Source: an uncultured Clostridia bacterium
Lineage (GTDB): Bacteria; Bacillota; Clostridia; Oscillospirales; Acutalibacteraceae
Assembly: GCA_947165755.1 (NCBI GenBank)
Contig: CAMVBR010000002.1
Span: 1-48,000 of the forward strand
Direction of reading: 5' to 3'
DNA length: 48,000 nt
Part shown: piece by piece, positions 1 through 48,000 of the stretch
How the letters are laid out: every line of letters starts with the position of its first letter
Numbering within the stretch: the first letter of the stretch is position 1
Notes under the pieces: generated by a model
What the model saw: the letters and a program-made list of their open reading frames with translations, nothing else
Database searches by the model: none
What the model was told of the DNA's origin: nothing
Translations under genes and position numbers: made by a program

Positions 1-5
1 TTTTT

Positions 6-97
6 TGGCGGAGAGCATGGGATTCGAACCCACGAACCGCTTTTGACGGTTACACGATTTCCAGTCGTGCTCCTTCGACCAGCTCGGACAACTCTCC
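6..97 (-). tRNA. tRNA-Ser (anticodon GGA), CCA encoded
   Basis: Reverse complement GGAGAGTTGTCCGAGCTGGTCGAAGGAGCACGACTGGAAATCGTGTAACCGTCAAAAGCGGTTCGTGGGTTCGAATCCCATGCTCTCCG+CCA: 7-bp acceptor, GGA anticodon, long variable arm typical of Ser, TTCGAAT T-loop. Confidence 0.95.
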
Positions 98-175
98 AAA
101 AACCTTTGCTATTATATCCGACTGATCCGAAAAAATCAAGTGTTTTTTCAAAAAATTTTTCAGAATGTGAAATTA

Positions 176-1240
176 TTACACATTGAGCCAGGCAAGGGCT
201 TCGTCTATCGTCTTTATGCCGATCTCATTGTAAGGATTGATCACGGTAAAAACGTGCTCCAGTTTTTTGCCCTCTTCCCCGCCGAAATCCGCAAGCCTGC
301 ATTCTACACCGCGCGCTTTCAGCATATTGTAAACGTCGTTCGTCTGCGCGTGAGCAAGTATATCCCCCGCGCTTGTGATCAGGTACGTTTTCGGCAAAGG
401 CGCAAGATCCACGATATCTTTGAAATTCGCGTAACGGTAGCAATCCTTCTTTTTACGGTCGCCGCCCCAAAGGCGCTTCGTATATAGGGCCATATAACCG
501 CCGTCGTTCATGGACGCCACCGGGGACGTGAGCAAAAGGCCCGCATAGTTCAAAGAGGTACCAAGCGCACCGAACGCCTTGCGAAGCGTTTCGCTTTTTG
601 TGAGCACGGCGGCATAGGCCGCAAGCTGCCCGCCGGCGGAATCGCCCGTAAGAATGATGCGGTTGGTATCGCAGGGATATTCCGATATATGCTCGCCGAT
701 CCAATGCAGCGCGGCCATCACGTTTTGAAGCTGCCCATCCACCGTGGTATCGGGAACCAGAGGATAGCTGATATTGAATACGGTGTACCCTCTGGAGGCC
801 AGCGCAAGACAATACAGCTTATTGAGCTCCTTATCGCCGTATTCCCAGCCGCCGCCGTGGATATCAATGATCACGGGATTTTTGCCTGTCGTCGCTTCCG
901 GATAATACACGTCAAGCAGATGATATACGGAACCGTCGTTGATATACGGAATATTATTGATCTCTTTGATCCCGGCTGGCGCGGTTTGCGTCGCGTGGTT
1001 CGCCGCGTCCTTCTTCGCCGTGCCGATCCACAAAAGCTGCATCAGGCGCACGATGGGAGAACGCATCAGCTTCCGGTCTCGATTTTTTCCGTAGTCATAC
1101 TCCGGCGACGTGATCATTGCGCCCACCGGGATCGCATCCGGCGCATGCAGATCACGCGGTTTTGTTTTTACGTGTACGATCAGCATAAGCGCGACCGAAA
1201 GCAGTAACAACACACAAATCACTATCATTGCGGGAACCAT
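176..1240 (-). CDS. alpha/beta hydrolase (esterase/lipase-like)
   Basis: HGGGW oxyanion motif, GDSAGG nucleophile elbow, N-terminal TM segment. Confidence 0.85.
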   Translation of the reverse strand: MVPAMIVICVLLLLSVALMLIVHVKTKPRDLHAPDAIPVGAMITSPEYDYGKNRDRKLMRSPIVRLMQLLWIGTAKKDAANHATQTAPAGIKEINNIPYINDGSVYHLLDVYYPEATTGKNPVIIDIHGGGWEYGDKELNKLYCLALASRGYTVFNISYPLVPDTTVDGQLQNVMAALHWIGEHISEYPCDTNRIILTGDSAGGQLAAYAAVLTKSETLRKAFGALGTSLNYAGLLLTSPVASMNDGGYMALYTKRLWGGDRKKKDCYRYANFKDIVDLAPLPKTYLITSAGDILAHAQTNDVYNMLKARGVECRLADFGGEEGKKLEHVFTVINPYNEIGIKTIDEALAWLNV

Positions 1241-1354
1241 AAAAACGCCTCCTTTTTTCCTATATTAGCACAACGAATAAGGCAATTCAACAAATAGTTC
1301 TTGAATTCCCCTCAAAACAGGAATATACTAAAGAAAAAAACACAGGAGTTCATT

Positions 1355-2074
1355 ATGGATACGATAAAAATCAACTCGCTTAACACAAAAATGGTCGCGC
1401 ACCGCGGCGTAAGCGGCATCGAGCTTGAAAACACGAACGCCTCTTTTATAGCCGCCGGCAACCGCAGCTATTACGGCATTGAAACCGACGTGCACAAAAC
1501 GTCCGACGGCAAATTCGTAGTGCACCACGACGACAACACCGGCCGTCTTTGCGACGTGGACGTGATCGTTGAGGAAACGCCCTTCGATACCCTGCGCAGC
1601 TTTCATCTGAACGATAAATACGGCGACGCCACCCGCGCCGATACGCTGATCCCTACGCTGAAGGAATACATTGCCACCTGCAAGCGCTACGACAAGATCG
1701 CCGTGCTTGAGCTCAAAAATGAATTCACAAAGGACGAGATCAACGCCATCTGCGACGAGATCAAATCTTTGGACTACCTCGACAAAGTGATATTCATCTC
1801 CTTCGCGTTCGCCAACATGGTCCGCCTGAGAGAGCTCTACCCCAATCAGACCGCCCAGTTCCTCACCAGCAAATATCAGGACGACCTCCCGCAGATCCTC
1901 GGCACTCATGGACTGGATATCGATATCGAATACACCGAGCTCACCAAAGAACGCATTGAAGCCTTCCACGCTCACGGCGTCAGGGTGAATTGCTGGACCT
2001 GCGACGATAAAGAATTTGCCGAGTCCCTCGCGCAGTGGGGCATCGATTATATCACCTCCAACATTCTTGAATAA
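1355..2074 (+). CDS. glycerophosphodiester phosphodiesterase family protein
   Basis: VAHRGVSGIELENTNASF, GIETDVHKTSDGKFVVHHDD motifs; AGGAG RBS just upstream of internal ATG at 1355. Confidence 0.88.
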   Translation: MDTIKINSLNTKMVAHRGVSGIELENTNASFIAAGNRSYYGIETDVHKTSDGKFVVHHDDNTGRLCDVDVIVEETPFDTLRSFHLNDKYGDATRADTLIPTLKEYIATCKRYDKIAVLELKNEFTKDEINAICDEIKSLDYLDKVIFISFAFANMVRLRELYPNQTAQFLTSKYQDDLPQILGTHGLDIDIEYTELTKERIEAFHAHGVRVNCWTCDDKEFAESLAQWGIDYITSNILE

Positions 2075-2081
2075 ATCTATC

Positions 2082-2129
2082 AAAAAAGAAAACACACATT
2101 CTCGCAGCAGAGGATGTGTGTTCTTTTTT
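2082..2129. terminator. bidirectional intrinsic terminator
   Basis: AAAAAAGAA-AACACACAT...ATGTGTGTT-CTTTTTT stem flanked by A- and T-tracts between convergent genes. Confidence 0.75.
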
Positions 2130-2163
2130 ATAGTATGCCGTAAAAGGAAATTCCGTCTATACC

Positions 2164-3915
2164 TTAACCGATATCGGGCGTTTCGGTAAACTCCGCCTCG
2201 GCAGCCTTATAGCCCTCGGTTTCCAGCACGATCACGCTGTTTTCGCCCTCGTTCAGGAAGCAAGCGGGCAAATACGCGGTTTTCTGCGGCCCTTCCTCCC
2301 AATAGCGGGAGAGCATTTTCCCGTTAATGAAGATAACTCCTTTTTTGAAGCCGTTCATTTTCACAAAGGTATCGCGCGGTTCGCCGTCAATGATCAGCGA
2401 GCCCTTCAGCAGCTGCGGCCGTTTGGTATATTTCGGCTTGTTCTCTTTCACGAAAGGAACGTTAGAAACGTTATCCAGCGGCAGCGTATAGTGGTGCCAA
2501 TGATAAAGATACTGCTGACCGAGCCTTACGCCGCCGACGATCCCTTTTCTATCGGCAAGCGAAGGGCCGTAATTGGTTCTGCCCATATTCTCCACAAGGA
2601 TCGTAAACTCGGCGCCCTCTCGCGGTACGTCGAACGAGATCTTGGATTTCTTATCGTTTCTGTATACGCAGCCGATATACTTTCCGTTCAAAAATACCCA
2701 GGCGCGGTCATGAGGGGTAAAGTTCAGGACGTCCTTATCCTTCGGCCCTTTTATGATCGTCTTATAGCAGATATAACCGTAGCCCTGATCCAGCTTTTCC
2801 ATGGGCTGCGGGGTTACGAAGATACGATCTTCCGATAATACGGAAAGATTATCCAAAAGATCCGCCGTTTCCGTAAGAGGAATAACGCCGTAAGAAACGG
2901 GCGAAACAGAAGCGGGCAGAGCGGTATCCGCTATAAAACCCCGCTCCCGTAATACAGCCTGCATTTTATAATACTTTTCGGTCGGTTTGCCGTATTCGTT
3001 GATCGGCGCGTCGTCATCATAACTGTTGACCGTGGGCTGGTATTCCTCGTAATCGTTGGCGCCGTTCATCCAGCCGAAGTTCGTGCCTCCGTGGGCCATG
3101 TATACGGAGACGCTCGCGCCCTGATCCAGTATTTCCGCCAGTCCCTTTGCGGCATCCTCGGCATCGCGCGTATGGTGCTTTTCACCCCAATGGTCAAACC
3201 AGCCGTTCCAGTATTCAGCGCAGAATAACGGGCCTTCCTTGCGGAATTTTCGGAACGTTTTGAAATTTGCCGCCGCCTTGGAGCCGAAATTGCAGGCTGC
3301 AAGGATCTCAGGCACAGTACCGCCGGAAAGCATGGTATCGTTCGGGCCGTCGGAGGTGAACAACAGGCAGGTTATGCCGTAGGAGGAAAGCATATCGGCG
3401 AGCCGACGTATATAAATACTGTCGTTGCCGTAGCTGCCGTATTCATTCTCCACCTGCACCATGATCACCGGGCCGCCACAATCCGCCTGCCGCTGCGCGA
3501 TGATCGGGATCAACCGACTGAAATACGCGTCAACCTTTTGTAAATACAGATCGTCAGCGCAGCGCAGGTGCATATTGTCATATTTGAGAAGCCACCAGGG
3601 AAAGCCGCCGAATTCCCATTCGGAGCAAATATAGGGGCCGGGGCGTACGATCGCGCACATGCCAAGCTCCGCGATCAGATCCAGATACGCGCCGAGATCC
3701 AGATTATCAGAGAAATCAAACGTGCCTTCCTTCGGCTCATGCAGATTCCATGCGGTATAGGTTTCTACGGTATTGAACCCACAGGCTTTGAGCTTCAGCA
3801 GCCGATCCCGCCAGTAAGCGCGCGGCACACGAAAATAGTGCATGGCGCCCGCAGCAACGGTAAAAGGCTCGCCGTTCATGAGGAATCCGTTCCCTCTTAC
3901 TGTAAGCTTATTCAT
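2164..3915 (-). CDS. beta-galactosidase, GH35 family
   Basis: GGFPWWLLKYDNMHLR, MVQVENEYGSYG acid/base and FCAEYWNGWFDHWG nucleophile motifs; start placed at ATG preceded by AGAAAGGAGC. Confidence 0.92.
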   Translation of the reverse strand: MNKLTVRGNGFLMNGEPFTVAAGAMHYFRVPRAYWRDRLLKLKACGFNTVETYTAWNLHEPKEGTFDFSDNLDLGAYLDLIAELGMCAIVRPGPYICSEWEFGGFPWWLLKYDNMHLRCADDLYLQKVDAYFSRLIPIIAQRQADCGGPVIMVQVENEYGSYGNDSIYIRRLADMLSSYGITCLLFTSDGPNDTMLSGGTVPEILAACNFGSKAAANFKTFRKFRKEGPLFCAEYWNGWFDHWGEKHHTRDAEDAAKGLAEILDQGASVSVYMAHGGTNFGWMNGANDYEEYQPTVNSYDDDAPINEYGKPTEKYYKMQAVLRERGFIADTALPASVSPVSYGVIPLTETADLLDNLSVLSEDRIFVTPQPMEKLDQGYGYICYKTIIKGPKDKDVLNFTPHDRAWVFLNGKYIGCVYRNDKKSKISFDVPREGAEFTILVENMGRTNYGPSLADRKGIVGGVRLGQQYLYHWHHYTLPLDNVSNVPFVKENKPKYTKRPQLLKGSLIIDGEPRDTFVKMNGFKKGVIFINGKMLSRYWEEGPQKTAYLPACFLNEGENSVIVLETEGYKAAEAEFTETPDIG

Positions 3916-4927
3916 TTTTCGCTCCTTTCTGATAGATCCCGAGGATTTTTTCTGCTTTTTCGGCAACCATATCTTTAAGCTCCGTCGGCTGGATCACCTC
4001 GATATCGGTGCCGAACTGCATGATCCATGAAACAAGCCCGCTGCTGATCGAGGCTTCCGTGCGCAGCAAAAAATGCGTATCGTCGGCGCGGCGCGTATTG
4101 ATCCGCTCGCCGAAACGGTCAAATATCTGCTCTAAAATAGAGCTGCTGCATTTCAGTTCGATCATTTGTAGATCGCCGCTGAACATATTGAAGGTTTTGG
4201 CCGCGTAATCGGCCGCGTCGAAATACGTGGTATAAGGACTTACCTCCTCCATCCGCCGCACAGGATCTTCCAAGATCTCCACTTGTGAGATCCTATCAAC
4301 ACGTACGTTCATCAGGTTATCGTATTTTTCGTTATTTGCCACAAGGTAATAATGGTCGCTGCTCCAGATCAGGGCGTAAGGACTCAGCGTGAACGTGCGC
4401 GTTTCTTTGCGTGCGGCGTACTTATCGTCCATTTTCCTACGGGAGTACAGGAACTTTACTTTTTTGCCGGACTTGATCGCGGTATCGAGCCGGTCGATCA
4501 CGTAAAAAACGGATTCGTTCGTGCTCTTTGCGCGATTATCGATATACACCTGTTTTTTCAGCACCGCAGCCTGATGAATGCTTACAAAGCCTTCGATTTT
4601 TTCGATCAGCTTTTTCGTTTTGTTTTTCGTAATAAAATCCGCGGCCTGCACCGCATCGGTAAGCAAACGGATCTCGGCAAGCTCAAACAAACCGCTTGCC
4701 AGGAAATACCCGTTTTTCGGCGTTCTTGTTTTGATGATATCCATACCGTAATCGATCAATACTTCGATATCTTTGTAAATGGATTTCCGCTCGCACACAA
4801 GGCCGTACTCATTTTCAAGCCGGTCGGCAATATCGTTTGAATTCAGCACGTGCTGTTCATCCGAATACTTTTCAAGGATCTCTTTCAAGTACAATAGCTT
4901 CAGCTTTGTATTCTTTTTGCCTGCCAC
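3908..4927 (-). CDS. WYL-domain HTH transcriptional regulator
   Basis: N-terminal HTH, central WYL-type region (VKFLYSRRK...LSPYALIWSSDHYYLVA). ORF track start is a TTG at 4984; a GTG at 4927 with upstream GGGGG is a likelier start. Overlaps the GH35 start by 8 nt (ATGAATAA). Confidence 0.85.
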   Translation of the reverse strand: MAGKKNTKLKLLYLKEILEKYSDEQHVLNSNDIADRLENEYGLVCERKSIYKDIEVLIDYGMDIIKTRTPKNGYFLASGLFELAEIRLLTDAVQAADFITKNKTKKLIEKIEGFVSIHQAAVLKKQVYIDNRAKSTNESVFYVIDRLDTAIKSGKKVKFLYSRRKMDDKYAARKETRTFTLSPYALIWSSDHYYLVANNEKYDNLMNVRVDRISQVEILEDPVRRMEEVSPYTTYFDAADYAAKTFNMFSGDLQMIELKCSSSILEQIFDRFGERINTRRADDTHFLLRTEASISSGLVSWIMQFGTDIEVIQPTELKDMVAEKAEKILGIYQKGAKNE

Positions 4928-4977
4928 GCGATTATCCCCCGTACCGTTTTTGTTTTTTTTATTATAAATTTTTTTTC

Positions 4978-5005
4978 TTGACAAATCAACACCAAATGCT
5001 ATAAT
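4978..5005 (+). promoter_or_regulatory. sigma-A-like promoter for FMN riboswitch/ribU transcript
   Basis: TTGACA (4978-4983), 16-nt spacer, TATAAT (5000-5005). Confidence 0.75.
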
Positions 5006-5015
5006 TAAAACAGAA

Positions 5016-5124
<109 letters not shown>

Positions 5125-5152
5125 ATCGATTTATATTTTACCGATATCCGAA

Positions 5153-5181
5153 CGCCCTGCTGAATCCGGCAGGGCGTTTTC
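5153..5181 (+). terminator. riboswitch-associated intrinsic terminator
   Basis: CGCCCTGC-TGAATCCG-GCAGGGCG-TTTTC directly downstream of the FMN aptamer. Confidence 0.85.
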
Positions 5182-5217
5182 TATGAAGATTTCCAATTTT
5201 ATCAGGAGGTCTTTTCC

Positions 5218-5853
5218 ATGAAAGCAACACAAACAAACTCAAAAAGCAACACCACAAAGCTCGTGATCACCGCAATGTTGTCCGCCGTGGCCGTAGCCTT
5301 GCAGTACATTGAAGTTTCCATTCCCATCGTGCCGTCATTTTTAAAACTAGACTTCTCCGATATTCCCGAGCTGATTGGCGCGTTCATCATCGGCCCCGTG
5401 GGCGGCGTGGTGATCTGCCTTTTGAAAAATCTGATCCACATGCTTGCAACAAACTCTTTCGGCGTCGGCGAGCTTTCAAATTTCCTGCTCGGCGCTGTTT
5501 TCTCCGTTGTTGCAGGCCTGATTTACAAACACAAAAAAACAAAGGTCACAGCCCTTATCGCCTGCGTTTCTGCCGCTTTCGCCATGGCGGCGGTATGTAT
5601 ACCGATCAACTATTTCCTGATATATCCCATCTATGCGCAGCTTTGGGCGGGCGGGGATATGAACGTGATCATCAGTATGTATAAAGCCATTGTACCTGCG
5701 TCCGATACGCTTTTGAAATCGCTGCTGATTTTCAATCTGCCGTTTACTTTTGTAAAATGATTGATATGTGCCATAGTCAACATGCTGCCTTATACACCGC
5801 TTTCCAACCTGTTTGTAAAGCTGAACAATCAGATCAATCGCAAACGAACGTAA
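5218..5853 (+). pseudogene. ribU: riboflavin ECF transporter S component (RibU-like), interrupted by in-frame TGA at 5758-5760
   Basis: MLSAVAVALQYIEVSIPIVPSFLKLDFSDIPELIGAFIIGPVGGV...LLIFNLPFTFVK[TGA]LICAIVNMLPYTPLSNLFVKLNNQINRKRT*; FMN riboswitch upstream. Confidence 0.85.
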
Positions 5854-5873
5854 GAATATTCTTAAAATAACTA

Positions 5874-5902
5874 TTGACAAGCATTATCGTATTTCATATA
5901 AT
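5874..5902 (+). promoter_or_regulatory. sigma-A-like promoter for SAM riboswitch/metK
   Basis: TTGACA (5874-5879), 17-nt spacer, TATAAT (5897-5902). Confidence 0.75.
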
Positions 5903-5921
5903 ATATACAACAATTTAATTC

Positions 5922-6010
5922 CTTATAAAGAGCGGTGGAGGGATCGGCCCTGTGAAACCCGGCAACCTGAATTCAAGGTGCTAAATCCGACGGCGAAGCC
6001 GACAGATAAG
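5922..6010 (+). promoter_or_regulatory. SAM-I riboswitch (S-box)
   Basis: CTTATAAAGAGCGGTGGAGGGATCGGCCCTGTGAAACCCGGCAACC...AAGGTGCTAAATCCGAC...GACAGATAAG; P1 CTTAT/ATAAG. Confidence 0.97.
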
Positions 6011-6021
6011 GTTATTTTTCT

Positions 6022-6046
6022 GCCCGCAGCCACTGCGGGCTTTTTC
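6022..6046 (+). terminator. SAM riboswitch terminator
   Basis: CCCGCAG-CCA-CTGCGGG-CTTTTT. Confidence 0.85.
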
Positions 6047-6062
6047 AGTGGAGGAAAAGATA

Positions 6063-7250
<1,188 letters not shown>

Positions 7251-7258
7251 AAAAATGA

Positions 7259-7287
7259 ACCGGAGATTTTTCAGTCTCCGGTTTTTT
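7259..7287. terminator. intrinsic terminator after metK
   Basis: ACCGGAGA-TTTTTCAG-TCTCCGGT-TTTTTG. Confidence 0.85.
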
Positions 7288-7303
7288 GCGATATTTTCGC
7301 CTT

Positions 7304-7519
7304 TTATTTGTCGCCTTCCTCAACGAGGACTTCGTTATGACGGAACAGCAGAGAGATACACCAGATACCGGCCAAAGCTACGATGGTAAAAATGATCCTG
7401 CTGATGATCGCGGCCTGTCCGCCGAAGATTCTGCCGACGATATCGAACTGGAATAAACCGATGGAACCCCAGTTCAGCGCTCCGATGATCACAAGTATCA
7501 GAGCAATTCTGTCCAACAT
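7304..7519 (-). CDS. DUF378-family small membrane protein
   Basis: LDRIALILVIIGALNWGSIGLFQFDIV pattern, two TM segments. Confidence 0.85.
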   Translation of the reverse strand: MLDRIALILVIIGALNWGSIGLFQFDIVGRIFGGQAAIISRIIFTIVALAGIWCISLLFRHNEVLVEEGDK

Positions 7520-7590
7520 TTATATCACTCCCTTTTTCATTCATAGTATTTGCGTCAAGCATATAATTATTCATTGTTTTCAGGTAATTT

Positions 7591-8712
7591 ATGGAATCAA
7601 AACTTCGCTTTCACAGCAATACATTCAAAATCATGCTGGTGGGGGATCCGCACTGCGAACCGAACGACAGCACAAAACATGAGCGTGACGTGATCAAAGA
7701 CTATCTTGCTTTCCAGTATGCAGCGGTGGAACGGGAAAAGCCGGACCTTGTGGTTCTAATGGGCGACAACGCCACGGGAAACAACGCGGAAGAGCTCAGA
7801 AAAACGCTTCTTCGTATTACAAAACCATACGCGGATACAAAAACGCCGTTTGCCTTTATTCTCGGAAATCACGATCTGCAGGTTGGAGTGACCGAATTAT
7901 CGGAGCAGTACGAAATCTACAAAACGTTGCCCGGCTGCATGCTCACTGCCGATCATACTGCTGCGGGAGATTATAACCTACTCGTTTATAAAGAAAAGGA
8001 AGAAACACCGGCGCTGCATCTTTTATTTGTTTATTCTGGCAGCAGCGCAGAGAAAGCCGCCTACGGTTATTACGATAACGTAAAACCGGCGCAAAATCGA
8101 TGGATCAAAGATACCTGCGCTAATGCAAACGAACGATCCGGTCCCGTGCCGTCGGTTCTTTTTCAGCATATGCCCGTGCAGGAAGAGTTCTCGCTGCTGG
8201 AAGAAACAAGCTGTTTGTCTATGCTCACAGACGGCGTATACGGCCAAAACGAACAAAATGGCCGGTTTTTCCGGTTAAAGAAATCAACTAAGGGCTATAT
8301 GGGAGAAGCGCCATGCCCCGCCGCATATAACAGCGGTGAATTTCAGGCGATCAAAGAAACCGAAAGCATTTTTGCCGTATTTTTCGGTCACGATCATATG
8401 AACGACTTTATCGGCATGCACGACGGTATTCTGATGGGACAGTGCAAGCTTTCTTCTTTCAATGCCTACGGCGACGGCCTCATGCAGGGGGTTCGCATTC
8501 TGGAATTTGAAGAAGACGCCCCCTTCACAATGCGCACCCGGATGCTGTATTACCGGGATCTGTTCGGAGACGAATGCCGGTCTATATCGGGATCGCTGAA
8601 AACGATGCGGGATCGCACCAGTGTTAAACTGGAAACCACTTTGAAAGTATTGGGAGTTCTCGGCGCAATCTCATTACCGCTGATCACGGTCAAATTGCTG
8701 CACAGGAAGTGA
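7591..8712 (+). CDS. calcineurin-like metallophosphoesterase
   Basis: VGDPHCEP, LMGDNATGNN, LGNHD, FGHDHMND metal-binding motifs; C-terminal hydrophobic segment. Confidence 0.88.
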   Translation: MESKLRFHSNTFKIMLVGDPHCEPNDSTKHERDVIKDYLAFQYAAVEREKPDLVVLMGDNATGNNAEELRKTLLRITKPYADTKTPFAFILGNHDLQVGVTELSEQYEIYKTLPGCMLTADHTAAGDYNLLVYKEKEETPALHLLFVYSGSSAEKAAYGYYDNVKPAQNRWIKDTCANANERSGPVPSVLFQHMPVQEEFSLLEETSCLSMLTDGVYGQNEQNGRFFRLKKSTKGYMGEAPCPAAYNSGEFQAIKETESIFAVFFGHDHMNDFIGMHDGILMGQCKLSSFNAYGDGLMQGVRILEFEEDAPFTMRTRMLYYRDLFGDECRSISGSLKTMRDRTSVKLETTLKVLGVLGAISLPLITVKLLHRK

Positions 8713-8716
8713 AAGC

Positions 8717-9175
8717 ATGACAAAAAATAATCCTTCTGATATATCAGACAAGAAAACTGAGCCGGCGGAACAAAGCAATACAGAACCGCAAAAAGACACG
8801 TCGGACAGCAGATATAAAGTTCCTTTCTTTATTTCGAGCCTGATCGTAGTTGCTCTGTTTTTCTCTTTGATCGCCGTTCTTTATATTCAGCACGCATCTG
8901 TTCGCCAGCTGGAATTTTATGAAGACAGCGTCGTTCGCAGTATGCCGACTGCGGGCGAAACAGACAGCGATCTGCAAGTGAACATAAACACTGCGGGCAT
9001 AAAAGAATTGACTCTGCTGCCGGGAATCGGCGAAAGCAGAGCCAAAGATATCATTGATTACAGAAACGAATACGGTTTATTTACAGAGCCTGAAGATCTT
9101 CTGAATATCCGCGGAATCGGAAAGTCAACTTTGGAAAATCTGCTGCCGTATATCGTATTTGAAACACCGGATTAA
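8717..9175 (+). CDS. membrane-anchored helix-hairpin-helix protein (ComEA-like)
   Basis: N-terminal TM, then VNINTAGIKELTLLPGIGESRAKDIIDYRNEYGLFTEPEDLLNIRGIGKSTLENLLPYI. Confidence 0.85.
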   Translation: MTKNNPSDISDKKTEPAEQSNTEPQKDTSDSRYKVPFFISSLIVVALFFSLIAVLYIQHASVRQLEFYEDSVVRSMPTAGETDSDLQVNINTAGIKELTLLPGIGESRAKDIIDYRNEYGLFTEPEDLLNIRGIGKSTLENLLPYIVFETPD

Positions 9176-10386
9176 TCAGACAGCGCGGCAACTGCCGCAT
9201 TATATTGCGCATCCTCTTGCAAGGATAAGTTCTCGAGCGCATCCTTTTGAAAATCGGGCAGTAAAAGTTCAATATCGGGCGTGATCCCTGTACCATCGTA
9301 GCAATCGGTGATATAGGGATATATTTTTGCAACGGTAAGAATCAGCGCTGAACCGTCTTCCAGCATAAAAACCTGCTGATACCCCGCATTGCCTGCGGTA
9401 CGTTCCCCAACCACCGTCGCTTTCAGGAAATCACGCAGATCGGCGCTCAGCAGCTCGGAAGCCCCTTGTGTACGATCGTTGACCAGAACGGCCACCGGAA
9501 TACCGATGCTGTTGGTATCGGACGAATATGCTTTTACCGTTTTATCCTCAACGTCTTTCGCGGTCGCTATGGCGCGGGTCCCTTCCGTAGCCATCGGTAC
9601 CAAAGCGTCGATAACCTGCGCGGCGGCATCGTAGTTTGTACTGCTGTTGTTTCTTACGTCGATGATCAGCTTGCCTACCCCTTGCGCGCCAAGCCATGCA
9701 AGCGCATCCTGAAACGCCTTCGGCGTGCTGTCATAAAACGCGGATATCCGCACAAATCCAACGGTACCGCTGGCAGAGTAAGACACAGAAGCTTTCTGAT
9801 AGCTGCCTGAAAGAGACAGTGTTATTGCTGAGATCGGATCTACGGCATCCGCCTTCAGCACCTTAACACGGATTTCTTTCCCACTGTTGGTTTGCAGCGT
9901 TTGCATAAGAGAAGCATAATTCGCAACAGTTACATCCTTGTTGTTGACGGCAAGAATACGGTCGCCTGCAGCAATTTGCTTTTCTGCCGCAGAGGAACCC
10001 GCAGCAACGGCTGTTACAACAAGGGCGTTTTCTGCGCTGCTGTACTGCGCATTGACCCCGATACCTTCCGCAAAGCCTGCATAGGAAGCGGTATACGCAT
10101 CATATTCTTCCTTTGTAAGATACACGGAGTTTTTATCTCCTAAGCCCTCAATATATCCCTTGGCTGTAAAAACGCCGGCGTCATCAGATGCGATCTTGCC
10201 GTTGTAATTGCTGCGCACGATCGATTCCACCTCGGCAAGCAAACTGTACCGTTCTTTTTGTTCCTCTATGGATAAGAGTGATTTTGTGTAAATACGCATA
10301 TAAACGCTTACCGTTACAAGAACGGTAAGCGCTGAAAACACGAATATCAATGCAATTGTCACCGCAAGCGGTATCTTTTTAGACAT
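9172..10386 (-). CDS. S41 (Ctp/Prc-like) family protein with PDZ domain, predicted catalytically degenerate
   Basis: PDZ region (GDRILAVNNKDVTVANYASLMQTL) and S41 core (KLIIDVRNN...VAVLVNDRTQGASELLSADLRDFLKATVVGERTAGNAG). Confidence 0.88.
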   Translation of the reverse strand: MSKKIPLAVTIALIFVFSALTVLVTVSVYMRIYTKSLLSIEEQKERYSLLAEVESIVRSNYNGKIASDDAGVFTAKGYIEGLGDKNSVYLTKEEYDAYTASYAGFAEGIGVNAQYSSAENALVVTAVAAGSSAAEKQIAAGDRILAVNNKDVTVANYASLMQTLQTNSGKEIRVKVLKADAVDPISAITLSLSGSYQKASVSYSASGTVGFVRISAFYDSTPKAFQDALAWLGAQGVGKLIIDVRNNSSTNYDAAAQVIDALVPMATEGTRAIATAKDVEDKTVKAYSSDTNSIGIPVAVLVNDRTQGASELLSADLRDFLKATVVGERTAGNAGYQQVFMLEDGSALILTVAKIYPYITDCYDGTGITPDIELLLPDFQKDALENLSLQEDAQYNAAVAALSD

Positions 10387-10405
10387 CGTTATTCACCTTT
10401 TGGGA

Positions 10406-11746
10406 TCACGGAACTGAAATATAATTCAGGGGGTTCACCTTGCTGCCGTTTACCCGAACTTCAAAATGGCAGTGCGCGCCGAACGCATAACCGGATTCGC
10501 CCGCGTAAGCGATCGTTTGCCCCTGATAAACGGTATCGCCCGTAGATACAAGCAGCTGACTGTTGTGCCCGTAAAGCGTATACAAACCGTTGCCGTGATC
10601 AAGCAGTATGTAATTACCGTAACCGGTTCCCATATGGGCTGCGGTAAGCACTGTGCCGTTTGCAGCGGCACTTATATTTTTACCGTAAGTACCGCCGTAT
10701 ACGCAGATATCCAAACCGCCGTGGAAATTACTGTAGGCCGTACCGGTTCCTGTACGGTAACCGTACCCGGAGGAGATATACGCGCCGGAATACTGCAGCG
10801 GGCAGATGAGACCGCCGGAAGGCGTAAAGCTGATAGGCTGATTACGTTTTCTCGCTTCTTCAATAATGCTGTCGATCTTGGAATCAAAAGCCTTGATGGA
10901 CGCTTCATACTGAGCGATCAGCGCTTTGTATGCTGCGCTCTGCTCGTCCAGCTCACGAAGGTAAGCGGAGGCTTCGCTTTCGAGGGCTTCGATCTCTCCC
11001 TGTGATTGTTCCAACACCGCGCGGCTTTCGCGTATATCATCCTGTTTTGCGCTCAGGGCGTCGATCTGCTGCTGATGCTCCGCCTGTTTTGCTTCAATTT
11101 CCTCAATCAGGCGGATATGCTCCGCATTCAGCTCATCGATCTGCGCGATCTTCTCCTTTAACCCGGAGATGATCTCGTTATCGTGCGCGGCGATATTGGA
11201 CGAAAGCTCCATGGTGATCAGGAAAGACTGGAAATCCGTGCTGTTCAGAAGGAGCTCCAATTCCGATGTTTTACCGTAAACATAGATATCACAAAGGCGA
11301 TCTTTCAGCTCGGTAAAGATATCGTCGATCTCTTGCTGCAGCGCGATCTGCTCCAGTTCGTTGTGGTTGATCTGCGTATGGATCTCTTCGATCTGCACAG
11401 CCAATTCGTCGATCTGCGCCTGAATGGCGTCTTTTTGAGATTCAAGAAAAGCTATGTTTTCATTCAATACGTCGATCTGCGCCTGATAAGCATTGATCTG
11501 CGCCTGCAGCGTGTTCACATACTCTTCCTGCTGCGCAATATCATCCTTCAGGGCGTCCATCTTTTCTTTGTTTTCGGAGATCTGCTTGCGCAGCTCTTCC
11601 TGCTGCGTTTTATAATCGTTGATCTTGTCCTGTTCGGAATCCGTAAGATCGGTTGCGCCGGAAAGCAGAGTACCGGTATTCAGAAACAAAAACAGAAAAA
11701 CGAAAATCAAAGAAAGGAGCTTTTTTATTCTTTTAGTTGTTCGCAT
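10406..11746 (-). CDS. EnvC/PcsB-like coiled-coil murein hydrolase activator, M23 peptidase domain
   Basis: Signal peptide, long coiled coil, C-terminal FHGGLDICVYGG...GHCHFEVRVNGSKVNPLNYI M23 domain; downstream of ftsEX. Confidence 0.9.
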   Translation of the reverse strand: MRTTKRIKKLLSLIFVFLFLFLNTGTLLSGATDLTDSEQDKINDYKTQQEELRKQISENKEKMDALKDDIAQQEEYVNTLQAQINAYQAQIDVLNENIAFLESQKDAIQAQIDELAVQIEEIHTQINHNELEQIALQQEIDDIFTELKDRLCDIYVYGKTSELELLLNSTDFQSFLITMELSSNIAAHDNEIISGLKEKIAQIDELNAEHIRLIEEIEAKQAEHQQQIDALSAKQDDIRESRAVLEQSQGEIEALESEASAYLRELDEQSAAYKALIAQYEASIKAFDSKIDSIIEEARKRNQPISFTPSGGLICPLQYSGAYISSGYGYRTGTGTAYSNFHGGLDICVYGGTYGKNISAAANGTVLTAAHMGTGYGNYILLDHGNGLYTLYGHNSQLLVSTGDTVYQGQTIAYAGESGYAFGAHCHFEVRVNGSKVNPLNYISVP

Positions 11747-12650
11747 CAACAACACTCCCCTGTTCCTTCAGATATTTTCCGATGGAAAAGATGCTTCCGA
11801 TACCGGACGTAACAACACTGATGCAAATAAAACCGATCAGAAGATAAAGCGCGTAATCCTTAAAGTTGATCAATCCGCCGCCGAGAATGCCGAAGATCGT
11901 AAGCAATGCCTCGCCTGCAAGCCTGTAAATGAGATATAACACGCCCATAGAGAGCGCAGCGGAAAGCAAACCTATCGTAAGGCCTTCTATCAGGAACGGC
12001 CAGCGAATGAAAGAATTCGTAGCGCCTACGGCCTTCATGATACTGATCTCAAGTTTTCTGGTAAACATAGAGATACGGATGGTATTCGCTATGATGAACA
12101 AGGCGACGATAAACAGCATAACGATAATACCGACGCACACGTAAGAAACAGCGGTGCGTATTTTTTCGAGCCGATTTGCAAGATCGCTGTTTTCACGGAT
12201 GCTCATAATATGCTCTATGGAGCGGATCTGATTCACCGTGTTTGAGAAATACTGCATATCGGCAACACACACCTCAAAGGCGTCCGGCAGGAAGGATGCG
12301 TCCACACCGTTCATGATATCCGCATTTTCGCCGAGAGATTCCAGCACTGTGCTGTAGGCGTCGTTTTTCGGAATAAAAGTGACGTTCTCTACATTATCGA
12401 CCGCTTTCAATTCTGCTTCAACGTTGTTGATCACATCCGCATCAGCGTCCTTTTCCACAAAAACCATAATCACATTCTGTGATTCAATGCTGTGAAGCAA
12501 AGCGTCTATATTGAAATAAAGCAGCACGGCACACCCGATCATAACAAGGCATGACATAAGAACTGCTATGGAGGCAAACGACATCAGCCGGTTGACTCCG
12601 ATATTTTTAATACCCTCACGCGTAAGGTATCTTAAATTTCTGTTTTTCAT
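11733..12650 (-). CDS. ftsX: cell division protein FtsX
   Basis: Four-TM topology, NTIRISMFTRKLEISIMKAVGATNSFIRWPFLIEGLTIG motif; follows ftsE. Start adjusted to MKNRNLRYLTREG. Confidence 0.93.
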   Translation of the reverse strand: MKNRNLRYLTREGIKNIGVNRLMSFASIAVLMSCLVMIGCAVLLYFNIDALLHSIESQNVIMVFVEKDADADVINNVEAELKAVDNVENVTFIPKNDAYSTVLESLGENADIMNGVDASFLPDAFEVCVADMQYFSNTVNQIRSIEHIMSIRENSDLANRLEKIRTAVSYVCVGIIVMLFIVALFIIANTIRISMFTRKLEISIMKAVGATNSFIRWPFLIEGLTIGLLSAALSMGVLYLIYRLAGEALLTIFGILGGGLINFKDYALYLLIGFICISVVTSGIGSIFSIGKYLKEQGSVVDANN

Positions 12651-12722
12651 AATCCTATTCCGACCTTCAGTCCGCTTGCCGGACAATTCGGGTTTTTCCT
12701 TAATATAAAGTTGTGATGCGGA

Positions 12723-13556
12723 TCAGGCATCTGCATCCTCTGAGGGATCATCGGGCTTATCATTACCGTAATTCATAAGAAAGCTCTCGATCTCCGCGTC
12801 TTCCGTAGGCGCGTGATAATACCCGCTGGGGGCATTCATCGGGGCTTCCCCCTGAATCGCTTGTATATTTTCCGCCGCGACCTCAGGGTGAGCGGAATCG
12901 GAAATGATATGGCCGTTCTTGATCTCAATAATACGCTTATGGTAATTACTGATCAAATCGACCTCATGCGTAACCATGATGATCGTCGTACCCTTATTCA
13001 GGTTGATCTGTTCCAAAAGGTCAACGATATCCTTGGACATTTCCGGGTCGATATTACCGGTAGGCTCGTCGGCGATAATGACCTCGGCGTCGTTTACGAG
13101 CGCCCTTGCAAGCGCCACGCGCTGCTGTTCGCCGCCGGAAAGCTGCGTGGGCAAGCTCTTTGATTTCGCTGAAAGCCCCACCAAACTCAGAGCATAAGCC
13201 ACACGGCGTGAAATATCCTTTTGCGAGGCGCCGATCACGTGCATGGCAAACGCAACGTTCTCATATACGGTTTTTGTAGGGATCAGGCGGAAATCCTGAA
13301 AAACGATACCGAGTTTTCTGCGGTAATAAGGAACCTTTCGGGCCTTCAGCGCGTTCAGACTTTGACCATCTACGATCACGTCGCCGGCGGTAGGGACCTC
13401 TTCCCGCATCAGTATTTTCAAAAAGGTACTTTTACCTGCGCCGGACGCACCCACCACAAATACGAATTCCCCCTTATCGATATGCAGCGAAACGTCGTCC
13501 AACGCCTTGGTATCCGTCCCCTTGTATATTTTTGATACGTGATTAAAATCTATCAT
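12723..13556 (-). CDS. ftsE: cell division ATP-binding protein FtsE
   Basis: GASGAGKSTF Walker A, LSGGEQQRVALARAL, IIADEPTGNIDPE; adjacent ftsX. Confidence 0.93.
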   Translation of the reverse strand: MIDFNHVSKIYKGTDTKALDDVSLHIDKGEFVFVVGASGAGKSTFLKILMREEVPTAGDVIVDGQSLNALKARKVPYYRRKLGIVFQDFRLIPTKTVYENVAFAMHVIGASQKDISRRVAYALSLVGLSAKSKSLPTQLSGGEQQRVALARALVNDAEVIIADEPTGNIDPEMSKDIVDLLEQINLNKGTTIIMVTHEVDLISNYHKRIIEIKNGHIISDSAHPEVAAENIQAIQGEAPMNAPSGYYHAPTEDAEIESFLMNYGNDKPDDPSEDADA

Positions 13557-13684
13557 AAAACATACGGCTATTACAGAATGCCGTTCCTTCCTATTTTGGT
13601 ATAGTGATAATTATAATAATTCTCACTTAAAAAACGCTTTAAGCCCGAATCACAGCCGCCTGGCAGCCGTTCTTCTGAAGCGGA

Positions 13685-14788
13685 TCAATACTTGATCGGC
13701 GAGGAATCCAGGTACTTTTTGACCATAAGCGCCACTTTGAAAACAATGGCGTCATCGAAGACGCGAAGATCGAGACCTGTAAGCTTGCGGATCTTTTCGA
13801 GGCGGTAAACGAGCGTATTGCGGTGTACAAACAGCTTTCTGGAGGTCTCGGATACGTTCAGATTGTTTTCAAAAAACTTCTGGATGGTAAACAGCGTCTC
13901 ATGATCCAAAGAATCAATGGAACCGCGCTTGAAAACTTCACGCAGGAACATTTCACACAGCGTAGACGGCAGCTGATAGATCAGCCGGGCAATACCGAGG
14001 TTCTCGTAGCTGACGATCACCTTTTCGGTATCAAAGACTTTGCCGACCTCCAAAGCGACCTGCGCTTCCTTAAAGGATTTCGCAAGGTCCTTGATTCCCT
14101 TTACCTGCGTGCCGATACCGACCACAGCGTGTCCTGCGATCTCAGGTTCAAGGGAATCGATCATGCTGCGGGCGAGTTTTTTCAGGTCTTTGTTGTCGAT
14201 ATTTACGGAAATATCTTTGATCACCGCGATATCGGATTCATTAATATTCACAACGAAGTCTTTATTCTTATCGGGGAAAAGAGATTGTATCATATCGAAA
14301 ACAGATATTTCAACAGGCACCCCGAACCGGATAAGAAAAACAACGCGGATCGAATCGTTATTGAAATGAAGCTCTCTTCCCTTCAGATAGATATCGCCGG
14401 GAAGAATGTTATCGAGCATAACGTTCTTGATAAAGTTTCCTCTGTCGTATTTTTCATCATAAAACTGCTTGATACTGGAAAGCGAAACAGAAAGCATCCC
14501 CGCATACTTTTCGGCAAGCGCGTCGGCGCCTTCCACAAAAACGGTAAACTCCGGCTGTATGGAAGCGCCGAAAGCTACGTATGTATATCCGTTCCAAACG
14601 ATGCCAACGTTTGAAACAGAGGCTTCTCCCCCACGGGGATCCGTAACCTCGCCGATTCTGGAAAGATCGCTGCAGGCAATGATCGCATTGGATTCATCCA
14701 ACACGCCGAAGGTACGGCCCACTACGTCCTTCATTTGATGGATCACACTCTGAAAAAGTCTGTTTGACAATTGAATCAATCCTTTCAA
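13685..14788 (-). CDS. CdaR/PucR-type HTH transcriptional regulator
   Basis: C-terminal FFENNLNVSETSRKLFVHRNTLVYRLEKIRKLTGLDLRVFDDAIVFKVALM. Confidence 0.85.
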   Translation of the reverse strand: MKGLIQLSNRLFQSVIHQMKDVVGRTFGVLDESNAIIACSDLSRIGEVTDPRGGEASVSNVGIVWNGYTYVAFGASIQPEFTVFVEGADALAEKYAGMLSVSLSSIKQFYDEKYDRGNFIKNVMLDNILPGDIYLKGRELHFNNDSIRVVFLIRFGVPVEISVFDMIQSLFPDKNKDFVVNINESDIAVIKDISVNIDNKDLKKLARSMIDSLEPEIAGHAVVGIGTQVKGIKDLAKSFKEAQVALEVGKVFDTEKVIVSYENLGIARLIYQLPSTLCEMFLREVFKRGSIDSLDHETLFTIQKFFENNLNVSETSRKLFVHRNTLVYRLEKIRKLTGLDLRVFDDAIVFKVALMVKKYLDSSPIKY

Positions 14789-14925
14789 AGACAGTCAAAA
14801 TAACCATTTATACAAATTGACATAAACTATCTTCTATATCATACTCAATTTTTAAGCAAATTGCAAGGTCTTTTAGAATATTTCTACAAATTCTTTTTGA
14901 TTTTTTATGCAATTATGTTATATAA

Positions 14926-14963
14926 AAAAGAAACGCACCGATTTTTATTCATATCATCGATGC
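14926..14963 (-). terminator. probable terminator for the pseudouridine synthase transcript
   Basis: Minus strand: ACGCATCGAT...ATCGGTGCGT followed by TTCTTTTTT. Confidence 0.55.
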
Positions 14964-14969
14964 GTGTTA

Positions 14970-15695
14970 TTATATATTTTGACGAATTGCTAAAAGCCGG
15001 ATCTCCTCATCCGTCATAAGTCTGCTCTCCCCCGGGCGCAGCGAAGGATCCAGTGAAAGCCCGCCGATTTGCACCCGCCGCAAGGCGCAAACAGCATTCC
15101 CCTGCGAGCCGAACATCCGTTTGATCTGATGATACCGTCCCTCCGTAAGGATGATCTCATATTGCGGCAACCCGTCTGTTTGCACCAAAGGCCGAAGTTT
15201 TGCGGGGCGGAACTGTTCCTCTCCGATACGTATCCCTTTTCTGATTTCTTCGATCTCTTCCATCGTGGCTTCTCTCTCCAACGTTACAACATACGTTTTT
15301 TCAACGTGACGTACGGGGGAAAGAAGCGAATGCGCGAACGCGCCGTCGTCCGTGATCAGAACAAATCCGGTCGTATCCTTATCCAGCCTGCCGGCCGGAA
15401 ACAACCCCGGCCGTTTCAGTTCCTGCGGAAGAATATCGATCACCGTAACACTGCCGTCCGCACTTGCAGATACGACCCCGGCAGGCTTGTTTTGCATAAT
15501 ATACAAAAACTGCCGGTAAGCAATCACACGACCGTCCAGCAAAATACTGTCCGCACAAGGATCGACCTGCAATTCCGGTTTTATCGCAACGGCGCCGTTC
15601 ACGGATATTCGTTTTTGACGCAGCATTTTTTTTGCATCCGTGCGGGATATCGCAAGCTGCGAAGACAGGAATTTATCCAATCTCATCATGGGCAT
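14970..15695 (-). CDS. 16S rRNA pseudouridine synthase (RsuA family)
   Basis: S4-like N terminus (MRLDKFLSSQLAISRTDAKKMLRQKRISVNG), catalytic GRLDKDTTGFVLITDDG, EGRYHQIKRMF. Confidence 0.92.
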   Translation of the reverse strand: MPMMRLDKFLSSQLAISRTDAKKMLRQKRISVNGAVAIKPELQVDPCADSILLDGRVIAYRQFLYIMQNKPAGVVSASADGSVTVIDILPQELKRPGLFPAGRLDKDTTGFVLITDDGAFAHSLLSPVRHVEKTYVVTLEREATMEEIEEIRKGIRIGEEQFRPAKLRPLVQTDGLPQYEIILTEGRYHQIKRMFGSQGNAVCALRRVQIGGLSLDPSLRPGESRLMTDEEIRLLAIRQNI

Positions 15696-16179
15696 TCATA
15701 AACTCCGAAAAACCGTGCATAAAACCGTCCAACCCGACCGAACAAATATCCCCGCCTACGACCTCGCCGTTTTTCAATAAAATGTTCGCTACCACCGGAG
15801 CATCCGAAGGCAAGCCGGGATAATCCAGTATCCGATACACATACTTTTGCAGTGTTTTGCCGCGAAGCGGCGCGAGATCATATCCCTGAGATACCTGCAG
15901 TGCGTTATAAGAAGAATAAACATCGTTGAATACAGCGGGAATCAAAACCTCCGCGATCTCAGGCGGATCGGGAGATACCCTCCATCCGTGCGACGAGAGA
16001 AACGAGCGGCAATACGCGTCGGGATCATTGTGCTGCGCCGGAACGCTTTTTTCCGGAACGGCAGGACGAGATAAAAGAAGCGCCGCGGTAAGCGTCACAG
16101 AGAGCAGCAGGATAACAACGGAAAACCAAAAGCGAAAATTCTTAACGGAAAACAGAAACATAACAAACACCTCGCACAA
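15673..16179 (-). CDS. DUF4830-like membrane-anchored protein
   Basis: Single N-terminal TM; SFLSSHGWRVSPDPPEIAEVLIPAVFNDVYSSYNALQVSQGYDLAPLRGKTLQKYVYRILDYP...GGDICSVGLDGFMHG. Confidence 0.7.
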   Translation of the reverse strand: MCEVFVMFLFSVKNFRFWFSVVILLLSVTLTAALLLSRPAVPEKSVPAQHNDPDAYCRSFLSSHGWRVSPDPPEIAEVLIPAVFNDVYSSYNALQVSQGYDLAPLRGKTLQKYVYRILDYPGLPSDAPVVANILLKNGEVVGGDICSVGLDGFMHGFSEFMNAHDEIG

Positions 16180-16216
16180 TAATATATGCGAGGCATTGTT
16201 ATAATAACCGTGCCGC

Positions 16217-16783
16217 TCAGGCGTTGCCGTCGGGCTTGCCGGTTGCGTTCTTCAACTGCTGCGAAGCAATACGCACCTTATTCAAACTCTTTGAGAAATC
16301 CTCGATGCTTTGGGAAAGGATCTGATCGCTCTCATTCATTATGGTTTCAACGAATGCGCTTGCGCCGGTTCTGAGTTCGGAAGCCCATTTCTGCGCGTTG
16401 GCGATGATCTCATTGGAATTGGCCTTAGCTTTTTCCACAAGATCCGCCGCCTGGCGCTTGGCTTCATTCAATATCTCCTGCGCGTTCAGCTCAGCGTTCT
16501 TGGTGATCTCGCTCTCTTCTACGAGCTTTCTGGCCTGAATCTCCGCCTGCTTGATCTTAAGCTCAGCTGCGTCGCTCGCCTGAGACAGAATGACTTTGCG
16601 TTCCGCAGCGATCTTTCTCGCCTGGATCACTTCGTCGGGCATACTGATACGGATCTCGGAGATGATGGCGCGGATAGCGTCGGCGTCGACCTTGACTTTG
16701 CCGCCGCCGAGGAGGCCGGTTTTGCCCTCTTCAAGCAAGTCTTCAATCTTATTCAGTAAATCTTCTACGCTCATGTCTTTCAC
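16217..16783 (-). CDS. coiled-coil (ATPase-subunit/DivIVA-like) protein
   Basis: Ala/Lys/Glu-rich helical repeats typical of proteins annotated as V-ATPase subunit-like next to coaD; function unknown. Confidence 0.6.
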   Translation of the reverse strand: MKDMSVEDLLNKIEDLLEEGKTGLLGGGKVKVDADAIRAIISEIRISMPDEVIQARKIAAERKVILSQASDAAELKIKQAEIQARKLVEESEITKNAELNAQEILNEAKRQAADLVEKAKANSNEIIANAQKWASELRTGASAFVETIMNESDQILSQSIEDFSKSLNKVRIASQQLKNATGKPDGNA

Positions 16784-17268
16784 CTTTCTCTGATACGTTT
16801 CATAATATCGTCTTTTATTTCAGGGGGAACGAAATCGCCGATCTCGCCGCCCAAGGAGCCAACTTCTTTCACCACGCTGGAGCTGAGGAACATATACTCC
16901 GTGTCGGTGACCAAAAAAATGGTTTCCACGTTTTGCGCAAGCCTTTTATTGGTAAGCGCCTGCTTGAATTCATCTTCATAGTCCGATAGCACCCGAAGCC
17001 CTTTCACAATAGCAACGGCGCCCTTGCGCACAACGTAATCCGCAAGAAGCCCATCGTAAAAGTCAACTTCAACGTTCTTCAGATGAGAAATGCTTCGGCG
17101 GATAAAATCCATTCGCTCTTCCGGAGAAAACATGGCGCTGTTCTTACGGGAATTGACCATAACTACCACGATCACCTTATCGAAGAGCTTTGAAGCCCGG
17201 GTGATAATATTGATATGTCCTATTGTTACCGGATCAAAACTACCGGGACAAACCGCAATCGATGCCAT
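16780..17268 (-). CDS. coaD: phosphopantetheine adenylyltransferase
   Basis: CPGSFDPVTIGHINII, VKGLRVLSDYEDEFKQA, FLSSSVVKEVGSLGG. Confidence 0.97.
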   Translation of the reverse strand: MASIAVCPGSFDPVTIGHINIITRASKLFDKVIVVVMVNSRKNSAMFSPEERMDFIRRSISHLKNVEVDFYDGLLADYVVRKGAVAIVKGLRVLSDYEDEFKQALTNKRLAQNVETIFLVTDTEYMFLSSSVVKEVGSLGGEIGDFVPPEIKDDIMKRIRER

Positions 17269-17819
17269 CAGCTTTCCTCTGTATCAGGGGTGCGGTATAC
17301 CGTAAGCCGAATGCCCGAATACCGATATTCCTTCACAGCGGAAAGATAGCCGATCTGCACAGGAAGCTCTTCCTCGGGACGGGTCTCGCAAACAACAAGC
17401 GCCCCTTTATTCAATATGCGCGGCAAAAGCGCCGCCGCTTTTTCACACAACCCTTTTTCATAAGGCGGATCCATCAGCACAATGTCAAACGTACGGTCGG
17501 TGGAAGAAAGGAATGAAAACGCATCCGTCTGCAATACCGTACTCTGCGCACCGAAACCTGTGAGCGCAACGTTCTGCCTGATCAGAGCGACCGCCTTTTT
17601 GGAAGAATCCGTAAATACAACGTCCGCTGCCCCGCGGCTGAGCGCTTCCAGACCGAGCTGCCCCGTACCAGCGAACAGATCGAGCACATGTTTTCCCGGA
17701 AGGTCAAAATGCAGTATGCTGAAAAGAGCCTCCTTGACCTTATCTGTGGTGGGACGGATCTCCATACCGACCGGCGTCAAAAGCCGTCTGCCTCTCGCAC
17801 TCCCGGAAATGATTCGCAT
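17268..17819 (-). CDS. rsmD: 16S rRNA (guanine(966)-N(2))-methyltransferase
   Basis: MRIISGSARGRRL, RPTTDKVKEALFSIL, LDLFAGTGQLGLEALSRGA, LMDPPY. Confidence 0.96.
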   Translation of the reverse strand: MRIISGSARGRRLLTPVGMEIRPTTDKVKEALFSILHFDLPGKHVLDLFAGTGQLGLEALSRGAADVVFTDSSKKAVALIRQNVALTGFGAQSTVLQTDAFSFLSSTDRTFDIVLMDPPYEKGLCEKAAALLPRILNKGALVVCETRPEEELPVQIGYLSAVKEYRYSGIRLTVYRTPDTEES

Positions 17820-17922
17820 TACGTTCCTCCAAAGATTTATCTATAATATTATCACACCAAAAACAGTGTTTTGTCAACCCTTAATTTTCACGGACGGACA
17901 AAACAGGTGCTTTTTTACGCAT

Positions 17923-19767
17923 TTATTGATTCTGAGGGTCTCTGAAAAATGCGTATATGCTGCGCGCCGCAGGTTCCGTGACCCCCGGGACGCTCATAAG
18001 ATCGTCGAGCGCCGCGTTTTTGATCGCAGCCAACGTCTTAAACCGGGCAAGCAGCAGCCCGGCGCGTTTTTTTCCTACACCCTCAATCGAAGTCAGAGTT
18101 CCCTCAAGCGTGTTTTTCTTTTTGCGCGTATGATGATAGGTGACCGCATACCTGTGTACCTCTTCCTGTATCTGCGAAACAAGCGAAAACACGGTACGTT
18201 TATCGTTGATCATGATCTCCCCGCCCCCATACGCAATCGCGCGGGTGCGGTGCTTGCCGTCCTTTACCATGCCGAAGAGGGGCACGTCGAAACCGTATTT
18301 TTCAAAGATCGGTCTGACCGCGTTCACCTGTCCGATACCGCCGTCCAAAAGAATCAAGTCCGGTTTTTTCCCGAAACCCTCTTCCGTGTTCTCGCCGTCT
18401 TTTTCTTTTTCATATTCCAGGATCCTGCGCTCCAGCACTTCCGCAAGCGAACGGTAATCATCCTGCCCCTCAAAAGATTTGATCATAAAGCGCTTATAAC
18501 AGCGTTTTCTCGGGCGGCCATCCGCAAATACTACCATGCCGCAAACGTTCTCCTGCCCTGCGGTGTTGGAAATATCGTATGCTTCAATATAGGAAGGACG
18601 CTCCGGGAGCCCGAGCGCTTCCTGCAGCTCGTAAAGAGCCGCGTTTTGTTTATCGTTGTAAGACAGCACTCTGGCAAGCTTTTCGGCTGCGTTTTTATTG
18701 GCAGTTTCCAAAAGCGTTTTGCTCTCCCCCGAGAGCGGCACATACAGCCGCACCTTTTTTTGGGCCAGCTGTGAAAAATAGGATTCCAAAAATTCTGCCT
18801 GCTCCAAAGGGGTATCGATACAGATGCGATCCGGGTAATCGTCAACGGAAGAATAAAAGCCGGAGAGCATCTCGGGGTAATCCTCTTCAGGATTTTCCAG
18901 CCGATCTACGATGAAGGTATTGGTATTCATGAAGGTACCGCCGCGAAACTGCATCACACAGATACAGGTTTTACCGCTCAGCGAGGAAACGCCGAACACG
19001 TCCTGGTTTTTACAGTTGGAGCATACCATGACCTGACGCTGTGCGGATTTTTCAATGGCGCGGATGCGATCCCGCAGCTTCATCGCTTTTTCAAATTCAA
19101 GATTTTCCGAGGCTTCTTCCATCTGCGCGGTGATCTTGCGCACGTATTCCGCCTTTCCGCCCTGAATAAAACTTATGGCGTCGTCAACGGCGGCGTTGTG
19201 TTCCTCCCGGGTAATAAGCCCTTTGCAAGCGCCTGCGCACAGCTTGATATAGTAATTCAGGCACGGCCTTGCGGAACGGTTGATATCCCTCGGAAATACC
19301 TTGCTGCAGTGCGGCAGCATAAAAATATCATACGCCTGCTTTACGGCGGTAGAAATCGCGTCTCCCGTTGTGTATGGCCCAAGATATTTCGCGCCGTCGT
19401 CTTCTTTCTGTTTTACGTCGTACAGCATTTTCCAGCTGTCCCCTGTAATTTTGACGTAGGTATACCCCTTATCGTCTTTAAGCAGGATATTGTATTTCGG
19501 CTTGTTCTGCTTGATGAGGCTGCATTCGAGCACAAGCGCCTCAAATTCACTGCCCACGATCACATAATCGAAATCATTGACGTGCGCCACCATCTGACGC
19601 ACCTTTGCAGTATGATTGTTCTGCGAACCGAAATACTGGCTCACGCGGTTTTTCAGCACCTTGGCTTTGCCGATATAAATGATCTCACCGCGTGCGTTTT
19701 TCATTATATAAACACCCGGCTCTTCGGGCAGGGCCATGGCTTTTTTTCTGAGCTCTTCAATTGTCAT
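17923..19767 (-). CDS. uvrC: excinuclease ABC subunit C
   Basis: GIY-YIG domain (PGVYIMKNARGEIIYIGKAKVLKNRVSQYF), UVR motif, IEAYDISNTAGQENVCGMVVF, LLDGGIGQVNAV, C-terminal HhH. Confidence 0.97.
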   Translation of the reverse strand: MTIEELRKKAMALPEEPGVYIMKNARGEIIYIGKAKVLKNRVSQYFGSQNNHTAKVRQMVAHVNDFDYVIVGSEFEALVLECSLIKQNKPKYNILLKDDKGYTYVKITGDSWKMLYDVKQKEDDGAKYLGPYTTGDAISTAVKQAYDIFMLPHCSKVFPRDINRSARPCLNYYIKLCAGACKGLITREEHNAAVDDAISFIQGGKAEYVRKITAQMEEASENLEFEKAMKLRDRIRAIEKSAQRQVMVCSNCKNQDVFGVSSLSGKTCICVMQFRGGTFMNTNTFIVDRLENPEEDYPEMLSGFYSSVDDYPDRICIDTPLEQAEFLESYFSQLAQKKVRLYVPLSGESKTLLETANKNAAEKLARVLSYNDKQNAALYELQEALGLPERPSYIEAYDISNTAGQENVCGMVVFADGRPRKRCYKRFMIKSFEGQDDYRSLAEVLERRILEYEKEKDGENTEEGFGKKPDLILLDGGIGQVNAVRPIFEKYGFDVPLFGMVKDGKHRTRAIAYGGGEIMINDKRTVFSLVSQIQEEVHRYAVTYHHTRKKKNTLEGTLTSIEGVGKKRAGLLLARFKTLAAIKNAALDDLMSVPGVTEPAARSIYAFFRDPQNQ

Positions 19768-19799
19768 GCATACCACGCCCTTCATGTAATATAAATAAA

Positions 19800-19832
19800 A
19801 AGGTGTACCAAGCAAAAGCCGATACACCGTTT
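19800..19832 (-). terminator. probable terminator downstream of the HPr gene
   Basis: Minus strand: CGGTGTATCGGCTTTTGCTTGGTACACC followed by TTTTTATTT. Confidence 0.5.
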
Positions 19833-19846
19833 TGTGTTAAAATGTA

Positions 19847-20110
19847 TTACTCAGCAAAACCGGAGTTCACAAGATTCGAGAGCGCTTCCACAGCCTCGTT
19901 CTCATCAATTCCGTCGGCTATGATTCTGATCTCAGTACCGCCGGTCACCCCCAAAGAAAGCACACCGAGCAAGCTTTTTGCGTTGGCTCTGCGTTCTTCT
20001 TTTTCCACCCAAATGGAAGAACGGAACTCGTTTGCGCGCTGAATGAAAAACGTTGCGGGACGCGCATGCAAGCCGACCTGATTCTGAACCGTAATATCTT
20101 TATAAACCAT
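19847..20110 (-). CDS. HPr family phosphocarrier protein
   Basis: GLHARPATFFIQRAN (His15) and ANAKSLLGVLSLGV (Ser46) motifs; start at MVYKDI. Confidence 0.92.
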   Translation of the reverse strand: MVYKDITVQNQVGLHARPATFFIQRANEFRSSIWVEKEERRANAKSLLGVLSLGVTGGTEIRIIADGIDENEAVEALSNLVNSGFAE

Positions 20111-20286
20111 ATACACAATATCTCCTTCTGAGCATTCACTGATCGTTATTATTATATCACAAATAATAATAGCGTCAATCAAAGATTATCAGAAAAGAAA
20201 TATTTCGTTTGTTAAACTAAATCCATCCAAAATTCAGAAAAATGATTTGTGCACAATAACCATAATAATTTGGCGCTTTTTTACAT

Positions 20287-21033
20287 TTACTCCAAATTAT
20301 CGGCGGACATCCTCATTTTATGCAGAATTTCATTGTCTTTTTCGGTCAATTCCGCTTGCGCCAAAAGCTCAGGTCGCCGTTCCAGCGTTCGCCGAAGAGA
20401 CTGTTCCCGTTTCCAGGCTTCGATGTTTGCGTGATGGCCTGATACGAGTACCGCAGGGACCTCTTTGCCGTTCCAACAGAACGGCTTTGTGTATTGAGGA
20501 TGCTCCAACAAACCGTTATAATGGCTTTCCCGGGCGTAGGCTTCCTCGTTCGGCAATACGCCTTCAACCATACGCGCAACACAATCCATCAGCACAAGCG
20601 CGGGCAGCTCTCCGCCGGTAAGAACGTAATCCCCGATCGAGATCTCTTCGTCCACGATCTCTTCCAGCACACGCTCGTCAACGCCCTCATAATGGCCGCA
20701 GAGCAGCGCGAGATTTTCTTCTGCGGCAAGCTCTTTTGCACGTTGCTGCGTCAGCACCTTGCCCTGCGGGGAGAGGTAAATCAGATGCGGCTTTTTTCCG
20801 AGCTCTCCGCAAAGCGCCCGATAGCAATCATAAATGGGCTGCGCCTGCATGAGCATGCCCATGCCGCCGCCGTAGGGAGAATCATCCACCCGGTTATGCT
20901 TATCCAGCGTATAGTCCCGTATGTTATGCGCGTGTACCTCAATGATCCCGGCACTCACAGCGCGCCCGATGATGCTTTCCGAATAAACGTGTTCGCACAT
21001 TTCGGGAAACAACGTAAGAATATCAATCCGCAT
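20287..21033 (-). CDS. trmD: tRNA (guanine37-N1)-methyltransferase
   Basis: [68 protein letters not shown]. Confidence 0.97.
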
Positions 21034-21544
21034 CGTCGAAGATCCCCTTGAGCGGCCGGATAAACACGCGGTCGTTTTCAACGTCAGCGTCGATCACAAC
21101 GTCCTTGATCGCGGGCAAAAGATATTCCCTGCCCTTTTCATCCGTTACCGCCCAAACGTCGTTCGCACCGGTTTTGGATATATCCGTCAGCGTGCCGTAA
21201 CACACGTCAGGATCGTCTGCGTCCAAAACCCGGCATCCGATCAGCTCTTCAATAAACCACACGCCGGCTTTGAGCCGGATATCACTGCGGCGAATATACA
21301 GCATCTTATTCCGAAGCGTTTCCGCCTTTTCGATGCTGTCATAGCCTTCCAGCTGCATCAGGATCATATTTTTGTGCGACCTGCAGGAAAGCACCCTTAC
21401 GGGCGCTTCCCCTTTGCCGTCAAAAAAGACCGTATTAAAATGCTTTGCAAAATCAGGCTCGTCGCACCAGGGATTGATCTTCACCTCGCCCCGGATGCCG
21501 TGCGTGGAAACGATCAGTCCGAGTTCCAGATACGCTTTGATCAT
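21023..21544 (-). CDS. rimM: ribosome maturation factor RimM
   Basis: [44 protein letters not shown]; coupled to trmD. Confidence 0.95.
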
Positions 21545-22692
21545 ATCTCGGGAATATCCAGCGTGATCTCTTTGCCGAGGCGCGCGGACTTGGCGATGCC
21601 GTCGATGATCGCCTGATTGTATATGATCTGTGAAGAAGGTACGGGCGCGGCGCCGTTTTCTTTTACTGCGTCGATGAACAGACGGATCTTCTTATAGAAA
21701 TTATCCACGTCGTCATGCTTCATATCCACTTCGTACTCGATCTCTTCGCCTGCGACCGTCTTATAGATTTTCAGCGGACCGCCGATGGAGCCGTTCCAGC
21801 ATTCGGTAGAGGGCACTCTCAAACCGCCCTTGGTGCCGAGGATGATGGTATCGCCGGGGGTATCCAGATTCATCGCCCAGGAGATACGGAAATCGAGTAC
21901 GATGTCGCCTTCGAGACGGATAAAAGCAGCCGCGAAATCATCAACGGTGAATACGTCGGCATACTCTGGGTGATTGGGATAATACGCGGGATCCGTGCCG
22001 AAGAACGCGGAGGTATAACCGGAAACAGAGAGGGGCTTCGGATAACCGATGGCGTTAAGCACCATATCAAGGGAATAGCAGCCGATATCGCCGAGTGCGC
22101 CGAGGCCTGCGGTTTTCTCTTCGATGAAGGAGGTGCCGTAAGGCGTGGGGATACCTCTTCTTCTGCCGCCGCCGGTCTGGATGTAATAGATCTTACCGAG
22201 CTCGCCGGACTGTACGATCTTTTTCAGCATCTGCATGTTGGGATCGAACCGGGGCTGGAAGCCGATGGAAAGGATCTTGCCGCTGGCCTTTTCCGCTTTG
22301 CAGATGGCCACAGCCTCCTCCAGCGTTACGCACATGGGTTTTTCGAGCAGCACGTTGACGCCGTGCTCCAGCGCGTAGATGGTGCACTCCGCATGGGTCT
22401 TGTTATAGGTGCAAACGCTGACTGCGTCGAGCTCCTCGGCGTCGATCATGGATTTATGATCCGGATACAAATGAACACTCTCGATGCCGTTGGCCTTGCA
22501 GAATTTTTCCGCCTTGCCGGGGATCAGATCCGCTGCGGCAACGATCTCCACGTCTTTGCACTTCAGGTAATTCGCAACGTGCGCTTCGGCGATCCATCCG
22601 GTGCCGATAATGCCGACCTTTACCTTTTTTCCGGTAAGGGCTTCTTTTTTTTCTTCCACCGTTTCCTTGAATCTGTCAAGAATGTTTGCCAT
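21541..22692 (-). CDS. Gfo/Idh/MocA family oxidoreductase
   Basis: KVGIIGTGWIAEAHVANYLKC Rossmann motif, VLLEKPMCVTLEEA. Confidence 0.9.
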   Translation of the reverse strand: MANILDRFKETVEEKKEALTGKKVKVGIIGTGWIAEAHVANYLKCKDVEIVAAADLIPGKAEKFCKANGIESVHLYPDHKSMIDAEELDAVSVCTYNKTHAECTIYALEHGVNVLLEKPMCVTLEEAVAICKAEKASGKILSIGFQPRFDPNMQMLKKIVQSGELGKIYYIQTGGGRRRGIPTPYGTSFIEEKTAGLGALGDIGCYSLDMVLNAIGYPKPLSVSGYTSAFFGTDPAYYPNHPEYADVFTVDDFAAAFIRLEGDIVLDFRISWAMNLDTPGDTIILGTKGGLRVPSTECWNGSIGGPLKIYKTVAGEEIEYEVDMKHDDVDNFYKKIRLFIDAVKENGAAPVPSSQIIYNQAIIDGIAKSARLGKEITLDIPEI

Positions 22693-22709
22693 CTAAATTT
22701 CCTCCGATG

Positions 22710-23510
22710 TTATTTATTTAATAACTGCAGCATTTCGGAATGCAGCAGCTTATTTGAACATAGAACGGACGTTTTTTCACCTGTTTTCGGAAGATCACCC
22801 GTATAATCAGTTATCATTCCGCCTGCTTCGGTAAGAATCAGCAGCCCGGCAGCAAAATCCCATGGGGAAAGAATATCTTCAAAGTAGGCGTCCACCCTTC
22901 CGCCGGCTACGTAACAAACATCCAGCGCGGCGGAACCGCTGCGGCGAACGTCGGCACATTTCATAAACACGTTGTATACACGGTCGAACGTCTCCCTGCC
23001 ATATTGGTCACGGTTATAGGGAGATGTGCCGAACAACATCAAAGCAGTATCCAACGAACGCCCGGATACCCTGATCGGACTGCCGTTCAGAAAAGCACCG
23101 CCCCCGAGTGAAGCATGGAACATCTCGTCCATGTAAGGGTCGTATACGGCACCAAACAGAGGCTTTGCGTCGTAATATAACGCAACGCTGATAGCGCTGT
23201 GTTTCATATCGTGAATAAAATTCGTCGTGCCGTCGATCGGATCGATCACAAAACAATACGCATCCTTAAAGCAACTGCCGTCATTATCCTTTTCCTCGGC
23301 AAAGAACCTTGCCTGCGGATATAAAGCGGCCAACCGTGAGATCAGCGTATTCTGTACTTTCACATCGAACGAAGTCACAAAATTCGCAGCGCCGGGTTTA
23401 ACGGCGATCGCGCCGTCCTGAGATTCCACGTTTTGCACGGAACGAACTTCAGCGCCGCATGATCTTATAATTTCGATTATTTTTCGTTGATTTTCTATTG
23501 TTACTTCCAT
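22710..23510 (-). CDS. inositol monophosphatase family protein
   Basis: AEEKDND, VIDPIDGTTNFIHDMKHSAISVA, SPWDFAAGLLILTEAGG. Confidence 0.9.
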   Translation of the reverse strand: MEVTIENQRKIIEIIRSCGAEVRSVQNVESQDGAIAVKPGAANFVTSFDVKVQNTLISRLAALYPQARFFAEEKDNDGSCFKDAYCFVIDPIDGTTNFIHDMKHSAISVALYYDAKPLFGAVYDPYMDEMFHASLGGGAFLNGSPIRVSGRSLDTALMLFGTSPYNRDQYGRETFDRVYNVFMKCADVRRSGSAALDVCYVAGGRVDAYFEDILSPWDFAAGLLILTEAGGMITDYTGDLPKTGEKTSVLCSNKLLHSEMLQLLNK

Positions 23511-24082
23511 TATTTATCGAATGTAATGGCCATAGCGAGGCCGAACCGCGTTGTGATCAGATGCTGGAAGCCGTTTTGTTCAAAAAAACGGATCTGGTCG
23601 GCATTATCGGCGTCGCAAACGAGCATCAGACCTTTAACGTATTTCTTCTTCAGCTGTGCCTTCAACGTAGAAAGGAGCAGGCCGCCGACGCCTTGATTCT
23701 GACTCGACAGCGCTACGTTCACGTAGCAGTGCGCCGGGTATTCCTTACGGTACATACCGAATTTCAGGAGATTGAATTTTGCGTCGACGTACCTTCTCGC
23801 GCTGATCATTGCCGCCTGCGGAATATACTTTTCCAAAAAGACTTTTTCAAAATTATTAAAATTCTCGCTGCAAAGGATATACCCAACCACCTTACCATTG
23901 TCGTCAACAGCAACAAAACAGTTTTCACGCTCGTTTTCCAGGTAATACGTGCAGTATATCAAAAGACAAAGCTTTTTCGTCTCTTCTTTGGCGTCTTTGC
24001 ATCCCGCGTTTTCCAAACAAATCTGTTCCACCTGCTCGCGGTCGCTTAAAATATAAGGTCTTACGGATAACATATATTTCAC
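23510..24082 (-). CDS. GNAT family N-acetyltransferase
   Basis: VNVALSSQNQGVGGLLLSTLKAQLKK acetyl-CoA binding-like motif. Confidence 0.8.
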   Translation of the reverse strand: MKYMLSVRPYILSDREQVEQICLENAGCKDAKEETKKLCLLIYCTYYLENERENCFVAVDDNGKVVGYILCSENFNNFEKVFLEKYIPQAAMISARRYVDAKFNLLKFGMYRKEYPAHCYVNVALSSQNQGVGGLLLSTLKAQLKKKYVKGLMLVCDADNADQIRFFEQNGFQHLITTRFGLAMAITFDK

Positions 24083-24170
24083 CTCTTTTATATATTTTAC
24101 TATTAAAAATCAAAAATGTCTATAAAAAACGAAAAATTTGTGCTACAATTAAAAAAAAGAAGGTGATAAT

Positions 24171-25142
24171 TTGAAATTCGGAAGCATCGGCACGTCATGG
24201 ATCTGCGAGGCGTATCTTTCCGCCGCCGAAAAACAGGGCGGCATGGAATATACCGCTGCGTATTCCAGATCCAAAGAAACGGGAATCGTGTTTGCGAAGA
24301 AGCACGGCGCAGAAATAGTTTTTACCGACCTTAAGGAAATGGCGCAAAGCGATCTGATCGAAGCCGTTTATATCGCAAGCCCGAACCGGTTTCATTACGA
24401 ACAGAGCAAGCTGTTTTTAAGCCACGGAAAACACGTTATGTGCGAAAAGCCCATGACGACCACAAAAGAAGAAGAAGCGGAACTGATTTCCCTTGCGGAA
24501 CAAAAAGGGCTTGTGTATACAGAGGCGATCATGTCGATCCATACGCCCGCGTTCCAAACACTCCGGCAGGCGATCCGGCAGATCGGAACGATCCGTACGG
24601 TCGATCTTGTATTTTGCCAGCTTTCATCAAAATATCCGGCTTATCTGGAAGGCAGGAATCCGAATATATTCAATCCGGAGATGCACGCAGGCTGCCTGAT
24701 GGATATCGGCGTATACAACGTATACCTTGCAGCCGCGCTGTTCGGCAAACCGAACAAAATCATATCGGATGCGGTATTTCTTCCATCCGGCGCGGACGCT
24801 TCCGGGGTCGCTGTTCTGAAATACGATGATATGACCGTAAATCTGATCTATTCCAAGGTAGGTCAAAATTACGCGCCCAGTGAGATCATCGGCGATCGTG
24901 GTACGATCAGCATTGCTTCCGTTTCACAGCTCACCGGGATAGAGCTGACCACAAAGGAAAAACAGAGCATCCTTGCCGCGCACGATATTTCACGCGATGA
25001 GATCATGGGCGCGGAAGCCGCCTATTTCAGAGACGCCATAGAGAAAGGCCCCGGGGCGGAATACGTTTTTGCCAGAGATACCTCTCTTCTGGTGCGGGAG
25101 ATCACAGATGAGATCCGACGGCAGAACGGATTTCCGTTTTAA
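24171..25142 (+). CDS. Gfo/Idh/MocA family oxidoreductase (TTG start)
   Basis: KFGSIGTSWICEAYLSAA, VMCEKPMTTTKEEEAELI, DIGVYNVYLAAALFG; AAGGTG RBS before TTG. Confidence 0.88.
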   Translation: MKFGSIGTSWICEAYLSAAEKQGGMEYTAAYSRSKETGIVFAKKHGAEIVFTDLKEMAQSDLIEAVYIASPNRFHYEQSKLFLSHGKHVMCEKPMTTTKEEEAELISLAEQKGLVYTEAIMSIHTPAFQTLRQAIRQIGTIRTVDLVFCQLSSKYPAYLEGRNPNIFNPEMHAGCLMDIGVYNVYLAAALFGKPNKIISDAVFLPSGADASGVAVLKYDDMTVNLIYSKVGQNYAPSEIIGDRGTISIASVSQLTGIELTTKEKQSILAAHDISRDEIMGAEAAYFRDAIEKGPGAEYVFARDTSLLVREITDEIRRQNGFPF

Positions 25143-25954
25143 TTCGATCCGGCGTCCAGTAATTCGATCACGTGCGCTACCGCGCCGCTGTCGTTGCCGC
25201 GAACCGTAACGTCAGCAACCGCAACGGCTGCAGCGCTGCCGTTTTCCGGTACAAAACCCACAGCGGCAGCTTTCAGCATATCAACGTCATTCTCTCCGTC
25301 CCCTACGGCATAAACGTGACGTTTATCGATTCCAAGCAGCGAAGCAAGACGAAGAAGACCTTGTCCTTTGTCCGCTTCCTTTCGTATGATCTCAACGTAT
25401 TCACCGGTGGAGGGGATGTATTTCAGATCGTATTTACCGATCTCCCCATCCAGCCAGCGCTGCACTTCCCGAGCGCATTTCCCGCCGCAGCTCAGCATGA
25501 TCTTAACGAAGGGCGTATTCGCCTCTCTCACGTCTTCGATCTCGTTCCAGCAGATATCCTGCATAAGGAAGTGATTTCTTGAGCGGTCGTTAAGGCGGAT
25601 CGCATAAGAGCGAAAATCGGCAGAATACAGTTCAACACATACGGAAGGGAACCGCCCCAGCAGCGCCGGCACAAGCATGGCGTCCTCCCTTTCGATCCCG
25701 CAGCAGAAAACGGTTTTTTCTTTTCCGTAATCATACGCCATGATTCCGTTGGCGAGCAGTACCGGGGCGTTGACGATATCGGGCGCGTATTTGTGGAATC
25801 CCTGTTTTGTACGCCCGGTGCACACCGTAAACATACCGCCCTGCGACAGGAAATAATGCAGCGCATCGCGCACGTCTGCTGAAATCTCCCCATTTGAATC
25901 CGCAAGCGTTCCGTCAAAGTCCGACGCCAACAGAAATCCGCTGAATTTACCCAT
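25139..25954 (-). CDS. Cof-type HAD-superfamily hydrolase
   Basis: LASDFDGTLADSNGEIS, TGR, DKGQGLLRLASLLGI, VGDGENDVDMLKAA. Confidence 0.9.
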   Translation of the reverse strand: MGKFSGFLLASDFDGTLADSNGEISADVRDALHYFLSQGGMFTVCTGRTKQGFHKYAPDIVNAPVLLANGIMAYDYGKEKTVFCCGIEREDAMLVPALLGRFPSVCVELYSADFRSYAIRLNDRSRNHFLMQDICWNEIEDVREANTPFVKIMLSCGGKCAREVQRWLDGEIGKYDLKYIPSTGEYVEIIRKEADKGQGLLRLASLLGIDKRHVYAVGDGENDVDMLKAAAVGFVPENGSAAAVAVADVTVRGNDSGAVAHVIELLDAGSN

Positions 25955-26061
25955 ACCGCACCGTCTCCTTTATTTCATTTTATCATACGCTCTTTTGAGA
26001 CGCAAGAAAAACCGTTGACTTTTCCGCTGATTTGCCTATACTTTAGTTTGAGGTGATATTA

Positions 26062-26979
26062 ATGATGAAGCAGATTCCCGGCGGTGTATTCCCAACCATG
26101 ATCACACCCTATACGAAAGATGATAAAATTGATTACGATGCCGTGCTCCAGCTTCTTTCCTGGTATTACGGCAAGGGCGTGCGCGCAATCTTCGCCATCT
26201 GTCAATCCAGCGAAATATTTTATCTGACCTTTGAAGAGCGACTATCTTTGCTGAAATTTATCATGCAGAACAAACCTGCGGACATGACAGTGGTCGCCTC
26301 GGGGCACGTTTCCGAGGATTTTGAAACCATGCGAAAAGAGGCCGTTGCTTTTATCGAAACGGGGATCGACGGATACGTGTTTATAGCAAACCGTTTTGCG
26401 AAAGCGGAAGAAAGCGACGACGTTTTAACCGAACGGATGCTCGCCGCGGCAGACGCTCTGCCTGAAATCCCACTGGGGGTATACGAATGCCCGTATCCTT
26501 ACAAACGCGTTCTTTCCCCCGCAGTGATGAAAGCGCTCTCCGAAAACGGAAAATTCCAGTTTTTGAAGGATACCTGCTGCGATCTTTCACTGATTAAAAA
26601 GAAGCTTGATGCTGTGAACGGCGGAAACCTTAAGATTTTCAACGCGAATTCAGCAACGCTGCTCCCCTCACTGCAAATGGGCTGCGCGGGATTCTCAGGC
26701 GTAATGGCGAATTTTCACCCTGAACTGTATGTGAAGCTCTGCGAAATATACAGAACCGATCCCGAAAAGGCCGCGTTGTTGCAGGCGATGATCGGCACGC
26801 TCTCTATGGCGGAATGCCAATGTTACCCCGTAAACGCTAAATACTATCTCTCATTAGAGGGCCTCGATATCAACATCGACAGCCGTTCCCGCAGCAAAGC
26901 CGATTTTGGCCCGAGCCGCAGGGCGGAGATCGAAGAAATGCGGGAACTGACGCTTGCATTTGAAGCAAGCATTCTATAA
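26062..26979 (+). CDS. dihydrodipicolinate synthase/N-acetylneuraminate lyase family protein
   Basis: GGVFPTMITPYTKDDKIDYDAV, GVYECPYPYKR (Tyr), FQFLKDTCCDLS (Lys). Confidence 0.88.
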   Translation: MMKQIPGGVFPTMITPYTKDDKIDYDAVLQLLSWYYGKGVRAIFAICQSSEIFYLTFEERLSLLKFIMQNKPADMTVVASGHVSEDFETMRKEAVAFIETGIDGYVFIANRFAKAEESDDVLTERMLAAADALPEIPLGVYECPYPYKRVLSPAVMKALSENGKFQFLKDTCCDLSLIKKKLDAVNGGNLKIFNANSATLLPSLQMGCAGFSGVMANFHPELYVKLCEIYRTDPEKAALLQAMIGTLSMAECQCYPVNAKYYLSLEGLDINIDSRSRSKADFGPSRRAEIEEMRELTLAFEASIL

Positions 26980-26999
26980 TTTCATATCAAATAATTGCG

Positions 27000-27034
27000 C
27001 CGGACAGCCTTTATCGCTGCCCGGCTATTTTTAT
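27000..27034 (+). terminator. intrinsic terminator after DapA-family gene
   Basis: GCCGGACAGC-CTTTATC-GCTGCCCGGC-TATTTTT (one bulge). Confidence 0.6.
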
Positions 27035-27810
27035 GAAATCTTTTTTCTCTTCAGGCGAAGCTTATCGGCGATCATAGCGATAAACTCGGAGTTTGTGGGC
27101 TTGCCCCTGGAATTCTGAATGGTATACCCGAAATAAGAGCTGAGCACGTCAATATCCCCTCGGTCCCACGCAACCTCGATCGCGTGGCGGATCGCCCGCT
27201 CCACGCGCGATGCAGTCGTATTAAACGTTTTAGCTACGGTGGGATAGAGCACTTTCGTTACCGAGCTCATCATATCGGGCGCGTTGACCGTAAGAATAAT
27301 GGCCGCACGCAAATACTGATATCCCTTTATATGCGCAGGCACGCCGAGCTCGTGCATTATATCGGAAACAACGATCTCCAGATCTGTATCCACCCCCGCG
27401 TTCAACTTGACGACGGCGCTTCCGTTCTTGTTTTCAATACCCGAAAGCCCTGCGATCCGCTCGGTCATAAAGCCGACGTCCACAGGCTTGATAAAATAGT
27501 AATCTGCGCCGGAGTTCAAAAGCTGCTGTTCAAACATACCGTTCTCCACGCCGGACAACACGACGGTAACAGGGCGTTTCTTCATTTTCAGCGTCGGCAT
27601 CAGCTTGAGAACGGCAAGCGCGTCAAAATGAGAAAGGAACGCCTCGGTCACAAATATATCAGGCGAACAGGTTTCAAGCGCTTTTACCACTTGAGAGCCG
27701 TCTCTGGGAGAGGTAACGCATTCAAAACCATAGGTGCGGAATGAGGATACGACGTTCTTCAAAAATTCACCGTTATCCTCTGCAATAAGTACTTTTTTCT
27801 GTGTTTGCAT
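27031..27810 (-). CDS. spo0A: stage 0 sporulation protein A homolog with Glu at the phosphoacceptor position
   Basis: C-terminal [19 protein letters not shown]...[75 protein letters not shown] is diagnostic of Spo0A; N-terminal receiver-like domain. Confidence 0.97.
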
Positions 27811-28042
27811 TGTTTTTTCTCCATTTCATTTTTAATTCAGCCCATATAAATCTGAAACGACACCGAAAAACAGCACTTGATTCAATTTTCCGAAAAAATC
27901 GAAGAAACCGTGAGAACCACGTTTCTGCCATATTATACCATTTCATTTTGTGAATTTCAATAGATTTTCAAAATTTTTTGTTATTTTTTGCCATTATTAT
28001 TTTTTTTATATTTATTTGTTTTTTATTACCATTCTTTAAGGG

Positions 28043-28076
28043 CTAAAAAAAAGAGAAAGCCGTGTTTGGCTTTCTC
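28043..28076 (-). terminator. intrinsic terminator for the recO operon
   Basis: Minus strand GAGAAAGCC-AAACAC-GGCTTTCTC-TTTTTTTT. Confidence 0.85.
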
Positions 28077-28092
28077 ACTTATGCGATCATGG

Positions 28093-28839
28093 TTATATTA
28101 CGGCCATCCAGAAAAATTCAAGCAAACGGAATTTCACCTGAAAAACGTTTTGAAGATACGTCTCCGTTAACAGGGTAAGCGGACGAAGCAATTCGGAGTT
28201 CAACTGGAACGAAAACACTTTCTCAAACGGGGAAAAAACGATATGCCGCATCGCGGCAACCACAGCAAGCGGCACGTCGGGTGCATCTCCGCGCCTGCCG
28301 CAGTTCTTGCATAATAAATCGCCGGTAAGGCAATTAAAATACATGATATCAGTCTCAAAAGCACCGCACTCCGCGCAGGCGTGTATCGGCGGCGCATAAC
28401 CCGAAAGCACAGCGATCTGCAGTTCAAAAACGGCCTTGATGAGCAAAATCGGCCTGCGATCGCCGCACAGCAGATACAGCGCGTTCAAGGTCAACCGCAG
28501 ATATTCCTCTTCCGATTCCCCTTCGGGGACCGTTTTCAGCAGCACCTCGCAAAAATACTGCGCGAGCGTCATTTTCGGCATATCTTCACGAAGCGAAAAG
28601 AAGAGTTCTTTTACATCCGCCTCGTTGATATGATACACCTCGTTTTTTTCTGTAAAAGAAAAATTGCAGTATGAAAACAGAGAGCATCCGGCGTGCAGCT
28701 TGCTTTTCATGCCTCTGGCGCCTTTCGCAAACGCCCGCAGAATGCCCCTGGAACGGGTGAGCACAAATACGATCAGATCCGACTCCCCCGTGACCTTTGT
28801 TTTGATTACGATACCGTCCGCATCAAACTTTTCCATCAA
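28093..28839 (-). CDS. recO: DNA repair protein RecO
   Basis: DGIVIKTKVTGESDLIVFVLTRSRGILRAFAKGARGMKSK, CAECG...CKNCG zinc motif; adjacent to era. Confidence 0.95.
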   Translation of the reverse strand: MMEKFDADGIVIKTKVTGESDLIVFVLTRSRGILRAFAKGARGMKSKLHAGCSLFSYCNFSFTEKNEVYHINEADVKELFFSLREDMPKMTLAQYFCEVLLKTVPEGESEEEYLRLTLNALYLLCGDRRPILLIKAVFELQIAVLSGYAPPIHACAECGAFETDIMYFNCLTGDLLCKNCGRRGDAPDVPLAVVAAMRHIVFSPFEKVFSFQLNSELLRPLTLLTETYLQNVFQVKFRLLEFFWMAVI

Positions 28840-29738
28840 TCAAGACCGAAATTGCGGATCAGGCCCTCACGGTTCCGCCAATCTTCCTTTACCTTGACCC
28901 AGCATTTCAGATTGATCTTAACACCGAAAAACCGTTCAAGATCGATCCTGGCGCCGGTAGAGATCTTCTTGAGCATGGAACCGTTTTTGCCGATAATGAT
29001 CCCTTTGTGACTCTCTTTTTCACAGTAGATCGTGGCTTCAATATCAAGGATATCCGCTTCATCCCGTTCCCTGAACTTTTCTATCGCAACTGCGGTTCCG
29101 TGCGGCACTTCATTATCCAGATACATCAGCAGCTTTTCCCGGATATACTCGGCGGCAAGCGCCTTTTCGGGCTGATCGGTGAGAGTATCGTCGGCAAAAA
29201 AGTGTTCGCAGGGCACGCAGAGTTTTTTCAGCTCGTCCTTCAGCTCGTTCATACCGCTGCCATCCTTTGCGCTCACAGGCACAACGGCCGAAAAATCGCA
29301 AAGCGAGGCGAACGCCGCGATTCTTGAAAGCAGAAGCGTTTTATTTTCTATCGTATCGATCTTATTGATAGCCAGGATCGCGGGGATCCCCTCTTTTTTG
29401 ATCCTCTTTATCAGCGTCAGCTCGGCTTCGCGGATCTCGCCCTTTGGCTCGGTAACCAGCATGCAGGCGTCCACGTCGCGCAGACCGGCGGAAACGGCTT
29501 TCACCATTTTTTCACCGAGTTTCGTTTTCGGCGAATGATACCCCGGGGTATCCGTAAACACAAGCTGCGTCTCTTCCTCTGTAAGTACGCCGAGGATCCG
29601 GGTACGGGTCGTTTGCGGTTTCGGGGAAACAATGGCGATCTTTTCTCCCAACAGCCGGTTCAGAATCGAAGATTTGCCCACGTTCGGGCAGCCTACGATT
29701 GCAACGAACGCGCTTTTTGGTTCTTTACTCATACTCAT
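28836..29738 (-). CDS. era: GTPase Era
   Basis: VGCPNVGKSSILNRLLGEKIAIVSPKPQTTRTRI, DTPG, NKID, KH-domain IIGKNGSMLKKISTGARIDLERFFG. Confidence 0.98.
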   Translation of the reverse strand: MSMSKEPKSAFVAIVGCPNVGKSSILNRLLGEKIAIVSPKPQTTRTRILGVLTEEETQLVFTDTPGYHSPKTKLGEKMVKAVSAGLRDVDACMLVTEPKGEIREAELTLIKRIKKEGIPAILAINKIDTIENKTLLLSRIAAFASLCDFSAVVPVSAKDGSGMNELKDELKKLCVPCEHFFADDTLTDQPEKALAAEYIREKLLMYLDNEVPHGTAVAIEKFRERDEADILDIEATIYCEKESHKGIIIGKNGSMLKKISTGARIDLERFFGVKINLKCWVKVKEDWRNREGLIRNFGLD

Positions 29739-30247
29739 TCCTCATCCATATAATAGCTGGCGTTGCGCTTCAATCCGAGCTGCGTGAGCACTTCTTCTTC
29801 CTTCTCGCGCATATGCACAGCCTCAATGCCGCCGTTTACGTGATCGTACCCCAACAGGTGCAGCATGGAATGCACGGAAAGGAAGGCAATCTCGCGTTCC
29901 AGCGAATGGCCGTATTCCTCCGCCTGCTCCATCGCCTTTTCCACGGAGATCACGATATCGCCGAGCATATACGCGCCTGTATCGGGGTTTACGTCATATT
30001 CTCCGTTTTCCCCTAACGGAAAAGATAACACGTCCGTCGCCTTGTCGATGTTTCTGTGTTCACGGTTCAACGCTCGGATCATTTCATTGTCTACGAATCT
30101 GACGCTGATCTCTGCGGACCCATGAAACTGCTCCAGCCGCAGCACAGCAACACAGCTGCGGCGAATAAGCAGCCGTACCTGTGAAGGGATCTTCACCGTT
30201 TTCTGGTCGTTTGAAATAATCACTTTGATTTTATCTGTCATGTGCAT
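29735..30247 (-). CDS. ybeY: rRNA maturation RNase YbeY
   Basis: ALNREHRNIDKATDVLSFP, LGDIVIS, SVHSMLHLLGYDH metal motif. Confidence 0.96.
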   Translation of the reverse strand: MHMTDKIKVIISNDQKTVKIPSQVRLLIRRSCVAVLRLEQFHGSAEISVRFVDNEMIRALNREHRNIDKATDVLSFPLGENGEYDVNPDTGAYMLGDIVISVEKAMEQAEEYGHSLEREIAFLSVHSMLHLLGYDHVNGGIEAVHMREKEEEVLTQLGLKRNASYYMDEE

Positions 30248-30317
30248 CCCCTTTTCTATAAATAATTAAATTCACTTTTCCCCGGATCTGAAAGCGCCCA
30301 AATGAGCAAGTATCTAC

Positions 30318-31277
30318 TTAGCTCTTCGGCTTTTCGGCGTGTTCATACGCCCGTATGATATCCTGCACCAGCTTATGCCGGACCACGTCTTTCTCGGTGA
30401 ATCGAACCGCCTTGATATCCTCTATATTCTTTAATATCCTTACTGCTTCCTTCAACCCCGATTTTTTGCCGTCGGGAAGGTCGATCTGCGTAATATCTCC
30501 CGTTACCACGATTTTTGAGTTGAAGCCGAGTCGGGTCAGGAACATTTTCATCTGCTCCGGCGTAGTATTCTGCGCCTCGTCAAGAATAATAAAGCTGTCG
30601 TCAAGCGTACGTCCGCGCATATATGCCAAGGGCGCGACCTCAATGCTTCCCTTTTCCTGATATTTTTGGAAATTATCCGCCCCCAGCATTTCAAACAGGG
30701 CGTCGTACAACGGACGCAGATACGGATCTACCTTTTGCTGCAGGTCCCCGGGCAAAAAACCGAGCTTTTCACCCGCTTCCACGGCCGGCCGTGTAAGAAT
30801 GATACGGCTTACTTCTTTTGCGCGGAACGCCTTGACCGCCATCGCAACCGCAAGATACGTTTTACCCGTACCTGCGGGGCCAACGCCGAATACGATGGTA
30901 TGATTTGCGATCTGCTCTATATAATTCTTCTGCCCCAGCGTTTTCGGTTTTACCGGCTTGCCGCTCATGGTGATACAGATACAGTCCGAAGAAAGGGATG
31001 AGAGCTTTTCTTCGCTGCCTTCGTTAACAAGCGAAATGCAGTAACGTACGTTTTGCTCATTCAGCTCTTCGCCCTTATTTATCAGCATCAAAAGGCCTTC
31101 CAGCGCTTTTGCGGCGCAGCTGACCCTGTCGGGCTCTCCGGTGATTTTTATAACCGAACCCCGGTTCACGATCCTCACACCGTACTCGTTCTCGATCAGC
31201 TTTACGTTTTCGTCAAAGCTGCCGAACAGGCCGACCGCATCCTCCATGCGTTCTATATTAATGATTTGCTCATACAT
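30318..31277 (-). CDS. PhoH family ATPase
   Basis: KPKTLGQKNYIEQIANHTIVFGVGPAGTGKTYLAVAMAVKA, FIILDEAQNTTPEQMKMFLTRLGF. Confidence 0.95.
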   Translation of the reverse strand: MYEQIINIERMEDAVGLFGSFDENVKLIENEYGVRIVNRGSVIKITGEPDRVSCAAKALEGLLMLINKGEELNEQNVRYCISLVNEGSEEKLSSLSSDCICITMSGKPVKPKTLGQKNYIEQIANHTIVFGVGPAGTGKTYLAVAMAVKAFRAKEVSRIILTRPAVEAGEKLGFLPGDLQQKVDPYLRPLYDALFEMLGADNFQKYQEKGSIEVAPLAYMRGRTLDDSFIILDEAQNTTPEQMKMFLTRLGFNSKIVVTGDITQIDLPDGKKSGLKEAVRILKNIEDIKAVRFTEKDVVRHKLVQDIIRAYEHAEKPKS

Positions 31278-31295
31278 TGGATCTGTTTTCTCCCA

Positions 31296-31859
31296 TCATA
31301 ACTTCAGAGATTCGATCACGCCGGAATAAAGATTCCCGGGGGACGCCATGAAGGAATCCGCTACGGCGTTCGCCTGAATGCTGTCTGAGGCATAGAGAAG
31401 CGTTTCCATCATAACAGTATTCCCGTCCGTGATCGTAAGCTTTACGTGATATCCTTTTTTCAAACGGATGATCTCAGCTTTTGCCCCCCTGGCCGCCCGT
31501 TCACGCGCAAGAAGCTCCAAGGCGCTTGCGACCGCGGTTTTGCGCACGACCTCGGGAAGGTCGGTTTCCAGCCTGTCGGCAACCTCGCGTCCTTTTTGCG
31601 TCAGCGAAAAATACTCGTCGTCCTCACGCACGTCGCTTGAGATCAGGCCGTCCTCCTGCAAAACGCTTAGGGCATCGTTCACCTCGAAAAAATTCGCCAG
31701 GGACGTACTCTGCAGCACCTCGTTCAAGCCTGATTTCGAAAAAGGGACGTCAAGACTTTTCAGAATATAACACAACAAAATGCGGATGTCTCCTTTGTTG
31801 CGCATACCGAAAACAGTGATCCCCTCCGTAAGCGCGTCATATTTTTTTTCCATAATCAA
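31296..31859 (-). CDS. DUF4364-like protein
   Basis: DIRILLCYILKSLDVPFSKSGLNEVLQ...NFFEVNDALSVLQEDGLI...YFSLTQKGREVADRLETDLP. Confidence 0.75.
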   Translation of the reverse strand: MIMEKKYDALTEGITVFGMRNKGDIRILLCYILKSLDVPFSKSGLNEVLQSTSLANFFEVNDALSVLQEDGLISSDVREDDEYFSLTQKGREVADRLETDLPEVVRKTAVASALELLARERAARGAKAEIIRLKKGYHVKLTITDGNTVMMETLLYASDSIQANAVADSFMASPGNLYSGVIESLKL

Positions 31860-31867
31860 CTCCGGCT

Positions 31868-34012
31868 TCAGTTTATTCTCAGAAAATCATACGGCGGCAC
31901 GGAAACGCTGCCGATATTCACGGAATAATTATTATAGTTCACGTATACGATCGCGCCGTTGTCATACGTTACAACGGTCACGCCGTCATTCACAGCTTCA
32001 TGTCCCACGATCCTGCGATCCGAAAGATCCGCCATCGTCTGCGATGCCCGGACGTAAAAATCCGCAACGTCCGAATACGTTCTTTCGTAATAAAACGCGG
32101 ATGAAGGAAGAAAATCCCATTCCACCGCAAGGCTCGCGCCGTATTCCACGCTTTTCAGCATGGAAAGGACGGGGATCTCCGCTTTGTTGCACGCGCCCAT
32201 GGAATACACAACGGACCCATGCAATATCATTTGCAGCAAAGGCACGGGCGTATAAGCGGCGGAGGACGCAAAAACCGTTGTTTCCGGCAAAGAAAGAATA
32301 CCGTCGGCATTTTTCAGAAACCGGAAGCCGCCGCCGTTTAGGCACACACGCCCCCGCGCGGCAATCGACGAAAGCCCGGCGCCGATCAGCCCAGCCGTTT
32401 TTTCAGCCCCGACAGCTGCGTCAGCATAAACAAACGAGGCGTCGTTTACCGCAATGCCGTCGAGCGGTAAACCGGTTGTACTTTGCAGAAGACGGAGCAC
32501 GTGCTTTTCGATCCGCGCCGAAGATGCGGCATAACGCTTTCCGGGGCTTGCGGAAACAAAGGGGTAAAGCGGATTCTTAATTTCGACGATCTGTTTCTTT
32601 CCCTGCAGATCCACCGAGGCAAACGCCGGGGAAGATTCCGTAAACAGATTCACGGACGCAAAAACAGGTATATTCTGCGCGTTTGCGTATTCACAGAGCG
32701 AGCGAAGGTCTTTTTTTCCTCCTGCGGAACGGATCACGTGATAGTTCATCGTCTGATACAAACCGCCGTTAAAAATCCCGTTCAGATACAGGCAGATCCC
32801 GTTTACACCTTTTGCCTTGAGCAGCCCGGTGACCTCTTCCGCCTGCTCGAACGTGCCTACGCTTGTTGCGCGTTTTCCATCAACGCTGAAAAGGAACGAC
32901 ACGTTCATGGGATATTCGCCCTTTGCGGCGGTAGTCTCCGTAAGAAATCCTGCGCGGATCAGCATTTCCCTGAACGCCGCAGCCATCGGGGCATATTCGC
33001 CCGACGTTCCGTGAAGAATCTGATAACACACCTCGATCGTTCCCGTATAGGTCGAGCCAAACATATAAGTGTTTTTCGTTGTCTGATATGGCGTGATATT
33101 GAATTCGGGGTATACAAGATTGACGCCGTCCGTGTTTGCCGTCGCTCGAATCGCACGCACAGAAGCGATGGCGTCGCCCTTTGTGATCAACCCTGCCGCG
33201 GATACGTTACCGTGGCTTACGCCGAAGCAGCCGACCGCTGCCGGCGCCGTATTGACGCCGTTCTCATTGCTGTAAAGCCGGAAGGTAAGGTTTTGTGTTT
33301 CATAATCCGATCGATCCGTACGGATCAAAGCGCCGCATCCGTCGGGCACAACAAGATAGTCTCCGAATCCTGCGGAAGCGTCTTTTGTGCCGTCGGGAAG
33401 CGCGCCGAAATACGGCAATACCGCCAATGATTCCAACACATATCCATCCGACACGAAAATTTCATCACATTCCACGGAAACGCGCAGTTCATTGTCTTGC
33501 AGAGTAAATACAACCGGGATCCGTACATACAGCTCACCCGGCGCAAGCGTTTCCGGCGTTTTCGCCGCAACGGAAGCAAGATCGGACATACCGTAAACGA
33601 TCTTTAACCCGGCGTCTGGTTTTTCATAACGGAAACCGCCGTATGCCACGCTGTGGTCCTGCGTATTCAGATAACACCGATCCTTCTCCGATACAACGGC
33701 GGCGGTCAGCACCGCGCCGGATAAATTCCAGTATAACGGCAGCGCAGTCCAGTAAGCGTCCGCTTCCTTATCAAGTACGGCAACGCCTCCCGTTCGCCGA
33801 TCGAACAGCAAAGACAGCCGTTCGGATGAAATAATTGTCTCAAAATCATCGGCAGTCGCCATGTGCAGTGCGGTGGTACCTACCGCGCCGCTGCGGATCT
33901 CGCTGCTGAGAGGAAACGAACGTACACCCGCGGGACGGCGCGCGCAGGCAGATAAAAACAATTCAATCAATATCAGCACTATGGCAAGGGGCCATTTTAA
34001 CTTCCGGGTCAT
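31868..34012 (-). CDS. secreted lipoprotein, DUF5696-like
   Basis: Lipobox LSAC; ERLSLLFDRRTGGVAVLDKEADAYWTA pattern; YGASLAVEWDFLPSSAFYYERTYSDVADFY. Family call by recollection. Confidence 0.6.
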   Translation of the reverse strand: MTRKLKWPLAIVLILIELFLSACARRPAGVRSFPLSSEIRSGAVGTTALHMATADDFETIISSERLSLLFDRRTGGVAVLDKEADAYWTALPLYWNLSGAVLTAAVVSEKDRCYLNTQDHSVAYGGFRYEKPDAGLKIVYGMSDLASVAAKTPETLAPGELYVRIPVVFTLQDNELRVSVECDEIFVSDGYVLESLAVLPYFGALPDGTKDASAGFGDYLVVPDGCGALIRTDRSDYETQNLTFRLYSNENGVNTAPAAVGCFGVSHGNVSAAGLITKGDAIASVRAIRATANTDGVNLVYPEFNITPYQTTKNTYMFGSTYTGTIEVCYQILHGTSGEYAPMAAAFREMLIRAGFLTETTAAKGEYPMNVSFLFSVDGKRATSVGTFEQAEEVTGLLKAKGVNGICLYLNGIFNGGLYQTMNYHVIRSAGGKKDLRSLCEYANAQNIPVFASVNLFTESSPAFASVDLQGKKQIVEIKNPLYPFVSASPGKRYAASSARIEKHVLRLLQSTTGLPLDGIAVNDASFVYADAAVGAEKTAGLIGAGLSSIAARGRVCLNGGGFRFLKNADGILSLPETTVFASSAAYTPVPLLQMILHGSVVYSMGACNKAEIPVLSMLKSVEYGASLAVEWDFLPSSAFYYERTYSDVADFYVRASQTMADLSDRRIVGHEAVNDGVTVVTYDNGAIVYVNYNNYSVNIGSVSVPPYDFLRIN

Positions 34013-34127
34013 GCATTTCCTCCGATGATATACAGAGTTATTTTAACACAACTTATTTTGAATAGCAAGGGAAATGCGCAGGTTTCATCAAAAAATCAGA
34101 GCGCCCGCTTCAGGCGCTCCGATCTTA

Positions 34128-35120
34128 TCATCTTTCTTCCCGGAAATAAGAGGTACCGAGACTTGCGGGAGGCATATTTTCGCGTTTATTGCGGATGCTG
34201 ATGAAGATCAGCACGGCAACGGTCACAAGATAGGGCATCATCTTGATGATCTCCTTCATCGGCGCGGAAAGCCCGGGAATGTATACGCAAAGGATATACA
34301 GACCGCCGAAAATCAGAGAACACAGAATAGAGTTTTTCGGCTTCCACAGGGCAAAGATAACAATGGCAATGGCAAGCCAGCCCTTATCGCCAAAGCCGCC
34401 GTTCGTCCAGCCGCCGCCGGTGGAATCCATAACGAAATACAGTCCGCCGAGGCCTGCGATCATACCGCCGATCAGCGTAGCCAGATACTTATACGCGGTC
34501 ACGTTGACGCCGGCAGCGTCCGCCGTTGCGGGCGACTCGCCCACCGCGCGGAGCGCAAGACCGTATCTGGTTTTGTTCAGGAACCATGAAGCAAGCAGCG
34601 CAATGATAATGGCGAGATACGCAAGGAACCCGTAAGAGAACAGAAGCGTTCCCACAACCGGGATCTTTGAAAGAAACGGGATCGTGGTTCTGTATGCCGC
34701 GCTCGTGGCAGCAAGGTAGATGGAACCGGTCTCCCCGAAGAATTTCAGCAGCGAACCGCCGAAGAAGTTGCCTACGCCCACGCCGAAAATGGTGAGGGCA
34801 AGACCAGTCACGTTCTGATTGGCGCGCAGCGTAACGGTAAGAAAGCTGTAGATGAGCGCCATAATTGCGGAACCGAACAGCGAGGCAAACAGTGAAATGA
34901 GAACGGCAATGATGCCGATGGGGTTCTCGGTATAATGCTCGTAGAGATAGCCGCCGATGATACCGGAAATACCGCCCATATACATGATGCCGGGTATACC
35001 GAGGTTCAAATGGCCGCTCTTCTCGGTGATGATCTCACCGGTGGAGCCGTAGATCAGCGGGATCCCCTGAACGACGGAAGCGGCAAGAAAAGCAATGATT
35101 TTTGTTACAATGATCGGCAT
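34128..35120 (-). CDS. ABC transporter permease (BMP-type nucleoside uptake system)
   Basis: STGEIITEKSGHLNLGIPGIMYMGG, RAVGESPATADAAGVNVTAYKYLATLIGG; multi-TM. Confidence 0.9.
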   Translation of the reverse strand: MPIIVTKIIAFLAASVVQGIPLIYGSTGEIITEKSGHLNLGIPGIMYMGGISGIIGGYLYEHYTENPIGIIAVLISLFASLFGSAIMALIYSFLTVTLRANQNVTGLALTIFGVGVGNFFGGSLLKFFGETGSIYLAATSAAYRTTIPFLSKIPVVGTLLFSYGFLAYLAIIIALLASWFLNKTRYGLALRAVGESPATADAAGVNVTAYKYLATLIGGMIAGLGGLYFVMDSTGGGWTNGGFGDKGWLAIAIVIFALWKPKNSILCSLIFGGLYILCVYIPGLSAPMKEIIKMMPYLVTVAVLIFISIRNKRENMPPASLGTSYFREER

Positions 35121-35123
35121 TTC

Positions 35124-36305
35124 TTAACCCTCCCTATGCGTTTTTACGATTCTGTAGTTGATGAAGAACTCGCAGCCTATAATGAAAAAGATGATGATAC
35201 CGGTAATGATATCGCCTACGCTTTCATTAAATCCCATATTCATGGCAATATCGCTGGCTCCTTTTCCAAGGAATACGATCAGGAACGAAGTGAGGATCAT
35301 CATCAGCGGATTGAATTTCGCAAGCCAGGCAACGATAATGGCAGTGAAACCGTAGCCCCTGTCCAGACCGGTGGTGATGCTGTGGTCGGTACCGGATACA
35401 AGAAGGAATCCGGATACGCCGCAAAGCAAGCCGGAAAAGACAAGCGTCCGTATTATGACCTTTTTCACGTTGATACCGATATAGTTTGCTGTATTCACGC
35501 TCTCACCAACAACGCTCAGTTCGTAACCGTGTTTGGAATAGCGCAAATATACGAACATAACGACGGTAAGACATAAAACGATCAGAATATTGAAAAAGTA
35601 ATTTTTCGCGGAGGGATGCATGCCCCATGCATCGGGGAAAACCATTGCGGGCATCCAGCCGATTTTTGAATTCTGATTTACAACGCCCATGACCTGAGAT
35701 CCGTTCGGCACCCAAACGTTGATCATGCAGGAAACGAGCTGAATGGCGATGTAGTTCATCATCAGGGTGAACAGGGATTCGTTCGTATTCCAGCGGGCCT
35801 TGAACAGGGCGGGGATCACGGCCCAGATCACGCCGCCCACAACGGCCGCGATCAGCATAAGCACGAGCACAAGCCATTTGTGCGTGGCCCAGAAACCGTT
35901 GTTGAGATAGAACATAACGGCAACGGAGCACAGGCCGCCGAACAGCACCTGCCCCTGCGCGCCGAGGTTCCAGTACTTCATTTTGAAGGCGGGCGTTACG
36001 GCAAGGGCGATCACGAGCAGCATGCACAATTCCTGCAGCATGGCCCAGAATTTACGCCCGGTAAAGATCTGCGCGAAAAAGCCTTTGTCAATGGATTTAT
36101 TATATACGCCGAAGCTTGCTTCGTAAACGAGCTTCATCGCTTCGAGCGGGGATTTCTTGGTAAGGATCAGAAGAACAAGAGAAGATACGCCGAGGGCCGC
36201 GATAATGGCGATCGCACGGATCAGAACCGATTTCCAACCGGCAATGGCAGGCCGCTTGACTATGTGAAAAGGAGGTTCATGGATTTTATTCTGTTTTGCC
36301 ATCAT
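35124..36305 (-). CDS. ABC transporter permease (BMP-type nucleoside uptake system)
   Basis: MKYWNLGAQGQVLFGGL, VVGESVNTANYIGINVKKVII; multi-TM. Confidence 0.9.
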   Translation of the reverse strand: MMAKQNKIHEPPFHIVKRPAIAGWKSVLIRAIAIIAALGVSSLVLLILTKKSPLEAMKLVYEASFGVYNKSIDKGFFAQIFTGRKFWAMLQELCMLLVIALAVTPAFKMKYWNLGAQGQVLFGGLCSVAVMFYLNNGFWATHKWLVLVLMLIAAVVGGVIWAVIPALFKARWNTNESLFTLMMNYIAIQLVSCMINVWVPNGSQVMGVVNQNSKIGWMPAMVFPDAWGMHPSAKNYFFNILIVLCLTVVMFVYLRYSKHGYELSVVGESVNTANYIGINVKKVIIRTLVFSGLLCGVSGFLLVSGTDHSITTGLDRGYGFTAIIVAWLAKFNPLMMILTSFLIVFLGKGASDIAMNMGFNESVGDIITGIIIFFIIGCEFFINYRIVKTHREG

Positions 36306-37831
36306 TCATTCCCTCCCGTATGCTTCGTCATCAGCAGGCCGATCTCGTTCTTCTTTGCGGTGGGGCCGTCGATGATACCGGTCACCCGACCCGCGCAAAG
36401 CACGAGGATACGGTCGCATAGCTCAATGAGCACGTCAAGATCTTCGCCGACGAAGATCACGGCCACGCCATTTTTCTTCTGTTCGTTGAGCAGGTTATAG
36501 ATTGCGTAGGAGGAATTGATATCCAATCCTCTTACGGGGTACGCCGCCATCAGCACCGTGGGAGCGGCGGCGATCTCGCGGCCAACAAGCACCTTTTGCA
36601 CGTTGCCGCCGGAAAGCCTTCTGACCGGCGTCGTGGGACCGGGCGTTACCACCTCAAGATCCTCGATCACCTTATCGGCAAGCGCCTTCGGCGCTTTTCT
36701 TTCGAGGAATACGGAATTGCCCTTTTTATAAGAGCGGAGCATCATGTTATCGATGATATCCATGTTGCCCACAAGGCCCATGCCGAGGCGGTCTTCCGGC
36801 ACGAAGGAAAGCCGTACGCCGAGATCGCGGATCTGGATCGGCGTTTTATTGCGGAGGTCTTCTGCGTTGCCCGTGGAGGGGTTCATATAGACGATCTCAC
36901 CGCCGTCGAGCTTCTGCAGCCCCGCGATAGCCTCCAAAAGCTCCTTCTGTCCGCTGCCGGCGATGCCTGCGATACCGAGGATCTCGCCCGATCTGGCGGT
37001 AAAGCTGATATCGTCGAGCACCTTGACGCCGTCGTGGTTCGTAAAATCGATACCTTTCACCACAAGACGGTCCGTACTGTTTTCGGGCGTGGAGCGCTCG
37101 ATATTCAGGTCGATCTTTTTACCGACCATCATTTCTGTGAGCTGCGCCTCATCTGTTTGGCTTGTTTCCACAGTGCCGATATATTCGCCCTTGCGCAGTA
37201 CAACAACGTTATCGGAAATGGAAAGCACCTCGTGCAGCTTGTGCGTGATAATGATAATGGATTTGCCGTCTTCCTTCATTTTGCGTAAAACGGCAAACAG
37301 CTTTTCGGTTTCGTGGGGTGTGAGCACCGCAGTGGGCTCGTCCAAAATCAGAATATTGGCGCCGCGATACAGCACCTTGATGATCTCTACCGTCTGCTTT
37401 TCGGAAACGGACATCTCGTAGATCTTCTTATCGGGATCGATATCGAAGCCGTATTTTTCAGTGATCTCGCGCACGCGGGCGGAAACCTGCTTTATATCGT
37501 ATTTTCCTTTTTCTTTCAGTCCGAGTACAATGTTTTCCGCGGCGGAGAACAGCTCAACAAGCTTGAAATGCTGGTGGATCATGCCGATGCCGTACTTAAA
37601 GGCATCCTTTGGGGATTTGATGACGACCTCTTTCCCGTTGATGAAGATCTGCCCCTCATCGGGAAAATAAATGCCGGAGATCATATTCATGAGCGTGGTT
37701 TTTCCGCTGCCGTTTTCACCCAGCAGCGCAACGATCTCGCCCGCATCAACGGAAAGGCTGATGTTTTTATTTGCTACGATCTGGCCGAAGGTCTTTGTAA
37801 TGTTTTTTAATTCGATCGCAGGAGCACTCAA
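36302..37831 (-). CDS. ABC transporter ATP-binding protein (two NBDs; nucleoside type)
   Basis: ITKTFGQIVANKNISLSVDAGEIVALLGENGSGKTTLMNMISG, second NBD with GIAGSGQKELLEAI. Confidence 0.93.
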   Translation of the reverse strand: MSAPAIELKNITKTFGQIVANKNISLSVDAGEIVALLGENGSGKTTLMNMISGIYFPDEGQIFINGKEVVIKSPKDAFKYGIGMIHQHFKLVELFSAAENIVLGLKEKGKYDIKQVSARVREITEKYGFDIDPDKKIYEMSVSEKQTVEIIKVLYRGANILILDEPTAVLTPHETEKLFAVLRKMKEDGKSIIIITHKLHEVLSISDNVVVLRKGEYIGTVETSQTDEAQLTEMMVGKKIDLNIERSTPENSTDRLVVKGIDFTNHDGVKVLDDISFTARSGEILGIAGIAGSGQKELLEAIAGLQKLDGGEIVYMNPSTGNAEDLRNKTPIQIRDLGVRLSFVPEDRLGMGLVGNMDIIDNMMLRSYKKGNSVFLERKAPKALADKVIEDLEVVTPGPTTPVRRLSGGNVQKVLVGREIAAAPTVLMAAYPVRGLDINSSYAIYNLLNEQKKNGVAVIFVGEDLDVLIELCDRILVLCAGRVTGIIDGPTAKKNEIGLLMTKHTGGNE

Positions 37832-37865
37832 GCCTGTTTACCTCCTCAATGTATTTGCGTTTCTG

Positions 37866-37902
37866 AAAAAAACCGCGGGCGGAGCGTATGAGCGCTTCGC
37901 CC
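37866..37902 (-). terminator. intra-operon attenuating terminator between BMP lipoprotein and ATPase genes
   Basis: Minus strand GGGCGAAGCGCTCATACGCTCCGCCC-GCGG-TTTTTTT. Confidence 0.7.
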
Positions 37903-37927
37903 TTGGTATAAAAGATAGATTTACTTA

Positions 37928-39244
37928 TCAGCCGAGCTCGGTGATGCCGTCGATAAGGATATCAAAGTAAGGAGCGGAACGGAACTGCTCGTCGCTCTCA
38001 GCGAAGTAGGTGATGCCGGTAGCTTCGTCGGTCAGGATCACGTTGGTCTCGGGAACGAAATCGCCTTCGTCAACCACGTCGGCAGTGTACTCGGTCAGGT
38101 TTTCGCCCTTCACGGTGAAGGTGGAGCAATCGAACACCTTGAGAGAACCGTCTTCCAGCTTAGCCTTCACTTCAGCAACCTTCGCGGCGGCGTCTTCGGT
38201 GCAGTTGGCGGAGAGGTCAAGCAGCTCAACGGAACCGGTAGCAATGGTGCCGATCCAGTCGGTAGCGAAGGTCTCGCCGGCGGCTACGGCCTTGATCACC
38301 ATCTCATAGTAAGGAGCCCAGTTGATTCTGGAAGAAACAAGAGCGGTGTTGGGAGCGATGGAAGAGGTATCGATGTTGTAAGCAACGTTCGGAACGTTCG
38401 CGGCTTCACAGGCCTTGGGAGCACCTTCGGAGTCGGCATGCTGAGAAATGAGCACGCAGCCGTCGTTGATCAGGTTCTCGGCAGCGGTCTTTTCAAGATC
38501 GATATCGAACCAGCTGTTGGTGTAAACGACCTTCATGGTAGCGCTGGGGCAGATGTAGCGGGCGCCAAGGAAGAAGGAGGTGTAACCGGATTTCACTTCG
38601 GCATAGGGGAACGCGCCTACGTAGCCGATCACGGCCTGCTCTGCAGTGATGTCGCCGGCTTCGATCATGGCGTTCAGCTTAAGACCGGCAACAACACCGG
38701 CAAGGAATCTGCCTTCGTAAATGGTGGCGAAAGCGTTGTGGAAGTTGGCGATACCGGCGCTCTTGGAGCTGGTGCCGGTAGCATGGCAGAACTGAACCTC
38801 AGGATATTCCTGAGCGGCCTGCTTCATGTAGGATTCGTGGCCGAAGGAATCAGCCATGATCACGTTGCAGCCGAGCTCAACAAGATCGCAGGCGGCTTCG
38901 TAGCAGGCGTTGGATTCGTCAACGTTGGTCTTGATCACAACCTGATCGTCGGAAAGACCGAGGGCGGCCTGCGCCTCTTTGGCGGCCATGATGAAGTTGT
39001 TGTCGTAAGTGGAGTTCTCATCGTGCAGGCAGATCAGACCGAACTTGATGTTGGAAAGATCGGCGGCAGTATTCTCCGCGGTGGTATCCTCGGTACCTTC
39101 GGCGGTGGTGTCGGCAGTATCGGTGCCGGCGGGCTCGGTGGTGGGTTCGGTCTTACCGGCGCAGGCGGCAAACGCAACGACCATGGCGAGCGCAAGGATG
39201 AGAGCAATTACTTTCAGTGCTTTTTTCACTTTTGTTTCCTCCAA
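37928..39244 (-). CDS. BMP family ABC transporter substrate-binding lipoprotein
   Basis: Lipobox FAACAGK, Thr/Glu linker, KFGLICLHDENSTYDNNFI, GRFLAGVVAGL. Confidence 0.92.
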   Translation of the reverse strand: MEETKVKKALKVIALILALAMVVAFAACAGKTEPTTEPAGTDTADTTAEGTEDTTAENTAADLSNIKFGLICLHDENSTYDNNFIMAAKEAQAALGLSDDQVVIKTNVDESNACYEAACDLVELGCNVIMADSFGHESYMKQAAQEYPEVQFCHATGTSSKSAGIANFHNAFATIYEGRFLAGVVAGLKLNAMIEAGDITAEQAVIGYVGAFPYAEVKSGYTSFFLGARYICPSATMKVVYTNSWFDIDLEKTAAENLINDGCVLISQHADSEGAPKACEAANVPNVAYNIDTSSIAPNTALVSSRINWAPYYEMVIKAVAAGETFATDWIGTIATGSVELLDLSANCTEDAAAKVAEVKAKLEDGSLKVFDCSTFTVKGENLTEYTADVVDEGDFVPETNVILTDEATGITYFAESDEQFRSAPYFDILIDGITELG

Positions 39245-39270
39245 AAATGCTTTTTATATTCCTTCATCAA

Positions 39271-39843
39271 TTATCCCCTGAACGTGACTGAAGAACCCGT
39301 CATGCTCTCGATAATTGCTAAAGACTGTACGTCGATCCCCTGCCTGCGGAGCTTTTCGCCGCCCGGCTGGAATCCTTTTTCAATGGCGATCCCGATGCCC
39401 ATGAGCTCAGCGCCGGCCTGCCCGATGATGTTCATAAGGCATTCGCACGCGGCGCCGTTGGCAAGGAAATCATCGATGATCAATACCTTATCCTCTTTTG
39501 TGAGGTAATCCTTCGATACGGTAACGTCGTAAGTGGTTCCCTTTGTGTAGGAGAAGCATTCACAGGTATAAACGTTATCGCCTACGTTCTTGTGTTTGCC
39601 TTTTTTTGCGAATACCACTGGCACGTTGAAACGCTGCGCCGCCGCAAAGGCCAGCGCAATCCCGGAGGACTCCACGGTAAGGATCTTTGTGATATTATAT
39701 AATGAAAAGTGTTCGTAGAACGCATTCCCGAGCTCTGTGACCAATGCGACGTCGATTTGATGATTCAGGAAATTATCTACCTTCAGAACTTCGCCGGGCA
39801 GCACCTTTCCACAGGCAAGGATCTTATCTTCCAACAGTTTCAT
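39271..39843 (-). CDS. xpt: xanthine phosphoribosyltransferase
   Basis: MKLLEDKILACGKVLPGEVLKVDNFLNHQIDV, VLIIDDFLANGAACECLMNIIGQAG PRPP motif. Confidence 0.95.
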   Translation of the reverse strand: MKLLEDKILACGKVLPGEVLKVDNFLNHQIDVALVTELGNAFYEHFSLYNITKILTVESSGIALAFAAAQRFNVPVVFAKKGKHKNVGDNVYTCECFSYTKGTTYDVTVSKDYLTKEDKVLIIDDFLANGAACECLMNIIGQAGAELMGIGIAIEKGFQPGGEKLRRQGIDVQSLAIIESMTGSSVTFRG

Positions 39844-40371
39844 TGTGTTCCTCCGGCACCGTAATGACAAAAAGAAGTATAAACGAAAAGAGGGATGAAT
39901 GCAAGCAATTTTCGACAGATTCTTTAAAATCTATGTTTTGCCTATTTATTTGTACAATACACCGGAATACTGTTTTAAATTCTTTTACAAAATGAAACGA
40001 ATAATGCTCGTAGTGCTGTATTGGTATTATCTTTACACTTATTATATTAGCAATACAATGGCTTAATTTATCTGATATTATCAACGTCTTTTACCATTTT
40101 ATATATAATTTATTTTTTCGTCTTTCTGTATTGTTATTTACTTTACATATATCATTGTGCAATTTGTACAAATGCTGTAATTTTCGATTTTTCGCATCGG
40201 AAATTGCTTAAATTAATATTTAAAATGAAAATCATATTTTACAAATTTTTTTTATAAAGATTGTAAAAAACCACAAGGTAAAATCAGTTTACAATTTGTT
40301 GATATTGTGATAAAATAACCATGTTAGTTTCTCCGTATCAGGAAAACAAGCAATTCAAAACGAAAGGAAAC

Positions 40372-43032
40372 ATGAAAATGAAAAAATCCACCAAGTTTAT
40401 CAGCTTGCTGCTGGCAGTCATCATGGTATTTTCCGTGATCCCAATGACGGCGTTTGCGTCTCCGATAAAGAACTCAAGCACCGTTAATGATTTGATCAAG
40501 AATGATAGCCTTGCAAACATTGTAGAGTATTTGTTGACGAAGATCAATGATCGCAAAACAGCTATCACCGGCACTGTGCTCCGTCTTGTTTTTTCTTTCT
40601 TAACGGATAACGAAGATCTCCAGAAAGAAATCGGCGGGAAAGACGTTTTTGCATTAAAAGACGCCGAAGCTGCGAAAGCACTTCTTGACTGGCTCGACCA
40701 CACCATTCTCCCTGCCCTTCAGGCAAAGCTTGATTCGAACGATACAGTTAAAGATATTCTCGACACATTGAATAATGTTACGCCGATAACCGTTAAAGTC
40801 AACAGCGTTGACAATCTTTTTAAAACTTTGACAGATGACGTTCCGATCCTCGGAACCATTAAAACCCTTTCGCTTGGCGCAGTTAGTGTCGGTGATTTAA
40901 ATTCCCTTAATGTCAACGCTTTGAATACAAAAAGAGCAAACGGCGACTTAAATGTCGTTTATGCATTCCTTCAGTTCATTGCGGATAATACTTCTTTGAT
41001 AAAGAAAGCTCTGACCGGCAATCTTGATCTTGGTATTCTGAACAACAGGATCGACGCTCTTGACAATATTCTCAACCTTATTACTGAGCTGCCCTCCTTT
41101 ATCAAGAGCGCGTTGTATAAGCTTATTGATAAAGACGCTGAAATGGGCAAATTTGAAGAAGGCAAAATGGGCGGTGATTGGGCAAATTCCGCATATAAGG
41201 GATTTTCTGCCGACCAACTGCTTGCCGCTGCGCTCATCAAATTGATCAATCAGAATGATGATCCTGTTTCCGACAAAGAAGCAAACGAAGTGCTCAATCT
41301 GAGCTTTTACGGTTTGCTTACCGAGTACGGCCCCGTGCTATATGAGAAATTTGCAGTGACCGCGCTGAACGATCACCTTCAGGGATGGCTCGATATGGTT
41401 CCCGGCGACGCCAGAAAAGAATTTGTTGCCACAGCTCCCACGCTTGACGCCGACACCTTCAAAGACATTTTTGCCGGCGCGGGCGACAGCGGCTTCCTCG
41501 GCCAGCTCAACAATATCGTAGTTAAAATCGCAAAGCTCGTTCTTGCCGACAAGACCTTCAAAGCGCTCGCGCTTGAAAATGACGCCGGCGACAACAGCAA
41601 GCTCAACGCCAACCTGACCAAGATCGCCCGCTACGCGCTGCCGATCCTGATCTCCCTTGAAGGCGAAATCGGCTATACGTTCCCCGAAGCAATTAAGAAG
41701 GCCGATCCCGCAAAGCTTTCCCTTGCGGATATGGCCGTCTACATTCTGAAGCCCTTCTTCACCACTTGGTTCAAAGACAGCGCCAACTTCGATCAGAAGG
41801 TTGTGGACGCCGCAGATTCTCTTCCCGCATTGGCTCTTCTTGCAGTGAATTACACCGCCACCAATGACGAATGGCTGCATCTTGATTACACCTTTGATAA
41901 GGTTGCGGCAAAGGACGTTAAGGGTATTTCCGAGAACGACGCCACCAACAAGGTGCTCGCTACCGCTGCCGGCATCGCCATCGGCGCGCTGAAGCACAAC
42001 GCCGATTCCATTCACTTTACCGCCAAGGTTGACGGCAAGACCTGGGATAACGCCCTGATCGAAGTAGAAAACTGGGGCCTTGACTTTGTAACCGGTCTTC
42101 CCGCCGTTGCCGGAGTACACGAGCTGAGAAACGCGAACAGCTACGGTCCGTTCTATAAAGTAAATGTTCTGCTCAACGAACTGATCAACTTTGCTTTCCT
42201 GAACAACGTAGACAGCAAGACCTTCAAGCTGGATCTTGAGAAGCTGCTCAAGGAAGGCGTTCTGAAGAACCTCTATGAGTTCGATATCGCCGGCGTGATC
42301 GGCATTTTCCAGAAGAACACCAAGGATGGCAACGTTCTGAACGGCAAGATCGTCACTTCCGTGATCGGCATCGTTGACCGCATCCTCACTGCGCTGTTTG
42401 AGCACAACTGCGGCACTTCTGCCGGCACTGCGGCTGAAACCGTTGACGATCCCGTCGACCCCTGCACAAAGGGCATTAAATACGATTACACCTATTGCAA
42501 GGTTTGCGGCGCTTACAACGGCAAATACAATAAGCTGACCTTCGGCAGAACCGAAACCGCCCAATCCTGGAACCACCACAAAACAGTAGACCGTAAAACC
42601 GAGAAAACCGTAAAAGCCACGGAAAAGACCTGCACGAAGCAGATCATCACGGAAAAGGTCTGCACCGTGTGCAACAAGGTTATCTCCACCAAAACGGAAA
42701 CGCCTGTACACAAGATGGTAAAACAGTCTGAATACGTTTACAAATGCTCCGTTTGCGGATATATCGTAGACAAAACGCCCACGAAACCCGACGACCCCGT
42801 AGAACCCGAAGTACCTACCTACAAGCTCGGCGACGTTGACAACAGCGGCAAGGTTGACACCTCCGACGCACGCTTGGCGCTGCGCAGATCGATCAATCTT
42901 GAAAAATACGCAGTAGGCAGTCCCGAATATATTGCCTGCGACGTAGACAAGAACGGTAAGGTAGAAACAAAGGATGCGCGCTTTATTCTGCGCCACGCCA
43001 TCAACCTGAAGGATCCCGAGATCGTCTGGTGA
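40372..43032 (+). CDS. large secreted protein with cysteine-knuckle repeats and C-terminal dockerin-type domain
   Basis: Signal peptide MKMKKSTKFISLLLAVIMVFSVIPMTAFAS; C-terminal LGDVDNSGKVDTSDARLALRRSINL...CDVDKNGKVETKDARFILRHAINL; CxxC segments; AAAGGAAAC RBS. Confidence 0.88.
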   Translation: MKMKKSTKFISLLLAVIMVFSVIPMTAFASPIKNSSTVNDLIKNDSLANIVEYLLTKINDRKTAITGTVLRLVFSFLTDNEDLQKEIGGKDVFALKDAEAAKALLDWLDHTILPALQAKLDSNDTVKDILDTLNNVTPITVKVNSVDNLFKTLTDDVPILGTIKTLSLGAVSVGDLNSLNVNALNTKRANGDLNVVYAFLQFIADNTSLIKKALTGNLDLGILNNRIDALDNILNLITELPSFIKSALYKLIDKDAEMGKFEEGKMGGDWANSAYKGFSADQLLAAALIKLINQNDDPVSDKEANEVLNLSFYGLLTEYGPVLYEKFAVTALNDHLQGWLDMVPGDARKEFVATAPTLDADTFKDIFAGAGDSGFLGQLNNIVVKIAKLVLADKTFKALALENDAGDNSKLNANLTKIARYALPILISLEGEIGYTFPEAIKKADPAKLSLADMAVYILKPFFTTWFKDSANFDQKVVDAADSLPALALLAVNYTATNDEWLHLDYTFDKVAAKDVKGISENDATNKVLATAAGIAIGALKHNADSIHFTAKVDGKTWDNALIEVENWGLDFVTGLPAVAGVHELRNANSYGPFYKVNVLLNELINFAFLNNVDSKTFKLDLEKLLKEGVLKNLYEFDIAGVIGIFQKNTKDGNVLNGKIVTSVIGIVDRILTALFEHNCGTSAGTAAETVDDPVDPCTKGIKYDYTYCKVCGAYNGKYNKLTFGRTETAQSWNHHKTVDRKTEKTVKATEKTCTKQIITEKVCTVCNKVISTKTETPVHKMVKQSEYVYKCSVCGYIVDKTPTKPDDPVEPEVPTYKLGDVDNSGKVDTSDARLALRRSINLEKYAVGSPEYIACDVDKNGKVETKDARFILRHAINLKDPEIVW

Positions 43033-43066
43033 TCACAGATCCTTTCACCGAATCACAGTAATTGAG

Positions 43067-43101
43067 CACGCCGAAGCGGGAAACCGCTTCGGCGTGTTTT
43101 T
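43067..43101 (+). terminator. strong intrinsic terminator
   Basis: CACGCCGAAGCGG-GAAA-CCGCTTCGGCGTG-TTTTT, 13-bp perfect stem. Confidence 0.93.
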
Positions 43102-43146
43102 CTGTTTATTGATCAAAAAGACGATTCCGTCTTCAAAAGGCAATGG

Positions 43147-44382
43147 TCAAAAGGCCCATTCGCCGTTTTCAAATATCTGCACGGCTTTCCCGTTTTTATA
43201 GCCGGTAATGGAAAGATCCGGCGCGCCGATCATGAAATCCACGTGGATCATACTTTCGTTAACGCCTTTCGCCTTGCATTCCTCATTGGTTAGCGTTTCA
43301 AAACCGTCCACACATTCGTTGAATCCCGCGCCGAGCGCCACGTGGCAGCTGGCGTTTTCATCGAACAGCGTTTCATAATACAGGATCCCCGAATTATTGA
43401 TAGGGCTGTTGCAGGGGATCAGCGCAAGCTCTCCCAGCATGGCGGCGCCCTCGTCCATCGTGATCATTTTCGTAAGAAGCGATTCACCTTTTTCCGCCTT
43501 CCATGAAACGGCTTTGCCGTCCTTGAAGGTGATCGAGAAGTTTTCAATAAGCTGCCCTTCATAAGACAGCGGCTTTGTGGATACAAGCGTGCCCTCTACC
43601 CTGCCCTTCGCGGGGGACGTAAAGATCTCTTCCGTTGGCAGATTCGGATTGTAATATACGCCGGAAAGCGTGTATTCCCCGCCGCCGCACCAGCGGCCTT
43701 CCGGCATCAGCCACGCGGTGAAATCGGTACCGTTCGCGCTCTTATATTCCAACCGCTCGAATTTCTGCGCGTTCAGCCAGGCGCAGCGCGCCTTGAAATT
43801 ATCGTTATGAGCAGCCCATTCCGCCTCGGGATCGTTGGTTTCGCTCACGCGAACGCTTTTCAGGATCGCATCCCACAGCTTTTCATAAGCCTGCCTTTTT
43901 GAAAGCTCGGGAAATACCTTTTTCGCCCATGCAAAGGACGGGATCGCGGCGATCGTCCACTGATGCTTGTTATCTATCGCGTCCCGATAAGGCTTGATGA
44001 TAGGATATCTCGCAATACGGGTTTTCTGCATTTTGGTCTGGTTCACCCCTTTGAGGCCGTCCGGATCGTCGCTGATCACAAAAATGCGGCACGGCAGCTC
44101 CTCGGTCATCAGCTGCAGGCGGTCCTCTTCCCATTTTTGTACGGTGGAAAGGGATTTCAGCGTTCTATAACGGTAATCCAGCTTGGTAATGGGCTGCCAG
44201 CTCCAATCGATATCCACACGGGATGCGCCCGCTTTATAGCATTCATCCACAAGTATGGTGGCAAATTCATACTGGTCGGCATTGATGAACAGCCGAACGG
44301 TTTGCCCTTTCTGAATATTTGCGCCTACACGCGCGATGAGCTTTGCGTATTTTCTTTGTATTGTTTTTTTCATTTCATTCAC
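43147..44382 (-). CDS. M29 family aminopeptidase
   Basis: YAKLIARVGANIQKGQTVRLFINADQYEFA, SGILYYETLFDENASCHVALGAGFNECVDG, MIHVDFMIG. Confidence 0.92.
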   Translation of the reverse strand: MNEMKKTIQRKYAKLIARVGANIQKGQTVRLFINADQYEFATILVDECYKAGASRVDIDWSWQPITKLDYRYRTLKSLSTVQKWEEDRLQLMTEELPCRIFVISDDPDGLKGVNQTKMQKTRIARYPIIKPYRDAIDNKHQWTIAAIPSFAWAKKVFPELSKRQAYEKLWDAILKSVRVSETNDPEAEWAAHNDNFKARCAWLNAQKFERLEYKSANGTDFTAWLMPEGRWCGGGEYTLSGVYYNPNLPTEEIFTSPAKGRVEGTLVSTKPLSYEGQLIENFSITFKDGKAVSWKAEKGESLLTKMITMDEGAAMLGELALIPCNSPINNSGILYYETLFDENASCHVALGAGFNECVDGFETLTNEECKAKGVNESMIHVDFMIGAPDLSITGYKNGKAVQIFENGEWAF

Positions 44383-44533
44383 CTCTGAGAAAGTGTATCA
44401 CAATCATTTATTGAATTCAAGAAGCCCATGGATCCAAAAATGACATTTTTACGGACAAAAATGACATGCCCGGCTTGTAACTAATATTATAATGTAAAAT
44501 GTATTTGAGAAATTATGCACTTTTGGAGGAACT

Positions 44534-45454
44534 ATGAATTTCAGCGTGATCTACAATCCGATCGCATCGGATTTTACGCAGGAGGTTTTGGACCATCTTG
44601 TAGATAAAATGAAAGAAAAAGGGCTTACGCCTTATAAAATCGTAAAAAGCGAATATTCCGGGCACGTGATCCCTTTGATCAAGGAGCTGGACCCCGTTTC
44701 GGATTATCTTTTCACCATCGGCGGCGACGGCACGGTAAATGAAGCCGTCCGCGCGTTTCATGAAATAAATCAGCATTGTGTTTACGGCCATATCGCGGCA
44801 GGCACCACAAACGATATGGCAAACAATTATAATCTGAGCCGCCACGATCCGATCAAGTCCATTGACAAGCTTGCCGCAGAGGGCGTTGTGACCGAAACAG
44901 ATTCCATTCTTGTAAACGGTGAACCGGTTTGCTACGTTTCTTCCTTCGGCTACGTGGCGCCCGTACCCTATCTTGTAAACCCCAAGCTCAAAAACAAGCT
45001 CGGCCACATGGCTTACGTCGTTTCGGCGCTGCCGATCTTACTGCGTAAGCCCGAATGGATCAGGGTGAGATACACCGCAAACGGCGAAACAAAAGAGGTA
45101 ACCACCTGCCTGGCGCTGATCACTACCTCCAAAGGCATGGGCGGCGTTACGCTTTACCACAACGCCGATAACAACGACGGTAAATTTGAGGTATTCTTTT
45201 TAGAAAAGCTCTCCCCCGCCATGATTTTGCAGATCATGCCGCACTATCTGAGCGATACCATCAACCTTGCCGATTATAAAAAATACTGCACCTGCTTTTC
45301 TACGGATCACATGATCATAGAATTCCCCGGTCTGCCGCCGAAATACGATCTCGATAACGACGGCAACCGCGCCTCCTTCCATTTATCGCTCCACGAACGT
45401 ACGCTGGAATTCAAAATGGGACGCAAGATCCGTGTGCTGAAGCCTGAAAAATAA
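44534..45454 (+). CDS. diacylglycerol kinase/YegS-like lipid kinase
   Basis: VIYNPIA, FTIGGDGTVNEAVRAF, IAAGTTNDMAN; GGAGG RBS. Confidence 0.92.
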   Translation: MNFSVIYNPIASDFTQEVLDHLVDKMKEKGLTPYKIVKSEYSGHVIPLIKELDPVSDYLFTIGGDGTVNEAVRAFHEINQHCVYGHIAAGTTNDMANNYNLSRHDPIKSIDKLAAEGVVTETDSILVNGEPVCYVSSFGYVAPVPYLVNPKLKNKLGHMAYVVSALPILLRKPEWIRVRYTANGETKEVTTCLALITTSKGMGGVTLYHNADNNDGKFEVFFLEKLSPAMILQIMPHYLSDTINLADYKKYCTCFSTDHMIIEFPGLPPKYDLDNDGNRASFHLSLHERTLEFKMGRKIRVLKPEK

Positions 45455-45468
45455 TTTCCATTTCTTTA

Positions 45469-45496
45469 ACCGGAGATTTTTTCTCCGGTTTAATTT
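45469..45496 (+). terminator. intrinsic terminator after lipid kinase gene
   Basis: AACCGGAGA-TTTT-TTCTCCGGTT-TAATTTTTT. Confidence 0.85.
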
Positions 45497-45502
45497 TTTC
45501 TA

Positions 45503-45531
45503 TTGACAAACGCTATACGAAGTGATATTAT
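45503..45531 (+). promoter_or_regulatory. sigma-A-like promoter for cysK
   Basis: TTGACA (45503-45508), 17-nt spacer, TATTAT (45526-45531). Confidence 0.75.
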
Positions 45532-45586
45532 ATTACCAACCTATCCACCTGTTTGGTGGGTTATTAATATAAAAGGAGTTCTTATT

Positions 45587-46519
45587 ATGGCAAATATCTA
45601 TACCTCCGCCGATCAGCTGATCGGCAAAACCCCGCTGCTGGAGCTCACCCACGTTGAGGAAACGCTCGGTTTGAACGCAAAAATCTACGCAAAGCTGGAA
45701 TATTTCAATCCGGCGGGCTCCGTAAAAGACAGGATCGCAAAAGCCATGATCGACGACGCCGAAGCCAAAGGCATCTTAAAACCCGGCGCCGTGATCATTG
45801 AGCCCACCTCCGGCAACACGGGCATCGGGCTTGCCTCCGTGGCCGCCGCAAAAGGATACCGAATCATTATCGTTATGCCCGAAACCATGTCGGTGGAACG
45901 CCGCCAGATCATGAAGGCTTACGGCGCGGAGCTCGTGCTCACCGAAGGCGCGAAGGGCATGAAGGGCGCCATTGCAAAGGCGGAAGCGCTTGCCGCTGAA
46001 ATCGATAACGCCTTTATTCCCGGGCAGTTCGTGAACCCCGCAAACCCGGCGATCCACAGAGCCACCACCGGGCCGGAGATCTATGAAGATACCGACGGCA
46101 AGGTGGATATCTTTGTTGCGGGCGTAGGTACCGGCGGCACGCTGACCGGCGTTGGCGAATACCTGAAGGCGCAAAACCCGGATATCCGCATCGTTGCAGT
46201 GGAACCCACCGACTCTCCCGTGCTTTCCGAAGGCCGCGCCGGAGCGCATAAGATCCAGGGCATCGGCGCCGGATTCGTTCCGGAGGTGCTGAATACCGGT
46301 ATTTACGATGAGATTATTCCCGTTTCCGCCGATAACGCATTTGCCACCGGCAAGCTGATCGGCAAAAAAGAGGGGGTGCTCGTGGGGATCTCTTCCGGCG
46401 CGGCAGCGTTCGCAGCCATCGAGCTTGCGAAGCGCCCCGAAAATGCAGGAAAGCATATCGTTGTGCTCCTGCCCGACACCGGCGACCGCTACCTTTCCAC
46501 GCCTCTGTTTGCCGACTGA
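45587..46519 (+). CDS. cysK: cysteine synthase A
   Basis: [61 protein letters not shown]. Confidence 0.95.
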
Positions 46520-46538
46520 GTTCCTATCTGTTTTTCAG

Positions 46539-46568
46539 CTCCGCACTTGATTCGTGCGGAGTTTTTTC
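46539..46568 (+). terminator. intrinsic terminator after cysK
   Basis: CTCCGCAC-TTGATTC-GTGCGGAG-TTTTTT. Confidence 0.9.
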
Positions 46569-46663
46569 TTTTGCCGTATTGAACTTCTGTTATATGTGTG
46601 CTAATATTAAATAAAAGAATAATATTTTGTACAAATATCCGTTTATATCCTTTATGAAAGGAA

Positions 46664-47920
46664 ATGCGCAACATGGAACAATTTGTAATTGACCAGATCA
46701 GATCGGGACTAAAATACCTTCCCGCGAATCTTGCGAAATCGTATTTCATCAAAAACAGCAACGCCGAAACGATAGCCTTTCGCAGCAAAGGGTTTATTCG
46801 CGGCGTATGCCACCCGAACGAAAACTTTTCCCAGCTGAAGGAAGCGAATATCGGCTGGATCCGCATCGATATCCCTTATCCCTATAAACCGGACGGCAGC
46901 ATTTCCGCGCATTACAAGGGGTTCAAGGAAAAATGCAGGCGTTTTCATGAACACGGGATCAAGGTAATGGCCGTAACGCCCTACCCGAGCGATTATATCG
47001 CCGACGGCGCCGACGTGCGCACGGAGGCGGGGCGGGAAAAGCTGAAAGCCGTTGCCGCGTTTCTGGCGAAGGACCTTCAAAACGACGTGGACGCGTTTCA
47101 GATTACGAACGAGATGGGCATTCCCCACTTTACGCTGCCGCTCACAATGGAGGAGGCCGTTCGCTTTATCGCGCTGCACCTTGAAACGATCTTTCCCATC
47201 AGGGGGCGGCTGCTGATCGGTTACAACTCCGCGGGGCCGCAGGCCGATCTGCACGCCGGATTAAAGCCGTATCTGCAATACGTGGATTACGTAGGCGTGG
47301 ATATTTACGTGGGCTGCTTCGATACGATCCCCGGCGCTATGTGGATGTTCGATTCTCTGCTGCGATACCTTTGGAATTTTACCAAAAAGCCGATCCTGCT
47401 GCAGGAATTCGGCTATATCAGCGGCGGAAAGCCGAAAACGAAAAAAGAAAAGCGGGCCGTGCTGCAGGCCTACGGCTATTCCTCTGAGGCGGAGGCGGCC
47501 AAAGAGCCGGACATGTTCATCGAACGGCTGCCCGAAACGCTGAAAAAGCACGTAAAGCACGTTTGCGAAAACGACCCTGACCGTTATGCGGATCTGCTGT
47601 TCCGAAGCGATCTGAAAAACCACTTTTACAGGGAGCTGCCCGCAATCACAAAAATTCCGGGGTATGAGCATACCCCCGAAGGTCAGGCGAAATTCTACGC
47701 GGATATCCTGCCGCATCTGTATTCTCTTCCGTACGTTTGCGGCGCGATCATTTACTGCTATATGGATTCGGACCGCTGCTATATCTGCGGGCAGAACGAC
47801 TGCCCCACCGAGACCCGCTGGGGGCTGGTGGATTGCGCCGGCAGCCCGAAGCCCTCGTTCTACGCTGTAAAAAAAGCCTTCGGGCGCATCCAGTGGGAAG
47901 ATAAGGTCTCCGATCGATAA
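46664..47920 (+). CDS. GH-A-clan-like TIM barrel protein (putative glycoside hydrolase)
   Basis: IGWIRIDIPYPY, DVDAFQITNEMG (acid/base-like NE), YVDYVGVDIYVG, KPILLQEFGY (nucleophile-like E). Confidence 0.7.
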   Translation: MRNMEQFVIDQIRSGLKYLPANLAKSYFIKNSNAETIAFRSKGFIRGVCHPNENFSQLKEANIGWIRIDIPYPYKPDGSISAHYKGFKEKCRRFHEHGIKVMAVTPYPSDYIADGADVRTEAGREKLKAVAAFLAKDLQNDVDAFQITNEMGIPHFTLPLTMEEAVRFIALHLETIFPIRGRLLIGYNSAGPQADLHAGLKPYLQYVDYVGVDIYVGCFDTIPGAMWMFDSLLRYLWNFTKKPILLQEFGYISGGKPKTKKEKRAVLQAYGYSSEAEAAKEPDMFIERLPETLKKHVKHVCENDPDRYADLLFRSDLKNHFYRELPAITKIPGYEHTPEGQAKFYADILPHLYSLPYVCGAIIYCYMDSDRCYICGQNDCPTETRWGLVDCAGSPKPSFYAVKKAFGRIQWEDKVSDR

Positions 47921-47951
47921 GAGGTGTTATTATGAAAAAGGTTCTGAGTAT

Positions 47952-48000
47952 AGATCGGAAGAGCGTCGTGTAGGGAAAGAGTGTAGATCTCGGTGGTCGC
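47952..48000. other. Illumina TruSeq universal adapter sequence (non-biological)
   Basis: AGATCGGAAGAGCGTCGTGTAGGGAAAGAGTGTAGATCTCGGTGGTCGC matches the reverse complement of the TruSeq universal adapter over all 49 nt, recalled from memory. Confidence 0.98.

Follow-up and report, generated by a model that had tools for sequence, protein, structure and literature searches.

The window, a stretch of 48,000 nucleotides from an uncultured Clostridia bacterium, contains a gene for a protein of 259 amino acids that consists of a receiver and a DNA-binding domain (Table 1). The whole-length score of this protein with the NCBIfam profile TIGR02875 (spore_0_A) was 268.7 bits, for which the curated equivalog cut-off is 200 bits, and with the Pfam profiles 154 bits were obtained for Spo0A_C and 37.9 bits for Response_reg. 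The solved Spo0A DNA-binding domains 1lq1 and 1fc3 were matched by its DNA-binding domain with E < 1e-44. Judged by its profile scores, the protein is a genuine Spo0A, an orthologue by descent of the sporulation master regulator of Bacillus subtilis and Clostridioides difficile. The interval 28093-34012 (minus strand) holds recO, era, ybeY and phoH consecutively and then DUF4364 and DUF5696 genes. Usually spo0A has spoIVB as a neighbour; in the window spoIVB is not adjacent to it. At 40321-43032 on the plus strand a protein of 903 amino acids is encoded, with a signal-like N-terminus and a dockerin type I domain at its C-terminus.

Table 1. Position of spo0A and its parts in the window.
Feature	Coordinates	Strand	Basis
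spo0A, aspartate-less orthologue with Glu56 (259 aa)	27031..27810	-	translation and profile scores
Receiver (REC) domain, residues 6-122	27445..27795	-	Response_reg profile and predicted structure
Codon 56, GAG, Glu at the phosphoacceptor Asp56 site	27643..27645	-	translation, alignment
Acidic pair Glu11-Asp12, metal-binding (D10-D11 in B. subtilis)	27775..27780	-	translation, alignment
Switch Ser86, retained	27553..27555	-	translation, alignment
Lys108, conserved residue retained	27487..27489	-	translation, alignment
Spo0A_C DNA-binding domain, recognition helix matching B. subtilis	27058..27369	-	profile and alignment
Probable spo0A promoter, TTGAAA-N17-TATAAT, sigmaA-like	27932..27960	-	inferred, read by eye

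According to the initial annotation the conserved phosphoacceptor aspartate of this Spo0A has been replaced by a glutamic acid. Translation of the open reading frame bore this out (GAG, 27645-27643, minus strand), and in multiple alignments the glutamic acid of the window protein and its relatives was found in the column of Asp56 of B. subtilis Spo0A. By its sequence the protein lacks the canonical Asp56 and has E11, D12, S86 and K108, as had been claimed. Likewise, the loop that reads MPHLDG in canonical Spo0A was indeed found as LSHFDA, and the description of the DNA-binding domain as nearly canonical agreed with the Spo0A_C score and the unchanged recognition helix. The numbering, which was held to run without gaps relative to B. 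subtilis, does not: the acidic pair is at 11/12 in the window protein and at 10/11 in B. subtilis, which implies a one-residue insertion or deletion between this pair and residue 56. The nearby residues D51 and D63 were considered as replacements, but both are also conserved in canonical Spo0A, and this indicates that no other Asp took over the site. With Glu in place of the phosphoacceptor, normal phosphorylation at residue 56 is not possible.

Spo0A sequences gathered from the genus, the family and the order were aligned. Among named sequences the closest Spo0A proteins, with an identity of about 60%, came from uncultured Clostridia/Oscillospiraceae. In the genus 18 full-length proteins formed a clade (support 99) in which 17 have Glu56 and one (L005) has Thr56, together with Leu at the position of Ser86. 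A 19th genome of this Glu clade contains a Spo0A fragment that also has Glu, and the sister clade of four (L015, L017, L018 and L024) keeps Asp. E56 is thus fixed in the lineage. Of the 17 members with Glu, ten encode it by GAG and seven by GAA; in the Asp clade the codon is GAT. The occurrence of Glu in 17 of the 18 orthologues, which come from independent genomes and use both codons, rules out a sequencing or assembly error. The change from Asp56 to Glu arose once, at the base of the clade, and was then held. Because the third codon base changed repeatedly and never back to Asp, the conservation of Glu56 looks like selection for Glu and like neither error nor drift.

A second, canonical Spo0A was not found in the Glu clade. 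Each of its genomes had one strong Spo0A_C match, which argues against a canonical paralogue that covers for the Glu56 protein. The genome of the window, a draft of 490 contigs that is 83.5% complete, likewise yielded a single Spo0A_C protein. In two of the 26 genomes searched, both incomplete, Spo0A_C was absent. In one genus member the sole Spo0A-like protein (G023:C122:268-903) is divergent, with an identity of 30% across residues 47-252, and sporulation markers are present in this genome despite that.

Simple Nei-Gojobori estimates of dN/dS, for which many pairs other than close ones were saturated, amounted in close Glu-clade pairs to about 0.15-0.2 for the receiver and about 0.03-0.1 for the DNA-binding domain; in Asp-clade pairs these values were 0.07-0.10 and 0.04. 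This indicates purifying selection on both domains, which is somewhat weaker for the receiver. Eighteen receiver columns were invariant in the Glu clade, mostly remote from the active site. Ser86 and Lys108 were retained in nearly all members, and some members have an altered acidic pair, with Met or Gln in L013, L014 and L011. The recognition helix is of the B. subtilis type in the Glu and Asp clades, save for one position with Ala, Ser or Pro, and is directly followed by a conserved Ser-to-Asp change. The predicted structure combines the helical Spo0A_C domain with a receiver whose (beta-alpha)5 fold is complete and in which beta3 ends at Glu56, and the mean pLDDT of the receiver was 81-94 per 10-residue block. 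A Foldseek search with this model returned Spo0A DNA-binding structures and receiver structures, including those of Spo0A (5wq0 and 1qmp). On sequence and model, the window protein has the traits of an aspartate-less receiver, i.e. no phosphorylatable Asp and a predicted fold that is retained.

A receiver that keeps its predicted fold under purifying selection, with most of its invariant columns outside the active site, could sense a small-molecule or protein ligand or be subject to Ser/Thr phosphorylation, by analogy with other pseudo-receivers. Such responses are known for the latter (PMC12632262), and in the order the domain has been retained although Asp, Lys or the acidic pair was lost repeatedly. 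As nothing in the window indicates a ligand or a partner, we put this forward tentatively, as a possibility that falls short of probable. The acidic residues, Ser86 and Lys108 of the window protein could also mean that a histidine kinase still phosphorylates Spo0A, on Glu or on another residue. The active site is devoid of another Asp, however, and the acidic pair is not kept throughout the clade. Moreover, none of 59 genomes of the order, whether of the Asp or the Glu type, yielded a Spo0E-type Spo0A phosphatase; as this holds for Asp types too, it does not distinguish the Glu clade. Continued phosphorylation is therefore highly improbable.

Replacement of Asp56 was not confined to the genus. 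Asp56 was lacking in 37 of the 230 relatives with a letter at this site, the substitutes being Glu (27), Asn (8), Thr (1) and Ser (1). When the tree was computed with the five active-site columns removed, at least 17 changes were required, one reconstruction giving 16 losses and one return. The full five-residue active site, counted with Asp or Glu permitted in the acidic pair, was present in 56 of 113 evenly drawn proteins of the family. For the order's other families the count was 8 of 20, and for the class outside this order 83 of 90, the last sample consisting of better matches to canonical Spo0A and hence favouring canonical sequences. By these alignments, decay of the Spo0A active site is common in the whole order, beyond the view of the window. 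The receiver Lys has been lost in several other lineages of the order (to Met, Ala, Ser, Ile, Leu and others), in some of which Asp56 is missing too (L029, L043, L052, L063, L071, L075, L101, L163, L198, L214, L224 and L240). Clostridium sporosphaeroides DSM 1294 (L075), named after its spores, has Ile at this Lys. The genome paper of HV4-5-B5C, a cultured strain with Asn56, does not mention spore formation. Since Asp56 disappeared on about 16 separate occasions and about half of the order's members are short of active-site residues, it is conceivable, albeit doubtful, that the whole order, including gut spore formers, is abandoning Spo0A phosphorylation and that sporulation would be started there by pseudo-receiver Spo0A proteins that read another signal.

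That Glu is the commonest replacement of Asp56, that it appears to be held by selection in the clade and that Ser86 and Lys108, the would-be holders of its carboxylate, are kept in nearly all members would all suit a Spo0A that is locked in the active state by Glu56 alone and controlled only via its amount. Against such a constitutive phosphomimic, Asn or Ser, which do not mimic a phosphorylated Asp, replace it in other lineages of the order, and L005 has Thr56. Besides, Asp-to-Glu alone was reported to be insufficient for constitutive activity of B. subtilis Spo0A (cited in PMC4395418). The latter implies that phosphomimicry would require the protein to have changed elsewhere as well, and the three observations together suggest that pure phosphomimicry is not the whole story. 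We consider it rather unlikely that Glu56 acts in this strict sense.

The initial annotation also raised the possibility that this Spo0A is undergoing degeneration in bacteria that have given up sporulation, for which the sporulation genes in the genomes were to be inspected. In the 19 Glu-clade genomes, with a mean completeness of 85%, SpoIVA was found in 16, SpoIIE in 19, SpoIIR in 15 and SASP in 16, and all four were present in each of the six genomes that are at least 95% complete. SpoIIGA adjoins a SigE-like gene, and SigF/SigG-like sigma factors were found as well. The SpoIIE matches, mostly full-length, were below the curated cut-off of the family in every genome of the order, including Asp types. 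The window genome contains SpoIIE, SpoIVA, SpoIIGA-SigE and SASP; SpoIIR was not found in this 83.5% complete MAG, and in a genome of such incompleteness a gene that is not found need not have been lost. Most sporulation markers are also kept in other genomes of the order that lack Asp56. L005 retains the sporulation genes as well, which a mechanism that depends on Glu does not explain.

The spoIIG and spoIIE promoters of B. subtilis are Spo0A-activated sigmaA promoters whose spacer, of 21-22 bp, is unusually long and which carry a 0A box (TGTCGAA; TTCGACA in reverse) at -35. The core TGTCGAA has been confirmed for C. difficile (PMC3485338). Upstream of spoIIGA the pattern NGAC[AG]-N21-TATNAT was present in 21 of 21 genus genomes, Asp and Glu clades together, and each of the other spacings from 13 to 26 occurred in 0-2 genomes. 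In the window genome this sequence reads TGCGACA-N21-TATAAT. Upstream of spoIIE the 21-bp-spaced pattern was found in 11 of 19 genomes (mean of shuffles, 0.17) and a spacing of 22 bp in three further ones. It was not matched upstream of spoIIE in the window genome, where palindromic ATATCGA repeats (L242) occupy the place of the promoter of the relatives. As predicted sites, 0A-like boxes are kept at the sporulation promoters of spoIIGA and spoIIE. A perfect 7-base spoIIGA box was present in 4 of 4 genomes of the Asp clade and in 2 of 14 of the Glu clade (Fisher 0.005, a hint only, since related genomes are not independent), and in the latter it was mostly one or two bases off. Weaker spoIIGA boxes would fit, as a hint, a more active Spo0A.

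This drift of the spoIIGA boxes from the consensus and the somewhat higher dN/dS of the receiver in the Glu clade than in the Asp clade could be taken as signs of a lineage that is losing both Spo0A control and sporulation, Glu56 being one step in this decay. However, the four sporulation markers occur in every near-complete Glu-clade genome, the spoIIGA promoter is conserved, and so are Glu itself and the nearly invariant DNA-binding domain. Loss of sporulation is thus countered across the clade, and decay is an improbable explanation.

The probable sigmaA-like spo0A promoter is similar in most genomes of the genus. Within about 260 bp upstream of spo0A no perfect 0A box was found in either clade, which suggests that feedback of Spo0A on its own gene is absent in the genus. 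A promoter of this kind would be in keeping with control through the amount of a permanently active Spo0A, but the lack of 0A boxes is common to the Asp clade. It is therefore not a response to Glu56, and the boxes at spo0A itself are of no use for telling the clades apart. In most of the genus, i.e. at 27811-28095 of the window and upstream of spo0A in L003-L024, a repeated ATGG...ATATATGG...GAAAT motif accompanies the sigmaA-like promoter. This motif is possibly a site for another regulator.

We favour the reading, with a probability of roughly 0.6, that the window protein is a functional Spo0A orthologue with a pseudo-receiver domain that works without Asp phosphorylation. The Glu56 Spo0A would still start sporulation by binding to 0A boxes as a dimer, and this binding would proceed without phosphorylation of an Asp. 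Probably the receiver is shifted towards its active, dimer-competent state by Glu56 in concert with Ser86 and Lys108, both of which are kept, so that Glu56 would be a partial phosphomimic. Control may have moved to the amount of Spo0A, to a partner or ligand that binds the receiver, or to 0A boxes of lower strength. The pseudo-receiver literature (PMC4395418, PMC12632262) allows for phosphomimicry, control at the expression level and control by a ligand or partner. Sporulation in the Glu clade is probably started otherwise than by the textbook route, although no genus member is known to be in culture or to have been observed with spores. Of the earlier interpretation, the absence of normal phosphorylation at residue 56 and the fixation of Glu in the lineage stand; the suggestion that the lineage no longer sporulates is not supported, in view of the retained sporulation genes, the spoIIGA promoter and the purifying selection on the receiver.

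The window protein shares with known Spo0A the two domains, the recognition helix and the 0A-like target sites. It differs in lacking Asp56, on which known Spo0A depends, and in its changed MPHLDG loop; its gene, in addition, has no perfect 0A box upstream. With the aspartate-less receivers (ALR) and bacterial pseudo-receivers (PsR) described in PMC4395418 and PMC12632262 it has in common a receiver fold without a phosphorylatable Asp; Glu is the commonest replacement among them and several function without phosphate. In their available portions these papers describe no Spo0A orthologue as a member. Unlike in the known cases, the change here affects a developmental master regulator and is recurrent within one order. 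Clostridial Spo0A is activated directly by orphan histidine kinases (PMC11210211). This route, in which likewise no Spo0F/Spo0B phosphorelay is expected, has Spo0A as its entry point but phosphorylates the conserved Asp, which is absent in the window protein. No report of an aspartate-less Spo0A was found in the open literature (subscription papers lay outside this scope). Aspartate-less receivers are known; that they occur in Spo0A, where the change has become fixed in one clade and recurs within the order, appears to be new.

Phosphorylation of the Spo0A Asp has been presented as the shared entry into sporulation in all endospore formers (PMC11210211). A clade that has sporulation genes and a Spo0A-type promoter but lacks this Asp would break that rule, and offers natural material for studying kinase-independent switching of Spo0A. 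It bears on the decision of uncultured gut bacteria to form spores, and hence on their transmission, and on surveys in which sporulation potential is judged by the presence of spo0A (e.g. PMC11536998).
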